Assembly (NCBI RefSeq): GCF_947496515.1
Contig: NZ_CANMDB010000005.1
Coordinates: forward strand, 26,001 to 90,000
DNA length: 64,000 nt
Reading direction: 5' to 3'
DNA from: an uncultured Roseobacter sp.
Lineage (GTDB): Bacteria > Pseudomonadota > Alphaproteobacteria > Rhodobacterales > Rhodobacteraceae
The translations under genes and the position numbers were made by a program. This document shows, piece after piece, positions 1 through 64,000 of the stretch. Below the pieces are notes generated by a model, which ran no database searches, was not told where the DNA came from, and worked only from the letters and a program-made list of their open reading frames with translations. The stretch's first letter is position 1. Each line of letters starts with the position of its first letter.

Positions 1-1698
1 GGCGAAACGCATCTCAGCATGACGGGCCGCCCGGTCTCCTTCCACGCCATGCGGGGTATCTCCGCGCATGCCAACGGCTTCCAGACCTGCCGCGCGCTGC
101 ACACCCTGCAGATCCTGCTGGGCACGGTCGAGGTCCCGGGCGGTTTCCGCTTCAAACCGCCCTACCCGAAACCGGCCACCGCGCACCCGAAACCGCATGT
201 GGGCATCACCCCCGGCGCGCCGCTCAACGGCCCGCATCTGGGCTTCACCCACGGCCCGGAAGATCTGGCGCTGAAGGACGACGGCACCCCTGCGCGCATC
301 GACAAGGCCTTCACCTGGGAAAACCCCATGTCGAGCCACGGGCTCATGCATATGGTGATCTCCAACGCCTACGCGGGCGATCCCTACAAGATCGACGTGC
401 TGTTCATGTATATGGCCAACATGTCGTGGAACTCCTCCATGAACACCCGCGGCGTGATCGACATGCTCACGGACAAGGATGAAAACGGCGACTACGTGAT
501 CCCCAAGATCATCTACTCGGATGCCTACTCCTCCGAGATGGTCGCCTATTCCGATCTCATCCTGCCCGATACGACCTATCTGGAGCGCCACGACTGTATC
601 TCGCTGCTGGACCGTCCGATCTGCGAGGCCGATGCCGCCGCGGACGCCATCCGCTGGCCGGTGATCGAACCTGACCGCGACGTGAAATGCTTCCAGTCCA
701 TGCTCTGCGATCTCGGCGCCAAGATGAAGCTGCCCGGCTTCATCAACGAGGACGGCAGCCAGAAATACGCCGATTACGGCGATTACATCGTCAACCACGA
801 ACGCCGACCGGGCATCGGCCCGCTCGCAGGCTTCCGCGGCGAAAACGGCGATCAGGCGGGCCGCGGGTCGGTGAACCCGGGCCAGCTCGACAAATACATC
901 GCCAATGGCGGCTTCTTCGTCGAACACATCCCCGCAGGCGCCAACTACTACAAACCCTGGAACGCCGCCTACCAGGACTGGGCGGTGAAAATAGGGATCT
1001 ACGACGCGCCCCAGCCCTATCTCTTTTCGCTCTACGTGGAACCGCTGCGCAAATTCCAGCTCGCCGCCGAGGGCCATGGGCCAATCCAGCCCCCCGATCA
1101 CCTGCGCGAACGGATCAAGGCGACCATGTCTCCCCTGCCCATCTGGTACTCCTCGGAGGCGGACAACCACGGGTCCGAGTTCCCCATCACCGCGCTGACC
1201 CAGCGCCCCATGGCCATGTACCACTCCTGGGGCTCGCAGAACGCCTGGCTGCGGCAGCTTCACGGGCACAACCCGCTCTACCTGCCCACCAAACTGATGC
1301 GCGAAAACGACCTTGCAGACGGCGGCTGGGCGAAGGTCACCTCGCCCCACGGCGAGATCACCGTGCCCGTGCTGGAAATGGCCGCCCTCAACGACAACAC
1401 AGTCTGGACCTGGAACGCCATCGGCAAACGCAAGGGCGCCTGGGCACTGGAGGAAAACGCCCCCGAAGCCACCCGGGGGTTCCTGCTCAACCATCTTATC
1501 CACGAGTTGCTGCCGCCCAAGGGCGACGGGCTGCGATGGGCCAACTCCGATCCTGTCACGGGACAGGCCGCCTGGTTCGACCTCAAGGTCCGCGTGGAAA
1601 AAGCCGCGGCCCCCGCCGAGGCCAAACCCGGCTTCGCCCCCATAAAATCCCCCGTGGGCACAGGCCCCAAAGACCTCACGTGGAAGGTGGGTAAATGA
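1..1698 (+). CDS. soeA: Molybdopterin sulfite dehydrogenase catalytic subunit SoeA, 3' part
   Basis: The gene is cut by the left edge; the reading frame is open from base 1 to the stop at 1698 and shows about 565 C-terminal residues. The protein is a DMSO-reductase-family molybdopterin oxidoreductase. Visible parts include a segment naming a metabolite-facing loop (ALTQRPMAMYHSWGSQNAWL), and the C-terminal molybdopterin-dinucleotide-binding domain (N-D-A-G-like layout around PLYLPTKLMRENDLADGGW). It is followed by a four-cluster ferredoxin subunit and a DmsC-type membrane anchor. That A-B-C order is the one described for SoeABC, which oxidises sulfite to sulfate on the cytoplasmic face and passes electrons to quinone. 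The substrate is inferred from gene order and family; a different S- or N-oxide substrate cannot be excluded from this fragment. Confidence 0.8.
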   Translation, partial: GETHLSMTGRPVSFHAMRGISAHANGFQTCRALHTLQILLGTVEVPGGFRFKPPYPKPATAHPKPHVGITPGAPLNGPHLGFTHGPEDLALKDDGTPARIDKAFTWENPMSSHGLMHMVISNAYAGDPYKIDVLFMYMANMSWNSSMNTRGVIDMLTDKDENGDYVIPKIIYSDAYSSEMVAYSDLILPDTTYLERHDCISLLDRPICEADAAADAIRWPVIEPDRDVKCFQSMLCDLGAKMKLPGFINEDGSQKYADYGDYIVNHERRPGIGPLAGFRGENGDQAGRGSVNPGQLDKYIANGGFFVEHIPAGANYYKPWNAAYQDWAVKIGIYDAPQPYLFSLYVEPLRKFQLAAEGHGPIQPPDHLRERIKATMSPLPIWYSSEADNHGSEFPITALTQRPMAMYHSWGSQNAWLRQLHGHNPLYLPTKLMRENDLADGGWAKVTSPHGEITVPVLEMAALNDNTVWTWNAIGKRKGAWALEENAPEATRGFLLNHLIHELLPPKGDGLRWANSDPVTGQAAWFDLKVRVEKAAAPAEAKPGFAPIKSPVGTGPKDLTWKVGK

Positions 1699-1883
1699 GC
1701 GTGCCCCTGCCCTCCCGGCCGCTCTTTCATCTTGCCAGGAAAACTCCGGGGTCCGGGGCAGAGCCCCGAAAAACCATCACCGAAACCCAAACGCACCGTG
1801 CGCCGGGCACCGACGTGATACCGACGTGTTACCGACGTAATACCGACACCGCACCGACAGCCAGAACCGGGGGCCAGCCATGA
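1695..1883 (+). CDS. Possible 62-residue coupling ORF between soeA and soeB
   Basis: This ORF starts in an ATGA overlap with the soeA stop and ends in an ATGA overlap with the soeB start, so it exactly bridges the two genes. The product is rich in Pro, Thr and Arg, has no recognisable domain, and is largely translated from a GC hairpin (1754-1768) and an 11-nt tandem repeat (1809-1862). It may be a repeat insertion that kept translational coupling open rather than a functional protein. I do not recognise a family. Confidence 0.3.
   Translation: MSVPLPSRPLFHLARKTPGSGAEPRKTITETQTHRAPGTDVIPTCYRRNTDTAPTARTGGQP
1754..1768. repeat. GC-rich hairpin of an intergenic repeat type
   Basis: CGGGGC and GCCCCG arms (1754-1759 and 1763-1768) enclose AGA, preceded by CCGGGGTC. 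From memory, the CCGGGG...GGGGCAGAGCCCCG pattern recurs between genes of many proteobacteria, including Rhodobacterales. Only this copy was noticed in the window. Confidence 0.5.
1809..1862. repeat. 11-nt imperfect tandem repeat, about five copies
   Basis: Successive units are ACCGACGTGAT, ACCGACGTGTT, ACCGACGTAAT, ACCGACACCGC and ACCGACAGCC. The period is 11 nt, about one helical turn and not a multiple of three. The array ends about 20 nt upstream of the soeB start. Confidence 0.7.
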
Positions 1884-2641
1884 CCACTCTGCCAGCCAGC
1901 ACGACCAGGAAACTGGGGCTCGTGATCGACCTTGATACCTGCGTCGGCTGCCACGCCTGCGTGATCTCCTGCAAAGGCTGGAACACTGAAAACTACGGCG
2001 CGCCGCTTTCCGATCAGAACGCCTATGGTGCTGATAACGCAGGCACTTTCCTCAACCGGGTCCACTCCTACGAGGTCCAGCCCGAAGGCGATGCCGCAGC
2101 CCAGCTCATCCACTTCCCCAAATCCTGCCTGCATTGTGAGGACGCGCCCTGCGTCACCGTCTGCCCCACGGGTGCGAGCTACAAGCGCGTCGAGGACGGT
2201 ATCGTTTTAGTCAACGAATCCAACTGCATAGGCTGCGGCCTCTGCGCCTGGGCCTGCCCCTACGGCGCGCGCGAACTGGACGCCGCCGAAGGCGTGATGA
2301 AGAAATGCACCCTCTGCGTCGACCGCATCTACAACGAAAACCTGCCCGAGGAAGACCGCGAGCCCGCCTGCGTGCGCACCTGCCCCTCGAACGCCCGCCA
2401 CTTCGGCGATCTCGGCGACGAGACCAGCGATGTGAGCAAACTGGTCGCAGAGCGTGGGGGCATGGACCTGATGCCCGAACAGGGCACCAAGCCGGTCAAC
2501 AAATATCTGCCGCCCCGCCCCAAGGACACCCTGCCCCACGAGGGCCATGATCTTGACGTGCTGGCCCCCTTCCTTAAGCCCGTCGCGGAAGAGCCCAAGG
2601 GCTTTCTCGGCTGGCTCGACAAGACGCTGGAGAAACTCTGA
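1880..2641 (+). CDS. soeB: Sulfite dehydrogenase iron-sulfur subunit SoeB
   Basis: This 253-residue protein is a DmsB/NrfC-type electron-transfer subunit carrying four ferredoxin-like cysteine groups: CVGCHACVISC near residue 20, CLHCEDAPCVTVCP near 84, CIGCGLCAWACP near 117, and CTLCVDR with a later CVRTCP near 145-172. These should bind four 4Fe-4S clusters that carry electrons from the molybdenum site of SoeA to the membrane subunit SoeC. There is no signal peptide, which fits a cytoplasmic complex. The start overlaps the stop of the small upstream ORF, and the stop overlaps the soeC start (TGATG), so the operon is translationally coupled. The subunit type is certain; the specific enzyme is inferred from context. 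Confidence 0.88.
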   Translation: MTTLPASTTRKLGLVIDLDTCVGCHACVISCKGWNTENYGAPLSDQNAYGADNAGTFLNRVHSYEVQPEGDAAAQLIHFPKSCLHCEDAPCVTVCPTGASYKRVEDGIVLVNESNCIGCGLCAWACPYGARELDAAEGVMKKCTLCVDRIYNENLPEEDREPACVRTCPSNARHFGDLGDETSDVSKLVAERGGMDLMPEQGTKPVNKYLPPRPKDTLPHEGHDLDVLAPFLKPVAEEPKGFLGWLDKTLEKL

Positions 2642-3513
2642 TGCACCCCGCTCCTTCCGTTATTTTCTTCACGACGTTCAGTGGCTTGGGCTTCGGCCTC
2701 CTGGTTTTTCTGGGCCTCGGTTACCCGGGGGTAACCGGCTGGTCGGCCTTCGCGTTTCTCACCATCGCCTATGTCATGGCAGTGGGCGGGCTGATGGCCT
2801 CCACCTTCCACCTGGGCCGCCCGGAACGGGCGCTCAAGGCCTTTACCCAGTGGCGCTCCAGCTGGCTCAGCCGCGAGGCCTGGTGCGCCGTAGGTGCGCT
2901 CGTGCTCATGGGTCTCTACGGCGCGGGCCTCGTGTTCTTCGGCACCAGGGTCACGGCACTCGGCGTTCTCGGTGCGGCCCTCTCCTTGGCGACGGTCTTC
3001 ACCACATCGATGATCTACACCCAGCTCAAGACCATTCCGCGCTGGAACATGGCCCTCACACCCGTCAAGTTCCTGTCGCTGTCGCTGGCGGGTGGCGGGT
3101 TGCTGGCGGGGCAACTCACCATCGCACTTGTCCTGCTCGTCATTGCCGGAGGCGTGCAATTGCTCACCTGGAAAGAAGGCGACAAGGCGCTCGCCGCCTC
3201 AGGCACGAACATGGCAACTGCGACAGGTCTGGGCGACCGCGGTACAGTGCGGGCCTTTGAGCCGCCCCATACCGGCACCAACTATCTGCTGCGGGAATTC
3301 GTCCATGTGGTCGGCCGCAGACACAGCCAGAAACTGCGCCTCATCGCGCTGGTGCTGATGACGGTCGTGCCGGTTCTGCTCTTGATGCTGCCGTTCTCAC
3401 ACATCATCGGGATCCTGGCCATCGCCAGCCATATCGCAGGCGTTCTCACCGCGCGCTGGCTCTTTTTTGCCGAGGCAGAGCATGTGGTCGGCCTCTACTA
3501 CGGCAAACGCTAA
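2641..3513 (+). CDS. soeC: Sulfite dehydrogenase membrane anchor SoeC (DmsC family)
   Basis: This is a 290-residue polytopic membrane protein of the DmsC anchor family. About eight hydrophobic segments are visible, starting at residues 5-30 (VIFFTTFSGLGFGLLVFLGL) and ending near residue 285. It contains the family-typical stretch TFHLGRPERALKAFTQWRSSWLSREA around residues 52-77. It would anchor SoeAB to the inner membrane and pass electrons to quinone. Its start codon overlaps the soeB stop by one base. A strong bidirectional terminator follows at 3533-3560, closing the operon against the convergent dapA. Confidence 0.85.
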   Translation: MHPAPSVIFFTTFSGLGFGLLVFLGLGYPGVTGWSAFAFLTIAYVMAVGGLMASTFHLGRPERALKAFTQWRSSWLSREAWCAVGALVLMGLYGAGLVFFGTRVTALGVLGAALSLATVFTTSMIYTQLKTIPRWNMALTPVKFLSLSLAGGGLLAGQLTIALVLLVIAGGVQLLTWKEGDKALAASGTNMATATGLGDRGTVRAFEPPHTGTNYLLREFVHVVGRRHSQKLRLIALVLMTVVPVLLLMLPFSHIIGILAIASHIAGVLTARWLFFAEAEHVVGLYYGKR

Positions 3514-3532
3514 AGCCCGACCCGGAAACGAA

Positions 3533-3560
3533 AAAACCCGCGGCATCCCCCGCGGGTTTT
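3533..3560. terminator. Bidirectional terminator between soeC and dapA
   Basis: A perfect stem of CCCGCGG (3537-3543) and CCGCGGG (3550-3556) with a six-base loop is flanked by an A-run on the left and TTTT on the right. It therefore works for both convergent genes. Confidence 0.85.
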
Positions 3561-3580
3561 CTACGTCCGCTGAACGCAGC

Positions 3581-4456
3581 TCAGTTCATCAGCCCCGCGT
3601 GGCGCAACCCTTCGTCCACCAGCGCACGCGTCGGATCCGACAGCGCCACCAGCGGCAGGCGCACTTCATCCGAGCACAAGCGCAACTGCGACATGGCGTA
3701 TTTCACCCCGACCAACCCGGGTTCCGTAAAGATCGCCTTGTGCAGTGGCATCAGCCGGTCCTGGATCTCCAGCGCCGTCGCGTAGTCACCGGCAAGACAC
3801 GCGGTCTGCATCTCTCCGAGCAGCCTTGGTGCCACATTGGCCGTGACCGAAATACAGCCGACACCGCCCTGCGCATTAAACCCATGGGCCGTGGCGTCTT
3901 CTCCCGACAGCTGCACGAAATCAGGCCCGCAGGTCAGGCGCTGATCGCTGACCCGGGCAAGATCCCCGGTGGCATCCTTGACGCCGATGATCCGTGGCAG
4001 CTTGGCCAGCTCCCCCATGGTCTCCGGCGACATATCCACCACCGACCGGCCCGGGATATTGTAGATGATGATCGGCAGCTCCGCACAATCGTGCAGCGCC
4101 GTAAAATGCGCGATCAGCCCTGATTGCGTGGGCCGGTTGTAATAAGGCGTCACCACCAGCGCCGCATCCGCACCCACCGCTTCGGCGTGGCGCACCAGCC
4201 GCATGGCCTCGATCGTATTGTTGGAGCCAGCGCCCGCGATCACCGGGATACGGCCCGCCGCGGCCTTGACGACCTCCTCGACGACGACCTCATGCTCCCG
4301 GTGCGTCAGCGTCGGGCTTTCCCCGGTTGTCCCCACGGGGACCAAACCACTGCTTCCTTCACCGATATGCCATTCGACCAGCTTCTTGAGTGTCTCCAGA
4401 TCCAGTTCGCCGTTTCTAAACGGCGTGACGAGGGCAGGCAGAGAGCCTTTGAACAT
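3581..4456 (-). CDS. dapA: 4-hydroxy-tetrahydrodipicolinate synthase DapA
   Basis: The 291-residue product condenses pyruvate with aspartate semialdehyde in the lysine/diaminopimelate pathway. Family features are clear: GTTGES near residues 42-47, the catalytic Tyr132 in IIYNIPGRS, Arg137, and the Schiff-base Lys160 in [10 protein letters not shown]. The length is normal for DapA. The start at 4456 ([10 protein letters not shown]) was chosen because AAGGAG lies just upstream; a longer frame reaching 4534 has no homologous look. It is monocistronic as far as visible, facing the soe operon across a shared terminator and divergent from the transglycosylase gene. Confidence 0.95.
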
Positions 4457-4590
4457 GAACACGCTCCTTTGATGTTTTGGCCGGCAAATGGCCCTGGGAT
4501 TAACGCAAAATAAGCAGGATCGTGATTTGATCATGGCTCTATGCGCTGTATGTGTCAGAGGCTCTAGCCTCCAAAGCCCGGGAATTGCAA

Positions 4591-6558
4591 GTGATCACAC
4601 GCTGGTTGACGGTCCTGACGATGATTCTCTTGGTAGCGGCGCCTGCGCTGGCGGAACGCCCGCGCCCGCTGGCCAAGGCAATGGATGCCATGCGCGGGGG
4701 CGATTGGGGCGCCGCTGCCAAGATCGCCGCGCGCGATGGTGATCTGGCCGCTGACATCATCGAATGGCACCGCCTGCGCGCGGGTGAAGGCAATGCTGCC
4801 GAGGTCACGGATTTTCTGTCGCGGCGCAGCGACTGGCCGGGCGAGCCCTACTTGCGCAAACAGTCCGAACCATCGGTGATCTCGCAACCTGACGGGGCAG
4901 TGCTCGCCTTCTTTTCGGACGTACCCGCCCAGACATCCGAAGGGGTGCTGCGCCATGCAGAGGCGCTTTCGCGCACCGGGCGCAGCGCCGAGGCAGAGGC
5001 CCTTGTGATCCAGACATGGCGGCAGATGCGGATGGGAAAAACCGCGCAGGCGCTGTTTTTGTCAGAACATGGCCCATTGCTGCGCGCCCATCACACGGCC
5101 CGGCTCGACGCCATGCTGTGGGCAGGCGCATTTGAGAATGCGCGACGGCTTTTTGGCCTGGTACCGGAGGCGGAAGTGGCCGTTGCGCGGGCCCGGATGG
5201 CCTTGCGGGCGATGGAACCGGGGGTTGATACGCTGATCGCACGCATACCGGCCAGCCATCGCGCCGCACCCGGGCTGCAATACGAACGCTTCGTCTGGCG
5301 GGCGCGCAAGAACCGCTGGGACGACGCAAAGGATCTGCTGCTCGCCACGTCGACAAGCGCTGCGGCACTGGGCAACCCCGAAGCCTGGGCCAACAGGCGC
5401 CGGTCCATGGCGCGCGACGACATGCGCGACGGCAAAGCCGAACGGTCATATGAACTGGCCGCGCGGCATTTCCTGAGCGAAGGGTCAAACTACGCCGATC
5501 TGGAATGGCTTGCGGGCTACATCGCCCTTCGCCTGCTGAACGAGCCGCAAACGGCTCTGGAGCACTTCAACAATCACGATGCCGCGGTCCGGTCGCCGAT
5601 TTCCAAAGGGCGGGCGGGCTACTGGCGCGGGCGCGCCTATGAGGCCATGGGCGATGTCGCAGCGGCAGATCAGGCCTATGCGGCTGGCGCTCAATATCAG
5701 ACATCCTTCTACGGTCTGCTGGCGGCAGAACGCGCGGGCCTGCCCTTCGATCCTGAAATGATGGGGACACCGCCGCAGCAAGACTGGCGCGAATCGGCTC
5801 TTGCCAAAAGGCCGCTCTTTCAGGCCGGGCTCTTGCTGCAAGCCTCGGGCGAGCTCAATCTGGCCGAACGGTTCTGGACCCATCTGGCCGAAAGCCTCGA
5901 CCCGGACGAGGCGACGCTGCTGGCCGAAGCAACGGTGGATCTGGAACAACCCCATCTCGGCGTGATGGTCGGCAAGCGCACCGCGCGGCGCGCCATCGTG
6001 GTGCCGCGTGGCTATTACCCGCTGCACCCGGTGGCAGAACAGGACCTGCCCATGGCGCCCGAGATGGTTCTTGCCATCGCACGGCGCGAGAGCGAGTTTG
6101 ACCCCCAGGTCCAGAGCGGGGTGGGCGCGCGCGGTCTCATGCAGGTGATGCCCGCAACGGGCCGCGAGGTTGCAACCCGCATGGGGCGGGCCAGCGGTCA
6201 CAGCACGCAACGGCTGATGAGCGATCCTGCCTACAACGCAGAGCTCGGCGCTACGTATCTGTCCGGCCTTGCCGCCCGGTTCCGCGGCAACGTGGTGATG
6301 ATGTCGGCGGGATACAACGCAGGACCGGGGCGTCCGGACCGCTGGATGCTGGCCTATGGCGATCCGCGGCGTCCGGAAATCGACATGATCGACTGGATCG
6401 AACACATTCCGTTTCGCGAAACCCGCAACTACGTCATGCGCGTGACCGAGAGCCTGCCGATCTACCGCGCCCGCCTGGGTCTTGATCCCTTACCTGTTCC
6501 CTTCAGTGCGGAACTTACGGGCTCAACGCTTCTGGCGTTCGCGCCAAAGGGTGAATAA
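4591..6558 (+). CDS. Soluble lytic murein transglycosylase
   Basis: This protein of about 655 residues begins with a signal peptide (hydrophobic core near residues 5-18, AAPALA cleavage region). It then has a long helical superhelix-like region and a C-terminal goose-lysozyme-like SLT domain. The catalytic Glu is at about residue 500 in ARRESEF, followed by [13 protein letters not shown] and [10 protein letters not shown]. It cleaves the MurNAc-GlcNAc bond in the periplasm, giving 1,6-anhydro ends. I chose the GTG at 4591 so that the signal peptide sits at the N terminus; the frame can start at GTG 4552. The 3' end overlaps the convergent EamA gene by 36 bases. Confidence 0.9.
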
Positions 6559-7392
6559 CCCCGCCGCAACGATAACCGCGACGCCCACCGCAACGTTGGG
6601 CCGCAGAGTCTCTCCGAAAACGGTGATCCCGACGAGTGCTGCAAAGACCAGCTGAAAATAGGCGAATGGCTGCACCGAGCTTGCCTCGGCCACCTCGTAA
6701 CAGCGGATCAGCAGCCAGTGGCCGCACACGCCGGTGACACAAAGCGTCGCCATCCAGCCCCAATCGGGCGCCGTCATCGCCTCCCAAAAGGCCAGGCCAA
6801 TCAGGGTCATCGTGACCGCACCCGCCACACCCGTCCAGAAAAAGCTCGTGGCAGTGGTGTCCTGCCGCGCCGCGTAGCGCGTCAACAACCCGTAGAGCGC
6901 GAACATCAAAGCCGCGACCAGAGGGATGACCGCCATCGGGTCAAAAACCGACCAGCCGGGCTCCAGAATGATCATCACGCCCACGAAACCCACGGCGATC
7001 GCGGCCCATCGCCGCCAGCCGACCGCCTCGCCAAGCACCGGGCCCGACAGCGCTGCCACCAGCAACGGGTAGCAGGCAAAGACCGCATGGCTTTCCACCA
7101 GACCCAGCACCGTAAAACCGGTGACCATGACGCAGACTTCGAGCGCAAGCAACACGCCGCGAAACCCCTGCAGCAGCGGCTGCCGGGTGCGCGCAGCGGC
7201 ACGTACGCCCCCGCCTTTGCGCCCCGCCAGCCAAATCACGAAAGCCGCAAAGAACCAGTAGCGGATCATCACGACCATATAAACGTTGTAGGTCTCCGCC
7301 AAATGGCGCGAGATCCCGTCCTGCAGCGCAAAGACGATACTGGTCAGCACCATCAGCAGGATCCCGAGACGGACATTGTTGCTCTGGGTCAC
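6523..7392 (-). CDS. EamA/DMT-family membrane exporter
   Basis: The 289-residue protein has about ten hydrophobic segments in two EamA repeats, typical of drug/metabolite transporters (RhaT/YdcZ-like). The first begins RLGILLMVLTSIVFALQDG and the last ends [18 protein letters not shown]. The substrate cannot be told from sequence. The GTG start at 7392 lies in a GTGA overlap with the mnmD stop, so the two genes are a coupled pair. A much longer upstream frame exists but only repeats mnmD out of frame. Confidence 0.85.
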   Translation of the reverse strand: MTQSNNVRLGILLMVLTSIVFALQDGISRHLAETYNVYMVVMIRYWFFAAFVIWLAGRKGGGVRAAARTRQPLLQGFRGVLLALEVCVMVTGFTVLGLVESHAVFACYPLLVAALSGPVLGEAVGWRRWAAIAVGFVGVMIILEPGWSVFDPMAVIPLVAALMFALYGLLTRYAARQDTTATSFFWTGVAGAVTMTLIGLAFWEAMTAPDWGWMATLCVTGVCGHWLLIRCYEVAEASSVQPFAYFQLVFAALVGITVFGETLRPNVAVGVAVIVAAGLFTLWRERQKR

Positions 7393-8066
7393 GCCGGCAT
7401 CGATCCCACGGTCATGTGCCGCTTGCGACCGAAACCCGGCACCCTTTGTACCGCAAATCCGGCGTCGGCCAGCGCGCGGCGGACAAACCCTGCGGCCGTA
7501 TAGGTCGCGCATGTACCTCCCGACCCAGTCCGCGCGCCGACGGCCTCCATGAGCGGTGCCGACCACAGCTCCGGGTTCTTGGCCGGTGAAAACCCGTCCA
7601 GAAACCACGCGTCCGCCCGTCCCGACCACCGCGGCAGCGTCTCGCGCGCATCCCCCACGATCACCTCCAGTCGGACACCCGGAACCGGCGCGAACACCCC
7701 GCCAGCGGGATCCCAACTCGCCGCCAAAGTCGTACGCAACTCCCCCAATGCGTCAAAGCGCGCCAACGACCGGGCCAGATCATCCGGAGCCATCGGGTAG
7801 GCTTCAAAACTGGTGAAATGCAATGTGCCCGGCGCATCCATCTCCTGCCAGAGATGCAGCGCCGATAAAAAGTTCAACCCCGTACCAAAGCCAAGCTCGG
7901 CGATATGAAACCCGTCCCGCAGCCGTTCCGCCAACCGGTTGCCGTCGAGAAACACATGCCGTGTCTCCGCAAGCCCATCTTCGAGACTGTAATAAGGATC
8001 ATCAAACCGCGCGGATACCGGCGTGTCATTCGCGCCCCAAGATACCTCTGCCGACTGGTTCTGCAC
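7389..8066 (-). CDS. mnmD: tRNA 5-methylaminomethyl-2-thiouridine methyltransferase MnmD
   Basis: This 225-residue protein matches the N-terminal methyltransferase half of MnmC. It starts with the family pattern QNQSAEVSWGANDTPVSARFDDPYYSLEDGLAETRHVFLDGN (given here as a landmark across residues 2-43), then ELGFGTGLNFL at about 60-70 as the SAM-binding loop and WFLDGFSPAKNPELW at about 155-170. It makes the last methylation of mnm5s2U34 in tRNA. The GTG start at 8066 has AAGG nine bases upstream. A FAD oxidase resembling the other MnmC half is divergently encoded at 8130. Confidence 0.85.
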   Translation of the reverse strand: MQNQSAEVSWGANDTPVSARFDDPYYSLEDGLAETRHVFLDGNRLAERLRDGFHIAELGFGTGLNFLSALHLWQEMDAPGTLHFTSFEAYPMAPDDLARSLARFDALGELRTTLAASWDPAGGVFAPVPGVRLEVIVGDARETLPRWSGRADAWFLDGFSPAKNPELWSAPLMEAVGARTGSGGTCATYTAAGFVRRALADAGFAVQRVPGFGRKRHMTVGSMPA

Positions 8067-8129
8067 GGACGGGCCTTGTAAACGGGTGGGACGATGACGC
8101 GACCTTGAGGCAGAACTGGAGCTTTGGCA

Positions 8130-9161
8130 ATGGCCGATATCACCGTGCGCGGCGCGGGCATTTTTGGACTTTCGATTGCCTGGGTCTGCGCCTGCCGCGG
8201 CGCGCGTATCCAGGTGATCGACCCGGCCGGACCCGCAGCAGGCAGCAGCGGCGGGCTTGTCGGGGCGCTGGCCCCGCACGTGCCCGAAAACTGGAACCCC
8301 AAGAAGGCGTTTCAGTTCGAAAGCCTGCTCGCCGCGGCGGCGTTCTGGCAAGAAGTCGAGGCGACCGGCGGCCAGAGCAGCGGCTATGTCCGAACCGGCC
8401 GTCTGCAACCTGTTGCCGACATCACCGCGCTGCCGCTTGCGCAACGGCGCGCCGATCAAAGCCGGGATCTATGGCAAAACAAGGCGGTCTGGAACGTTGA
8501 GAAGGCCAGCGCGTCCCCCTGGGCACCCGTCTCTGCGAGCGGTTGGATGATCCGCGACAGCCTTTCCGCGCTGTTGCACCCCAAACAGGCCTGCGCAGCA
8601 CTGGTCGCAGCCCTCGCCAGCAAGGGCGTGACGATTGCAGCCGATGGCCCGGAAAAAGGTGCCGTGATCTGGGCTACCGGGGTGGACGGTCTTTGCGCCC
8701 TGAATGCAACGCATCACCGTCAGGTCGGCAACGGGATCAAAGGACAGGCGGCACTGCTACAGCATGACGCCCGCGGACAGCCGCAGATCTTCGCTGACGG
8801 TTTGCATATCATTCCTCATGGCGATGGGACGGTCGGCGTAGGCTCCACCTCCGAGCGGGAGTTCACCGACGCCCGCACCACAGACGCGCAACTCGATGCG
8901 GTCATCGAACGGGCACGCGCCGCTGTCCCCGCTCTCGCAGACGCGGCGGTGATCGACAGATGGGCCGGCGTGCGCCCGCGCGCCCGGTCCCGCGCGCCGA
9001 TGCTGGGCGCTTGGCCTGGCCGCCCGGGTCACTTCATCGCGAACGGCGGCTTCAAGATCGGCTTCGGGATGGCGCCGAAGGTAGCCGAGGTGATGGCTGA
9101 TCTGGCCCTGGAAGGCTCAGCCCAGGTCCCCCCGGGGTTTGACGTCGCAGCCTCTTTTTGA
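8130..9161 (+). CDS. FAD-dependent oxidoreductase, MnmC C-terminal-like
   Basis: The 343-residue DAO-fold flavoprotein begins with a Rossmann motif (VRGAGIFGLSIAW, residues 5-17). Later segments HIIPHGDGTVGVGSTSERE and IANGGFKIGFGMAPKVAEVMADL are typical of the family. Its position, divergent from mnmD with only 63 bases between starts, suggests it is the oxidase half of a split MnmC that converts cmnm5s2U to nm5s2U. A generic D-amino-acid-oxidase-like role is the alternative. The ATG at 8130 has GGAG eight bases upstream. Confidence 0.75.
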   Translation: MADITVRGAGIFGLSIAWVCACRGARIQVIDPAGPAAGSSGGLVGALAPHVPENWNPKKAFQFESLLAAAAFWQEVEATGGQSSGYVRTGRLQPVADITALPLAQRRADQSRDLWQNKAVWNVEKASASPWAPVSASGWMIRDSLSALLHPKQACAALVAALASKGVTIAADGPEKGAVIWATGVDGLCALNATHHRQVGNGIKGQAALLQHDARGQPQIFADGLHIIPHGDGTVGVGSTSEREFTDARTTDAQLDAVIERARAAVPALADAAVIDRWAGVRPRARSRAPMLGAWPGRPGHFIANGGFKIGFGMAPKVAEVMADLALEGSAQVPPGFDVAASF

Positions 9162-9216
9162 CCCAGGCGCGTTCGGCAGGCATGATCGTGTAGCCCCTTG
9201 TTCAGGACACCCGAAG

Positions 9217-9627
9217 ATGCCCCCCGACATTCAATGCCGCGTCCGTGCGCTCGACCACCTGGACCTGATGGTCCGCAATATCCCGGATGCGGTGCGATTT
9301 TACACCCAGGTGCTTGGCATGCGCGGCGTTCAGTTCACCGCGCCGGACGGAGGCCGACACTGGGCGCTGCACTTTGGTCAAAGCAAGATCAACCTGCACA
9401 GCGCAACCAGCCCGGCGGGCTTGGCCACCGCCACACTCACACCGGGCACTGCAAGCCTGTGTTTCCTAAGCGACGCGCCGCTGGCGGACTGGATCGTTCA
9501 TCTGACCACGCATCAGATCGACATCGAGGACGGTCCCGTGCCCGCAAGCGGTGCCAAAGGTCCACTGACGACCATCTTCATTCGTGATCCCGATGGAACA
9601 CTGATCCAGATCGCCGAGCATGTGTAG
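9217..9627 (+). CDS. VOC-family (glyoxalase/bleomycin resistance fold) protein
   Basis: This 136-residue protein is a single vicinal-oxygen-chelate unit pair. LDHLDLMVRNIPDAVRFYTQVLGM at residues 9-32 carries the first metal His, HWALHFGQSKINLH the central part, and FIRDPDGTLIQIAEHV the C-terminal Glu. The substrate is unknown; VOC proteins include dioxygenases, isomerases and glutathione transferases. The start at 9217 was chosen because upstream residues do not resemble the family. It follows the flavoprotein gene by 55 bases on the same strand. Confidence 0.8.
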   Translation: MPPDIQCRVRALDHLDLMVRNIPDAVRFYTQVLGMRGVQFTAPDGGRHWALHFGQSKINLHSATSPAGLATATLTPGTASLCFLSDAPLADWIVHLTTHQIDIEDGPVPASGAKGPLTTIFIRDPDGTLIQIAEHV

Positions 9628-9678
9628 CGGCGCACCATGGATCATCACGGCGCGCCGAGTGTTTCCCACAGGCGAAAC

Positions 9679-10224
9679 TTAACGCTCTATCTCGGCGCGC
9701 AACCCATCCATCAGCAATGTCAGTTCCCGCACGTAGATATCACCCGTGAGATGACCCTGATCGTCGAACTGGTTGCTGCTGTCGGCAAGATGGATCTCCG
9801 GCCCCTGCAGGATGCGCGGCCTGAACGGCACCATGAAACTACGCAGAATGAGTTGCGCGCGTTCACCCCCCGCCCGACCTGCGGCCGCTGACATGACGGC
9901 AACGGGCTTGCCCGTCCACGGCTTGCCGGATGTCCGGCTCACCCAATCCAGCGCGTTCTTCAGCACGCCGGGCGGGCCCTTGTTGTACTCTGGCGTGGAA
10001 ATCAGCACCGCATCCGCCTGCGCAATATCCTCCGCGATCCGCTGGACCGCGTCCGGCACGCCACCTGCCTCTTCCCGGTCACCGTGGTAGAGCGGCAGAT
10101 CCAGATCAGCGAGCTTGAAGCTGCACTCACCAAAAAGCCGCGCCGCTTCGTGCAGGAGCATCGTGTTGGTCGAGGCATCGCGTAGTGAGCCGGACAAGCC
10201 AAGCAGATTATAGTGGGCCATCAT
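9679..10224 (-). CDS. NADPH-dependent FMN reductase
   Basis: The 181-residue flavodoxin-fold reductase starts with the FMN phosphate loop LLGLSGSLRDASTN (residues 7-20). It has STPEYNKGPPGVLKNALDWVSR around residues 75-96, the hallmark of the NADPH-dependent FMN/azo/chromate reductase family. It is likely a cytoplasmic quinone, azo or metal reductase. AAGGA lies upstream of two adjacent ATGs (10224 and 10221), so either could be used. It is downstream of the OmpA lipoprotein gene but separated from it by a terminator. Confidence 0.88.
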   Translation of the reverse strand: MMAHYNLLGLSGSLRDASTNTMLLHEAARLFGECSFKLADLDLPLYHGDREEAGGVPDAVQRIAEDIAQADAVLISTPEYNKGPPGVLKNALDWVSRTSGKPWTGKPVAVMSAAAGRAGGERAQLILRSFMVPFRPRILQGPEIHLADSSNQFDDQGHLTGDIYVRELTLLMDGLRAEIER

Positions 10225-10281
10225 CCCTATCCTTCTAGTTTTTTGTCACGCTAAGGCTGAGGCGGGCGGCCCAAAAAGCAA

Positions 10282-10308
10282 GGGCTCCGGTGAAAAACAC
10301 CGAAGCCC
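10282..10308 (-). terminator. Terminator downstream of the OmpA-like lipoprotein gene
   Basis: The arms at 10282-10292 and 10298-10308 pair with one mismatch around a five-base loop. On the minus strand they are followed by a T-rich stretch (TTGCTTTTT). Confidence 0.65.
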
Positions 10309-10334
10309 CGGTAGATCCACTTCCGCGCACGCCG

Positions 10335-10997
10335 CTATCCCGTTGGCAGGATCACGATTTCAACACGCCGGTTTTGTGCCTTGCCAGCGGCATTCAGGTT
10401 GCTCGCGACAGGCTGGCTCTCGCCGCGACCCACCGTGCGCACGCGACCCGCGGCAACACCGGCATCTATCAGCACATTGCCGACAGCACCCGCCCGGCGT
10501 TCCGACAGCCGCTGGTTATAGGCCGCATCGCCGTCACTGTCGGTGTGGCCAATGACCTGTACCGTGGATTGCGGATATTTGTTCAGACTGGCGGCCACCG
10601 AAAACAGATCGTTGCGCAGATCCGACCGGACCGCAGCACTATCGGTGGCAAAAAGGATGTCCTGCGGCAGGCTCAGAATCAGCCGGTCACCGGTGTTGGT
10701 GATGAGGACGTCATTGTCCAGATCGCGGCGCAGTTCAGCCTCCTGCTGGTCGAGATTATAGCCGATGCCAGCACCGATGGCACCACCGACCACCGCACCG
10801 AGCAGCGCCCCTTTGTCCCGGTTTCCGTCGCCACGCGACAGTGCGCCGGCAAGCGCACCGGCGCCCGCGCCGATCAGCGCGCCCTGCTGGGTCTTGGACG
10901 TGTTGGTGCCGTTGCCCACCTGGGCAGGGTCGGTGCACGCGGCCAGGATCAGGCTGCCCGAAAGCGCAATCGCCATAGGAATTCTTGAAATACTCAT
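10335..10997 (-). CDS. OmpA-family outer-membrane lipoprotein with glycine zipper
   Basis: The 220-residue protein has a lipoprotein signal (SLILAAC, lipid Cys at residue 21). A glycine-zipper region follows (ALIGAGAGALAGAL and GALLGAVVGGAIGAGIGY, residues about 40-80). A C-terminal OmpA peptidoglycan-binding domain completes it (QVIGHTDSDGDAAYNQRLSERRAGAV, residues about 144-170). This is the YiaD-like arrangement: an outer-membrane-anchored protein that binds peptidoglycan and stabilises the envelope. A terminator lies just downstream. Confidence 0.9.
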   Translation of the reverse strand: MSISRIPMAIALSGSLILAACTDPAQVGNGTNTSKTQQGALIGAGAGALAGALSRGDGNRDKGALLGAVVGGAIGAGIGYNLDQQEAELRRDLDNDVLITNTGDRLILSLPQDILFATDSAAVRSDLRNDLFSVAASLNKYPQSTVQVIGHTDSDGDAAYNQRLSERRAGAVGNVLIDAGVAAGRVRTVGRGESQPVASNLNAAGKAQNRRVEIVILPTG

Positions 10998-11121
10998 AGT
11001 CTACTGCCTTCAATGGTTGCGGCCCCGTTCGGGCAGGGCGTCGTGATGAGACAGCCTACATATGGGCCAGCCCGCAGGGCAATCCAAGGGGAAAAGGCGA
11101 CGGCGGAAACCCGCCAACGGC

Positions 11122-11988
11122 TCACATCTGCGTGCGCGCCGCCTCATAGGCCAGCATGGCGCGCTTCATCGGCAGGCCCCAGTGATAGCCACCCAGACCA
11201 CCGGATTTGCGCAAAGCCCGGTGACAGGGGATCAGCCAACTGACCGGATTGCGCCCCACCGCCGTGCCAACGGCGCGCACCGCCTGTGGTTTGCCAATGG
11301 CCTGCGCGATTTCGGAATAGGTGGTGACGTGGCCCGAGGGGATGCTGAGCAACGCTTCCCAGACCTTGATCTGGAACGGTGCGCCGATCAGGAACAGAGG
11401 TGCGGTGCCCAGCCTGCCATCCCCGGCACCGAATGCCTGCAGGACCCAAGGCCGCAACATCACCGGATCTTCGACGAAATCAGCGCGCGGCCAGCGCGAC
11501 AGCAGATCCTCGAGCGCGGCGTCTTCACCCATTTCCGCCGCAAACCCGATGCCGCAGATGCCTTTTTCGGTGCCCATCACGATTGCGGCTCCGAAAGGGC
11601 TGTCGAACCACCCCCAGAAGATCGTCAGCCCCGCGCCGCTGCGGGCGAAATCACCGGGGCTCATCGCTTCCCATCGCACAAAGAGATCGTGGAGCCTGCC
11701 GCTGCCCGACAAGCCGACCGCCTGCGCTGCCTCCAGGGTGGTGAACCGTTCTCGCAGCAGCGTTTTGGCGTGGCCCAGCGTCAAATACTGCTGGTAGCGT
11801 TTCGGCGACACCCCGACCCACCGGGAGAAAACGCGCTGGAAATGCGCGGCACTCATCCCCATTTCCGCCGCCATCCGGTCCAGTGACAGGGGATCGTCTG
11901 CGGCGTCGATCAGGTCGATGGCGCGGCGTACTACACCGTAGTGATAGGCCGTCTCGGTCTCGTCGGGGAGGATCTGATGCTGTGTCAT
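11122..11988 (-). CDS. AraC-domain / methylated-DNA-cysteine methyltransferase fusion (Ada-like)
   Basis: This 288-residue protein has an AraC helix-turn-helix domain first (MSAAHFQRVFSRWVGVSPKRYQQYL, residues about 45-70). A C-terminal O6-alkylguanine transferase domain with the acceptor Cys in LIPCHRAL (about residue 252) follows. It repairs O6-methylguanine suicidally and may regulate the response. It lacks the N-terminal zinc-binding methylphosphotriester domain that senses damage in E. coli Ada, so any regulatory switch must differ. This two-domain form is known in alphaproteobacteria. Confidence 0.9.
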   Translation of the reverse strand: MTQHQILPDETETAYHYGVVRRAIDLIDAADDPLSLDRMAAEMGMSAAHFQRVFSRWVGVSPKRYQQYLTLGHAKTLLRERFTTLEAAQAVGLSGSGRLHDLFVRWEAMSPGDFARSGAGLTIFWGWFDSPFGAAIVMGTEKGICGIGFAAEMGEDAALEDLLSRWPRADFVEDPVMLRPWVLQAFGAGDGRLGTAPLFLIGAPFQIKVWEALLSIPSGHVTTYSEIAQAIGKPQAVRAVGTAVGRNPVSWLIPCHRALRKSGGLGGYHWGLPMKRAMLAYEAARTQM

Positions 11989-12224
11989 GCCTTCAAGCTA
12001 AAGGCTGGCATTGGAGGAATCGACCCGAAACCTGCGCCATCGCACCCGCGGAAGTCCCGCGCGACTAGACCGCCGGGATAGTCCCGATACAGACCACGAC
12101 GGTCGAAACCGAGGCTCTGCACTTGCCCGTAGACACAAACCTCACCGGGATCGCTGCCGAACGCGCGCCCCGCAGTCAGGCGGCCAGATCGCCGCGTGGA
12201 CCGGCCAAAGGTCGCCTCGCCGAG

Positions 12225-13295
12225 CTATGCGCTCAGCGCGATATCCTCCAGCATCGCAGTGCCTGCCTCAATCAGCAGCCGCGCTTCGGTTCGGCTCAGG
12301 CAGGGACGTGCCGTCACCTGGTTTTCGGCAACCGCATCCACGGCGCTCCGCAACGAATTCGCATCCTGTTGCGACAATCGGCGGAATACCTCCGCTCCGG
12401 CAAACATCGTCTCGACCCAGGCGCCTTCCGCGAGGATGATCTGGTGCTGAGCACAGGCAATGCCGGTGAGCGTATAGGGCACCATGGGGATCACGGAGCG
12501 CGCGACCCCCCGGTCGATCCAGGCCTTGGCAGGGGCGAGCACCTCATTGGCGCAAAACAGCAACTCTGCCTGTGCCGAATTGATCAACACCCGGTGATCA
12601 CCGGTGACCTGAAGATCATGCGTCGGCATACCGGGACCGAGCGCCCCTGCCGGAAGGCAGACGGGCCGGGCCTCTGGCTGTTCCGCGAAGTACCCCGGCT
12701 GAAGCTTCGTCCGCCCGATCCAGACGATCGGCTGATACCCGTTGTCGCGCGTCAGCACCCGATCCCCTGTTTCCAACCATTCGACGGGAATGTCCCCGTT
12801 CTGGGTGGTGATCATCGTCCCGGGGCCGAAACAGGGTACGCTGCGCTGCTGGTACTGCTCGTAGGTCTGCCGGGTGTCGGCACCGCCCTGCGACATCAGG
12901 ATGTTGTCGATCTCCTGACTGCCGACGAAGTCGTAGCTCACCCCCTTTTGCAGCGGCTCGGTAGGGATGTAGCCGACCAGAACGCCCGCAATCTCAAAAC
13001 TGTCTACCGCAATGGTCGAGCCGTCGGGCGCTTCGAGAAACAGCGTTTCCTCGCCGTAGATCCGGCCAGAGGCGATGGTGGAGCCATCCGGCCGCGTCAC
13101 GGTCCCCAACTGGTTGGCATCCTCGCCCACTTCGGCGTTGTGCTCATCCCCGTCCAGCGAGTCGTCATCGTCATCGATAAAGAAGCGGACCCGATTGACG
13201 TCCGTATCGTAGGCCGGGTCGAGTTGATAGCTGTTGGTGTCGGCGTCGTAGATCAACGCGCCCGCGTCATATCCGTAAAAAGATCTGGTGGCCAT
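12225..13295 (-). CDS. Hint-domain protein
   Basis: The protein of about 356 residues has an unrecognised acidic N-terminal part, including an Asp-rich stretch FFIDDDDDSLDGDEHN (about residues 38-53). It is followed by a Hint (hedgehog/intein) domain starting at PCFGPGTMITT (about 153) with GDRVLTRDNGYQPIVWIG and the TGDHRVLI block B motif. Such proteins are common in Rhodobacteraceae and related to hemolysin-type secreted proteins; the biochemical role is unknown. No C-terminal extein is present, so splicing is not expected. The ATG at 13295 is preferred; ATG 13337 in the same frame is possible. The frame also runs on antisense to nth, which I treat as a shadow. Confidence 0.75.
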   Translation of the reverse strand: MATRSFYGYDAGALIYDADTNSYQLDPAYDTDVNRVRFFIDDDDDSLDGDEHNAEVGEDANQLGTVTRPDGSTIASGRIYGEETLFLEAPDGSTIAVDSFEIAGVLVGYIPTEPLQKGVSYDFVGSQEIDNILMSQGGADTRQTYEQYQQRSVPCFGPGTMITTQNGDIPVEWLETGDRVLTRDNGYQPIVWIGRTKLQPGYFAEQPEARPVCLPAGALGPGMPTHDLQVTGDHRVLINSAQAELLFCANEVLAPAKAWIDRGVARSVIPMVPYTLTGIACAQHQIILAEGAWVETMFAGAEVFRRLSQQDANSLRSAVDAVAENQVTARPCLSRTEARLLIEAGTAMLEDIALSA

Positions 13296-13433
13296 CGCGA
13301 TCCCGCTCACATCAAAACTGGTGCGACTATCCTGCATTAGGGTAAATAAATGGCTGAGGAATTGAGCCGCATTTGAGAGAGGCCACGTGCCAGCGGTCTT
13401 GCCGCGCGCCGCGAAAGGCACCATACCGGCGCA

Positions 13434-14078
13434 ATGGCAAAGCAGCTTGGCTATCATACCATCCGCGAGATCTTTTCCCGCTTTCAAGAGGCCGACCCGG
13501 AGCCCAAGGGCGAGCTGGAGCACGTGAACGTCTATACGCTCGTGGTCGCCGTGGCCCTCAGCGCGCAGGCCACGGATGCGGGGGTCAACAAGGCCACGCG
13601 GGCGCTCTTCCAGATCGCCGATACGCCGCAAAAGATGCTCGATCTTGGACTCGACGGGCTGACCGGGCACATCAAGACCATCGGGCTCTTTCGGCAAAAG
13701 GCCAAGAACGTCATGAAGCTCAGCCAGATCCTGGTCGATGACTACGGCGGCGAGGTGCCCAACAGCCGCGCCGCGCTCCAAGGGCTGCCCGGGGTGGGTC
13801 GCAAGACGGCCAATGTGGTGCTGAACATGTGGTGGCAGTACCCCGCACAGGCGGTCGATACACATATCTTTCGCCTCGGCAACCGCACCGGCATCGCGCC
13901 TGGCAAGACGGTCGAGGCGGTCGAGCGTGCCATCGAAGACCACATACCGGCTGATTTCCAGCTCCATGCGCACCACTGGATGATCCTGCACGGGCGCTAT
14001 CATTGCAAGGCGCGCAAGCCGCTCTGCCCGACCTGTATCATCCGCGATCTCTGTCCCTACGAGGAAAAGACCCAATGA
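13434..14078 (+). CDS. nth: Endonuclease III
   Basis: This 214-residue base-excision-repair glycosylase/AP lyase removes oxidised pyrimidines. It shows the helix-hairpin-helix LQGLPGVGRKTANVVLN with the catalytic Lys (about residues 114-130), the catalytic Asp in AVDTHIFRL, and the C-terminal 4Fe-4S cluster cysteines C-x6-C-x2-C-x5-C (CKARKPLCPTCIIRDLC). The stop overlaps the adenosine kinase start in ATGA, so they form a coupled pair. Confidence 0.95.
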   Translation: MAKQLGYHTIREIFSRFQEADPEPKGELEHVNVYTLVVAVALSAQATDAGVNKATRALFQIADTPQKMLDLGLDGLTGHIKTIGLFRQKAKNVMKLSQILVDDYGGEVPNSRAALQGLPGVGRKTANVVLNMWWQYPAQAVDTHIFRLGNRTGIAPGKTVEAVERAIEDHIPADFQLHAHHWMILHGRYHCKARKPLCPTCIIRDLCPYEEKTQ

Positions 14079-15061
14079 AAAACTACCAGCTGGTCGGCAT
14101 CGGCAATGCCGTTGTCGATGTGATCACCCATGCCGATGACAGCTTTCTCGACCTCATGGGCATCGAGAAAGGCATCATGCAGCTGGTCGATCAGGACCGC
14201 TCCGAGAAACTCTACGGTGCCATGAACGACCGGTTGCAGACCCCCGGCGGGGCCGTGGCCAATACGGTCGCGGGTGTGGGGGCGCTCGGGTTGCAGACGG
14301 CCTTTATCGGGCGGGTGCGGGACGATGCCCTGGGGCGGTTCTACGCCAGTGCCATGACCGACAATGGCATCGATTTCGTCAACCCGCCGGTGCCGGGCGC
14401 GGACGTGCCCACCTCACGCTCGATGATCTTTGTGGCCCCGGACGGCGAACGGTCCATGAACACCTTTCTGGGCATCTCTACCGGGCTCACCTCTGCCGAT
14501 GTGCCCCCCGCGGTCTCAGGCAACGCGCGGATCATGTTCCTGGAGGGGTATCTCTTTGACCACGACGCGGGCAAAACCGCCTTTCGTGAAGCAGCGCGCG
14601 CGACCAAGGCGGGCGGCGGCATCGCGGGCATCGCCATCTCGGATCCTTTCTGCGTCGAACGGCATCGCGCGGATTTTCTGTCGCTGATCGAGCACGATCT
14701 GGACTACGTCATTGGCAACCACCACGAGATTGAATCGCTCTACCAGACGGATCTGGAAACCGCGCTGGCCAAGACCGCCGAGATCTGCCCGCTGGTCGTG
14801 TGCACCCGCTCGGGCGACGGGGTGACGATCATTGCGGATGGCGCGCGCCATGACGTGCCGGTGGCGCGGATCACGCCCGTCGATGCCACCGGTGCCGGCG
14901 ATCAGTTCGCCGCCGGGTTCCTCTACGGTCTGGCCACGGGGCGCGACAAGGAGACCTGCGCGCGCATGGGCAACCTTTGCGCGGCAGAGGTGATCGGGCA
15001 TGTGGGCCCGCGCCCGCAGTCCGACATGATGAAGACCTTCCAGAAAGAGGGCCTCGTCTGA
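14075..15061 (+). CDS. PfkB-family carbohydrate (adenosine) kinase
   Basis: The 328-residue ribokinase-fold protein has the N-terminal GIGNAVVDVI motif, the first PfkB signature around GGAVANTVAGVGALG (residues 53-67), and the C-terminal anion-hole signature DATGAGDQFAAGFL with catalytic Asp (about residues 268-281). Alphaproteobacterial members in this neighbourhood are usually called adenosine kinase; the nucleoside substrate is inferred. It is translationally coupled to nth upstream and nearly abuts the GNAT gene downstream. Confidence 0.88.
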   Translation: MKNYQLVGIGNAVVDVITHADDSFLDLMGIEKGIMQLVDQDRSEKLYGAMNDRLQTPGGAVANTVAGVGALGLQTAFIGRVRDDALGRFYASAMTDNGIDFVNPPVPGADVPTSRSMIFVAPDGERSMNTFLGISTGLTSADVPPAVSGNARIMFLEGYLFDHDAGKTAFREAARATKAGGGIAGIAISDPFCVERHRADFLSLIEHDLDYVIGNHHEIESLYQTDLETALAKTAEICPLVVCTRSGDGVTIIADGARHDVPVARITPVDATGAGDQFAAGFLYGLATGRDKETCARMGNLCAAEVIGHVGPRPQSDMMKTFQKEGLV

Positions 15062-15063
15062 CC

Positions 15064-15660
15064 GTGCTCAAAGACGGCTTTCACGACGTCCCCCCCGGAA
15101 AGGTGCCGGTCGTGGTCACCTACCTTGAGATGACGTCCAAGGTGCCGACCAAGGACAGCACGCTACCAGAGGGAGTGACATTCCGGCGGGTCACGCCCGA
15201 TCTGGCCTGGTACCGGGAGATCTTCACGCGCGTGGGCGGGCTTGAGTGGCTCTGGTACGGACGGTTGTTGCTGGACGACGACGCGCTTCAGACTGTGCTG
15301 ACCGACCCGGGTGTCGAGGTCTATACCCTGTCGCGCGACGGCAGGGATCTTGCTCTGATGGAGCTGGATTTCAACGAAAAGAGCGCATGCGAGCTCCAGT
15401 ATTTCGCTCTCGCACCCGAGCTGATCGGCACCGGCGCAGGCCGCTACTTGATCAACGCGGCCATTGACCGGGCCTGGAGCAAGCCGATTTCCCGGTTTCA
15501 TCTGAGCACCTGCACCATCGACAGCCCGCAGGCGCTCGGGTTCTACCGGCATATGGGGTTCACACCGGTCAAGCAGGCCATCCAGATCGCGGACGATCCG
15601 CGGCTGCTGGGCATTTTGCCCGAGACCGCCGGGCCACGCGTGCCGCTGATCCGACCCTAA
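15064..15660 (+). CDS. GNAT-family N-acetyltransferase
   Basis: This 198-residue protein carries a GNAT fold. [25 protein letters not shown] (about residues 120-145) is the acetyl-CoA pyrophosphate loop region, followed by [23 protein letters not shown]. The target is unknown. The GTG at 15064 starts three bases after the kinase stop; this is the first plausible start outside the kinase gene. It converges on rppH with a four-base overlap. Confidence 0.82.
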
Positions 15661-16145
15661 AGCTGCGCGTCGAACTCCGCCAGCACGGCCTCATAGACGT
15701 GCCGCTTGAAAGGCACGATGTTCTCCACCAGCGCATCTGCTGCCAGCCAGCGCCATTCGGCGAACTCGGGCTCTTCGGTCTCGATGTCGATCTGATCGTC
15801 GCGGCCCTCAAAGCGCATCATGAACCATTTCTGCTTTTGTCCGCGAAAGCGGCCCTTCCACAGCTTGGGCACCAGATCATGGGGTAGCTCATAGGGCAGC
15901 CACTGCGCGCTTTCGGCCACGACGCTGACCAGATCGGGCGTGACCCCGGTTTCCTCGCGCAGCTCGCGCAGGGCCGCATCACGTGGCTCCTCTCCCTTGT
16001 CGATCCCGCCCTGCGGCATCTGCCAGGCGGGTGTCGATACGGGGCTGTCGCGGCGCTGGCCCACGAAAACCTCGCCCCTGCCGTTCACCAGCATGACACC
16101 CACACAGGGGCGATAGGGCAGCTTTGCAATCTCTTCGGGGCTCAT
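15657..16145 (-). CDS. rppH: RNA pyrophosphohydrolase
   Basis: The 162-residue NUDIX hydrolase starts near [23 protein letters not shown]. It carries the NUDIX box [23 protein letters not shown] (spanning about residues 46-68, with the metal-binding REETG core). RppH converts 5'-triphosphate mRNA ends to monophosphates, starting RNase E decay; homologous Ap4A hydrolases (IalA) look the same. The start at 16145 lies in an ATGA overlap with the upstream acetyltransferase stop. Confidence 0.9.
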
Positions 16146-16600
16146 CTCAGCGTCTTCTCCATCCACGCGCGGGCGAGGGTTTCGCCGTTACGCACCACTC
16201 TCTCGCGATGGATACCCAAAAACCCCGCCGCCCGAAAGGCCGGTTCGGCCATGAGGCTCGCGTGGGTCCGGAGCCGCGGCTCCCGCCTGTGCAGCGCCCA
16301 GTCCTCGACCCGCTCAAAAAGCTGGCGAAAGAGCCCGCGGCCCTGATGATCGGGACGGACAAACGCAAGGTCGATGTAGCCCCCCGGCTCGATCGTCATG
16401 AACCCCACCGCCTTGCCACCGACCCCGGCCACAGCGACCTGCAGCGGCGCCAGACGCTCGGACCACTGCAAGCCCTTGGGCCGATGGTCCAGCCAGGCGG
16501 CCCGCTGGGCTTCGGTGTATCGGCTTGGGCCCTGGCGGACCGCGGCGTAGAAAACCGCGCCCAGAGCGTCTGCATCGCCGGGTGTCGCCCATCTGATCAT
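16142..16600 (-). CDS. GNAT-family N-acetyltransferase
   Basis: The 152-residue protein has a GNAT core: [35 protein letters not shown] at about residues 65-100, with RPDHQGRGL as the acetyl-CoA-binding loop. The substrate is unknown. The start at 16600 has GGAG six bases upstream, better than longer options. It is coupled to rppH downstream and divergent from fadH. Confidence 0.85.
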
Positions 16601-16637
16601 GATCTTCTCCACACAGGTGACGCCGCGTTCGACGTGA

Positions 16638-18722
<2,085 letters not shown>

Positions 18723-18728
18723 GCGCGG

Positions 18729-19172
18729 CTATTCCACGGTAATCGTGATCACCTCGGACATGATCGGATCGCTGTGGGGAACATGCGACCAGTCTCCCAG
18801 CACCAGTTGCAGGGTATTCTCGCCTGCGGGCAACTCCATCGTTGTCTCGGTCTGACCGCCGCCGAAGTGTTTGTGGTTCTCATCGGCGGGAATAGGCTCT
18901 GACAGCTCCGCGTCACCGGCCTCGCCCTCTCCGAAGGGCGCACGGTTCATGACCAGATGGTGGTGGCCGGTCATGTCCCACTCGGCACCCGCGGGCGCAA
19001 TCCCCATACCCCGCAGGCCAAAGACGATGGTGACCGGAGAGGACACGGTATCCCCATCCTTCAGATTGACGAAATAAACCTCCGCGTCCGGGTTGGACGG
19101 CGTTTCTCCCCCGGCAAATGCGGCGCTGGCGGCCAGTGTCCCGGCGGCTATGGCTGCGATAAGACGTTTCAT
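18729..19172 (-). CDS. DUF4399 periplasmic protein
   Basis: This 147-residue exported protein has a signal peptide (MKRLIAAIAAGTLAASAAFAGG). The rest is a DUF4399 domain with AEVYFVNLKDGDTVSSPVTIVFGLRGMGIAPAG and a histidine-rich TGHHHLVMN motif, then HKHFGGGQTE. Its function is not known; the His residues hint at metal binding, which is only inference. GGGAGAAG precedes ATG 19172. It is divergent from the LysR gene. Confidence 0.82.
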   Translation of the reverse strand: MKRLIAAIAAGTLAASAAFAGGETPSNPDAEVYFVNLKDGDTVSSPVTIVFGLRGMGIAPAGAEWDMTGHHHLVMNRAPFGEGEAGDAELSEPIPADENHKHFGGGQTETTMELPAGENTLQLVLGDWSHVPHSDPIMSEVITITVE

Positions 19173-19381
19173 TTTTGCTTCTCCCTTTGCATTCACATGC
19201 ACCATTATCGGCTTGCGGTGGGCCAGGGCGCAAGGTCGGGTTTTAACCGAAAAGAAAGAGGATCAGTGTTTCCTGAGGTCGAACGATCTTTGTTGAAACC
19301 GCGATACTGTCTCACACTTGCCCCGTTTTTGCCGCAATTCCCCCGTATACCGGTCCACATAGAGCATAGAAAGGGTTGGCA

Positions 19382-20287
19382 ATGGACCGCCTGAGTGAAA
19401 TGGAAGCCTTCGCCACGGTCGTGGATCAGGGCGGCTTTACCGACGCGGCGCGCAAGCTGGGGATCTCCAAATCCGCAGTGTCCAAGCATGTCTCCTCGTT
19501 GGAGCAACGGCTGGGCGCACGGCTTCTGAATCGCACGACGCGCCGGGTCAGCCCTACGGAGATCGGTCTCGCCTATTATGACCGCGCGCGCCGGGTGCTG
19601 AATGACGCGGGCGAGGCGGATGCGCTGGTCACTGCCATGCAGGGCACACCCACCGGCGTGCTGCGGATCTCTGCGGCGACGGACTTTGGCGTCAATCACC
19701 TCTCTCCTGTGCTGAGCGAGTTCCTCGCGGATTTCCCGGAGATCACGGTCAACATGGAGCTCAGCAACCGCTATGTGGAGCTGATTTCAGAAGGGTTCGA
19801 TCTGGCCTTGCGCATCGGTGAATTGGAAGACAGCAGCCTGCGCGCCCGCAAGCTGACCGAGACGAACATGCGGATGATCGCGAGCCCCGGCTACTTTGAA
19901 AAATACGGGCGTCCCGAAAAGATCGACGACCTGAACCAGCACAAGCTGCTGCATTACACCAACGAGGCCTCGGGCAATGTCTGGAAACTGACTGCGCCGT
20001 CGGGGGAGAAACGACAGGTGCGCACCGCTGGCTGGCTCAGCGTGAATGACGGGCAGTCGTTGTTGAACGCGGCCATCTCCGGTCTGGGCATCGCCTATCT
20101 GCCCAGCTTTCTCTACGCCGATGCGCTGGCCTCGGGGTCGGTGGTGGACGCGATCCCCGATCTGCCGCTCGACACGCAAGGCATCTACGCGGTCTACCCG
20201 CCGGGCCGGTTTACGCAGCCCAAGGTGCGCGCCTTCATCGATTTCCTGGTGCACGCCTTCGCCGACAAGGGCCCATCAGACTGGTAG
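19382..20287 (+). CDS. LysR-family transcriptional regulator
   Basis: The 301-residue regulator has an N-terminal winged helix-turn-helix (MEAFATVVDQGGFTDAARKLGISKSAVSKHVSSLEQRLGARLLNRTTRRVSPTEIG, described across residues 5-60). A periplasmic-binding-like effector domain follows (GVLRISAATDFGVNHLSPVLSEF onward). LysR proteins often control a divergent neighbour, which here would be the DUF4399 gene across about 210 bases. The effector is unknown. ATG 19382 has AAAGGG six bases upstream. Confidence 0.9.
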   Translation: MDRLSEMEAFATVVDQGGFTDAARKLGISKSAVSKHVSSLEQRLGARLLNRTTRRVSPTEIGLAYYDRARRVLNDAGEADALVTAMQGTPTGVLRISAATDFGVNHLSPVLSEFLADFPEITVNMELSNRYVELISEGFDLALRIGELEDSSLRARKLTETNMRMIASPGYFEKYGRPEKIDDLNQHKLLHYTNEASGNVWKLTAPSGEKRQVRTAGWLSVNDGQSLLNAAISGLGIAYLPSFLYADALASGSVVDAIPDLPLDTQGIYAVYPPGRFTQPKVRAFIDFLVHAFADKGPSDW

Positions 20288-20298
20288 CTTCGAGACGC

Positions 20299-21243
20299 TC
20301 AGCCACCCTCCAGCAGGACCGCCTCGACCCGCCTGTTGCGGTCGCGGCCTTCCGCTGTGCTGTTGGTCGCAATGGGGGCCAGGTAGCCCATCCCTTCGGC
20401 ATCCAGACGGTCTGCGGCGACCAGATACTGCTCGATCAGGCGCGCGCGTACCGACCGCGCCCTGTCCCGCGACAGCGCGATGTTGGGTGCGAGACCGCCG
20501 ACCGTATCCGTATGGCCCACCAGAGCGATGCGCAGTTCAGGACGCTCCGAAAGCAGGGCCGCCAACCGCTCCAGCGAGGCGAAGGGACCCGGCCCGAGTG
20601 ACGAGGATCCGGTGTCAAAGTCCAGATCGCTCAGCACGACAGCGCCCTCATTCAGCAACGGTGTCATATCGACACCATCCGGTGTCGTAGCCGCCGGTGG
20701 CTCAGGCGTCTGCGCAGGGCGGGTAACGGGTGCTGCGACAGGGCCGGTCCGGGCGTGGATCACCTGCACATAGGCCGAAGAACCGGTGACACTGGCGAGG
20801 ATCGTCACGGCCTCCTCCGGCGCGTCTCGCGGTCCCTTGAACGCGGTCAGATAGCGAAAAGCGCCGATATTGACGTACATGTTCGGGCTCGGCAGCACCT
20901 CGACCGCAAAGCGGAAATCAAAGCCACCGCAGGCCGTATCGCTACATTCAAAGGCGATCTCAAAGCCCCGCGCTTCCAGCTGCGCCCGCAAGGGGGCCAT
21001 TGCCTGCAAGGATGTCATGCCACCCGTCTCGATCCGCCAGGCCTGCCGGTTAACGGACCCTTCCAGTGTCTGGGAAGGCACCGTCGCGCCATCGAACCCG
21101 GCCACGGGGGCGGCAAAACTGTCTGGCGACGTGGCCCGTCCCACCGTCATCCGGGCCCCCTCGGGCAGGCTCAGGTCCACCGCCTGAACGGCCGCGCCCA
21201 AGCAACAGGCGGCAATCGTCGCCCAGACGCGCGCGGACCTCAT
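20299..21243 (-). CDS. OmpA-family periplasmic/outer-membrane protein
   Basis: The 314-residue protein has a signal peptide (RVWATIAACCLGAAVQA), a unique N-terminal domain with a likely disulfide pair (FECSDTACGGFDF), and a Pro-rich linker (TRPAQTPEPPAATTPDG, about residues 173-190). A C-terminal OmpA domain (LVGHTDTVGGLAPNIALSRDRARSVRARLIEQ) is expected to bind peptidoglycan. It is the last gene of a tight four-gene minus-strand operon; its start overlaps the AhpD-like gene stop in ATGA. Confidence 0.88.
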   Translation of the reverse strand: MRSARVWATIAACCLGAAVQAVDLSLPEGARMTVGRATSPDSFAAPVAGFDGATVPSQTLEGSVNRQAWRIETGGMTSLQAMAPLRAQLEARGFEIAFECSDTACGGFDFRFAVEVLPSPNMYVNIGAFRYLTAFKGPRDAPEEAVTILASVTGSSAYVQVIHARTGPVAAPVTRPAQTPEPPAATTPDGVDMTPLLNEGAVVLSDLDFDTGSSSLGPGPFASLERLAALLSERPELRIALVGHTDTVGGLAPNIALSRDRARSVRARLIEQYLVAADRLDAEGMGYLAPIATNSTAEGRDRNRRVEAVLLEGG

Positions 21244-21812
21244 CGGGCCTGAGCGTGATAGTCGTCATTGGGCTGCATCGACGTCGCACTGGCCACACGG
21301 TTGGTCATGTTGAAGAACCCGGCCACATTCGCGATGTCCCAAATGTCTCGGTCGCTGAAACCCGCCGCGCGCAGGGTCTCGCGATGCGCCTCCTCGATTG
21401 TGGCGCTCGCCGTCGTCATCAGCGCCGCAAAATCGAGCATCGCGCGCTGCCGTGTGTCCAGGTTGGCCACGCGGTAGTTCATCACCAGCGCCTCGCCCAG
21501 AGCGGGATCCCCCGACATGGCGCGCACTGCCGCGCCATGGGCCACAAGACAGTAAAAGCACCGGTTGATAGAGGAGACGACAACCGCGATCATCTCCCGC
21601 TCCAGCTTGCTCAGGCCCGACGGCGCCAGCATCAGATCGTTGTACATGCCGGTGAAGGCATCAAGCTTGTCGATGTCAAAGGCATAGGCCCGCAAAACGT
21701 TGGGGATCATCCCCAGCTTGTCCTGACAGACGTCGAAGTATTTCTGCGTGGGTGCAGGCAGAGGGTCGACCATCGGCAGGTCGAGCGCTGTGGGCAGGGT
21801 GGGATCAGCCAT
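21240..21812 (-). CDS. AhpD-like peroxidase-related protein
   Basis: The 190-residue carboxymuconolactone-decarboxylase-family protein has the redox motif CFYCLVAHGAAVR (C-x2-C-x3-H, about residues 85-97), typical of alkylhydroperoxidase AhpD-like enzymes. It probably reduces organic peroxides or acts as a thiol oxidoreductase; the partner is not visible. It overlaps its upstream GNAT gene by eight bases and the downstream OmpA gene by four. Confidence 0.88.
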   Translation of the reverse strand: MADPTLPTALDLPMVDPLPAPTQKYFDVCQDKLGMIPNVLRAYAFDIDKLDAFTGMYNDLMLAPSGLSKLEREMIAVVVSSINRCFYCLVAHGAAVRAMSGDPALGEALVMNYRVANLDTRQRAMLDFAALMTTASATIEEAHRETLRAAGFSDRDIWDIANVAGFFNMTNRVASATSMQPNDDYHAQAR

Positions 21813-22539
21813 GTGGTTCGGTCTTTCGCGCGGGGTTCAGGCGGTAATGGTAGTGGCCCACTTCTTCAAAACCCAGAGAGGAATAGAGCGCAAGCGCCGC
21901 TGCATTGGCGCGGGTGCACAGCACCATCATCTCGGCAGCGCCCTGCTTGGCCGCCCAGAAGGCCGCGGCCCGCATGACCCATCCTGCAACACCCTGACGG
22001 CGTTGGTGAGGCAGGATCTCGACTGCGTGCACCACCCCAACGTCGCCTGACATGGCGACAAAGGCAGCACCTGCGGGTTTTTCGTTCCAGCGCGCGAGGA
22101 TTCCCGTCTTTTGGGCGGCACGCTCCATGACGGCCAGACGCGCAGGTCCGATCCCACCGGCGGCCCAGATCTCCTCCATGATGGCCAGCGGCTCCCAGAT
22201 GCAAAAGGCCGTGACCCGCGGCACGGGCGTGTCCGTCAGACGGGCAACGGGCGTACACAGCAGTACCGTCGGGTCAACGATCCCGTAACCCCGCCGGGCC
22301 AGTTCTGCATCCAGCGCCTCCTCGCCCGGGCGCAACATGAAAAGCGGCGCCTGACCGAATGACCGCATGCCTGCCTCGGCGTCCTCGATGTGATCCAGTG
22401 CGGTCGCGTCCTGTGCCGTGGCCGCAGAGACACGCTTGCCACCGCCCTGGCCTGCGCGCAGCACCCAAGGCCCCACCGTGCGCCGTTCAGCCGCGGGCCA
22501 GGTTGCATCAACGGCGGCAAAATAGTCGGCCCCGCTCAC
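21805..22539 (-). CDS. GNAT-family N-acetyltransferase (two-domain)
   Basis: The 244-residue protein begins SGADYFAAVDATWPAAERRTVGPWVLRAGQGGGKRVSAA (landmark over residues 2-40), typical of a distinct GNAT group. It ends with a canonical GNAT half: VVHAVEILPHQRRQGVAGWVMRAAAFWA and LYSSLGFEEVGHYHYRL. The substrate is unknown. The GTG start at 22539 lies in a GTGA overlap with the upstream cinA-like stop; longer frames upstream are antisense shadows. Confidence 0.82.
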   Translation of the reverse strand: MSGADYFAAVDATWPAAERRTVGPWVLRAGQGGGKRVSAATAQDATALDHIEDAEAGMRSFGQAPLFMLRPGEEALDAELARRGYGIVDPTVLLCTPVARLTDTPVPRVTAFCIWEPLAIMEEIWAAGGIGPARLAVMERAAQKTGILARWNEKPAGAAFVAMSGDVGVVHAVEILPHQRRQGVAGWVMRAAAFWAAKQGAAEMMVLCTRANAAALALYSSLGFEEVGHYHYRLNPARKTEPHG

Positions 22540-23261
22540 GCGGCAAACACATCCGCCAGACGCGCCCGGACTTCCCGCACCAGCGCCCCGTCGGTGCCGC
22601 GGATCACCACATTCGCGCCAAAGCGCCCGTCGGGTTGCTGGAACGGGTAGGATCCCATGCTGAGCGTCGGAAACTCCGCCGCCAGCGCGCCCAGCGGCCC
22701 CGCGATGTCTCCTTCTCCCCTGTCGATGCGCAGCGTCTCCGACACCAACGGCGCGCCACCGGACAGCCCGGCCAGCACACTTTCGACCATCGCCTGAAAG
22801 ATCGCGGGCACCCCCGCCATCACGTGCACATTGCCAAGCGTAAAGCCGGGGGCGGCCGAAACCGGGTTGTCGATCAACTCTGCCCCGTCCGGGATCCGCG
22901 CCATGCGCAACCGGGCCGCGTTCATCTCGGTGCCGGTCTTGGCGTAATGCGCCGCCAGGATCGCACGGGCATCGGCGCGCACGTCGATGTGGGCACCGAA
23001 AGCCGCAGCAATGCAATCGGCGGTGATGTCATCGTGGGTCGGCCCGATGCCACCGCTGGTAAAGACGTGATCAACCGTCTCCGACAGTGCCTTGACCGCT
23101 GCAATGATGGCCTCGCGGTCATCGCTCACCACCCTGACCTCGCGCAGGTCGATCCCCGCCGCCGTCAGCTTGCCCGCCAGATGGTACATATTGGCATCGC
23201 GCGTGCGGCCCGACAGGATCTCATCACCGATGACGAGCATGGCAGCGGTTGGGTTGGGCAT
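22536..23261 (-). CDS. CinA N-terminal-like molybdopterin-binding domain protein
   Basis: This 241-residue protein has the MoaB/Mog-like fold of CinA N-terminal (COG1058) proteins: AAMLVIGDEILSGRTRDAN (about residues 6-24), VFTSGGIGPTHDDITADCIAAAFG (about 66-90), and GVPAIFQAMVE. It lacks the C-terminal nicotinamide-deamidase domain of full CinA. Related proteins act as ADP-ribose pyrophosphatases or in molybdopterin handling; the role here is uncertain. First gene of the cinA-GNAT-ahpD-ompA operon. ATG 23261 is chosen; GTG 23267 is possible. Confidence 0.85.
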   Translation of the reverse strand: MPNPTAAMLVIGDEILSGRTRDANMYHLAGKLTAAGIDLREVRVVSDDREAIIAAVKALSETVDHVFTSGGIGPTHDDITADCIAAAFGAHIDVRADARAILAAHYAKTGTEMNAARLRMARIPDGAELIDNPVSAAPGFTLGNVHVMAGVPAIFQAMVESVLAGLSGGAPLVSETLRIDRGEGDIAGPLGALAAEFPTLSMGSYPFQQPDGRFGANVVIRGTDGALVREVRARLADVFAA

Positions 23262-23312
23262 GGGCACGGCACTCCTTGCCTGAGGGATGGTGCCGGGTAT
23301 AGACGCTGCCTC

Positions 23313-24020
23313 ATGCGCTTTCAAACCGAACTTGTGCCCGCCCGATTGACCCGCCGCTACAAACGCTTTCTGGCAGACTGCGTGCTGGAGGCCGGCGGGC
23401 AGGAGGTCACCGCACACTGCGCCAACCCCGGCTCCATGATGGGGCTGGCGGAGCCGGGCACGCGCATCTGGCTGGAGCCGAATGATGATCCCAAAAAGAA
23501 GCTGAAGTACGGCTGGCGGCTGGTCGAGCACGCGAGCGGTCATTTCACCGGCGTGGATACGGGCGTGCCCAACAAGGCGCTGAAGGCAGCACTTGAGGCC
23601 CGCGCGCTGAGCCCCTTTGCCGGTTACAGCACCGTGCGGCCCGAGGTGCGCTATGGCACGGGCAGCCGCATCGACTTTCTGCTGAGCGCACCGGGGCTGC
23701 CCGATGTCTACGTCGAGGTCAAAAGCGTCACCCTGTCGCGCAAACCCGGGCTGGCGGAGTTTCCCGACAGCGTGACCGCGCGCGGGACCAAGCACCTGCA
23801 GGAACTGGCCGAGGTCGCGCAATCGGACGCACGCGCGGTCATGCTGTATCTGGTGCAACGCACCGATGCCGCCCGCTTTACCATCGCCGCCGATATCGAC
23901 ACCGCCTACGCTGCGGCATTTCGCGCCGCGCGCGCGGCTGGCGTTGAAACTCTGTGCTACGGGACCGATATTACGCCCCAAGGGGTCGACATCGCGGATC
24001 CCTTGCAAGTCGAGATCTGA
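23313..24020 (+). CDS. sfsA: Sugar fermentation stimulation protein SfsA
   Basis: The 235-residue SfsA protein has the expected motifs: MRFQTELVPARLTRRYKRFLADC at the start, AHCANPGSMMGLAEPG (about residues 35-50), RIDFLLSAPGLPDVYVEVKSVTL (about 114-136, nuclease-like D...E-x-K) and FPDSVTARGTKHLQEL. It is a DNA-binding protein of poorly defined role, with a restriction-endonuclease-like core. It is followed after 66 bases by map. Confidence 0.92.
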   Translation: MRFQTELVPARLTRRYKRFLADCVLEAGGQEVTAHCANPGSMMGLAEPGTRIWLEPNDDPKKKLKYGWRLVEHASGHFTGVDTGVPNKALKAALEARALSPFAGYSTVRPEVRYGTGSRIDFLLSAPGLPDVYVEVKSVTLSRKPGLAEFPDSVTARGTKHLQELAEVAQSDARAVMLYLVQRTDAARFTIAADIDTAYAAAFRAARAAGVETLCYGTDITPQGVDIADPLQVEI

Positions 24021-24086
24021 GGGCGCACTGGCTCTTGGGTCTTTTTGACGTTAAACCGCTTGAAACACTCGCAATGGAGCATCCGC

Positions 24087-24905
24087 GTGAACGAGGATCT
24101 TCGGGGCCGCCACACCAAAGACGGCATACGGATTTACGAAAAGGCCGATTTTGACGGCATGCACGCCGCAGGCGCGCTGACCGCGCGTATTCTGGACGAT
24201 ATCGCCGGGCTGGTCTTTGTCGGCCAGACAACCGCTGCCATCGACAAGGCCATCACCGAGATGGTCGAGGACGCCGGGGCGACCTCGGCCACCATCGGCT
24301 ACAAGGGCTATCAGCACGCCAGTTGCATTTCCGTCAATCACGTCGTCTGCCACGGGATCCCGGGCGACAAGGTGCTGAAAGACGGCGATATCCTGAACAT
24401 CGACGTGACCACCATCGTGGACGGCTGGTTCGGCGACAGCAGTCGGATGTATGTGGCGGGCAAGCTGCCGCGAAAGGCGGAACGCCTTATCCAGGTGACA
24501 CACGACGCGCTGATGCGCGGGATTGATGCGGTAAAACCCGGCAACACCTTTGGCGACATCGGCCATGCGATCCAGTCCTTCGTCGAGGGCCAACGCATGT
24601 CGGTGGTGCGGGATTTCTGCGGCCACGGGCTGGGCCGGGTGTTCCACGCGCCCCCCAATGTACTGCACTACGGTCGGCCCGGGACCGGTGCCGTGCTGGA
24701 AGAGGGGATGTTCTTTACCATCGAGCCGATGGTGAACCTCGGGCGGCCGGAGACCAAGACCCTGTCGGATGACTGGACGGCCGTAACCCGGGACAAGTCA
24801 CTCTCGGCCCAGTTCGAGCATTCCATCGGTGTGACCGAAACGGGGGCGGAGATTTTTACCCTGTCGCCCGGCGGGTTGTTCCACCCGACCTACTCGAACG
24901 GCTGA
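24087..24905 (+). CDS. map: Methionine aminopeptidase, type I
   Basis: The 272-residue protein removes the N-terminal Met of new proteins. The dinuclear metal ligands are visible: Asp in NIDVTTIVDGWFGD (two Asp), His in CGHGLGRVFHAPP, Glu in FTIEPMVNLG and Glu in AQFEHSIGVTE. The GTG at 24087 was chosen because GGAG lies upstream, and it gives an N terminus like other alphaproteobacterial Map proteins. It lies behind sfsA on the same strand. Confidence 0.94.
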   Translation: MNEDLRGRHTKDGIRIYEKADFDGMHAAGALTARILDDIAGLVFVGQTTAAIDKAITEMVEDAGATSATIGYKGYQHASCISVNHVVCHGIPGDKVLKDGDILNIDVTTIVDGWFGDSSRMYVAGKLPRKAERLIQVTHDALMRGIDAVKPGNTFGDIGHAIQSFVEGQRMSVVRDFCGHGLGRVFHAPPNVLHYGRPGTGAVLEEGMFFTIEPMVNLGRPETKTLSDDWTAVTRDKSLSAQFEHSIGVTETGAEIFTLSPGGLFHPTYSNG

Positions 24906-25075
24906 TCTTGCTCGGCGGCATCGCGCCGCAGCACCGCCAGCAAGAGCGTCTCCGCGCCCCATGGCTGCACAGTGTCACTGATGAATACCAGTGTGGACGG
25001 GCGCGGTCGCGGTTTCGCCCCGGTGGCGTCACTGGAGATCTGAGCGCAGAACGGAGGCAACGCGATGCTGAGCAT
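24890..25075 (-). CDS. Small hypothetical ORF downstream of rsmD
   Basis: A 61-codon frame on the rsmD strand starts 18 bases after the rsmD stop and overlaps the 3' end of map. An AGGGA sequence precedes its ATG, but it lies inside a perfect inverted repeat (25076-25093). No family is recognised, and it could be chance. Confidence 0.25.
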   Translation of the reverse strand: MLSIALPPFCAQISSDATGAKPRPRPSTLVFISDTVQPWGAETLLLAVLRRDAAEQDQPFE

Positions 25076-25093
25076 ATCTGATCCCTATCAGAT
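25076..25093. repeat. Inverted repeat overlapping the rsmD stop
   Basis: ATCTGAT (25076-25082) and ATCAGAT (25087-25093) form perfect seven-base arms with a four-base loop. There is no T-run, so it may be a weak terminator, an mRNA-stabilising hairpin or a ribosome-site mask for the small ORF downstream. Confidence 0.5.
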
Positions 25094-25650
25094 CAAGCAT
25101 CCGCTTTCGACAGAAAGGTGATTTGCGTATCGCCGTAGCGCCGCTGATCCACCAGATCGAAACCGGGGGGCGCTGGCATGGGCGCGGCCTCTTCCCAGAC
25201 AATCAGTGCACCCGACGCCAGCCAGCCGCTTTGGCCTGCTGTCGCCAGCGCCGCCTCGCCCATCTCTTTGCCATAGGGCGGATCAAGGAAGATCAGCCCA
25301 GCGGGAGGACCCTCGCGGACAGGGAGGCGACGGGCATCCCGCGCGACAATGGTACTTCGATCCGCGACGCGCAGCTTGGCGATGTTCTGACGCAGAAGCC
25401 CAAGCGCTGTCCGGCCGTTGTCCACAAATGTGGCATGGGCCGCCCCGCGCGACAACGCCTCCAGCCCCAAAGCACCCGTGCCCGCAAATAGATCCAGCAC
25501 CCGGGCACCGTCCGTCACGCCCAGATGGGTCAGCACGCTGAAGAGGCTCTCGCGGACCCGGTCGGACGTAGGGCGCAGGTGGGCGCCGTGATCGCCCTTG
25601 CCCAATGGCGCGAGGCTCACCCCGCGATGCTCTCCGGCGATGATCCTCAC
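25093..25650 (-). CDS. rsmD: 16S rRNA (guanine966-N2)-methyltransferase RsmD
   Basis: The 185-residue SAM methyltransferase has VRIIAGEHRG at the start, LRPTSDRVRESLFSVL (about residues 26-41), the SAM loop VLDLFAGTGALGLEALSRGA (about 51-70), and the catalytic LIFLDPPYG (about 126-134). It methylates G966 of 16S rRNA. The GTG start at 25650 overlaps the upstream oxidoreductase stop in GTGA. The longer upstream frame is antisense to nothing real and was left out. Confidence 0.92.
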   Translation of the reverse strand: MRIIAGEHRGVSLAPLGKGDHGAHLRPTSDRVRESLFSVLTHLGVTDGARVLDLFAGTGALGLEALSRGAAHATFVDNGRTALGLLRQNIAKLRVADRSTIVARDARRLPVREGPPAGLIFLDPPYGKEMGEAALATAGQSGWLASGALIVWEEAAPMPAPPGFDLVDQRRYGDTQITFLSKADA

Positions 25651-26855
25651 GCGGTCAGCAACGCCTTGAGCTCTGCCCCCGAATCCGCAACCACGGTCCG
25701 GTCGGCGGTGCGGCCTGCCTCGATGAGGCGCTTGCCGATCATATAGGCACGCGGATCGTTCATCGCGTCCACGGCCAGCAACGCCTCGCCCCGGTAGTAC
25801 CAGAAAGAGGCAGTGCGGCCCGGCCCCTGCCGGGTGACAACATCGGCGTAGCCCGTGTTCAGACCTGCAATCTGCAGCTTCACGTCGTACTGATCCGACC
25901 AGAACCACGGCTTGGCCACATAGTCCTTGCCCGCGTCCATCAGATTGTCCGCCACGACTTCGGCCTGATCAATGGCGTTAGGCACGCTCTCCAACCGGAT
26001 ACGGGCGTCGCGGTAGGGAAACGAGGTGCAATCCCCCGCCGCCCAGATATGGGGATCGGAGGTCTGCCCCCGTGCATCCACCGCGATGCCGTTGTCGATT
26101 GCAAGCCCGGCCTGTTCCGCCAAGGCTGTCGCGGGTGCGATGCCCACCCCTGCGATCACCAGATCCACATCAAGCACGGTTCCGTCGGTCAGCTCCGCAC
26201 CGCTCACAGCACCATCACCGGTCAATCGTTTGACGCCGACCCTTTCGCGGAGATCGACGCCGTGGGCGCCATGCAACGCACGGAAATACGCGCTTGTCTC
26301 GGGCGCGGCCACCCGCTGGAGGATCCTGTCAGCCATCTCCACCAGTGTGACCTGCAGGCCCAGTTTCACCGCGACCGCCGCCGCCTCCAACCCGATGTAT
26401 CCGCCCCCCACGATCATCACGCGCTTGTCCGCCGTCATCAGCGGTGCCATGGCATCCACATCAGCCAGAGTGCGTACCGCAAAAACGCCGCGCAGATCAC
26501 CGCCCATGGCCGTCGGCAGGCGGTGCGGCACCGAGCCTGTCGCGAGCACCAGCGCGTCATAGCTCAAGACCTCATCCTCCAGGATGACCGTCCGCGCGGC
26601 GGGATCAATCGCGCTGACCCAGGCGCCGGTGCGCAGGGTGATGTCCTCATCCGCATAATAGGAGACGGGCCGCAGGTAGAGACGCTCCAACGCCATTTCA
26701 CCCATCAGATAGGCCTTGGAAAGCGGCGGACGCTGGTAGGGCGGCTGCGGCTCTTCGCCGATCAGGGTGATCCGGTCCGTGCAGCCCGCGCTGCGCAACC
26801 GCGCCACACAACTGGCCCCCGCCTGCCCTGCGCCGATCACGATGATATGCCGCAT
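25647..26855 (-). CDS. FAD-dependent ferredoxin reductase
   Basis: The 402-residue pyridine-nucleotide-disulfide-fold reductase has an N-terminal FAD motif (HIIVIGAGQAGASCVARL), PPYQRPPLSKAYL (about residues 38-50), a second NAD(P) motif VMIVGGGYIGLEAAAVAVKLG (about 145-165), and WAAGDCTSF plus a C-terminal reductase domain. It matches putidaredoxin/rhodocoxin-reductase types that feed electrons from NADH to ferredoxins of P450 or dioxygenase systems. No partner ferredoxin is visible nearby. It is coupled to rsmD downstream. Confidence 0.9.
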   Translation of the reverse strand: MRHIIVIGAGQAGASCVARLRSAGCTDRITLIGEEPQPPYQRPPLSKAYLMGEMALERLYLRPVSYYADEDITLRTGAWVSAIDPAARTVILEDEVLSYDALVLATGSVPHRLPTAMGGDLRGVFAVRTLADVDAMAPLMTADKRVMIVGGGYIGLEAAAVAVKLGLQVTLVEMADRILQRVAAPETSAYFRALHGAHGVDLRERVGVKRLTGDGAVSGAELTDGTVLDVDLVIAGVGIAPATALAEQAGLAIDNGIAVDARGQTSDPHIWAAGDCTSFPYRDARIRLESVPNAIDQAEVVADNLMDAGKDYVAKPWFWSDQYDVKLQIAGLNTGYADVVTRQGPGRTASFWYYRGEALLAVDAMNDPRAYMIGKRLIEAGRTADRTVVADSGAELKALLTA

Positions 26856-26951
26856 AGCGCCCCTTACCCCACTGAAATCATCTAGTATCGCCCAAGGCCG
26901 CACCCTATATCCAAGACAGTAAAAAGCGCAATTGAAAGAAAGGCGTATCAC

Positions 26952-27440
26952 ATGACGATCTCACAGGGCGATCACCTTCCCGACGCGACACTGGTTCAAC
27001 TGGGCGACGATGGCCCCGCACCGGTCTCGCTGGCGGAAAAGACCAAGGGCCGCAAGGTCGTCATCTTTGCCGTACCCGGCGCCTACACCGGCGTCTGCCA
27101 TTCGGCGCATGTGCCCAGCTTTATGCGCACCAAGGACCAGTTCGACGGCAAGGGTGTGGATGAGATCATCTGCATCGCCGTCAATGATCCTTTCGTGATG
27201 AATGCCTGGGGCGAGGCGACCGGGGCGACAGCCGCCGGGATCACGATGCTGGGCGATCCCGAAAGCGCCTTTACCAAGTCCATCGGCATGGATTTCGACG
27301 CGCCGCCCGCCGGGCTCATCGGGCGCTCCAAACGCTATGCCATGCTGGTCGAAGACGGAAAAGTCACGCTCTTCCAACCGGAGGAAAATCCCGGAATGTG
27401 TGAAGTGTCTGCAGGCGAGGCGTTGCTCGCCAATATGTAG
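26952..27440 (+). CDS. Peroxiredoxin of the Prx5/AhpE-like (type II) family
   Basis: The 162-residue thiol peroxidase has the active-site motif VPGAYTGVCHSAHVPSF with the peroxidatic Cys49 and Thr46. Further Cys residues in IICIA and GMCEVS are possible resolving or auxiliary residues. It reduces H2O2 and alkyl peroxides using glutathione/glutaredoxin or thioredoxin. It is divergent from the ferredoxin-reductase gene and ends close to the convergent mscS gene. Confidence 0.93.
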   Translation: MTISQGDHLPDATLVQLGDDGPAPVSLAEKTKGRKVVIFAVPGAYTGVCHSAHVPSFMRTKDQFDGKGVDEIICIAVNDPFVMNAWGEATGATAAGITMLGDPESAFTKSIGMDFDAPPAGLIGRSKRYAMLVEDGKVTLFQPEENPGMCEVSAGEALLANM

Positions 27441-27457
27441 AGCCGGTGCGGCCGGGA

Positions 27458-28384
27458 TCAGGCCTGATCCCGGTTGTCCTCTTCGCCGTCGAACCCCTGA
27501 CGCGCGGCACCATTGCTGGTGCCATGCTCGGGATCGTCCTCGCTGGATGTGCGCATGATGGTCCGCGTCGGGAAGGGAATGTCGATCCCGCCTGCATCCA
27601 GCGCTTCTTTCACCGCGCGTTTCATGTCGGCCTGGTAGGCGAAGTACTCCGCTGCATCGACCCAGACCCGCACCAGAAAATCAACCGAGCTGTCGCCCAG
27701 ATTGTTGACCTGTATGAACGGCTCCGGCTCCGCATCAGAGCGGGGGTCCGCCATAATGGTGTCCAGGATGATCCGTTGCGCCTCGCCCAGGTTCACCCCG
27801 TATCCGACGCCAAAGGTCCATTCCGCACGGCGCTTGTTGTTGGCCGAGTAATTGGTGATCACATTCCCCCAGACCTCTGAATTGGGGATGATCACCTGCA
27901 CGTTGCTCAGATCCGCAAGCTCGGTGAAGTTGAGCGTGATCGCCTTGATCGTGCCCATCTCACCGCCTACCTCGACGAAATCGCCCAGTTTGATGGGCCG
28001 GAACAGGATCAGCATCACCCCTGCCGCCACGTTGGACAAGGTGCCTTGCAACGCCAGACCGATGGCAAGACCAGCCGCACCGATGACAGCGACGACAGAG
28101 GTTGTCCGCACGCCGAAGGTGTTGAGCACGAAGAGAACCGTAAAGCCCAGCACCACGTAGCGGATGATCGAGGACAGAAAGTCAAAGAGCGTGTCGTCCA
28201 GATGCCGGTGACGCCGCCCGAGGTTCTGAACCCGCCGCTGCAACCAGGCAGAGACGATCCAGCCGATGATCAGGATACCGACAGCGGCAGAGATGGATCC
28301 GACAGCACTCAGCAAGAAATCGAGTGTCAGCAGATCGGCGACAGTCTTGTCCTGCCAGATCTCGGTTTGTAGCAATTCTTCCAT
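27458..28384 (-). CDS. Small-conductance mechanosensitive channel (MscS family)
   Basis: The 308-residue MscS channel has three N-terminal transmembrane segments (about residues 25-45, 70-90, 95-125). The pore-lining TM3 is Gly/Ala-rich (VVAVIGAAGLAIGLALQGTLSNVAAGVMLILFRP), followed by the cytoplasmic beta domain GDFVEVGGEMGTIKAITLNFTEL and IIPNSEVWGNVITNYS. It relieves turgor on hypo-osmotic shock. The acidic, Asn-rich C-tail is an ordinary variation. It lies two bases after the PCD gene on the same strand. Confidence 0.93.
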   Translation of the reverse strand: MEELLQTEIWQDKTVADLLTLDFLLSAVGSISAAVGILIIGWIVSAWLQRRVQNLGRRHRHLDDTLFDFLSSIIRYVVLGFTVLFVLNTFGVRTTSVVAVIGAAGLAIGLALQGTLSNVAAGVMLILFRPIKLGDFVEVGGEMGTIKAITLNFTELADLSNVQVIIPNSEVWGNVITNYSANNKRRAEWTFGVGYGVNLGEAQRIILDTIMADPRSDAEPEPFIQVNNLGDSSVDFLVRVWVDAAEYFAYQADMKRAVKEALDAGGIDIPFPTRTIMRTSSEDDPEHGTSNGAARQGFDGEEDNRDQA

Positions 28385-28386
28385 GT

Positions 28387-28683
28387 CTATTCCGCCAAAC
28401 CGTCCATCTTGCGTGCCAGCTTGGCATCCAGCGCGCTCAACCCGTCGACATCATGGGTGCTCAGCACCACATCCACGGTCTTGTAGACGTTGTGCCACTC
28501 GGGATGATGATCCCATTTTTCAGCCCAGATGGCCACTTTGGTCATCCAGCCGAATGCTTCGACAAAATTGTCAAAGACAAACGTCTTTTTCAGCGCATCG
28601 CGATCCTCAACCATTTCCCAACCCGCCTCAAGAAGGGGCTGCAAAAGGGGGCCGCGGGTTTCTTCGCTCAGTTTTTCCGTCAT
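28387..28683 (-). CDS. phhB: Pterin-4a-carbinolamine dehydratase
   Basis: The 98-residue protein carries the family signature with the catalytic His residues in [27 protein letters not shown] (His59, His60, His64). It recycles 4a-hydroxytetrahydrobiopterin and acts with phenylalanine hydroxylase; no phhA is in the window. Its start overlaps the FemAB-like gene stop in ATGA, and mscS follows by two bases, giving a three-gene transcription unit. Confidence 0.93.
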
Positions 28684-29867
28684 TCCTGTTCCTCGACTTC
28701 TGCCCGTTTGAAGGGTCCATATTCCGTCAGCACCTCAATCTCTTCCTCGATCGCGCTCCGCTCCGCCTTCAGATAGGTCCCGATGGCGTCGGCAAAACCG
28801 GCGTCACGCACCCAGTGCAGCGACCAGGTCGGTGTCGGCAAGTAGCCGCGGGCCAGCTTGTGCTCACCCTGCGCGCCCGCCTCTACCCTCGAAAGACCCT
28901 GCGCTATCGCAAAATCAATGGCGCGGTAGTAGCAGAGCTCAAAGTGCAGGCAAGGGTGATGCTCCGTACAGCCCCAGTAGCGGCCGTATAACGCCTGAGC
29001 CCCGATAAAGTTCAGTGCCCCGGCGATCCAGCACCCGTTTCGCTCTGCCATCACCAGTGCCATATCATCGCGCAGCCGCTCCTGCGCATGGTCGAAAAAG
29101 GCGCGGGTCAGATAGGGTGTTCCCCATTTGCGCGCGCCCGTGTCCTGATAGAACGTCCAAAAGGCATCCCAATGCTCGGGTTCCAGCGTATCGCCGGTAA
29201 ACGTGTGGATGGTCCCGCCAAAGGCGTCAGCCTTGCTGCGCTCCTTGCGGATATTCTTGCGCTTGCGCGAGCTGAGCGAGGCCAGGAAGCCATCGAAATC
29301 CGCGTAACCATCGTTGCACCAGTGAAACTGCTGGGTCTTGCGCAACATCAGCCCCATATCTTCGCCCGCGTGCGCTTCGTCCTCGGTACAAAAGGTCAGA
29401 TGCAGCGAGGACAGCCGGTTGCTTTCGGCCAGTTGCACGGCCCCCTGGATCAGGGCGGCGCGGCCTGTCTGCTCAAACCCCGGGCGGACAAGCAACCGAC
29501 GCCCGGTTGCGGGCGTGTGTGGCACCGCAATCTGAAGCTTGGGATAGTAGCGGCCACCGGCCCGCTCATACGCATGCGCCCAGTTGTGATCAAAGATGTA
29601 TTCGCCCTGGCTGTGGGATTTCGCGTACATGGGCGCCACGGCGATCAGCTGGCCTGCGGCATGGGCCGTCAGGTACTGCGGCTGCCAACCAGTGCCGGTC
29701 CCGACCGACCCGCTTTGTTCGAGCGCCAGCAGAAAGCGGTGCGTGGTGAAAGGATCATTCGGGCGCGCGCCCGACGTCGTCTCCGGACACGCGCAGGCAT
29801 CCCAGTCGCTGGCGCTGATCTCGCTCAGCGAGGGCAGAACCCGGATCTCGATTTCATGTTGGTGCAT
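28680..29867 (-). CDS. GNAT/FemAB-like peptidoglycan-related acyltransferase (DUF482)
   Basis: The 395-residue protein belongs to the family once called DUF482 or peptidogalycan biosynthesis protein. Landmarks are SDWDACACP near the start, [37 protein letters not shown] (about residues 88-125), [15 protein letters not shown], and [27 protein letters not shown]. The fold is FemX/GNAT-like, but the substrate has not been established. ATG 29867 has AAAGG eight bases upstream. It heads the unit with phhB and mscS. Confidence 0.85.
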
Positions 29868-29915
29868 GGACACAGCCTTTGATCTTCGCTCTACCTGTGT
29901 CCGAAGGTCAAAGGA

Positions 29916-30683
29916 TCAAGCATCAAGCGGTGGCTTGTAGCCCTCGAAGGTGATATTTTGCGCCACGCTGCGGGCCTGCGCTTCATCCTCGGGCGACCGG
30001 ACCGTCCAGCACAGCACAGCCGCACCCTCGGCCTTGAGAGCAGCAACGCGGGGGCGCGCCAGATCGTGCATATTGTGGCTGATGAAGCTGCACCCAAGAT
30101 CCCAGTAGTCGGGAACGCCGCGCAACCGTGCGCGGGTCTCCTCCGGCAGGGTCCAATCGCGCGCTTCAAAGGCGTCCGTGACAAGGCCGCGCGGGATTTC
30201 GGGGCAGAGTTCCGCCATGCGGGCCACCGAGTGGGGGTTGAAGGACATCACCGCCACGGGGCCTGCGTATCCTGCGAGGGCCAAGGCAATGGCCTGCTCC
30301 AGCGGGCCGATGGCGGGGCCCATGGCACCGTCCTGATCCTTGATCTCGATCAGCAACGGCACCTGCCCCGACACAAGGTCCAGCACCTCTGCCAGATCGG
30401 GGATCCCTTCGTGACCGCCGCGCAGCGGGACCTGTGCCAGATCTGCCGCAGAGCGGGCGCGCACGGGGCCCGACCCTTCGGCCAGCCGATCCAGCGTGGT
30501 ATCGTGAAACACCATCGCACGCGCATCCGCACTTTGCTGCAGGTCGATCTCTATTCCGTAGCCTGCAGCAATTGCCGCCCGCACGGCCGCGCGGCTGTTT
30601 TCGGGCCGCCCGGCGCTCAGATCGTGCAGCGCCCGGTGCGCCAGCGGCACACGCAGAAAGACATCAGGCAAAGACGGGGTCAT
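29916..30683 (-). CDS. Glycerophosphodiester phosphodiesterase family protein
   Basis: The 255-residue TIM-barrel protein starts with the GDPD motif LAHRALHDL (catalytic His near residue 16), ENSRAAVRAAIAAGYGIEIDLQQSAD (metal-binding Glu and Asp, about 28-52), the second catalytic His in MVFHDTTLDRL, and LLIEIKDQ. It hydrolyses glycerophosphodiesters to glycerol-3-phosphate. No signal peptide is seen, so it is likely cytoplasmic. The start overlaps the RidA stop in ATGA. Confidence 0.9.
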   Translation of the reverse strand: MTPSLPDVFLRVPLAHRALHDLSAGRPENSRAAVRAAIAAGYGIEIDLQQSADARAMVFHDTTLDRLAEGSGPVRARSAADLAQVPLRGGHEGIPDLAEVLDLVSGQVPLLIEIKDQDGAMGPAIGPLEQAIALALAGYAGPVAVMSFNPHSVARMAELCPEIPRGLVTDAFEARDWTLPEETRARLRGVPDYWDLGCSFISHNMHDLARPRVAALKAEGAAVLCWTVRSPEDEAQARSVAQNITFEGYKPPLDA

Positions 30684-31138
30684 GAGATCTCAAAGATGCC
30701 TTCGATCTCCACAGCCACCCCAAGCGGCAGAGACGCCGCCGAAACGGCGGAGCGCGCATGCCGCCCCATGTCACCGAGCGCTTCGACCAGAAAATCCGAC
30801 GCACCGTTCACCACCTTGGGCTGATCGGTGAAATAAGCCGTGGAATTCACAAAGCCCGTCAGCTTGAGCACCCGTTGCAACCGGTCGATGTCACCGTCGC
30901 AGGCCGCCTTGACCTGTGCCAACAGGCTGATGGCGCAAAGCCGCGCGGCGGCTGCCCCCCCCTCGACCTGCATGGTCTCGCCCAGCTTACCGGTCACCAG
31001 ACCGTCCGGCCCGTTGGAAATCTGCCCCGATACGTAGAGGATATTGCCTGCGCGCACGAAAGGCACGTAGTTGGCCGCAGGTGCGGGCGCGTCGGGCAGG
31101 GTAACGCCGAGATCAGCGAGACGGGAAGCAATGCTCAT
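30680..31138 (-). CDS. RidA/YjgF-family protein
   Basis: The 152-residue protein is of the longer RidA subgroup, with AANYVPFVRAGNILYVSGQISNGPDG (about residues 22-47), LAQVKAACDGDIDRLQRVLKLTGFVNS (about 74-100) and RSAVSAASLPLGVAVEIEGIFE, which includes the conserved Arg of enamine deaminases. It probably clears reactive enamines or imines. It is coupled to the GDPD gene. Confidence 0.9.
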   Translation of the reverse strand: MSIASRLADLGVTLPDAPAPAANYVPFVRAGNILYVSGQISNGPDGLVTGKLGETMQVEGGAAAARLCAISLLAQVKAACDGDIDRLQRVLKLTGFVNSTAYFTDQPKVVNGASDFLVEALGDMGRHARSAVSAASLPLGVAVEIEGIFEIS

Positions 31139-31439
31139 GGCAGGATCCTTTAAGTGCATGGCGCGGCCCGGGTGAGCCGCTGATGCGAAGTATGCGGATG
31201 CGTGCCCCGTGCACAAGCGCCAAGACCGATTTGCACGCCGAGAGAGCGCCGCAGCAGGCGGATCGGCATGAGCGATTTTTGCTCAGCTTCAAGCACATGC
31301 ACGCTCCGCTATAGACAGCTTGGCAGCCACCGCACTATGAGTCGCATGTCACTCAATCACCACAACTGCGTGATTCCCGCTGCCCCTGATCTAGGCTTTG
31401 CCGCCAAATACCTTAGCTATTGATTGTCGCTCTTACAGG
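31139..31439. other. Intergenic region between ridA-like gene and mlaA
   Basis: About 300 bases hold the divergent promoters for the two flanking genes. Short frames here lack ribosome sites and family resemblance. A small hairpin GAGCGATTTTTGCTC lies near 31270. Nothing else is recognised. Confidence 0.5.
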
Positions 31440-32228
31440 ATGATTCTCGTGCCCCTATCTCCCTCCTCCAAGGTCAGCGTGCGATCCGGCCTTGCTCTCG
31501 CGCTGGTGCTTTCGCTCGGCGCCTGTGCAACATCGCAGGATCCCGCGACCCGGACCAACGGGGTCAACGACCCTTATGAGACCCAGAACCGCCAGGTTCA
31601 TGCGTTCAACAAGGGGCTGGACACCAATCTCGTGCGGCCCGTGTCGCAAGCCTACGGCGTCGTGCCGGTGGAACTGCGTGATAGGGTGAATGATTTCTCC
31701 AAGAACCTGTCGATGCCGGGTGTCGCGGTTAACAGCCTGCTGCAGGGCGATCTTCGGGGCACGGGCCTTGCCACCGTTCGCTTCGTGATGAACACCACGA
31801 TCGGGCTGGGCGGGTTCTTTGACCCAGCGTCCGAGCTGCGGATCCCCGATCACGACACCGACTTTGGCGAAACGCTGAACGTCTGGGGTGCCGGTGAAGG
31901 TGCCTATGTGGAGCTGCCCGTCTTCGGTCCCTCGACCCAGCGGGACACCGCAGGGTTGATCGTCGACATCTTTACCAACCCGCTGCGCTACAGCGGTGCA
32001 GTGGAAAGCAACCCGGCTGTCCGGCCCACTGCCACCACCGCCTCCGTGCTCAACGACCGCGAGAAGTTCAGCGACACCATCGACGGCGTGCTCTATGAGA
32101 GCGCCGACAGCTACGCACGCTCGCGTTCCATCTATCTGCAAAACCGCCGGTTCGAGCTGGGCACCGAAAGCCCGCAGGAAATCGACCCCTTTGCACCAGA
32201 CCCCTATGAGGATCCTTATGCCGAGTAA
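31440..32228 (+). CDS. mlaA: MlaA/VacJ outer-membrane lipoprotein
   Basis: The 262-residue lipoprotein has a signal peptide with lipobox LSLGAC and the MlaA domain: NDPYETQNRQVHAFNKGLD (about residues 40-60), NTTIGLGGFFDPASELRI, DFGETLNVWGAGEGAYVELPVFGPST, LRYSGAVESN. It forms the outer-membrane part of the retrograde phospholipid transport system that keeps lipid asymmetry. ATG 31440 or GTG 31449 could start it; the latter has AGGA at better spacing. Its 3' end overlaps mlaC by 11 bases. The inner-membrane Mla ABC genes are not in the window. Confidence 0.92.
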   Translation: MILVPLSPSSKVSVRSGLALALVLSLGACATSQDPATRTNGVNDPYETQNRQVHAFNKGLDTNLVRPVSQAYGVVPVELRDRVNDFSKNLSMPGVAVNSLLQGDLRGTGLATVRFVMNTTIGLGGFFDPASELRIPDHDTDFGETLNVWGAGEGAYVELPVFGPSTQRDTAGLIVDIFTNPLRYSGAVESNPAVRPTATTASVLNDREKFSDTIDGVLYESADSYARSRSIYLQNRRFELGTESPQEIDPFAPDPYEDPYAE

Positions 32229-32820
32229 TCTTTCCCGCCGGGAATTCTTTGTCAGTTCCACTGTAGCTGCTGGTGTTCTGGCTGCCGGCCCCGCTGCGGC
32301 CCTCACCGAAGGAGAGGCCCGACAGCTCGTCGACCAGGTGGTTGCCGATATCGACCGGGTCATCACCTCCGGCGGATCCGAGGCCGCGATCCTGCGCGAA
32401 TTCGAAAAGCTGTTCCTGCGCTACGCGGATGTGAACATCATGGCGCAATACGCCCTTGGCGTGGACGGTCGCAGTGCCTCCAACGCACAGAAACGCGCCT
32501 TCAACGACGCCTTCACCACCTATATCACCCGGAAATACGGACGTCAGTTCCGCGATTTCATCGGGGGCCGGGTCGAGGTCAACGGCGCGCGGGCGATCCG
32601 CTCCGGCTATGAGATCGAGACGACGGCCTATCTGCGCGGTGACGGTCCTTTTGCGGTGAACTTCCATGTCTCCGACCGGTCCGGCTCGCTGAAGTTCTTC
32701 AATATCTATATTGAAGGGGTGAACCTGCTGCTCACCGAACGTGACGAGATCGGCGCCATGCTCGACCGGCGTGGCGGCAATATCGACGCGGTCATCAGTG
32801 ATCTGCGCAGCGCAGGCTAA
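32218..32820 (+). CDS. mlaC: MlaC-family periplasmic phospholipid-binding protein
   Basis: The 200-residue Ttg2D/MlaC protein has a twin-arginine signal (SRREFFVSSTVAAGVLAAGPAAA), unusual for classic MlaC but common in this group. It is followed by the MlaC domain: RYADVNIMAQYALG, FTTYITRKYGRQFRDFIGGRVEV and FFNIYIEGVNLLLTERDEIGAML. It shuttles phospholipids between MlaA and the inner-membrane complex. It overlaps mlaA, so the two outer components are co-expressed. Confidence 0.9.
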   Translation: MPSNLSRREFFVSSTVAAGVLAAGPAAALTEGEARQLVDQVVADIDRVITSGGSEAAILREFEKLFLRYADVNIMAQYALGVDGRSASNAQKRAFNDAFTTYITRKYGRQFRDFIGGRVEVNGARAIRSGYEIETTAYLRGDGPFAVNFHVSDRSGSLKFFNIYIEGVNLLLTERDEIGAMLDRRGGNIDAVISDLRSAG

Positions 32821-32857
32821 GTCACGCGATCCCTTTCGCTGACGTCACCGGATTTGG

Positions 32858-32895
32858 AAACGCGGCTCTGACATCACCGATGTCGGGCCGCGTTT
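32858..32895. terminator. Bidirectional terminator between mlaC and the PBP gene
   Basis: AAACGCGGC (32858-32866) pairs perfectly with GCCGCGTTT (32887-32895); the interior CTGACATC and GATGTCGG also pair. The long stem sits between convergent genes, with only short T or A runs. Confidence 0.75.
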
Positions 32896-32919
32896 GTCCT
32901 TGAGGCTAGTGTAACCGCG

Positions 32920-35097
32920 TTACCTGTCGCTGCCGCTTAGCCCGGGCTGATGGGTTTGCCCGCTTGAGCCACCGCCAAGAATGTCGCGCAAGAGCCCTTC
33001 AATCAGCCCGACGGGATTGCGGCTGGGCGTGGAGGGTGCTGGCGCGCGGACCTGACTTGAACCAGCGGGCTGGATCATCGGCAGCGGGCTCAGCGGGACC
33101 CCCTCGTGGATCCGCGACATGGTCTCGCGCCAGATGTCCGCGGGCAGCCCCGCACCTGTCACACCGGTCAACGGTGTGTTGTCGTCGTAGCCCATCCACA
33201 CGCCTGCCACATAATCCGCGGAGAAGCCGACGAACCAGGCATCCCGGGCGCTTTGTGTGGTGCCGGTCTTACCGGCAAGCTGACGCCCTCCGAACTGCGC
33301 CCGCTTGCCGGTGCCTTGCGAGACGACCTTCTCCATCATGTAGATCAGCTGCCGCGCCGCTTCCTCCTGCACTACGCGCTCGCCGATGCCGCCGCCGGTG
33401 CCCATCAGGGGCGTGTCCTCGCCCAGCAGGCGCAGTTCGACCAGCCCGTAGGGCTGCACGGAGGAGCCGCCGTTGAGGATGCCCGCGTAGGCCCCCGTCA
33501 TCTCGATGAGCGTGCTTTCCGAGACACCAAGCGCCAGCGCCGGGCCAGCGGCCAGATCACTTTCCAGACCAAAGTCGCTGGCCACCTGACGCACCACATC
33601 ACGGCCCACGAACTCGGAGATCTTCACGGCAGGGATGTTCAGACTGTCCGCCAGCGCGCGGGTCAGCGACACCTTGCCGTAGAACTGCTTGGAGTAGTTG
33701 CGCGGCGACCACGGGCCGGAGCCGGGGATGTTGATGGTCAGCGGCTCGTCGGTCACGGTGTCATTGGGCGAGTAGCCCAGATCCAGTGCGGCCGCGTAGA
33801 TGAAGGGCTTGAAGGCCGAGCCCGTCTGCCGGTTTGCCTGGACCGCGCGGTTGAACGCGCCCGCCACTTTGGTTTGCCGCCCGCCGACCATGGCGCGCAC
33901 CGCCCCGTCCGCGGACATCACGACGATCGCGGCCTGGGCCTTGCTGCCCTCCCGCACCTGATTTTCAAAGACGGACCGCATGGCCTCGTCCGCTGCGCGC
34001 TGAATACCGGCGTCGAGCGTGGTCTTGATGATCACATCCTCGGTGGTGTTGCGCGTAAAGAACTCCGGCCCGGAGGACATGACCCAATCGGCGAAATACC
34101 CCCCGGCACGGGCCTCTGCGGCCCGAGACAGCTGTGCTGGGTTGGCCTGTGCCGTGCGGGCTTCGGTATCGCTCAGATAGCCCTGTTCCTTCATCAGCCG
34201 CACGATGGTCGCCGCCCGGTTCTGGGAACGGGCCAGATCGTTGGTGGGCGCAAAGCGTGTGGGGGCCACCAGCAGGCCCGCCAGCATCGCAGCCTCTGCC
34301 GCCGTTACATTCGCGGCTGATTTGCCAAAGTACCGCTGGCTCGCTGCTTCGAACCCGCGCGCGCCGGCACCCAGAAAGGCGCGGTTCATGTAGATGGTCA
34401 GGATCTCGTCCTTGGAATATTTCGCCTCCATCGCCAGCGCATAGATCGCTTCGCTGGCCTTGCGTTTGATGGTCCCGCGGCGGCAGTCCGTTTCGTACTC
34501 CGCCTCCGTCTGGATCTCGGGGTCATAAGGCACACCAAGACAGAGCAACTTGGCCGTCTGCTGTGTGATGGTCGAACCGCCGTGACCGGACAGCGGGCTG
34601 CGCCCTTCGCTCAGGTTGATGCGGATGGCACTGGCGATGCCCCGCGGGCTGAGGCCGAAATGGCTGTAGAACCGCTTGTCCTCTGTTGCGATGATCGCAT
34701 GCCGCAGATGCGGCGACACCGTTTGCGCCGTGATGGCCCCGCCGAACTGATCGCCGCGCCAGGCAAAAACCTGGCCTTCCCGGTCGAGCAGTGTCACCGA
34801 CCCGCGCGCCCGGCCGTCCAGCAAGGCATTCACATCCGGCAACGTCGTATAATAGTAGCCGACCATCAGCCCCAGGATCAGGCAGGCAACCGCGCCAAGC
34901 CGCCACGTGATCCGCCAGATAAGCCGCAGAAACCAGTGAAGAATACGTGACAGAAAACCGCGGCGACGCGCGACCGGCTTGCGCCGGGCGGTCCGTCGTG
35001 CGGGCTGGGACTTGCGCGTGGTCTTGGCCTTGCGCTTGGCAGGTGCCGCGCGTTTGTCGGCGACCAAGGGCCGCCTGCCTTTACGTGAATCACTCAT
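32920..35097 (-). CDS. Class A penicillin-binding protein, PBP1A family
   Basis: The 725-residue bifunctional peptidoglycan synthase has a basic cytoplasmic tail (many Lys/Arg, residues 1-46) and one membrane segment (about 66-88). A GT51 transglycosylase domain follows, with catalytic Glu in IIATEDKRFYSHFG and GGSTITQQTAKLL. The transpeptidase has the active Ser in TGSAFKPF, SLN in ADSLNIP and KTG in AGKTGTTQSARDAW. It polymerises and crosslinks the wall in the periplasm. A Pro/Gly-rich C-tail ends it. It is divergent from glnK across 254 bases holding a strong inverted repeat. Confidence 0.94.
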   Translation of the reverse strand: MSDSRKGRRPLVADKRAAPAKRKAKTTRKSQPARRTARRKPVARRRGFLSRILHWFLRLIWRITWRLGAVACLILGLMVGYYYTTLPDVNALLDGRARGSVTLLDREGQVFAWRGDQFGGAITAQTVSPHLRHAIIATEDKRFYSHFGLSPRGIASAIRINLSEGRSPLSGHGGSTITQQTAKLLCLGVPYDPEIQTEAEYETDCRRGTIKRKASEAIYALAMEAKYSKDEILTIYMNRAFLGAGARGFEAASQRYFGKSAANVTAAEAAMLAGLLVAPTRFAPTNDLARSQNRAATIVRLMKEQGYLSDTEARTAQANPAQLSRAAEARAGGYFADWVMSSGPEFFTRNTTEDVIIKTTLDAGIQRAADEAMRSVFENQVREGSKAQAAIVVMSADGAVRAMVGGRQTKVAGAFNRAVQANRQTGSAFKPFIYAAALDLGYSPNDTVTDEPLTINIPGSGPWSPRNYSKQFYGKVSLTRALADSLNIPAVKISEFVGRDVVRQVASDFGLESDLAAGPALALGVSESTLIEMTGAYAGILNGGSSVQPYGLVELRLLGEDTPLMGTGGGIGERVVQEEAARQLIYMMEKVVSQGTGKRAQFGGRQLAGKTGTTQSARDAWFVGFSADYVAGVWMGYDDNTPLTGVTGAGLPADIWRETMSRIHEGVPLSPLPMIQPAGSSQVRAPAPSTPSRNPVGLIEGLLRDILGGGSSGQTHQPGLSGSDR

Positions 35098-35199
35098 AAG
35101 AACCTGCCCGGCTCATTGTTGTTTTTTACACCCTAGCTCTTTGGCGAGAGATTGTTGAGGGATCACAACACCGGCACCCGTTAATTATTTGCACTTTTT

Positions 35200-35225
35200 T
35201 TGTGCGATTTTTAAATATCGCACAA
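35200..35225. promoter_or_regulatory. Inverted repeat, candidate operator upstream of glnK
   Basis: TTGTGCGAT (35200-35208) and ATCGCACAA (35217-35225) are perfect nine-base arms with an eight-base AT spacer. A TGCAC (35190-35194) separated by seven Ts from GTGCG (35202-35206) overlaps it and faintly recalls NtrC sites. It lies in an AT-rich stretch between the PBP gene and glnK. The bound factor is unknown. Confidence 0.55.
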
Positions 35226-35351
35226 TTCACAGGCAAATGTGAGGCGTTTTGGGAGGAACACCGCCGGTGAAACTTCCATGTTCCGCGCGCCGTGGCGTCT
35301 TCTTCACGCGCAAGCATCGCAGCTCCGGCTGCCAAGTGAAGGGGATGTTAG

Positions 35352-35690
<339 letters not shown>

Positions 35691-35721
35691 GCGCGGCGCA
35701 TCAATCAGGGATATATCACTC

Positions 35722-37035
35722 ATGAAGTTTCTCAACACTCTTGCCCCGGCCGCCGCGCTCATCGCGCTGCCGTCGTTGGCACTGGCTCAGGACGCCGCAC
35801 CCGGTTTCGATGAAATCGGCCCCTATATCATGACAACACTGCTGTTCCTCGTGGGCGGCTTTCTGGTGTTCTGGATGGCAGCCGGGTTTGCCATGCTCGA
35901 AGCGGGCCTGGTACGGTCCAAAAACGTCACCATGCAGCTGACCAAGAACATCGCGCTCTTTTCCATCGCGGCGATCATGTATTGGTTCATCGGCTTCAAC
36001 CTCATGTATCCCGGTGATTTCAACGGCTATCTGGCCTTCAGCATCACGCCGACCGTTCTGGAACCTGTGGGCCTGGCGGCAGCAGATGCCTCGCTGGACT
36101 ACGCATCTGTCGCGTCGGATTTCTTCTTCCAGCTGATGTTTGTCGCCGCGACGGCCTCGATTGTCTCGGGCGTTCTTGCCGAGCGGATCAAGCTGTGGCC
36201 CTTCCTGATCTTCGTTGTCGTTCTGACCGGGGTCTTCTACCCGATTTCGGGCGCGTGGCAGTGGGGCGGCGGCTGGTTGTCCGCAGCAGGCTTCAACGAT
36301 TTCGCCGGCTCCACCATCGTGCACTCCGTCGGGGGATGGGCGGCACTTGCCGGGGCGCTGATCCTCGGGCCACGGCTGGGCAAGTACAAGGACGGTCGGG
36401 TCAACCCAATGCCCGGATCGAACCTTGCACTGGCCACGCTGGGCACGTTCATCCTGTGGCTCGGTTGGTTCGGCTTTAACGGCGGCTCGCAGCTTGCGGC
36501 GGGCACCGTGGGCGATATCACAGATGTCGGCCGTATCTTTGCCAACACCAATATGGCAGCAGCCTCCGGTGCGATCGCGGCACTTATCCTGACCCAGATC
36601 CTCTACAAGAAGGTTGATCTGACGATGGTGCTCAACGGATGTCTGGCGGGCCTCGTCTCCATCACGGCCGAGCCTCTGGCGCCAACAATGTTCGGCGCAC
36701 TCTGGATCGGTGCCATTGGTGGTGTGATCGTGGTCTTCACCGTGCCGATGCTCGACAAGCTCAAGATCGACGATGTGGTCGGCGCGATCCCGGTGCACCT
36801 CTTTGCGGGTATCTGGGGCACCATCGCGGTCGTCTTCTACAACGGCGATGCGACCTTGACCGCACAGCTGACCGGCATCGTCGCCTACGGTGTGTTCACC
36901 TTTGTGGCGTCGCTGATCCTGTGGCTCATCCTCAAGGCAGTCCTGGGCATCCGGGTCAGCGAAGAGGCGGAAATCAACGGGCTCGACACGTCCGAGCTTG
37001 GGATGGAAGCCTACCCGGATTTCTCCAAAGGCTAA
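35722..37035 (+). CDS. amtB: Ammonium transporter AmtB
   Basis: The 437-residue Amt/Rh channel has a cleavable signal peptide (residues 1-22, ending SLALAQ) and eleven transmembrane segments. Landmarks are AGFAMLEAGLVRSKN, WQWGGGWLSAAGFNDFAGSTIVHSVGGWAALAGALILGPRLG (about residues 175-218, with the first pore His), and VGAIPVHLFAGIWGT with the second pore His. It takes up ammonium and is blocked by GlnK. It follows glnK by 31 bases, the classic nitrogen-regulated pair, and ends in a strong terminator. Confidence 0.95.
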   Translation: MKFLNTLAPAAALIALPSLALAQDAAPGFDEIGPYIMTTLLFLVGGFLVFWMAAGFAMLEAGLVRSKNVTMQLTKNIALFSIAAIMYWFIGFNLMYPGDFNGYLAFSITPTVLEPVGLAAADASLDYASVASDFFFQLMFVAATASIVSGVLAERIKLWPFLIFVVVLTGVFYPISGAWQWGGGWLSAAGFNDFAGSTIVHSVGGWAALAGALILGPRLGKYKDGRVNPMPGSNLALATLGTFILWLGWFGFNGGSQLAAGTVGDITDVGRIFANTNMAAASGAIAALILTQILYKKVDLTMVLNGCLAGLVSITAEPLAPTMFGALWIGAIGGVIVVFTVPMLDKLKIDDVVGAIPVHLFAGIWGTIAVVFYNGDATLTAQLTGIVAYGVFTFVASLILWLILKAVLGIRVSEEAEINGLDTSELGMEAYPDFSKG

Positions 37036-37060
37036 GCCTGCGGAAAGATCGGAAAACGAC

Positions 37061-37090
37061 AAAACCCGGGCGCAACCGCCCGGGTTTTTT
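37061..37090. terminator. Terminator downstream of amtB
   Basis: CCCGGGCG (37065-37072) pairs with CGCCCGGG (37077-37084) around a four-base loop. AAAA precedes and TTTTTT follows, so it also serves the convergent aminotransferase gene. Confidence 0.88.
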
Positions 37091-37128
37091 GCATCCTGTA
37101 AGCCTCTTCGCCCGGAGGGGAGGCTGGG

Positions 37129-38313
37129 TCAGATCCCCACGTCGATGATCGCCTTTGCCAGCAGTGGCACGGTCTCGCGGTTCAGGCCCGCGATGTTCAT
37201 CCGGCTGTCCGCGACCATGTAAATCCCGTGCTGCTCCCGCATCTCGGCCACCTTCTCCGGTGTCGTGCCCAGCCGCGAGAACATGCCCCGGTGTTGCGCC
37301 AGAAAGCCGAAGCGGTCCGAGCCTGACAGCCGTTGCAGCTCGCTGGCCAGCTCGTGGCGCAGGCCCAGCATGCTCTCACGCACGTCGTTGAGCTCCGTCT
37401 CCCAGTCCGCCCGCAGCGCATCGTCGTTCAGGATCATGGTCACCAGCCGCGCGCCGTGATCGGGCGGAAAGGAGAAATTCTGACGGTTGAGAAAGGCAAG
37501 CGTCTCCTGATTGAGCTTGCGCGCCTCCGCCTCCTGGCTGATGGCCATCAACAGGCCTGTGCGTTCGCGGTAGATCCCAAAATTCTTGGAGCAGCTGGCC
37601 GCAATCAGGCATTCAGGCACCGAAGAGGCCACCAGCCGGGTCGCCTCTGCGTCCTCCTCCAGCCCTTCGCCAAAGCCCTGATAGGCGATGTCGATCATCG
37701 GCACAGCGCCAGAGCTAAGCAGCAGATCCACCACGGCCTGCCAGTCTGTCATGGTCAGATTGGCACCAGTCGGATTGTGGCAACACCCGTGTAACAGCAC
37801 CACGTCACCTCTGCGCACCGCCGCAAGATCCTGCATCATCCCGTCGACGTCCACGCCACGGCTGTCCGCGTCAAAGTACCGGTAGGGGACGGCCTCGATC
37901 CCAAGATAGCTCAGGATCGACAGGTGATTGGGCCAGGTTGGATCAGAGACGAAAACCCGCGCGTCGGGGTTCGCCATCTGCACGAGTTCAAAGGCCTGAC
38001 GGACCGCCCCCGTGCCACCCGGTGTAGCCACAGCGGAGATCGTCTCCCGCGGCACATGCCCGCCCAGCACCAGCTGGATCATGGCATCCGAAAAGGCCGG
38101 ATCACCGGCGAGGCTGGTGTAGACCTTGCTGTCCTGGGTCTGCCAAAGTTGCTCTTCTGCGGATTTGACGGCGCGCATAACGGGTGTCAGCCCGGTGGCG
38201 TCCTTGTAGACGCCGACACCCAGATCGATCTTGGTGGGGCGCGGATCGTCCTTGAAAAGCTGCATCAGCGTCAGGATGCCATCGGCGGGGCGGGGTTTCA
38301 GCGTCTCGAACAT
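37129..38313 (-). CDS. Aromatic/aspartate aminotransferase
   Basis: The 394-residue class I PLP aminotransferase of the AspC/TyrB group begins MFETLKPRPADGILTLMQLFKDDPRP and includes the DLGVGVYKDATGLTPVM motif. It also has VLLHGCCHNPTGANLT (about residues 172-187) and the PLP Lys in AASCSKNFGIYRERTGLL (about residue 243). It transaminates aspartate or aromatic amino acids with 2-oxoglutarate. Its start overlaps the sseA stop by one base (TGATG), so the two are coupled; with SseA it could form a cysteine-transamination/mercaptopyruvate route, which is inference. Confidence 0.92.
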   Translation of the reverse strand: MFETLKPRPADGILTLMQLFKDDPRPTKIDLGVGVYKDATGLTPVMRAVKSAEEQLWQTQDSKVYTSLAGDPAFSDAMIQLVLGGHVPRETISAVATPGGTGAVRQAFELVQMANPDARVFVSDPTWPNHLSILSYLGIEAVPYRYFDADSRGVDVDGMMQDLAAVRRGDVVLLHGCCHNPTGANLTMTDWQAVVDLLLSSGAVPMIDIAYQGFGEGLEEDAEATRLVASSVPECLIAASCSKNFGIYRERTGLLMAISQEAEARKLNQETLAFLNRQNFSFPPDHGARLVTMILNDDALRADWETELNDVRESMLGLRHELASELQRLSGSDRFGFLAQHRGMFSRLGTTPEKVAEMREQHGIYMVADSRMNIAGLNRETVPLLAKAIIDVGI

Positions 38314-39170
38314 CAGCAGGCGTCTCCGGTTGCGACGGGCACGGTTGGGAACATGCCCCATTCAGCCCAGGACCCATCGTAAAGCGACCATTGCCGATGG
38401 CCCAGCCGTTCCAGCGCCAATGCGAGGATGGCCGCTGTCACGCCCGACCCGCAGGAGGTGATGATCGGTTTGGTGAGATCCACGCCCGCCGCCTGAAAGA
38501 GATCGCGACAGGTGGCCGGATCCTTCATCGTCCGGTCATCATTGAGCAACAGCGTATAGGGCAGGTTCCGTGCGCCCGGGATATGACCGGCGCGCAGGCC
38601 CGCCCGCGGTTCCGGCGCATCGCCGCGAAAGCGGGTGGCCCCGCGGGCATCGACGATCACGTGATCCCCCAGCTTGGAGGCGGCGGACACCTGCGTGACG
38701 TCGCGCACCAGATGGTTCTGCAGCCGAACGGTCATATGCCGGTCGCGGATCACGGGGGGCATGTCCTCGACCGGGCGCCCTTCGGCCTGCCACTTGGGCA
38801 GCCCGCCATCGAGCACGGCGACATTTTCCTGCCCCATGCGGCGGAACAGCCACCAGACCCGCGCGGCTGAAAGCAGCCCTGACCCGTCGTAGATCACCAC
38901 TTGGTGGCCGTCACCGACCCCCATGGCCCGCATCCGCGACATGAATTTCTCCACCGGCGGCGCCATATGCGGCAGGTCGGAGCGGTGGTCGGAGATCTCT
39001 TCGATGTCAAAGAACCGCGCGCCCGGAATGTGGGTGGCATCGTATTCAGCGCGGGGGTCGCGACCAGCGTCCGGCAGATACCACGAGGCATCGAGCACCC
39101 GCAGATCGGGGTCTTTCAAATGATCGGCCAGCCAGGTGGTCGATACCAGCGTTTTAGGATCATCGGACAT
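38313..39170 (-). CDS. sseA: 3-mercaptopyruvate sulfurtransferase
   Basis: The 285-residue protein has two rhodanese domains. The N-terminal one is LRVLDASWYLPDAGRDPRAEYDATHIPGARFFDIEEISD. The C-terminal one carries the active-site loop CGSGVTAAILALALE, which is the mercaptopyruvate (CG-S/T-GVT) type rather than thiosulfate type. It moves sulfur from 3-mercaptopyruvate to a thiol acceptor. It is the first gene of a coupled pair with the aminotransferase. Confidence 0.92.
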   Translation of the reverse strand: MSDDPKTLVSTTWLADHLKDPDLRVLDASWYLPDAGRDPRAEYDATHIPGARFFDIEEISDHRSDLPHMAPPVEKFMSRMRAMGVGDGHQVVIYDGSGLLSAARVWWLFRRMGQENVAVLDGGLPKWQAEGRPVEDMPPVIRDRHMTVRLQNHLVRDVTQVSAASKLGDHVIVDARGATRFRGDAPEPRAGLRAGHIPGARNLPYTLLLNDDRTMKDPATCRDLFQAAGVDLTKPIITSCGSGVTAAILALALERLGHRQWSLYDGSWAEWGMFPTVPVATGDAC

Positions 39171-39181
39171 GGAAGGCCCCC

Positions 39182-39280
39182 TCAGGACGGTAAAGTGACG
39201 TCTCTGGGTAACGGTCGCGGAGGCTGCCCGCAAGTCTCGGGCCGGGCCCGAAGGATGTGAACGACGCCGTTGCTGCGCAT
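39182..39280 (-). CDS. Possible 32-residue leader ORF upstream of sseA
   Basis: A short frame begins at ATG 39280 and stops 11 bases before the sseA start. A GGAGG lies 14 bases upstream, which is too far for a good site. TCGGGC and GCCCGA arms within it can form a hairpin. It contains one Cys and no known leader motif. It may be chance. Confidence 0.2.
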   Translation of the reverse strand: MRSNGVVHILRARPETCGQPPRPLPRDVTLPS

Positions 39281-39310
39281 AGCAGCCAGCGGTCCTCCGT
39301 CAGCGCTATG

Positions 39311-39799
39311 TCAGCCGTGATCCTTGAGCAGACGGGACTTTTGCCGGGACCAGTCGCGCTTGGCTGCGGTTTCGCGCTTGTCGTGCAGCTTTTTACCCTT
39401 GGCGATGCCGATCTTGATCTTGGCCATGCCGCGGTGATTGAAATACAGCACCAGCGGCACGAGGGTCATGCCCTTGCGCTGTGTCGCCTGCCACAGATCG
39501 CCCAACTGTTTGCGCGAGACCAGCAGCTTACGGCGTCTGCGTTCGTTATGCTGAAACGTTTTCGCCTGCTTGTAGGGCGCGATGTAGCTGTTGACCAACC
39601 ACAGCTCGCCGTCCTCCACACCCGCGTAACTCTCCGCGATATTGGCACCGCCCTCCCGCAGGGATTTGACCTCGGAACCCTCCAGGATGATCCCGCATTC
39701 CAGATCTTCCTCGATGGCATAATCAAACCGGGCGCGCCGGTTCTCAGCCACCACCTTGTAGTTGGGATCGGATTTCGTCGCGGATTTTACCTGTGCCAT
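39311..39799 (-). CDS. smpB: SsrA-binding protein SmpB
   Basis: The 162-residue tmRNA partner has [50 protein letters not shown] (landmarks across residues 21-70) and the basic C-tail [13 protein letters not shown]. With tmRNA it rescues stalled ribosomes. The tmRNA gene itself was not seen. Normal length. Confidence 0.95.
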
Positions 39800-39847
39800 G
39801 GGCGTGATCTAGTCCCTCGCACCCCGCCGCGCAAGCACATGCCCCGG

Positions 39848-40666
39848 TCAGTCACCCAGCTTGGCGTGCACGGCATCCAGATCGATCTCGCCCTTGGGTC
39901 GGCGGTCGGCAGGCGTGTCGGGATCGTATTGGAACAGGTCGAAATCCCGTTTATAGATTTCATAGACCAGATGGGCGGACAAGTCGTCGAAGTAATCCTC
40001 GACCGGATGCGCGCGTTTCGGGCCGTGCCCATGACTTTCGTTGAACCGCGGCACCGCATCAAGATCGATCCGGTGAGGCGTCTCAATCTCCTCCAGCACC
40101 TCACGCATGCCGTCGTTGAAGCTTTCCGTCCAGATGATCTTGTCGTAGGTGCCGCCGTTCACGATAAAGGTGCTCACGTGGCTCGAGACAGCCGACCAGT
40201 GAATATCGGGATCCATGGGTTTGCGAAACCTGATCGTGTCCCGCGCAAAGAGCAAAAATCGCCGGAACGCAGCAATCTGGTCAAAGTCATCGCGCCCTTC
40301 GGGTCCGCCCACATCGACACCATAGGTCTGGGTCAGCAGAGGCACCAGATTGCCCCGGTACCGTTTGCCATTGCGCTGAATACCGCAGATCTTGTCGAAA
40401 AACGAACTCAGGATACGCGCATATGGGTTGCGCACGCAGGTAAAGGCATAGGACATGTGATCGCTCACATTGCGGGTGATCGGCGTCTGACTATGTTCTG
40501 CCGCCCATTTGTGCAGCCCATCGTCCGCGTCGTGAATATCTCCATCGAAGAACCGACCATGATCTGAATAGAACATGATCTGACCGATGGTGGAGCAGGC
40601 GCATTTGGGCACCACACGGTAGACCATGCTCTCACTTTGCGTCATCCAGACGCCCGGGAAACCCAT
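39848..40666 (-). CDS. Sulfotransferase-family protein
   Basis: The 272-residue protein resembles carbohydrate sulfotransferases (Sulfotransfer_2 type). The 5'-phosphosulfate loop is YRVVPKCACSTIGQIMF (about residues 16-32), and the 3'-phosphate site is FTCVRNPYARILSSFFDKI (about 74-92). It would move sulfate from PAPS to a glycan. There is no signal peptide. It is divergent from a core-2-type glycosyltransferase gene, suggesting a joint role in making a sulfated surface glycan. Confidence 0.8.
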   Translation of the reverse strand: MGFPGVWMTQSESMVYRVVPKCACSTIGQIMFYSDHGRFFDGDIHDADDGLHKWAAEHSQTPITRNVSDHMSYAFTCVRNPYARILSSFFDKICGIQRNGKRYRGNLVPLLTQTYGVDVGGPEGRDDFDQIAAFRRFLLFARDTIRFRKPMDPDIHWSAVSSHVSTFIVNGGTYDKIIWTESFNDGMREVLEEIETPHRIDLDAVPRFNESHGHGPKRAHPVEDYFDDLSAHLVYEIYKRDFDLFQYDPDTPADRRPKGEIDLDAVHAKLGD

Positions 40667-40809
40667 GCCGTCTCCTCCTTGTCGGCTCTAACCACACGAG
40701 GTTTAACCGGATTTGACTTAAAGAAGAGCAAATAAATTCAGTTTATTCAATGCAGCTTGATGCGTATCACCGTAGGTGACAATCCAAACCAGCTTACCAG
40801 CAGGCAGAC

Positions 40810-42387
40810 GTGGCCAGAATAGCCTTCATCCTCCTATGTCACCGCGACGCGGACGCCATCATCCGGCAGGCGCGGCAACTGACCGCTGCGGGCGATTGCC
40901 TGACCGTGCATTTCGACGGGCGCGCGAAGGCGTCGGAGTATGCAAAGCTGCACGCAGCTCTCGGTCAAGATCCAAACATCGCTTTGGTCAGGCGCCGGGT
41001 CCGCTGCGGCTGGGGAGAGTGGTCGCTGGTGCGCGCGACGCTGCGTGCCGCGACACTGGCGATGCACCGTTTTCCGAATGCGACGCATTTCTACATGATC
41101 TCGGGCGACTGCATGCCCATCAAAACAGCCGCCCAAATTCAGACCTATCTCGACGAAAACGACGCGGATTTCATTGAATGCGTCGACTACTTCGATGGCA
41201 ACTGGATCAAGACCGGCATGAAGGAAGAGCGCCTGATCTACCGGCATTTCTTCAACGAACGCAGCCAGGCGCGTCTCTTCTACACCTCCATGAAGGCACA
41301 GGAGCGGTTGAAGCTGCGCCGCAAGCCACCCGGCGACCTGCGCATGCGGATCGGCAGCCAATGGTGGTGTCTGCGCCGAAAGACGCTGACAGCGGTGCTG
41401 AACTTCGCCCATAAGCGGCGCGATGTCACCCGGTTCTTCGCGACGACCTGGATCCCGGACGAGACGTTCTTTCAGACCATCGTGCCACATCTGGTGCCCG
41501 AGCCAGAGGTCCGGAGCCGCCCGCTGACCTTTTTGCTCTTCAGCGACTACGGCATGCCTGTGTGCTTTTACAACGATCACCACGACATGCTGCTGGGCCA
41601 GGAGCAGCTCTTTGCACGCAAGATCAGCCCCGAAGCGCGGGAGTTGAAAGACCGGCTGGCGTCGCTTTTTGTCCAGAAAGATGTTCCCTTGCCGTCCTCC
41701 GGTGACGGGCGGGCGCTCTTTCACTTTCTGGCAGGGCGCGGACGCGTCGGACGGCGCTTTGCCCCGCGGATGTGGCAGGCTGGCGCCACGCTGGGCCGCG
41801 AGCGGGAATTGATGATCGTCATCTGCAAGAAATGGCACGTGGCCAAACGGCTGCTCGACCGGATTCGGCAGCACACCAATGTCCCCGCGCTCGATTATCT
41901 GTTCAACGAGGCGGACGCACCGCTGCCGGATCTGGGCGGGTTGGAGACGGATCTGAACAAACGCAACCGGCACCGGCGCGCCGTCATGCGGTTGCTTTTT
42001 GATCACTTTGAGACCGACAGGATGATCATCTGCTCAGACCCGGTGGAGTTCGAACTCCTGCGCGACTTTGCCGCCGATCGCTGCGTGACCCGTTTTCTGG
42101 AGATCGATTGCACCTTCTCCGATGAGGACCTTGCAGGCCACGCAACGAGGATCGGGCTGGCACGTGAGGACAATGACACCGAGACACTGGGCCCGCTGCT
42201 GACCACGCTACGCAATGACATCACCTTTGAAACAGAGCGCATCCGTGATGCGGCGCTGCCGAACTACAGCCGCATCCACGAGAACACGCATCCGGATGAT
42301 GCGGCGCAGGCACTAGCGGGGTTCTTGACCGTGCCGTTGGAAACAGCGCGCGACATCACGCCCACGCCGACATTATTCACCGATTGA
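40810..42387 (+). CDS. Core-2/I-branching-type glycosyltransferase with DUF5928-like C-terminal region
   Basis: The 525-residue protein has an N-terminal GT14-like domain: MARIAFILLCHRDADAI, VHFDGRAKASEY, FYMISGDCMPIKTAAQIQTYLDEN (about residues 95-118), GSQWWCLRR and WIPDETFFQTI. A second domain (about residues 330-525, from RELMIVICKKWHVAKRLLDRI) is conserved in Rhodobacterales homologues and labelled DUF5928 from memory. It likely adds N-acetylhexosamine to a surface glycan. The GTG start at 40810 is the only good start; the ribosome site is weak. Divergent from the sulfotransferase. Confidence 0.8.
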   Translation: MARIAFILLCHRDADAIIRQARQLTAAGDCLTVHFDGRAKASEYAKLHAALGQDPNIALVRRRVRCGWGEWSLVRATLRAATLAMHRFPNATHFYMISGDCMPIKTAAQIQTYLDENDADFIECVDYFDGNWIKTGMKEERLIYRHFFNERSQARLFYTSMKAQERLKLRRKPPGDLRMRIGSQWWCLRRKTLTAVLNFAHKRRDVTRFFATTWIPDETFFQTIVPHLVPEPEVRSRPLTFLLFSDYGMPVCFYNDHHDMLLGQEQLFARKISPEARELKDRLASLFVQKDVPLPSSGDGRALFHFLAGRGRVGRRFAPRMWQAGATLGRERELMIVICKKWHVAKRLLDRIRQHTNVPALDYLFNEADAPLPDLGGLETDLNKRNRHRRAVMRLLFDHFETDRMIICSDPVEFELLRDFAADRCVTRFLEIDCTFSDEDLAGHATRIGLAREDNDTETLGPLLTTLRNDITFETERIRDAALPNYSRIHENTHPDDAAQALAGFLTVPLETARDITPTPTLFTD

Positions 42388-42396
42388 GGACCCGAT

Positions 42397-42774
42397 ATGA
42401 GCTACAACTACGACGACCAGAACATCTTTGCCAAAATCCTGCGCGGTGAGATTCCCAACACGACCGTGCTGGAAACCGAGCACAGCCTGGCCTTTCGGGA
42501 CCTCTATCCGCAGGCCCCCACCCATGTGCTGGTTATCCCGAAAGGCGCCTATGTGAGCTTCGATCATTTCGCCAGCGCGGCGTCAGATGCGGAGATTGCC
42601 GACTACATCCGCACCATCGGCGAGGTTTGCAAAGCCGAAGGGGTTGCACTGAACGCGGGTCAAGGTTTTCGCATGATATCCAACGCTGGTTCTCACGGTG
42701 TGCAGGAGGTGCCGCATCTGCACGTGCACATACTGGGCGGCAGACCGCTGGGCCGGATGCTCGCCAAAGCCTGA
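42397..42774 (+). CDS. HIT-family nucleotide hydrolase (HinT-like)
   Basis: The 125-residue protein has the HIT triad near the C terminus (VPHLHVHILGGRPLG) and the N-terminal IFAKILRGEIPNTTVLE typical of HinT/PKCI proteins. It hydrolyses adenosine phosphoramidates. It follows the glycosyltransferase by nine bases, so it may share the transcript. Confidence 0.93.
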   Translation: MSYNYDDQNIFAKILRGEIPNTTVLETEHSLAFRDLYPQAPTHVLVIPKGAYVSFDHFASAASDAEIADYIRTIGEVCKAEGVALNAGQGFRMISNAGSHGVQEVPHLHVHILGGRPLGRMLAKA

Positions 42775-42852
42775 GAGCGTGTCACGGGCCGAGCGCCATA
42801 TCCGCTGACGCGGTCCATGCCACGGTGCGCCCAAGGTGCAGCCGGGACGCCC

Positions 42853-42895
42853 GGCGCTGCCCGCCGGGCAGCGCCCGACCTCCCTCGATGGGAGG
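42853..42895. repeat. Double-hairpin intergenic element
   Basis: The first hairpin is a perfect ten-base stem: GGCGCTGCCC (42853-42862) and GGGCAGCGCC (42866-42875). The second is CCTCCC (42879-42884) and GGGAGG (42890-42895). From memory this paired layout recurs between genes of Rhodobacterales. It sits between convergent genes and may act as a terminator. Confidence 0.6.
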
Positions 42896-42983
42896 GAGGG
42901 CGCTTTGCCCCCTTGATCTACCGCCGCCCTCCGCGCGTTGAGGACCCCGCCTATCATCAAGCAAAGCGAGCGCCCTGTCCTAC

Positions 42984-43634
42984 TCAGTAACCGCGCCGTT
43001 TGGCAGCCCACCAGCGCCGAAACCGGGCGCGCTTTTCGGCAACACGATCTTCGGTAGCTTCCCAGCTGTCCTGCATCTCTTCGAGCTTGGGATCAATCCG
43101 CGCCTGACGAAACCGCCGCCATCGCACCCAGATCGCGTAAAAGATGGCGCCTATTCCGAGGAGCAGCAGCCCCTTGATCCACGGAAAAGGCTTGCTGGCA
43201 TCGGGCCCGTCCACGGGCCAGACCGAAATCGCATTCGGGAAGATCGAGAAAAACTCGTTTCGCCAGCCATAATGCCGGATCGCCACATATTGGGGCGCCG
43301 CCGCGGTAGAGCGCATATCTGCGGCCTCCGCCTGCAGATTGGAGGTGTCGAACTTGAAATAGGGCGGCCAGCCCCAGCCAGTATCCTCATTGCGGTACAC
43401 CATGACATCGTCATCGACCCGCCGGGTCTGGATGAAGAACACATCCCGGGACATCGCATCCGGGTTGGAACCCGCATCCGCCTGCGCCCAGAACCACCGG
43501 TTCTCGCCGGGATCAATCCGCCGTTCGTAGGTGTCGGTGATCCGCACGATATCGACCTGTGGCAGCGTATAATGCAGGAAAGATCCGATCAGCAGCCAGA
43601 CCGCGATGATGAAACCCCATTTGACGTAGAACAC
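42984..43634 (-). CDS. DUF1523-family membrane protein
   Basis: The 216-residue protein has an N-terminal membrane segment (KWGFIIAVWLLIGSFLHYTLP) and a second near residues 150-170 (LLLLGIGAIFYAIWVRWRRF). Between them is an exported domain with VDIVRITDTYERRIDPGENRWFWAQAD and DVFFIQTRR. This matches DUF1523 of Rhodobacteraceae; the function is unknown. The basic C-tail is cytoplasmic by the positive-inside rule. It follows the small membrane protein gene after 13 bases. Confidence 0.8.
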   Translation of the reverse strand: MFYVKWGFIIAVWLLIGSFLHYTLPQVDIVRITDTYERRIDPGENRWFWAQADAGSNPDAMSRDVFFIQTRRVDDDVMVYRNEDTGWGWPPYFKFDTSNLQAEAADMRSTAAAPQYVAIRHYGWRNEFFSIFPNAISVWPVDGPDASKPFPWIKGLLLLGIGAIFYAIWVRWRRFRQARIDPKLEEMQDSWEATEDRVAEKRARFRRWWAAKRRGY

Positions 43635-43647
43635 TTCTGGCCCCTTC

Positions 43648-43914
43648 TCAGGCGAAATTCGTAAGATAGATCAAGAGCGCGACCGCAACCGAGGGGACCA
43701 CGTAGACACCAAGGATCAACTTGCGGCGCAAAGACCCGTCATAAGCTTCAAGCCCCTCGCGCACGAAAAGTTCCCTGTTGCCCGGACCACGTGCCGCATC
43801 CCATTCGGCCTCCAGCTTTCTGCGGCGCACCGCGCGTGAATAGAATGACAGACAGACGTAGATGATCGTCAGAACGATGAAACCGATGAAAAGCATCCGT
43901 GCGAGCGCGGCCAT
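43648..43914 (-). CDS. Small two-span membrane protein
   Basis: The 88-residue protein has two hydrophobic segments (LARMLFIGFIVLTIIYVCLSFY, about residues 4-25, and LILGVYVVPSVAVALLIYL, about 66-84). They flank a charged segment RRRKLEAEWDAARGPGNRELFVREGLEAYDGSLRRK, which suggests a conserved family in Rhodobacterales. GGGGAAG precedes ATG 43914. Its function is unknown; it sits in tandem with the DUF1523 gene. Confidence 0.75.
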   Translation of the reverse strand: MAALARMLFIGFIVLTIIYVCLSFYSRAVRRRKLEAEWDAARGPGNRELFVREGLEAYDGSLRRKLILGVYVVPSVAVALLIYLTNFA

Positions 43915-43995
43915 GGGCGTCTTCCCCCTGGGTGAAACCTCCACTCCTATATAGGCGACCGGTCGCGATTTGGAATGCGAAAGCGGCGCGAGGCG

Positions 43996-45219
43996 CTAAC
44001 CCACGACGTTGAAATCAGGTCCGTAGGGATAGCCGGTGATGTTCTCTGCACCGGTGTCGGTGATGATCAGGATGTCATGTTCCCGGTAGCCGCCCGCACC
44101 CGGTGTACCCTGTGGCAACGTCAGCATCGGCTCCATGGAAATCACCATGCCCGGCTCCAGAACGGTATCAATATCCTCGCGCAGCTCCAGCCCCGCCTCA
44201 CGCCCGTAGTAATGGCTGAGGACGCCAAAGGAGTGCCCGTAGCCAAAGGTGCGATACTGCAGCAGATCCCGCTCCGCCAGAAAACCGTTGATGGCATGGG
44301 CGATCTCCGAGCAGGAGGCACCGGGCTTTAGCAGCTCCATGCCGAACTCATGGGTGGCCACATTGGCCTCCCAGATCTTCAGGCTTGCCGCATCCACTTC
44401 GCGGACAAACAGCGTGCGTTCCAGCGCCGTGTAGTAACCCGAAATCATCGGGAAGGTGTTGAGCGACAGGATGTCGCCCACCTCCAATTGGCGCGCCGTC
44501 ACCGGGTTATGCGCCCCGTCGGTGTTGAGCCCGGACTGGAACCAGACCCAGGTATCGCGGTACTCGGCATCGGTAAAGCGGGCGGCGATCTCACGCTCCA
44601 TCGCGTCGCGGCCTGCCATGGCGATGTCGATCTCGCGCAGCCCGGGTCTAATCGCGTCACGGATCGCATGGCCGCCCACGTCCGCCACTGCTGCCCCCGC
44701 ACGAATGAGGGCGATTTCCGCTTCGGACTTGTGCATCCGCTGGCGCATCACCGTTTCGTGCAGATCGACGGTCGTGACCGGGCGCAGGAAGTCCTCCAGC
44801 CGGTCGCGTTGCGCCAGCGTCAGGTGGTCGGCCTCATAGCCGATCACGCGGCTCTCTCCCGTGACCTGCAGGACAGCGCGCCAGAAGTTGTCCCGCTGCC
44901 AATCGGTGTAGATGATGTTATCGCAGAAAGATCGCCGCCACGGCTGACCCGCATCGATTCCCGCACTGATCGTCACCGCCTCGGTTTCCGTCACCACGAG
45001 CCCGTAGGGCCGTCCGAAGGCGCAGTAAAGAAAGCCCGAGTAGTAGGCGACACTGTGCATCGACGTGAACAGGGCCGCTTGCACACCGGTGGCCTCCATC
45101 CGTTCGCGCAATTCCGTCAGTCGCGCCTCATATTCGGCAACTTCAAAGGCCAGGGGCGCCTTGTCGCCGTTTTGCAGACGGTAGGTGGTTGGACGGTCGG
45201 AGAGAGAAGCGGCGGTCAT
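43996..45219 (-). CDS. Creatinase (creatine amidinohydrolase)
   Basis: The 407-residue M24-fold protein matches creatinase strongly: FLYCAFGRPYGLVVTETE, ISAGIDAGQPWRRSF, DNIIYTDWQRDNFW, SGLNTDGAHNPVTARQ (active-site His), TALERTLF (active-site Glu), FGYGHSFGVLSHYYGREAGLELREDIDTVLEPGMVISMEPM (landmarks near residues 316-356) and a C-terminal YPYGPDFN. It hydrolyses creatine to sarcosine and urea. GGAGGG precedes ATG 45219. No creatininase or sarcosine oxidase gene is in the window. Confidence 0.9.
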   Translation of the reverse strand: MTAASLSDRPTTYRLQNGDKAPLAFEVAEYEARLTELRERMEATGVQAALFTSMHSVAYYSGFLYCAFGRPYGLVVTETEAVTISAGIDAGQPWRRSFCDNIIYTDWQRDNFWRAVLQVTGESRVIGYEADHLTLAQRDRLEDFLRPVTTVDLHETVMRQRMHKSEAEIALIRAGAAVADVGGHAIRDAIRPGLREIDIAMAGRDAMEREIAARFTDAEYRDTWVWFQSGLNTDGAHNPVTARQLEVGDILSLNTFPMISGYYTALERTLFVREVDAASLKIWEANVATHEFGMELLKPGASCSEIAHAINGFLAERDLLQYRTFGYGHSFGVLSHYYGREAGLELREDIDTVLEPGMVISMEPMLTLPQGTPGAGGYREHDILIITDTGAENITGYPYGPDFNVVG

Positions 45220-45335
45220 GTCAGACCCTCCTTTGAACAGAAAGGTCCCGGCGTTCAGGACAGATATGAGGTATGCCGGGGCGACGCCATCGCCCATGGG
45301 CGCAGGTGGCCCCATTTTGGGCCACCGATCAAGCC

Positions 45336-46127
45336 CTATCTGCCGGTCAGGAAGCGCAGGAGATCACTCTCCGGGTCCTCAAGGGCGTCGATCACGTCGA
45401 AATGGTGGGTTTCGGGCACGACGGTGTGCGGCACATCCCATGCCGCGGCAAGCGCTGCGGCCTGCTCCAGAAAGACGGGGCGTTCCTCAGCGCCCACCCA
45501 GACATGCACCGCCGCACCCCCTGACGCAGCCATGTTGACCGGGCTCTCCGCGTGGGCGTCCTCTGGTGTCAGCTGGAGGATCTCGTTCATCGACGTCTGC
45601 AAAAGCGGGCTCAGATCCGCCACGGGCGAAATGGGGGCAACCCGCTCGATACGGCGCAACACGGCGTCGCGCAGCAGGCGGTCATCCAGCATCCGGGCCA
45701 CCAGATGCCCACCCGCAGAGTGCCCGGCGAGGACGATCGCCCCGTCCGTCCGGTCCGCGATGTCGGTCACCGCGGCGGCGATTTGCCGGGTGATCTGGGG
45801 TATCCGCACGTCAGGGCAAAGATCATACCCGGGCAGCGCCACGGCCCAATTCGCCGCAAGCGCTCCCGCGGCGAGATGAGACCACGTGCTGCGGTCAAAC
45901 GCCTTCCAGTAGCCACCGTGGACAAAGACCATGGTGCCTTGCGGCACGCCTTCCGGGTGAAACAGATCGACCTTCTGCCGCGGGCTGGCCCCGTAGGACA
46001 GCCCGACCTGCGCCCGCGTGCCCAGACCCTCACGAAAAGCCGCGGCCGCGGCCTCCCACCGGGGCGGGTAGTCTTCGGCAGCCGGGATATGGGCCGCATT
46101 TGCGTAGGCATCATCGAGGGTGGTCAT
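45336..46127 (-). CDS. Alpha/beta hydrolase, kynurenine-formamidase-like
   Basis: The 263-residue protein has the oxyanion motif VFVHGGYWKAFDRSTWSHLA (about residues 66-85), the nucleophile elbow LAGHSAGGHLVARML (Ser near 138), and the His in VVPETHHFDVIDAL. It looks like the HGGYW group that includes bacterial arylformamidase and carboxylesterases. The substrate is uncertain. AAAGGGGAT lies upstream of ATG 46127. It is divergent from gabD across an 80-base region with an operator-like repeat. Confidence 0.85.
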   Translation of the reverse strand: MTTLDDAYANAAHIPAAEDYPPRWEAAAAAFREGLGTRAQVGLSYGASPRQKVDLFHPEGVPQGTMVFVHGGYWKAFDRSTWSHLAAGALAANWAVALPGYDLCPDVRIPQITRQIAAAVTDIADRTDGAIVLAGHSAGGHLVARMLDDRLLRDAVLRRIERVAPISPVADLSPLLQTSMNEILQLTPEDAHAESPVNMAASGGAAVHVWVGAEERPVFLEQAAALAAAWDVPHTVVPETHHFDVIDALEDPESDLLRFLTGR

Positions 46128-46163
46128 GGATCCCCTTTCGGAACTGGACAATCATACCCAGAG

Positions 46164-46185
46164 TTGGTTTGACAACCACAACCAA
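46164..46185. promoter_or_regulatory. Operator-like inverted repeat between hydrolase and gabD
   Basis: TTGGTT (46164-46169) and AACCAA (46180-46185) are perfect six-base arms with a ten-base spacer. The site is in the short divergent intergenic region, about 22 bases before the gabD start. The spacing would suit a dimeric repressor. Confidence 0.45.
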
Positions 46186-46207
46186 TTTATCCCCTGGAGG
46201 ATCCGCC

Positions 46208-47686
46208 ATGAAAGACCTTGCCAACACCGACCTCAAAGCCTTGCTGAACGATCCGAGCCTGCTGGAGACCCGAGCCTACATCGGCGGCGCGTGGGTCGAG
46301 GGCGACGACGGAACCTTTGATGTGATCAACCCCGCCCGAGGCGATGTGATCGCCTCCGTCGCCAACCTGAGCCGCGCACAGGTGGCGGGTGCCATCGCGC
46401 AGGCCGAGGCCGCGCAAAAGGACTGGGCGGCGCAAACCGGCAAGGAACGCGCGGCGGTGCTGCGCAAATGGTACGATCTGATGATGGAAAACGCCGATGA
46501 TCTGGCCACCATCCTGACAGCGGAACAGGGCAAACCCCACGCCGAAGCCAAGGGCGAGATCGGCTATGGTGCCAGCTTCATCGAGTTCATGGGCGAGGAA
46601 GCTAAACGGGTCTACGGCGAGACGATCCCGGGTCACCAGCGGGACAAGCGGATCATGGTGCTGAAACAGCCCATCGGCGTCGCGGCCTCCATCACGCCCT
46701 GGAACTTCCCCAACGCGATGATCACCCGCAAGGCAGCGCCCGCACTGGCCGTGGGCTGCTCTTTCGTTGCGCGCCCAGCAAAGGAAACACCGCTCAGCGC
46801 CATCGTCATGGGCGTGCTGGCCGAGCGTGCGGGCATTCCTGCCGGGGTCTTCAACGTGGTGACGTCCTCCTCTTCATCCGAGGTGGGCAAGGAGTTCTGC
46901 GAGAACCCCGCGGTGCGCAAGCTGACCTTCACCGGCTCCACAGAAGTCGGGCGCATCCTGATGAAACAGGCCGCCGATCAGGTCATGAAATGCTCCATGG
47001 AACTCGGTGGCAACGCACCCTTCATCGTCTTTGACGATGCCGACCTTGATGCAGCTGTCGATGGTGCCATGCTGTGCAAGTTCCGCAATAACGGCCAGAC
47101 CTGCGTCTGCGCCAACCGGATCTACGTGCAGGCGGGCGTCTACGATGCCTTTGCCGAAAAGCTGAAGGCGGCCGTTGAAAAGCTAAACGTGGGTGACGGG
47201 CTGGAAGACGGCGTGACCACCGGGCCGCTGATCAACGAAGACGCCGTTGAAAAGGTTCAGGAGCACATGCAGGACGTCGTGGATAACGGCGGCGCAATCC
47301 TGACAGGCGGCAAACCACACGAAAAGGGCGGCACCTTCTTCCAGCCCACCATCGTCACCGGTGTCACGCAGGACATGAAGGTCGCGCAGGAAGAGACCTT
47401 TGGCCCGCTGGCGCCGCTCTTCAAGTTCGAGGACGAGGACGAGGTGATCGCCATGGCCAATGACACGATCTTTGGTCTTGCGAGCTATTTCTACGCCAAG
47501 GATCTTTCCCGCGTCTACAAGGTGGCCGAAGCGCTCGAATATGGGATCGTCGGTGTGAATACCGGCATCATCTCGACTGAGCTGGGCCCCTTTGGCGGGG
47601 TCAAGCAATCCGGTCTGGGCCGTGAGGGGTCGCACCACGGGATCGAGGACTATCTGGAGATGAAATACATCTGCATGAGCGTGTGA
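46208..47686 (+). CDS. gabD: NAD(P)-dependent succinate-semialdehyde dehydrogenase
   Basis: The 492-residue aldehyde dehydrogenase has the signatures ITPWNFPNAMITRK, KLTFTGSTEVGRILMKQ, MELGGNAPFIVFDDADLD (general base Glu) and FRNNGQTCVCANRIYVQ (nucleophile Cys in GQTC with a second Cys two residues on, the typical GabD pattern). It oxidises succinate semialdehyde to succinate, ending GABA or 4-hydroxybutyrate breakdown. GGAGG precedes ATG 46208. Confidence 0.92.
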   Translation: MKDLANTDLKALLNDPSLLETRAYIGGAWVEGDDGTFDVINPARGDVIASVANLSRAQVAGAIAQAEAAQKDWAAQTGKERAAVLRKWYDLMMENADDLATILTAEQGKPHAEAKGEIGYGASFIEFMGEEAKRVYGETIPGHQRDKRIMVLKQPIGVAASITPWNFPNAMITRKAAPALAVGCSFVARPAKETPLSAIVMGVLAERAGIPAGVFNVVTSSSSSEVGKEFCENPAVRKLTFTGSTEVGRILMKQAADQVMKCSMELGGNAPFIVFDDADLDAAVDGAMLCKFRNNGQTCVCANRIYVQAGVYDAFAEKLKAAVEKLNVGDGLEDGVTTGPLINEDAVEKVQEHMQDVVDNGGAILTGGKPHEKGGTFFQPTIVTGVTQDMKVAQEETFGPLAPLFKFEDEDEVIAMANDTIFGLASYFYAKDLSRVYKVAEALEYGIVGVNTGIISTELGPFGGVKQSGLGREGSHHGIEDYLEMKYICMSV

Positions 47687-48150
47687 TCTGAACGCTCGGG
47701 ACAGGGGGGCAGTGCTTTCCCTGTTCTGACGTTGCCAGCCGACGGGACAGAATTGATCTTTGGCCGGGTGATGAGGCATCCTAAGCGGTGTAGGTCTGCA
47801 AGAAATGATCCTTGGAAACCCCTACTGACCATCACCCGTGCGACAAAACGCCGTGCGGAAAGCCGCTCACGGCACCACTGTCAGAGCTGTGCCGACAGCA
47901 AGAGGAACGACATCAGGCCGCTCGGCCAGGACAGCAGGCGGTCGCTGCGAACGATAACTCTGCCGTTTCTTGCGAAGTTGATCAGATGAAGACAGAATTC
48001 TTCGGGAGTTCGACATGGTCGTCCAAGCTGAACGGGCGTGTCTTCCTGCCCACGGCGGTTACCTTTGATGTCATACCCTAGGCATCAGTCATTGGCGGCA
48101 CGCTCATACAACTGAGCGGGATTGCCTGAAATACCGGGGGCGCTCGAGCC
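47687..48150. other. Intergenic stretch with no recognised gene
   Basis: The 464 bases between gabD and the FAD protein have short overlapping frames (for example 47812-48081) without ribosome sites or family resemblance. An ACAGGG/CCCTGT pair around 47700-47725 can form a hairpin behind gabD. Base composition by eye is less GC-rich than the flanks, suggesting decayed sequence. Confidence 0.5.
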
Positions 48151-49593
48151 TTAGACGCTTTGCCTCGCACGCGCCACGTAGGATCGCAGCATATGCGCAT
48201 CATAAAGCGGCATGGCGACAACTTCATCGCCGATTTCACTGACGGCCGGTGAGAGATACCGCACCGCTGTCGTACCAAGTTGGCATCCCTGCCCAACCTT
48301 CAGACCTGATGGTCCTGCGCTGTGTTCGAGCAAACCCTTGGTTAGCAGATCCGTTGTCATAGGATCGTAGGTCGAATTTGGTCCGGCACCCGCGCAGTTG
48401 ATCACAAACCCTGTGCTGAGCCTGCGTGTGCTGCCACCGTCGTCCTTGACGACAACCTCTGCACCTGTGTCGTGACTGATCACCTCAAGAACGAGGCCCT
48501 TTACGATCTGAACACGGTTCTCTTTGATCAGCCGGTGCATGTCGAGGATCGTGTCTCTGGTGCCACCGCGCAGCCAGAACCGTAACTGACCCGGCACCTT
48601 GCGTGCTTGCTCCACATCCGACAGGAAAAGGCTGAGAGGGTTTTCCAGAAAGAAGGCGCGAAACCCTGCGCGGATTTCACGCATCTCATCTCCGTTGGCT
48701 TGGGCACGGTCAATCTCGCCCTGGATCTCCGCCAGCAGGGAGGCCGCGGTCCGGTGTCCTTGTGTCAGACGCGGTTGGGTCAGCTTGCGGGGCAGCCGGG
48801 GGATGAGCGGCGCGGGCACCTCACCATCGGGCGCGCAGGCTTTGAACCGCAGCGCGCTTTCGGGCACGAGGCTTTGACACAGACGCAGCACATCAAGCAT
48901 CGCGGCATTGCCCCCGATACAGAAGATCTCTGCACCGGATTTTATGTGTTCTGCGATCCGATGCTCGTGGCCGAAAACCGAAGGCGCGCTGAAGGCACCG
49001 TTATCTCCTTCGATCCGCATCGTTGACGGGCCGCCCGTGGCGACGTCAACGCCTCGCGCCGAGATCCGGTCACCGGACGCGGTGCACACAGTGACACCGT
49101 CTTGATGCAACTCCAGAGACAGGACCGTATCATCGACCCGCGTGATGGTGATGCCGCGGGCCTCCAACGCCGTGATGGCCGCTGTGGCCTGTTCCTCCAT
49201 GAAATCGCCGTAGAATTCGCGTGGCGCATTGACACCGTAGATGTCTCCGGCAGCGACGAGCGGTTCCGCGGCAGAGAGCCAGTCCGGCGCCCTGCCCGCC
49301 ATCGTCTCGGCGACCTGCGACCATCGATCTGCAAGCCATGCCGCAAAGCGTGGGTCGATGTCATCAGCAGGCGAGTTCAGAAGATAGGCGAACCGCCAGG
49401 GCGTATCCTCCTGCCCTCTCGCGTAAGCGTCGCCCCTGCCCAACTGCGATGCCCGTGTGCCGATGACAATAACATGATCACCTGCATCACCTTGAAATTC
49501 CTGCAGAAAGGCCAGGGCGGTAATTCCATCACCAACGATTACATGCGTTCGGCTACTCTCGGGGCGCTCGTGTTTCTTTTCGATCTTGGGCAT
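48151..49593 (-). CDS. FAD/NAD(P)-binding protein (NAD_binding_9-like)
   Basis: The 480-residue protein has an N-terminal nucleotide-binding segment (THVIVGDGITALAFLQEF), DTPWRFAYLLNSPADDIDPRFAAWLADR (about residues 63-90), a second site EIFCIGGNAAMLDVLRLC (about 225-243), and GFVINCAGAGPNSTYDP near the C terminus. These landmarks match the FAD-NAD(P)-binding proteins resembling lysine/ornithine monooxygenase-type folds without an assigned reaction. It stands alone between the gap at 47687 and a further 264-base gap. I cannot name the substrate. Confidence 0.75.
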   Translation of the reverse strand: MPKIEKKHERPESSRTHVIVGDGITALAFLQEFQGDAGDHVIVIGTRASQLGRGDAYARGQEDTPWRFAYLLNSPADDIDPRFAAWLADRWSQVAETMAGRAPDWLSAAEPLVAAGDIYGVNAPREFYGDFMEEQATAAITALEARGITITRVDDTVLSLELHQDGVTVCTASGDRISARGVDVATGGPSTMRIEGDNGAFSAPSVFGHEHRIAEHIKSGAEIFCIGGNAAMLDVLRLCQSLVPESALRFKACAPDGEVPAPLIPRLPRKLTQPRLTQGHRTAASLLAEIQGEIDRAQANGDEMREIRAGFRAFFLENPLSLFLSDVEQARKVPGQLRFWLRGGTRDTILDMHRLIKENRVQIVKGLVLEVISHDTGAEVVVKDDGGSTRRLSTGFVINCAGAGPNSTYDPMTTDLLTKGLLEHSAGPSGLKVGQGCQLGTTAVRYLSPAVSEIGDEVVAMPLYDAHMLRSYVARARQSV

Positions 49594-49857
49594 CGACCGG
49601 TCATGTCATGTCTGTGTCAGGCAAGTCAACTCTGCGAGGGACCCGGGGTGATGCAAGTCTTGGCAAAGGCGGGTGCCCTGAGCGAGCAATCCACGATGAA
49701 AAAGAACGGATCCCGCATTGGGTGAGACCTGGTTTCCTGCCTGGCAGCGCAACTACGATGCTCAATTGCCAGTCAAGAACAGGCGGCGGGCTGACATCAG
49801 TATCGGACACGTCTGGACGCTCAGCGTCGCCTACTCCCAAACGATAGCACCGGAGGC

Positions 49858-50256
49858 TCACGACACCCCGGCCAGCCGGACCAGCACGACGGCAACTGCA
49901 GCGATATGGGCAAGTGTGATCAACACGGATGCGGTATGAAGCACCTTGAAGCGGCTTTTGTCGCCTCTATCCGTGGCTCGGTTGATCGCCGGCATCAGGA
50001 TCTGACGGGCGAAGATCGTGGTCACTGCAACCGCTCCCAATAGCGCGCTGGAGAGAGGATCTCGGCTGACCGTGGCGAGCGCAGCGAGGACCGAGGTTGC
50101 CAGAACGAACGTATAGAAATGCGGAAACGCCCGCCTGATGAGCGGTCCGGCGGTTTCTGCCGGTAGTGCAGTAAACACAAAGGCCGCAAAGCCAAAACTG
50201 TAAAGAACCGTGCCGCCGAACAGCAACGCGGTGGTGAGCAGAGCGAATACCAGCAT
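49858..50256 (-). CDS. DUF4149-like four-span membrane protein
   Basis: The 132-residue protein has four hydrophobic segments: LLTTALLFGGTVLYSFGFAAFVF, FYTFVLATSVLAALA, SALLGAVAVTTIFARQILMP and VLITLAHIAAVAVVLVRLA. The motif RRAFPHFYTF and the Arg/Asp loop INRATDRGDKSRFKVLHTAS suggest the DUF4149/TMEM205 family. Its start overlaps the stop of the upstream methyltransferase gene (TGATG), so they are coupled. Function unknown. Confidence 0.75.
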   Translation of the reverse strand: MLVFALLTTALLFGGTVLYSFGFAAFVFTALPAETAGPLIRRAFPHFYTFVLATSVLAALATVSRDPLSSALLGAVAVTTIFARQILMPAINRATDRGDKSRFKVLHTASVLITLAHIAAVAVVLVRLAGVS

Positions 50257-50972
50257 CAGCTTTCTTTGTCCTTGTGAGCAATACCCATGTAAATCACAGT
50301 GCGCAGCGGGATGGGGCCAAAGGTAAAATCACGCCGTCTGTTAATGCCGCGCGGGCCCAAGCCCGTGCTCGGGCCAGCCCTGAGACCCGCCCGCTGCAAA
50401 CCATCCTCCAGCTCTGCCGGGCGGATGAACATGTCGGGATCATGCGTGCCCTTCGGGAGTAACCGCAAAACATCCTCGGCCATGGTGATCGTTGCCAGCC
50501 GAGCAAGCAGATTGCGGTTGATGGTGTCGTAGAGAAACGTCCCACCGGGTTTGAGAACCCGCGCAACCTCCTCCAGAACCTTGTGCAGATCCGTCACATG
50601 TTCCAGCACGTCAACGCATACGACCGCGTCAAATTGCGTGGGATCATAGGGCAGCGCTTCGCCCACGCCCACGTCGTAGCGGATGTCCAGGCCTTGGTCG
50701 CGGGCGTGTACCCGCGCAGCGTCGATCGCCTGTTCGGCCGGGTCAATCCCCGTCACCTCGGCCCCCTTTTTGGCCAGCGCTTCGGCCATGAAACCACCGG
50801 CACAGCCCAGATCCAGGACGGTTTTCCCGGTCCAGTCGATGTGGCGGTCGAACCAGGTAAGCCGACCCGGCACCATATTTTTCAGTGTCCGAACCCAGCG
50901 GATGTCATCGGACCACCAGTCTGCAGCGGCGGTGTCGTAGATGGTCAAATCATTGCGGGCGTTGGTCGGCAT
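50256..50972 (-). CDS. UbiG-like SAM-dependent methyltransferase
   Basis: The 238-residue protein matches the 3-demethylubiquinol O-methyltransferase family. It has YDTAAADWWSDDIRWVRTLKNMVPGR, the SAM loop VLDLGCAGGFMAEALAKKGAEVTGIDPAE (about residues 52-80), CVDVLEHVTDLHKVLEEVARVLKPGG and FLYDTINRN. It could be UbiG itself in ubiquinone synthesis, or a paralogue acting with the adjacent membrane methyltransferase. The absence of other ubi genes nearby leaves this open. It overlaps its upstream neighbour by 23 bases. Confidence 0.8.
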   Translation of the reverse strand: MPTNARNDLTIYDTAAADWWSDDIRWVRTLKNMVPGRLTWFDRHIDWTGKTVLDLGCAGGFMAEALAKKGAEVTGIDPAEQAIDAARVHARDQGLDIRYDVGVGEALPYDPTQFDAVVCVDVLEHVTDLHKVLEEVARVLKPGGTFLYDTINRNLLARLATITMAEDVLRLLPKGTHDPDMFIRPAELEDGLQRAGLRAGPSTGLGPRGINRRRDFTFGPIPLRTVIYMGIAHKDKES

Positions 50973-51807
50973 CGCGCACGCTCCTCAACGTTGGAATGGC
51001 GTAAGGGACTTGGCGCCGGTAGCTTCGGAACCTGTCACCGTAGCGCTTTTCAAACCGTCGCTCCTTGAGCCGAGGCGCCAACAGGCAGTAGGCGGTCAGC
51101 GTCACGGCAAGAGCCAGCTGGTCGGGTGTCCACACCGGTACGGTCCACAATGTTAGCGCGAAGGCGACGTAGATGGGCTGCCGGATGAGCCGGAACAGGC
51201 CGGTCGTGGGCATATCGGGAAAACGCGGTTTGGCGTTCTTTATCAAGGACATACATCCCAGAGCCCCCGCCTGCACCTCTGCTCCCGCGTCCCAACTCGC
51301 CTTGAGCAGCAGCAGCCAGGACAGCGCGTAGGCACCGCTGATCGCGTAAAGCGCAAGACCTTCGGCGCGCCACCAGATGATCCCACTGGGGGTCCACAGC
51401 GTAAAAAGTGCCAGAAGCTGAGCAGAGGCGATGATGGCATAGGTTGTCGTGCCCAGTGTTGCGCCATGTGGTCCCGGGATGATCCGGGCCAGCCAGCGAC
51501 CGCCCGGCCCCGTGAGAAGGAGTGAGTGCACCAGCGGGAACTGCAGGATCAGTGCCGCATTGCTCAGCCAAGCGTAGGGCCAGGGCACGGCGCCAAAGCT
51601 CGCGCTCATACCGGCGTACATCGCAAGGACCATGGCCAGCACGGCAGCGGCAAAGACCGCGTGCACAAGCACACCGAAGCACAGCGCCAACGCAATCCGA
51701 CCACGACCCGGTTCAGGGCTGAACACGCCCCGCACCAGCCTCTCGATCCGCTCAATATGAGGATCATGCGACAAAATACATGCCCCGTCGCTTGGACGAA
51801 AAGCCAC
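50950..51807 (-). CDS. Membrane methyltransferase of the ICMT/NnrU/MddA superfamily
   Basis: The protein of about 285 residues has six or so hydrophobic segments. It ends with the superfamily C-terminal block GLFRLIRQPIYVAFALTLW...LKERRFEKRYGDRFRSYRRQVP (about residues 203-270). The overall layout (LVHSLLLTGPGGRWLARIIPG then TYAIIASAQLLALFTLW) recalls MddA, which methylates methanethiol to dimethyl sulfide. The usual RHPxY is RQPIY here. The start is uncertain (GTG 51807 or TTG 51774). Confidence 0.65.
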   Translation of the reverse strand: MAFRPSDGACILSHDPHIERIERLVRGVFSPEPGRGRIALALCFGVLVHAVFAAAVLAMVLAMYAGMSASFGAVPWPYAWLSNAALILQFPLVHSLLLTGPGGRWLARIIPGPHGATLGTTTYAIIASAQLLALFTLWTPSGIIWWRAEGLALYAISGAYALSWLLLLKASWDAGAEVQAGALGCMSLIKNAKPRFPDMPTTGLFRLIRQPIYVAFALTLWTVPVWTPDQLALAVTLTAYCLLAPRLKERRFEKRYGDRFRSYRRQVPYAIPTLRSVRDADQRPQ

Positions 51808-52057
51808 CGTCTGGATGGTTCCGGTATCCGACGGATCGTTTTTTCGCAAGGATGGGCCGGCATTTGTTGTCAGGCATGACTTTCTCGTTTTGTCCCAATG
51901 TATCCGCGTTGGGAGTGATCTAGGCGTTCTTCGGTTCCGGCACGTCCGCTCGTGGGCGCTACCGCCCGTGCCGTAAATTAGCGCCAAGCCCGTCAAAACA
52001 AGGAGAAAATCGCGGCAAAACGACGCGATCCGCAGCGTTTGGCGAAGAACTCCCCGC

Positions 52058-52411
52058 TCACAGAAGTCGAGGCACCTGAACTTGTTGACGGCGGGCTTCG
52101 GCCCGCCAACGAAGCGACTGCTCATTGAGCGTCCCAAGATCGGCGCGCCCTGAAACGATAGCTTCGCAAAGCACCACCGCGTCCCGCGCTTGTCGGGCTG
52201 TGAGGTTCTTGTAGGCTGGGCGAGAGAGATAGTCGTACCAAATTCCACCGCAAATCGTATCCAGCACAACTCGCTGGAAGCAGTGATCATTGACAATCGG
52301 CCAGTCACGCCGTTCGTCCCGTGCGATCCGTGGCATGACGTCGCCCGTCAGATGCTGGTACCGCTGAACGTCTTTCCGATGCTGATCTGCCGTTGAGCCA
52401 GTTGCCTTCAT
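52058..52411 (-). CDS. Hypothetical protein, about 117 residues
   Basis: I recognise no named domain. The segment DWPIVNDHCFQRVVLDTICGGIWYDYLSRPAYKNLTARQARDAVVLCEAIVSGRADLGTLNEQSLRWRAEAR (landmarks at residues 36-108) has the even composition of a real cytoplasmic protein, with a conserved-looking DHCFxRVxxD and LxxANxxSLxWR layout. It has neither a signal peptide nor membrane segments. It lies between the MddA-like gene and the insertion-sequence graveyard. Confidence 0.6.
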   Translation of the reverse strand: MKATGSTADQHRKDVQRYQHLTGDVMPRIARDERRDWPIVNDHCFQRVVLDTICGGIWYDYLSRPAYKNLTARQARDAVVLCEAIVSGRADLGTLNEQSLRWRAEARRQQVQVPRLL

Positions 52412-52653
52412 GTCAATGCCTTCGGATGATTCACGCTGCCGATACTCTAGAGAGTATGTCCGGCGGGCTTCCTTTCCATGTGTCGAAGCGCTCTGGTGCT
52501 ATCCGTGCAGACCATATTCGACTGATTGAACGGAGCAGTTTGACAGATCTGGTACCAGACAGAATGGCATCACTTCGCTTCTGCCGACCCCACCAACGCA
52601 TGCCCTACCTCCGCCGTTATCATCCTGAAAACTGCCATGACACCTGATCTCAA

Positions 52654-52896
52654 TCAGCGCGACCAGCCGCTTGGCGCTTTCTCATTCAAAAGGCCACTTT
52701 CAAAAAAGAGTGTGCGGGCTTGGGTTCTAAGTTTCGCCGCTGCGTTTTCGGCGAGCAAGCCGCTCTCTCGAATCTCGCACCCGTATTGATGTTGATCAGC
52801 AAGAGATGACTGCGGTCTGATGGTGTTGTAATTCCATTGGTTCCAACCTGCTGCTCTGAAATATCCGGCGCGCGTCGTTAGGCTGATCTCTAACAA
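52654..52896 (-). pseudogene. IS3-family OrfB C-terminal relic
   Basis: An 80-codon open frame whose start region reads GWNQWNYNTIRPQSSLADQ (52792-52845), resembling the W..YN..RPHSSLG C-terminal motif of IS3-family transposases. The rest has no clear similarity. It faces away from the next relic, so it belongs to a different insertion. Confidence 0.5.
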
Positions 52897-52904
52897 GGAG
52901 GACG

Positions 52905-53170
52905 ATGAAGGGAAGTCGTTTCAGCCAAGAACAGATCATTGGGATTTTGAGAGAGTATCAAGCGGGACCTGGCGCGGTTGTATCGTGAAGAGAAGTTGCA
53001 AGTGGGCAAGCGTGGAGGCCAGAAGCATGCTCTGGGAACACAACGGCAACTGCTGGTGCCGGAACGCACGAATGAACGCTCGTGCCTCGATTTCGTGTCG
53101 GACGCCTTTACCGATGTGCTTAGGTTCCGCGTGCTCGCCATCGTTGATGACTTCAGTCGCGAAGACGACG
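52905..53170 (+). pseudogene. IS3-family relic: OrfA start fused to OrfB middle
   Basis: ATG 52905 with a GGAGG site begins MKGSRFSQEQIIGILREYQAG, the N terminus of IS3/IS407-type OrfA. After about 22 codons the similarity jumps to OrfB in another frame: LYREEKLQVGKRGGQKHALGT and LDFVSDAFTDVLRFRVLAIVDDFSRE, including the first catalytic Asp region. Everything between was deleted, so it is inactive. Confidence 0.8.
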
Positions 53171-53234
53171 CGCTGTGGACTGGGCCATGGCTGAGAAGCG
53201 ATAAACCCAGAAGGAAGGGCGGGCGCATTGCTCG

Positions 53235-53640
53235 GACGAAGCTGTATCGGATCTGCCGCGAAGACGGGTGAACCCCTCGTAAACGCAGCGGACGCAGGCG
53301 CGCACTGGGCAGCGGAACGCCCATAGCGATCGTGCAGGGGCTGCGCCGGCGGTGGTCGCTGGACGTCGGATCTGACAGCCTGTCCTGTGCGCGCAGGTTC
53401 CGCGTTCTGAACGGGACCTAAGTGCCGAGATGCGGGGCGACCCTTGCATGCTGATCAGCGACAATCGAACCGGACTGACATCAAACGCCCTTTTGAAATG
53501 GCACGAACACCGCAAGGTCGATTAGCACGACATCGCGCCGGGCGAGCCGATCCAGAATGGCTTCGTCGAGAGCTTCAATGGCCCCATGCGAGACGAATGC
53601 CGCCGGCCTTATGTATCAAACGCACCAAGCCGATTGGTAG
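53235..53640 (+). pseudogene. Second IS3-family OrfB relic
   Basis: The frame restarts the same protein region: KLYRICREDG, then RKRSGRRRALGSGTPIAIVQGL and RRWSLDVGSDSL. After frameshifts and a stop come ISDNRTGLTSNALLKWHEH, APGEPIQNGFVESFNGPMRDEC, the C-terminal half of the DDE core. It repeats material of the preceding relic but differs in sequence, so it comes from another IS3 element. Confidence 0.8.
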
Positions 53641-53708
53641 TGATCCGTACACATTGTGGGCGGCATGGCCTCTCGTCGCTTGAGCGAGTGGCGCTCAATA
53701 ATTCGCCG

Positions 53709-53948
53709 TCAGTCCTTTCCCCGAAAGTCTTTTTGAAGACCTTGGCCATCCCCCCGTATCCAAGATCGATACTTAAGCTTGGCATTCTCGTCTTCGACTG
53801 CCCCCAGCTTGGCCGCATCAGGCGCGTCCATGCCACTGGCCTTGGACAGAATTCTGCAAGACCTGCTCTGACCGAGACCACGCTCGCAACATACCTCCGC
53901 TGTGGGAACGCCGACTTTCGAAACGGGACATGGGCCGCGAGATCGCAA
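53709..53948 (-). pseudogene. IS3-family OrfA relic, minus strand
   Basis: The 79-codon frame reads VGVPTAEVCCERGLGQ and GMDAPDAAKLGAVEDENAKLK, the helix-turn-helix and leucine-zipper region of IS3 OrfA. It then loses similarity at YRSWIRGDGQ. It is opposite in orientation to the two relics before it and ends ten bases from the flagellar block. Confidence 0.75.
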
Positions 53949-53956
53949 ATGTTCTT

Positions 53957-54376
53957 TTAGCGACTGTTAGTATGAGGGAAGAGTGACATTTCGACGGCTT
54001 GTTCCAGCATCTTCTTCTGGCGTTTTTTATCCTGTATTTCCGTGAGCATCTCTACCAGATCCTCTGTCGCCAGCACCTTGCCATAGGCCTGACGGACCTG
54101 TCGGATATGTTGCTCTTTCTCCGCAAGTATGAGGGCAAGCTGCATGTTGAGCTGTGTTTTGGTTTTGCCGAGCCATGCTTTCCAGATCACATCCGCCCCG
54201 ATCGTCTTCATCCCACGGCTCGCCTTTTTGTCAGAGAGCCTTCCTTGCTCATCAAGACGTTGAAGCTCCCGGCGAATGGCATGCTCTCTCTGCAGAAGTT
54301 TCTTGAAAATCTGTTGCCTTGCCAAATACTTGGCCTGGGTCAGCTGGTTGAGCGTTTTCATGTCAGCCAGCTTCAT
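53957..54376 (-). CDS. Unknown coiled-coil protein downstream of flhB (FliJ-like?)
   Basis: The 139-residue protein is nearly all helix, rich in Gln, Lys, Glu and Arg, with coiled-coil-like stretches (AKYLARQQIFKKLLQREHAIRRELQRLDEQ, about residues 16-45, and LALILAEKEQHIRQVRQAYGKVL). I do not recognise a named family. The size, composition and tight coupling to flhB (TGATG overlap) recall FliJ, the coiled-coil stalk protein of the flagellar export ATPase, but the sequence resemblance is not enough to name it. Confidence 0.8.
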   Translation of the reverse strand: MKLADMKTLNQLTQAKYLARQQIFKKLLQREHAIRRELQRLDEQGRLSDKKASRGMKTIGADVIWKAWLGKTKTQLNMQLALILAEKEQHIRQVRQAYGKVLATEDLVEMLTEIQDKKRQKKMLEQAVEMSLFPHTNSR

Positions 54377-55461
54377 CAAACCCGTCCTTTCGCACGCTGC
54401 CGCATCGCTTCGGCAAAACGAATGGCTGCGGCAACGGCGCGGTAGTGTTCCGGCGGAATTTGCTCACCGATGTTCGTTGTCGCATGAAGCGCGCGGGCCG
54501 TAGGAGGATCGCTATGAATGGGCACCGCATTCTCCGCAGCCAGCTCACGGATACGGTGGGCCGTTTCATCCACACCTTTGGCCACGCAGATTGGCGCCTG
54601 CCCCGGCTTCCGCTCCCATTTGAGTGCGACCGCGTAGTGTGTCGGGTTCACGATGATGACATCGGCCGTTGGCACATCCGCCATCATTTGTGTATTGGAC
54701 GCAGCCTGCGCACGCTGGCGACGTTCCTGCTTCATGTGCGGATCGCCTTCGTTGTTCTTGGTCTCGTCCGTAACCTCCTTGCGCGACATCATGTTCTGAC
54801 GCAAATGCTCAAAGTGCTGCCAGACAGCATCAATGACGCCGATCACGCCGGAGACGATCACCACGACGAAAAGAAACGACAGGCAGATCTCGATCATCAG
54901 GGAAACCACCAGCCCGGGTTCGGTCTGCAAAACCGCAACCATTTCGTCCAGGCGGATGGTCAGAAAGATCGCCAGACAAGCGGAATAGATAAGAAGTTTC
55001 GCAAAGCTGAGCCCAAACTGGAAAAACCCACGGCGGCCAAACTTGTTTTTGGCATTTGAGATCAGCGATATGTTCTTGATTTTGGGCGCGATCTTCGTGG
55101 GCGCGAAGACAATGCCCTTTGTGGCAAAAAGAGCCAGCAGCACCGCCACCGCTGGCAGCCCGAATATCGGTGACATCGACCAGCCGACGCTGCGCAAGAT
55201 ACCTTCGGTAGGAGCAGCGCCTGCGCCCCCGAAGAACAGCGGCGCAATCTGTGCTGCTTGATCAATCATCACCATCATGGAGGTACCCAGGTGGATCATG
55301 CTGCCACTACCGACAGCCAGCAGCGCGACCCAAAGGCCTGCGTAGGCAGCCGCGGTCAATATCTCCGTCGACCGGGCAATCTCACCCTTCTTGCGGGCCT
55401 CCAACAGCTTTTGCGGCGTTGCCTCATACGTCTTGTCGCTGCGATCCGTCTGATCGCTCAT
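54376..55461 (-). CDS. flhB: Flagellar export switch protein FlhB
   Basis: The 361-residue protein has the N-terminal cytoplasmic tail TYEATPQKLLEARKKGEIARS, four transmembrane segments between residues about 30 and 210, and the autocleavage motif NPTHYAVALKW with Asn at about residue 272. It sets the export switch from rod/hook to filament substrates. It is coupled to fliR upstream (ATGA overlap at 55458-55461) and to the unknown coiled-coil gene downstream. Confidence 0.95.
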   Translation of the reverse strand: MSDQTDRSDKTYEATPQKLLEARKKGEIARSTEILTAAAYAGLWVALLAVGSGSMIHLGTSMMVMIDQAAQIAPLFFGGAGAAPTEGILRSVGWSMSPIFGLPAVAVLLALFATKGIVFAPTKIAPKIKNISLISNAKNKFGRRGFFQFGLSFAKLLIYSACLAIFLTIRLDEMVAVLQTEPGLVVSLMIEICLSFLFVVVIVSGVIGVIDAVWQHFEHLRQNMMSRKEVTDETKNNEGDPHMKQERRQRAQAASNTQMMADVPTADVIIVNPTHYAVALKWERKPGQAPICVAKGVDETAHRIRELAAENAVPIHSDPPTARALHATTNIGEQIPPEHYRAVAAAIRFAEAMRQRAKGRV

Positions 55462-56228
55462 GGAACGGGCCCGAACGGATTGGCGAGGAAGACATCCATT
55501 GCATTCACCCAAACCGACAGGATCAGCGGCGCGGAGACCAGCAGGACAAACAGGCCACCTGCCGTGATCACAGGCGCGCCGACAAAGGCGACCATCAGCT
55601 GTGGCATCGCCTTGTTGATCGCACCGAGCGCAAAGTTATAGAGCACCGACAGGATCACGAAGGGGGCTGCGAGCGTAAAGGCCAAAGTGAACGCACGCGC
55701 GACCTGAGCGACACCCCATTCCGAGAGGACAGATCCATCGGTTATCCGACCCATCGGCATGACATCATACGACAGGATGATCAGCTCGGCCGCTTTGACA
55801 TGCAGCCCCGTCATCACGGCAAGAGCGATCCCACCGATGATCAACACGTATCCCATCGCCGGCATGGGATCTACGCCGGCGCCACCGAAGACCTGCGACA
55901 GCGACGTCGCATGGGCTGCAATCGTGCCAGCGGTTTGCAAGGCAAGTATGAAAAGGCGGATCCCGATGCCGAGCGCCAGCCCGGCCAGGATCTCCGTCAA
56001 GATAAAAAGAGAGAGATCCCCGAACGACGCCGGGATTGCGACGGACTGAATCGCGGGCGAGACGATCAACGTGAAGGCAAAGGCGAGCCCCAGCTTCACA
56101 CGAGAGGATACGGTTTGTTCCCCGAAGCCCGGCAGCATCGATGTGATCGCAGCAACACGGACAAAAACCGCAAAGCCATGCCAGATCGGGAGCTCCAAAA
56201 GCGTCAGAAGCTCGGCCATGTTGTTCAC
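55458..56228 (-). CDS. fliR: Flagellar biosynthesis protein FliR
   Basis: The 256-residue integral membrane protein of the export gate has VRVAAITSMLPGFGEQTVSSRVKLGLAFAFTLIVSPAI (about residues 23-60), TEILAGLALGIGIRLFILALQTAGTIAAHATSLSQVFGG (about 79-117) and a conserved C-terminal membrane segment. It assembles with FliP and FliQ, which are not in the window. The GTG start at 56228 lies in a GTGA overlap with the flhA stop; ATG 56219 is an alternative. Confidence 0.94.
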   Translation of the reverse strand: MNNMAELLTLLELPIWHGFAVFVRVAAITSMLPGFGEQTVSSRVKLGLAFAFTLIVSPAIQSVAIPASFGDLSLFILTEILAGLALGIGIRLFILALQTAGTIAAHATSLSQVFGGAGVDPMPAMGYVLIIGGIALAVMTGLHVKAAELIILSYDVMPMGRITDGSVLSEWGVAQVARAFTLAFTLAAPFVILSVLYNFALGAINKAMPQLMVAFVGAPVITAGGLFVLLVSAPLILSVWVNAMDVFLANPFGPVP

Positions 56229-58309
56229 GCGGCGACGACCCCTACCAGGGATGGCCGCGCCTCAAGGCCGATTTCCTCGAACGACAGCACCGGATTGTTG
56301 ATCCCTTTCGCCCGCATGACGGTGCGCAGGAAACGGCGGCGACGGGTGTTGGTGACAATGGCCGCGTTGATCCCGTTCTGATTGACGGAGTGTAGCTTTT
56401 CCGACATGTTTTCAGCCAGTTGATTGAACACATCCGGCGGCAACGCGATGTCGAGGCCCCGGTCCGCATCGACCTGATAAGTGTTGAACGTATCTTCCCA
56501 TTCCGGCGCCAACTGCACCAGCGGCAGTGTCCCGTCCTCGCGCTTCATATCGGCGACAAGCTGGAAGCCCAGCCGTTGCCGTACGTGCTCGCAGATCGCC
56601 TCAGGCTGAGCGTTGTGCGCGCGTGCCTCCGCCGTTGCTTCGAGTATGAGCGGTAGGTTTCGAATGGAGACTTGTTCATCCAGCAAAAGCCGCAAGACCG
56701 CATGCAGGACGTCGATTGGCACCTTGTCGGGAACCATCTCATCCAGCAGCTTCCGGTTAGCCTCGGCGCGAACGGGGTCCGAGATATTGGTCATCTCATG
56801 CAGCAGCCGGCGCAGGGATTTCAGGGTCAGCAGTCGGCTGAAGTTTCTTTTGACCGTCTCCAAGAGGTGGGTTGCAAGGATTTCCGCCGGCGTGACGAGG
56901 GTGAGCCCGTCGAGCGCGGCCTGCTCCTGATCGCGCGCGTTTATCCACCTGGCCGGGGCGCCATAGACAGGCTCCGTCGTGTCGTCGCCATCGGGAAGCT
57001 CTGTCGCGCCCTCGGGGATCAGCGCGAGAATATGCTCGGAGCTGAGATGTGCTCGAGCCTGCTCCACACCCTGAATGCGCAGGACATAGGTCCCTGATGG
57101 CAAAGCGGCATTGTCGGTCAAGCGGATTTCCGGGAGGATCAGCCCGAACACCGACGCCACATGGGTGCGCATATTCGAGATGCGCGCATCCAGTCCTGTA
57201 CCGGGATCCAGCACCATATTGACCAAATCCGCGGCGAATTCGATGTGAACATCGTCCAATTCAAGGATATCGCCCAAGGGTTTCTCTCGCGGGAGATCGA
57301 CGCTTTCCTCTTCAGTATCGCCCTTGTCAGCGCTGGTCTTCCTCTTGCGATAGAGCAGAAAGGTGATCAGCCCCAGCACTGTTCCGCCAAAGATGAACGG
57401 TGCAAAGGGCAGCCCCGGGAAAAGCGCAAAAAGAACCATCAGCCCCGCAACGGTCCCCAGAGCGGCCGGATGCTTTCCAAGTTGATTGAAAACTGCGAGA
57501 TCTGTAGCCCCCTGCGCACCGCCGCGGGCAAGCAACAGAGCCGATGCAATTGAGATGACAACTGCGGGGATCTGCGAGACGAGCCCGTCGCCTACCGTCA
57601 GGATCGCATAGGTTTCAAACGCCTGGCCAAGCGGCATACCGTGTACCGCAATGCCCATGATCAACCCCGCCACCAAGTTCAGAAGGGTAATCAGCAATCC
57701 GGCAACGGCGTCACCTTTGACAAATTTTGACGCACCGTCCAGCGACCCGAAGAAGGTGGTTTCCTGCTGCTCACGCTCACGGCGATCACGGGCCTCTATA
57801 TGCGTGATAGCGCCGGCTGACATGTCGCTGTCGATCGCCAGCTGCTTGCCCGGCATGCCATCCAGTGCAAACCGCGCCCCGACTTCGGCCATGCGGGTGG
57901 CACCCTTTGTGATCACCATGAAGTTCACGATCAACAGGACGCAGAACACGACGAGCCCGAGAAATACACTCCCCCCCATCACGAACTGCGCAAACCCTTC
58001 GATGACATCACCGGCAGCATTTGTGCCGGTATGGCCCTCGCCGATAATCAGTTTGGTGGAGGACACGTTCAGCGACAGTCGCAACATCAGCGATGCGAGC
58101 AGAATGGTCGGAAAAGCGGAAAAGTCCAAAGGCTTTTCGATGAACAACGTGACGGTAAAAATGAGGATTGCGAGCGCAAAGGACGCAGCCAGACCCACAT
58201 CTAAAACCCAAGAAGGCATCGGCAGGATCATCATCACGATCACCGCCATCAACGCGACAGCAAGCATGATGGTCGGATTAAATAGTGTCTTGGCCGTCAG
58301 TTTGCCCAT
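56225..58309 (-). CDS. flhA: Flagellar export gate protein FlhA
   Basis: The 694-residue protein has eight N-terminal membrane segments (to about residue 320) with the conserved FHIPEP-type cytoplasmic loop region RFALDGMPGKQLAIDSDMSAGAIT (about 145-170). A large cytoplasmic domain follows, ending in the family-typical VVTNTRRRRFLR-like stretch (here AAIVTNTRRRRFLRTVMRAKG). It forms the nonameric ring that docks export chaperones. ATG 58309 has GGGGGA eight bases upstream; GTG 58315 overlaps the upstream stop. Confidence 0.95.
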   Translation of the reverse strand: MGKLTAKTLFNPTIMLAVALMAVIVMMILPMPSWVLDVGLAASFALAILIFTVTLFIEKPLDFSAFPTILLASLMLRLSLNVSSTKLIIGEGHTGTNAAGDVIEGFAQFVMGGSVFLGLVVFCVLLIVNFMVITKGATRMAEVGARFALDGMPGKQLAIDSDMSAGAITHIEARDRREREQQETTFFGSLDGASKFVKGDAVAGLLITLLNLVAGLIMGIAVHGMPLGQAFETYAILTVGDGLVSQIPAVVISIASALLLARGGAQGATDLAVFNQLGKHPAALGTVAGLMVLFALFPGLPFAPFIFGGTVLGLITFLLYRKRKTSADKGDTEEESVDLPREKPLGDILELDDVHIEFAADLVNMVLDPGTGLDARISNMRTHVASVFGLILPEIRLTDNAALPSGTYVLRIQGVEQARAHLSSEHILALIPEGATELPDGDDTTEPVYGAPARWINARDQEQAALDGLTLVTPAEILATHLLETVKRNFSRLLTLKSLRRLLHEMTNISDPVRAEANRKLLDEMVPDKVPIDVLHAVLRLLLDEQVSIRNLPLILEATAEARAHNAQPEAICEHVRQRLGFQLVADMKREDGTLPLVQLAPEWEDTFNTYQVDADRGLDIALPPDVFNQLAENMSEKLHSVNQNGINAAIVTNTRRRRFLRTVMRAKGINNPVLSFEEIGLEARPSLVGVVAA

Positions 58310-58311
58310 AG

Positions 58312-59016
58312 TCACAATCCCCCTTCTCGGGAGAGCAGCGCTCCGCGAGATACCGTGTTGTCCAGTGGAACCAATGATCCTCTCAATGGTCGTGTTGCAG
58401 TCGGTCTTAAGAGAGGGAATCTACCCGTTGTGCGATGCTGCAAAGAGGCCGTACTACGGCCATCGCTATCGTCTTTTAAATCCGCGTAGATGTCTGAAAA
58501 CCGGCGCTTATAGCGTTTGGCGTGCACAGCGGTCCGCGAGTGGTAGGCGCCAACAGCTCGCATCCAATCGCCTTTTTCGTCATACAAATCTGTCAAAAAC
58601 TGAGCTGCATAACGGGCATTGGCAACCGGATCGAACATATCGCCGATGGAAGCAAAACCAGCCGCGTGCCATCTATGGTTGAGTTGAAAACACCCGATAT
58701 CAATGTTGCGCCGACCCGAAGCGACATGCCGCTTCACGTGATCAATCGCTATTTCTCTGGTTTCAAACCAGTGGCCCTCGCCTGCGACGTTAACGGCCCA
58801 TGGCCAGGGCTTGAGAACGCCTTCTAACGTGCGACCAGTCTCGGTTCTCGTGATCGCGCGTAAAATTTCGAGGGGGACATCGTACTCTACAGACGCATCC
58901 CGCGCCGCCTGATCGCATAAAAACTCCGCGCGCGCCAAGGCATCATTCACGATCGCAAGTGTCAATAGGAGCACGCCACCTATCAATTTGCTCAAAAAGC
59001 ACCCGCTGCCAAGCAT
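58312..59016 (-). CDS. Transglycosylase SLT-domain protein heading the flagellar block
   Basis: The 234-residue protein has an N-terminal signal or membrane segment (SKLIGGVLLLTLAIVNDALARA) and an SLT-like muramidase domain with catalytic Glu in ILRAITRTETGRTLEGVLKPWPWAVNVAGEGHWF (Glu near residue 58). RRNIDIGCFQLNHRWHAAGFASIGDMFDP (about 102-130) and AVGAYHSRT follow. In alphaproteobacteria such proteins open peptidoglycan for the rod. The last 50 residues look poorly conserved. It is coupled to flhA. Confidence 0.85.
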   Translation of the reverse strand: MLGSGCFLSKLIGGVLLLTLAIVNDALARAEFLCDQAARDASVEYDVPLEILRAITRTETGRTLEGVLKPWPWAVNVAGEGHWFETREIAIDHVKRHVASGRRNIDIGCFQLNHRWHAAGFASIGDMFDPVANARYAAQFLTDLYDEKGDWMRAVGAYHSRTAVHAKRYKRRFSDIYADLKDDSDGRSTASLQHRTTGRFPLLRPTATRPLRGSLVPLDNTVSRGALLSREGGL

Positions 59017-59047
59017 GGTCCACCTGTTTCAATTTGCATTCTGCAAC

Positions 59048-59086
59048 TTCGGTAACCTGACAGTTCGAAGTTTATTTTCGGTAACC
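59048..59086. promoter_or_regulatory. Direct repeats upstream of the flagellar block
   Basis: TTCGGTAACC occurs at 59048-59057 and again at 59077-59086, 29 bases apart, 32 to 70 bases upstream of the transglycosylase start. On the coding strand it reads GGTTACCGAA. It could be a binding site for a flagellar regulator; none is identified. Confidence 0.4.
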
Positions 59087-59142
59087 ACGTTTGGAAAAAT
59101 CGCGAAATCTGATTTGTATGGAAGCCGACCTTGGGTCACCAA

Positions 59143-59361
59143 ATGTCACAACCAACAGACTTGGTATCCAGTGATGCCCCGGCAGTCGATCCGGCGCAGT
59201 CAGACCGTGCACTGCTTCGACTAGTTGAAACTAACTTCTCCCGCCCCTGCTTCGATTTTCCTTGGCCGCTCATCAAGAAATTACGTTTGCAGCCGCAGAA
59301 GATCGTGGAATGCATGTCAAACGCTGACCTACTGCTCAAAAGCCATTTCGGCTCGGTTTAG
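59143..59361 (+). CDS. Small hypothetical ORF
   Basis: A 72-codon frame on the opposite strand to the flagellar block, beginning MSQPTDLVSSDAPAVDPAQSD and containing RLVETNFSRPCFDFPWPLIKKLRLQPQK. No family is recognised and no good ribosome site precedes it. It could be a real small protein or a relic; the IS3 fragment begins 60 bases later. Confidence 0.3.
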   Translation: MSQPTDLVSSDAPAVDPAQSDRALLRLVETNFSRPCFDFPWPLIKKLRLQPQKIVECMSNADLLLKSHFGSV

Positions 59362-59419
59362 AGCTTGCTCAATCTCCAGAAATGGTAAATGAATGAGAAA
59401 AAACCTTTAAAGATGCGTA

Positions 59420-59620
59420 GACTATCGGGATGATCAAGGCACAGGAAGCCACTTTCCATGCGATGGAAGTGTGCCCAAGCACGGTTTCAGCCGGGATACG
59501 CTCTATAACTATCAAGCAAACTATGCTGGCGTAGAGCTCTCCGATATTTGTGATATAGGAGCTTTGGAAGACGGGAATGCCAAGCTCAGGTGGTGACTTG
59601 CGGACACGGTACTGGAAACT
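59420..59620 (+). pseudogene. IS3-family OrfA relic
   Basis: Reading through one frameshift gives IKAQEATFHAMEVC, then VPKHGFSRDTLYNYQANYAGVELSD, then GALEDGNAKLRW, a stop, and LADTVLE. These are the helix-turn-helix and zipper landmarks of IS3 OrfA. It is frameshifted, interrupted by a stop and cut at both ends. It is the fifth IS3 fragment in the window. Confidence 0.75.
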
Positions 59621-59904
59621 GTTTTCTGAATGGTTTGCGCTCTAGCATCCAGCCAAGCCCACGGTAGTCGAACCGACGCCTCTTGGGCTGCGATCGTCGA
59701 CATCTGTGTTCTGATACTGTATTCGGCGGGGCTGTCACATTGGACCGTCTTCAGCTCGAAACCGGCAAGTGTGAAGGATCGCCGCTGCGAAATGTCATGA
59801 TCTCGCACTGCCTTCAGTGCTGCCTCTCGCCGCTCAATCAGTGGCGTTAGGTTTTTACCGGCAAACCACGACTTTTTCGGAAACGCAGCTGCGAAACAAA
59901 TCAC
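59521..59904 (-). CDS. Hypothetical ORF whose end runs into an IS3 relic
   Basis: A 127-codon frame whose first 95 codons (LIERREAALKAVRDHDISQRRSFTLAGFELKTVQ and following) look like ordinary protein. The last part lies antisense to the IS3 OrfA relic at 59420-59620. It is probably a native gene truncated by the old insertion. No family is recognised. Confidence 0.3.
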   Translation of the reverse strand: MICFAAAFPKKSWFAGKNLTPLIERREAALKAVRDHDISQRRSFTLAGFELKTVQCDSPAEYSIRTQMSTIAAQEASVRLPWAWLDARAQTIQKTVSSTVSASHHLSLAFPSSKAPISQISESSTPA

Positions 59905-59976
59905 TATGGTAGATAAGGATGCTTGCCGAAGTACGCTCTAAACGTTTCTCGCAGGACAACGATGTCTGCAAAGTTT

Positions 59977-60053
<77 letters not shown>

Positions 60054-60126
60054 CCAATTGCGCAGCCTCATGACAAACAGATATGAGGCGCATCGAAAGA
60101 GAGATACAAAACAGAGGTTTTACTAG

Positions 60127-60242
60127 GTTTGGCGGTGACTTACTCTCCCACGCCTTAAGACGCAGTACCATCAGCGCTACGGCACTTAACGGCTGGGTTC
60201 GGGATGGGACCAGGTGTTTTGCTCATGCTATGACCACCAAAC
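60127..60242 (-). rRNA. rrf: 5S ribosomal RNA
   Basis: About 116 nt on the minus strand. The 5' end GTTTGGTGGTCATAGC and 3' end GTCACCGCCAAAC pair as helix I. The internal CCCATCCCGAACCC and GGCGTGGGAGAGTAAGTC are diagnostic. Confidence 0.95.
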
Positions 60243-60755
60243 CATGAAAAACCTCTGTTGTCCAAGTCAGCACTCTAATGTGCTGTGTATGCTTTTGATA
60301 CCAAGCAGAAAATCTCTCTTCTACTGGATCAAATCAAGCCTATCGGGCAATTAGTACCAGTCAACTGAACACATTGCTGTGCTTACATCTCTGGCCTATC
60401 GACGAGGTGGTCTACCTCGGCCCTCAGGGATACCTTGTTTTGAGGGGGGCTTCCCGCTTAGATGCCTTCAGCGGTTATCCTTTCCGATCATAGCTACCCT
60501 GCACTGCTGCTGGCGCAACAACAGGTCCACCAGTGGATCGTTCACCCCGGTCCTCTCGTACTAGGGGCAACTCCTCTCAAGTATCCTACACCCACGGAAG
60601 ATAGGGACCGAACTGTCTCACGACGTTCTAAACCCAGCTCACGTACCTCTTTAAACGGCGAACAGCCGTACCCTTGGGACCTGCTCCAGCCCCAGGATGA
60701 GATGAGCCGACATCGAGGTGCCAAACACTGCCGTCGATATGGACTCTTGGGCAGT

Positions 60756-60809
<54 letters not shown>

Positions 60810-60947
60810 TCGGGACCACCGGATCACTATGGCCGTCTTTCGACTCTGCTCGACTTGTCAGTCTCGCAGTCAGGCTGGCTTCTGCCATTGCACTCAACGA
60901 GCGATTTCCGACCGCTCTGAGCCAACCTTCGCGCGCCTCCGTTACGC

Positions 60948-60979
<32 letters not shown>

Positions 60980-61237
60980 ACCACACAGGGTCCCGGATCC
61001 GGATAACGGACCGCGGTTAGACATCAAGCAGAACAAGGGTGGTATCTCAAGGGTGGCTCCACGCAAACTGGCGTTCACGCTTCAAAGCCCACCACCTATC
61101 CTGCACATGTTCGGCCTAATGCCAGTGTGAAGTTGTAGTAAAGGTGCACGGGGTCTTTCCGTCTAACCGCGGGAAACCTGCATCTTGACAGGTAATTCAA
61201 TTTCGCTGAGTCTATGTTGGAGACAGCGGGGAAGTCG

Positions 61238-61320
<83 letters not shown>

Positions 61321-62055
61321 TGGGCTTCAATTCAAGGCTCTCACCTCTCCTTTTAACCTTCAGGCACCGGGCAGGCGTCAGACCCTATACGTCGTCTTGC
61401 GACTTCGCAGAGCCCTGTGTTTTTAATAAACAGTCGCCACCCCCTGGTTTGTGCCCCCAGCCAATACTTGCGTAGAAACTGGGCCTCCTTCTCGCGAACT
61501 TACGGAGGTATTTTGCCGAGTTCCTTCAACATAGTTCTCTCAAGCGCCTTGGTATTCTCTACCAGTCCACCTGTGTCGGTTTAGGGTACGATCTAGCGAT
61601 GGAGCTATTTCCAGGAACCTATTAGCCGCCCATTCAATCCAATAAGGATGAACGACCTTCAAGATCCGTCACTTCCATCTGGCCCAGGAATATTAACCTG
61701 GTTCCCATCGACTACGCCTTTCGGCCTCGCCTTAGGGGTCGGCTTACCCTGCTCAGATTAGCTTTAAGCAGGAACCCTTGGACTTTCGGCGACAGTGTCT
61801 CTCACACTGTTTGTCGCTACTCATGTCATCATTCTCACTAGTGATCTCTCCACCGGATCGCTCACGCGCCGGCTTCACAGAAAACTCCGCGTGTCCAATA
61901 TCCCCGAAGGGAATAAGGACACATGGAATTATGTCACACTACGCTCTGCTACCATGCGATAAACGCATCCTAAGCTTCGGCTCATGGCTTGAGCCCCGTT
62001 ACATCTTCGCCGCAGGACAACTTATTTAGACCAGTGAGCTGTTACGCTATCTTTA

Positions 62056-62086
<31 letters not shown>

Positions 62087-62587
62087 TTGTTTTGGTCGTC
62101 CCACCTGCTTTCCCACTTAGCCATGAATTAGGGGCCTTAGCTGTAGGTCAGGGTTGTTTCCCTCTCCACGACGGACGTTAGCATTCGCCGTGTGTCTGCC
62201 ATCTAGTACTCCTCGGTATTCGGAGTTTGGTTAGGATCAGTAAGCCTGTGGGGCCCCATTACCCATCCAGTGCTCTACCCCCGAGGGTATTCGGATGACG
62301 CTCTACCTAAATAGATTTCGCAGAGAACCAGCTATCTCCGAGTTTGATTGGCCTTTCACCCCTAGGCACAGCTCATCCCGATCCTTTTCAACGGATGTGG
62401 GTTCGGTCCTCCAGTACGTGTTACCGTACCTTCAACCTGGCCATGCCTAGATCACTCGGTTTCGGGTCTGATCCCACGAACTCGACGCCCTATTAAGACT
62501 CGCTTTCGCTGCGCCTACACCTAACGGCTTAAGCTTGCTCGTGAGACCAAGTCGATGACCCATTATACAAAAGGTACGCCGTCACAA

Positions 62588-63130
62588 GACTAGAGACTAA
62601 TTTGGACGCATCAGAATGACCGGCGGTAACGGATCCAAACCGCCTCGCGGCCTGGGTTCTCATCCTCGATCCCTGCGTTGGACAGGTGATCTATCGCCAG
62701 CGACAGGCTCGCCCGATCGGACAACATGTACCCAAAACCGATAAGGGTCCTAAATTGCAGTTCACCGCCGAGGTCTGTGCCATCGCTGCCTTCACCGTAG
62801 TAACCCGTCGCCAGGCTTCCTTCGATGAACCAGTTTTCTGATGTATTCCATAACGCTGACAAACCGATCCCAACATAGGTATCGCCGTCATCGTTGGCTT
62901 GGGCAGCAACCATCCCAGAAATCTCACCCCACCGATACTCGCGTATCGGGTCAGAGTGAATTTCGAGCTGGAGAGCAGCTGCATCCGATCCACTATCTCC
63001 CACACCATCTTGCCCGACGCCGATCACATAATCGGCGCTAAGCGCTAGTGTTGATGTAAGGAAAAGGAGCGGTACGGTAAGTATAGGCAATTTCATGCCG
63101 ACACTGTTCCGTCCAAATTAGACTCTAGTC
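62588..63130 (-). other. 23S rRNA intervening sequence (helix 25)
   Basis: Two 21-base arms (62588-62608 and 63110-63130) are reverse complements with one mismatch, giving a long terminal stem continuous with the helix 25 base. In known intervening sequences such stems are cut by RNase III, leaving fragmented but functional 23S rRNA. The enclosed loop is almost filled by one ORF: its stop is two bases from one arm and its start 13 bases from the other. Base composition by eye is less GC-rich than chromosomal genes around it. Confidence 0.9.
62611..63096 (-). CDS. PagL-like lipid A 3-O-deacylase (acyloxyacyl hydrolase family) inside 23S rRNA
   Basis: The intact 161-residue ORF, sense to the rRNA, starts with a signal peptide (MKLPILTVPLLFLTSTLALSA, residues 1-21). 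Alternating amphipathic strands of a small beta-barrel follow. Near the C terminus is AIDHLSNAGIEDENPGREAV with His137, Ser139 and Glu151, matching in order and spacing the His-X-Ser and later Glu (+14 from His) catalytic residues of PagL. It ends in an aromatic residue (YRRSF), an outer-membrane assembly signal. PagL removes the 3-O-acyl chain of lipid A in the outer membrane. The ribosome site is weak (GGACGGA, partly in the terminal stem, 13 bases from ATG). Confidence 0.8.
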   Translation of the reverse strand: MKLPILTVPLLFLTSTLALSADYVIGVGQDGVGDSGSDAAALQLEIHSDPIREYRWGEISGMVAAQANDDGDTYVGIGLSALWNTSENWFIEGSLATGYYGEGSDGTDLGGELQFRTLIGFGYMLSDRASLSLAIDHLSNAGIEDENPGREAVWIRYRRSF

Positions 63131-63506
63131 AAGCTCCGACTGATTGTAGGCGTTCGGTTTCAGGTACTGTTTCACTCCCCTCGTCGGGGTGCTTTTCACC
63201 TTTCCCTCACGGTACTGGTTCACTATCGGTCAGTAAGGAGTACTTAGCCTTCGAAGGTGGTCCTCCGATCTTCAGACAGAATTTCACGTGTTCCGCCCTA
63301 CTTAATACGTCTCTCAGTGCTTCTTATACGGGACTATCACCCACTCTGGTTGCGCATTCCAACGCATTCTAACCACACATCAAGCTCGGCTGGTCCCCGT
63401 TCGCTCGCCGCTACTAGGGGAGTATCAATTGATTTCCTTTCCTCCGGGTACTTAGATGTTTCAGTTCCCCGGGTTTGCTTTTATAACCCTATGTATTCAG
63501 GTCATA

Positions 63507-63563
63507 AATACCTGTTTTACCGCATTATTAACCGATCCCGAAGGATCAATAATAACACAGTAT
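63507..63563 (-). other. Extended helix 9 hairpin of 23S rRNA
   Basis: Within the helix 9 region the rRNA carries an AT-rich hairpin of about 57 nt capped by TTCG (GATCC-TTCG-GGATC core). Alphaproteobacteria often carry short intervening sequences here that are removed to give a 5.8S-like 5' fragment. Confidence 0.6.
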
Positions 63564-63702
63564 CAGGTGGGTTGCCCCATTCAGAAATCTGTGGATCAAA
63601 GCCTATTCTCGGCTCCTCACAGCTTATCGCAGAGTATCACGTCTTTCATCGCCTCTTACTGCCAAGGCATTCACCAAACGCCCTTTTCGCGCTTGATTTG
63701 AT

Positions 63703-64000
63703 CCAGAAAAAGAAAGACTTGCGTCAATCGCGGGCCTCTCAGCTGGTAACTAAAAGACGCCCTTTATTCTGAACCAAAAGCATACTTTTCCCGCCTGGCT
63801 CCGTGCGGAACCAGACAATGAGCAGTCTTTCAACTGCTCGGGTTAGTGTACTTGACTTGGACAACTCTGTTCGTTTCAGCAGGGATACACATAGAAAAGC
63901 GAGGAAGCACCCGTCTATATGCCTTCCACCGAGGTGGAACCAAACTGAGATCGTCACCCTACTTGGTGGGATCAAACAGTGTTGTTATTGTATCTCTCTA
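63703..64000 (-). other. 16S-23S internal transcribed spacer, 23S-proximal part
   Basis: About 300 bases upstream of the 23S 5' end to the window edge. No tRNA gene is seen in this part; tRNA-Ile and tRNA-Ala, if present, would lie nearer 16S, outside the window. Several short hairpins are visible, including GAGCAGTTGAAAGACTGCTC. Confidence 0.75.

Follow-up and report, generated by a model that had tools for sequence, protein, structure and literature searches.

Genes for ribosomal RNA are generally regarded as non-coding. The reading frames described within intervening sequences (IVSs) and other rRNA inserts encode S23/IVP proteins (PMC4990558), transposases (PMC2672173) or homing endonucleases (PMC11270868), as far as the available sections of these papers go. 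S23/IVP-coding IVSs are recorded in Coxiella, Leptospira, Brucella and Xanthomonas (PMC4990558), and excision by RNase III is reported for IVSs at helices 9, 25 and 45 (PMC4990558, PMC8708148), in each case in the accessible text.

The locus described here lies in a 64,000-nucleotide stretch of Roseobacter DNA, analysed as a whole and called the window below. It shares with the S23/IVP-coding IVSs the insertion into a dispensable helix, the complementary ends and a single reading frame in the loop. The passenger, however, belongs to an outer-membrane enzyme family (PagL) and has a low dN/dS, instead of being the S23 helical protein, and the PagL gene is also found outside 23S in relatives, whereas the Coxiella S23 ORF is described, in the sections available, as decaying. 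IVSs at helices 9, 25 and 45 for which the accessible parts of PMC4990558 and PMC8708148 describe no gene have the same site and arm architecture; those of PMC8708148 measure 100-200 nt, while the PagL insert is 543 nt long and coding. The transposase-bearing 23S inserts of Deinococcus radiodurans and Nostoc, as presented in the part of PMC2672173 at hand, are likewise coding and have inverted repeats, but the PagL inserts have no transposase and those found are all at one site. The rRNA insertions of CPR bacteria, which in the accessible portion of PMC11270868 carry homing endonucleases and are in many cases group I introns, also hold an ORF inside an rRNA gene; the PagL insert differs in matching no intron family at the Rfam gathering score and no Pfam endonuclease.

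A PagL-family reading frame within the 23S rRNA gene

The interrupted gene and its surroundings comprise the following features, from the 5' end of the transcript onwards.

60330..63698, minus strand: 23S rRNA gene, interrupted at helix 25 (RF02541, 2600.7 bits, model positions 1-2925)
63131..63698, minus strand: 5' part of 23S, the first rRNA fragment that excision of the insert would leave
62588..63130, minus strand: intervening sequence of 543 nt in helix 25 (delimited by comparing its 23S flanks with those of relatives; junction mapped to E. coli nt 542)
63104..63130, minus strand: 5' arm, first in the transcript (inverted repeat of 27 nt, 89%; co-variation in 22 inserts)
62611..63096, minus strand: PagL-family ORF of 161 aa with H137, S139 and E151 (PF09411, predicted fold, active-site motif)
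62588..62614, minus strand: 3' arm (inverted repeat of 27 nt, 89%; co-variation in 22 inserts)
60330..62587, minus strand: 3' part of 23S, the second rRNA fragment that excision of the insert would leave
60241-60127, minus strand: 5S rRNA
60053-59977, minus strand: tRNA-Met

The break in 23S at 62588-63130, reported in a first-pass annotation made from the sequence alone, was borne out: the flanks on both sides match the 23S of relatives, which is partly uninterrupted, with a gap of 543 nt between them. Our mapping places the junction at nt 542 of E. coli 23S, which we take to lie within helix 25. This helix is among the IVS sites listed in the available sections of PMC4990558. The inverted arms of 21 bases given in the annotation exist as complementary ends, but they are longer than stated, with 27 nt at 89% complementarity; all of the outer 21 positions pair except position 9. 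Junctions, arms and the E. coli mapping together support the view of PagL as the passenger of a helix-25 intervening sequence. The same arrangement, with both junctions at the identical base, recurs in 21 further genomes, and in another (G043) the one visible junction agrees; the insert is therefore not a matter of chance. A single 23S copy was found in the 61 contigs of the window's own assembly, and in G319 both of the 23S copies read have the insert. No intron family reached the Rfam gathering score in window positions 55000-64000. Elsewhere in the gene, the 5'-end region is also extended relative to E. coli (window 63520-63570), resembling the helix-9 inserts that PMC4990558, in its accessible part, names for Alphaproteobacteria.

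The loop is one intact ORF of 161 aa (63096..62611), read in the direction of the rRNA, as annotated. Its start codon is at insert base 35, and a further 23 nt of insert follow the stop codon. The assignment to PagL was upheld by the profile HMM (PF09411, 61.8 bits against a cut-off of 23) and by the predicted structure, an 8-stranded outer-membrane barrel like that of PDB 2erv, which we take to be PagL of Pseudomonas aeruginosa. The two proteins share the barrel, the His-Ser-Glu spacing and the HMM family, but they differ in genomic site and are only 20-21% identical in structural alignments; other small barrels score below 2erv in the structural comparison. H137, S139 and E151, which we take to be the catalytic His-Ser-Glu of PagL, are present with the expected spacing as H-x-S-x11-E. 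Among the aligned relatives, 54/54 match PF09411 at E<=0.001. That the passenger is unlike the S23 four-helix protein also held, PagL being the sole Pfam match of the ORF up to E 10; no S23/IVP domain was found (Pfam up to E 10; no NCBIfam match listed), nor any mobility, nuclease or endonuclease domain in Pfam. Because of the fold and the active site, a putative lipid A deacylase activity can be assigned to the embedded protein. Its N-terminus is hydrophobic, as judged by eye. The protein collection holds the window's ORF only as a truncated form of 100 aa.

Distribution, arm pairing and selection

The search of relatives for the ORF at helix 25 that the annotation had proposed found it in 10 Roseobacter genomes and 13 other genera. 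In a sample of 19 Roseobacter genomes including the window's own, PagL lies in helix 25 in 10 (own, G004-G009, G013, G015, G016), and in five the helix is uninterrupted with PagL elsewhere (G003, G010, G012, G017, G018); the remaining four were not classed, G001 having no 23S match and the matches of G002, G011 and G014 stopping before the site. Across the family, 295 genomes were queried with an uninterrupted 23S piece and 113 gave a 23S match: 89 are unsplit at helix 25 (counting G317 despite an identity of only 68%), 18 have an insert signature and 6 are cut short. Fourteen of the 18 signatures hold PagL (own included; G043 partial at a contig end), in 14 genus codes, three are masked (G105, G128, G329) and one has other content (G215). 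In the class survey of 385 genomes, 100 gave a 23S match, five of them one-sided and, like the 285 genomes that gave none, uninformative on helix 25; a large helix-25 insert was seen only in the window's own genome, and 93 of the 100 show none. Both surveys scored the two best candidates per genome, so that further 23S copies may be missed, and some stretches were masked. The G215 insert (L112:960-1468) is 509 nt long, starts like the others, lacks PagL and apparently carries another reading frame, which is broken and includes a membrane-like stretch; in another family of the class, about 119 nt are inserted at helix 25 of G418 (C35:19596-19714).

Decay of the gene in relatives had been named in the annotation as a refuting outcome. 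We looked for it, and all 22 complete inserts have an intact ORF in sense orientation, and their dN/dS is far below 1. The Roseobacter relatives came from a protein query, which partly ascertains intact ORFs; 23S DNA was the query that found, or found again, those of the other 13 genera. A search for copies outside 23S covered 80 genomes, namely 67 of the 113 family-survey matches and 13 more Roseobacter. No PagL outside 23S was found in 22 of the 23 embedded genomes, the sole exception being G199, with a type I PagL outside 23S (L161:5632-6189) besides the type II gene in its 23S. Among the 53 empty-site genomes, 23 have PagL elsewhere (G115 being doubtful) and 30 gave none.

The arms pair and co-vary. 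They form a long helix in the predicted RNA fold, and the insert RNA as a whole is predicted to fold tightly (z -8.0, 20 shuffles). In 22 genomes with thirteen distinct arm pairs (G043 left out), 97% of the arm cells of these thirteen show standard pairing, as against 26-41% for partners that are slid along the arm. Both-sided changes occur at 11/20 paired positions within the arms, a number reached by 1/1000 shuffles (shuffled mean 7.7); the count of extra pair types is not above that of shuffles (438/1000). The outer arm is common to Roseobacter and the other genera, despite PagL proteins of two subfamilies, and the abutting flank bases are identical in 22/22 inserts and differ at the five empty Roseobacter sites. 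Since outer arm and flank bases are common while the PagL subfamilies differ, we infer a single scaffold whose cargo has been swapped; descent of all from one very old embedded ancestor may account for the same pattern.

The embedded genes bear the mark of selection on their protein. Median dN/dS is 0.138 in clade A (3 pairs), 0.100 in clade B (21 pairs) and 0.170 for type II (finite values of 66 pairs). The corresponding median pN/pS values of 0.264, 0.205 and 0.434 compare with 0.96-2.41 when the same alignments are read one or two bases off. Synonymous differences amount to 0.52-0.65 in the least diverged pairs, while four sample pairs have 23S flanks of 96-100% identity; in that comparison three saturated pairs give no dN/dS value. 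The motif H-x-S-x(11-12)-E is present in 22/22 embedded proteins against 20/34 outside proteins; in those without it Asn or Asp replaces the Glu, apart from G251, which lacks the Ser. The motif and intactness counts are not phylogenetically independent. G043, whose contig begins inside the insert, was excluded from the arm, dN/dS, triad and tree counts, and the doubtful family member O_G115 and the wrong-frame O_G146 from the tree and triad counts. Because dN/dS is well below 1, PagL is probably translated from within 23S, and the selection on the protein sequence suggests that the product is likely made from the rRNA transcript itself.

Probable movement of PagL into and out of the 23S gene

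The tree of 56 PagL proteins calls for 8 changes of location; well-supported branches force 5 or more of them. Subfamilies I and II are separated by a long branch and occupy the same helix, and clades A and B of embedded PagL conflict with the rpoB tree. On that tree, built from one gene in 30 genomes, the five Roseobacter with an empty site cluster together within the embedded ones, with support of 88/84, and this nesting makes it look as if embedding was ancestral in Roseobacter and was followed by one exit.

An older address may be preserved between ychF and trpA. The order ychF-pagL-trpA, with a type I PagL, occurs in 8 other genera, and ychF and trpA adjoin without PagL in 17/17 Roseobacter genomes examined; among the 29 genomes checked, PagL is also absent between ychF and trpA in G199, and G020, G231 and G308 have no trpA near ychF. 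The families of the two neighbours were checked for G133. We infer from this gene order that ychF-trpA is the site vacated by PagL in Roseobacter. All 8 PagL genes at ychF-trpA (e.g. L152:5476-5988) have Asn or Asp for the catalytic Glu, and their activity is in question.

The five empty-site Roseobacter have all kept PagL elsewhere. In G003 and G017 (L143:603-1187, L146:980-1600) it is flanked by tuf and rpsJ-rplC in the same orientation, in a ribosomal-protein cluster whose neighbour families were checked for G017; these copies have Asn for the catalytic Glu, which puts their activity in question. In G010 and G012 it adjoins a mechanosensitive channel gene. In G018 an intact PagL outside 23S is accompanied by decayed 23S remnants (L010:1387-1454 and 2011-2035) that match 23S up to the insertion point. 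Each side scores above 2000/2000 shuffles (upstream 43, with shuffles reaching at most 19; downstream 20, with shuffles up to 16), traces of both arms are visible by eye, and Rfam did not call the remnants at E 0.1. On its sequence, this locus is the fossil of a former 23S insert, in which PagL outlived its host. Such remnants were sought beside 28 outside PagL loci and none was found at the 27 others.

A PagL gene on a Tritonibacter plasmid was considered as an embedded case and rejected, there being no 23S match within the surrounding 12.3 kb. The 23S sequence present on Sulfitobacter plasmids (NZ_CP045374.1, NZ_CP084952.1 and others) has no interruption at helix 25, and such plasmids might carry rRNA genes from cell to cell.

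Expression, competing readings and significance

As a whole, the data are best explained by a domesticated PagL cargo in a helix-25 IVS, with the protein under selection and likely made from the rRNA transcript, an account that we consider probable. PagL would be co-transcribed with 23S from the rRNA promoters, because in the window conserved 23S gives way to a leader of only 34 nt ahead of the start codon, and a search for a sigma-70-like promoter gave none. That leader measures 56-105 nt in type II inserts, and an insert promoter was discarded for 62500-63400 by a scan covering the sigma-70 type. By analogy with known IVSs (PMC4990558, PMC8708148, in their available sections), RNase III would excise the insert, with no re-ligation. 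The short-lived excised RNA would be translated, as the low dN/dS suggests, into a protein that fold and active site point to as a lipid A deacylase. In Roseobacter, PagL would have left the ychF-trpA site for the insert scaffold, whose outer arm is common to other genera, and one Roseobacter clade would later have emptied its 23S and kept PagL elsewhere. The type II proteins, with their unusual N-terminus and an end that lacks an aromatic residue, weigh against this explanation as regards their export. Shine-Dalgarno enrichment was dropped as evidence of translation, the 4-mers before the starts being no commoner than in shuffles (core 4-mer 9/22 against a mean of 10.5; any of eight 4-mers 13/22 against 14.4). 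The tight RNA fold could hinder translation, and in Coxiella the IVS ORF apparently yields no product in vivo and the IVS RNA is quickly degraded, according to the accessible text of PMC4990558. Ready translation is weakened by these three points.

The first-pass annotation had left three readings side by side, a selfish element, a domesticated cargo and a coupling of lipid A remodelling to ribosome synthesis, and the domesticated cargo is the one our results favour. Growth coupling would mean that the location itself is selected, each rRNA transcript yielding a PagL mRNA so that lipid A remodelling scales with ribosome synthesis. The occupation of one helix by two subfamilies a long branch apart speaks for it, as do the tuf-rpsJ position on the same strand in two empty-helix Roseobacter and the 22/23 embedded genomes in which no other PagL was found; but the two tuf-rpsJ copies are of questionable activity with their Asn for Glu, no ribosomal gene adjoins PagL in the other three Roseobacter exits, and PagL was not found in 30/53 empty-site genomes, so that we regard this reading as somewhat doubtful. 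The common outer arm and identical abutting flank bases of 22/22 inserts would also suit a selfish helix-25 IVS that spreads between rrn genes with PagL as a tolerated passenger, and so would the patchy distribution, the other content of the G215 insert and the conflict of clades A and B with the rpoB tree, which implies that inserts or genes move. Such an element is nevertheless improbable, given PagL as sole Pfam match with no mobility or nuclease domain, the low dN/dS, and a gene that persists outside 23S in 5/5 empty-helix Roseobacter, in G018 within a decayed 23S remnant.

A dead or unexpressed passenger, kept by RNA structure or by 23S gene conversion, would fit the tight fold, the lack of Shine-Dalgarno enrichment and the Coxiella precedent of a decaying, apparently untranslated IVS ORF (PMC4990558, available sections), yet it is very unlikely in view of the codon-position pattern with its shifted-frame control, the 22/22 intact inserts, and synonymous sites that diverge where the 23S flanks do not. 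Since rRNA operons are hard to assemble and the window's own assembly is in 61 contigs, a mis-join was also considered; the recurrence of both junctions in 22 genomes and of one in G043, with G016 and G199 as single-contig assemblies, rules out an assembly artefact for practical purposes. For the domesticated cargo, expression tied to rRNA synthesis is possibly itself the benefit. A bolder formulation, which we put forward tentatively and rate below an even chance, is that the rRNA operon is at the same time a protein-coding operon in this family, in which each precursor of 23S would include an mRNA for an outer-membrane lipid A deacylase and wire envelope remodelling to ribosome synthesis, and that a gene leaving 23S can re-enter the tuf-rpsJ operon.

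The annotation knew of no described example of PagL in an rRNA insert, and we found none in the literature searched, a search in which subscription journals were mostly outside. Each of the components belongs to a known type; in that literature we came across no conserved gene for a cellular enzyme that resides in 23S rRNA. An envelope enzyme family is lodged inside 23S rRNA in at least 14 genera, with selection on the protein and as the only copy found in 22/23 genomes. Whether an excised rRNA insert serves as mRNA, and whether the lipid A of the envelope follows the rate of ribosome synthesis, can now be tested, and the finding raises the question of how many further genes are being overlooked within rRNA genes.
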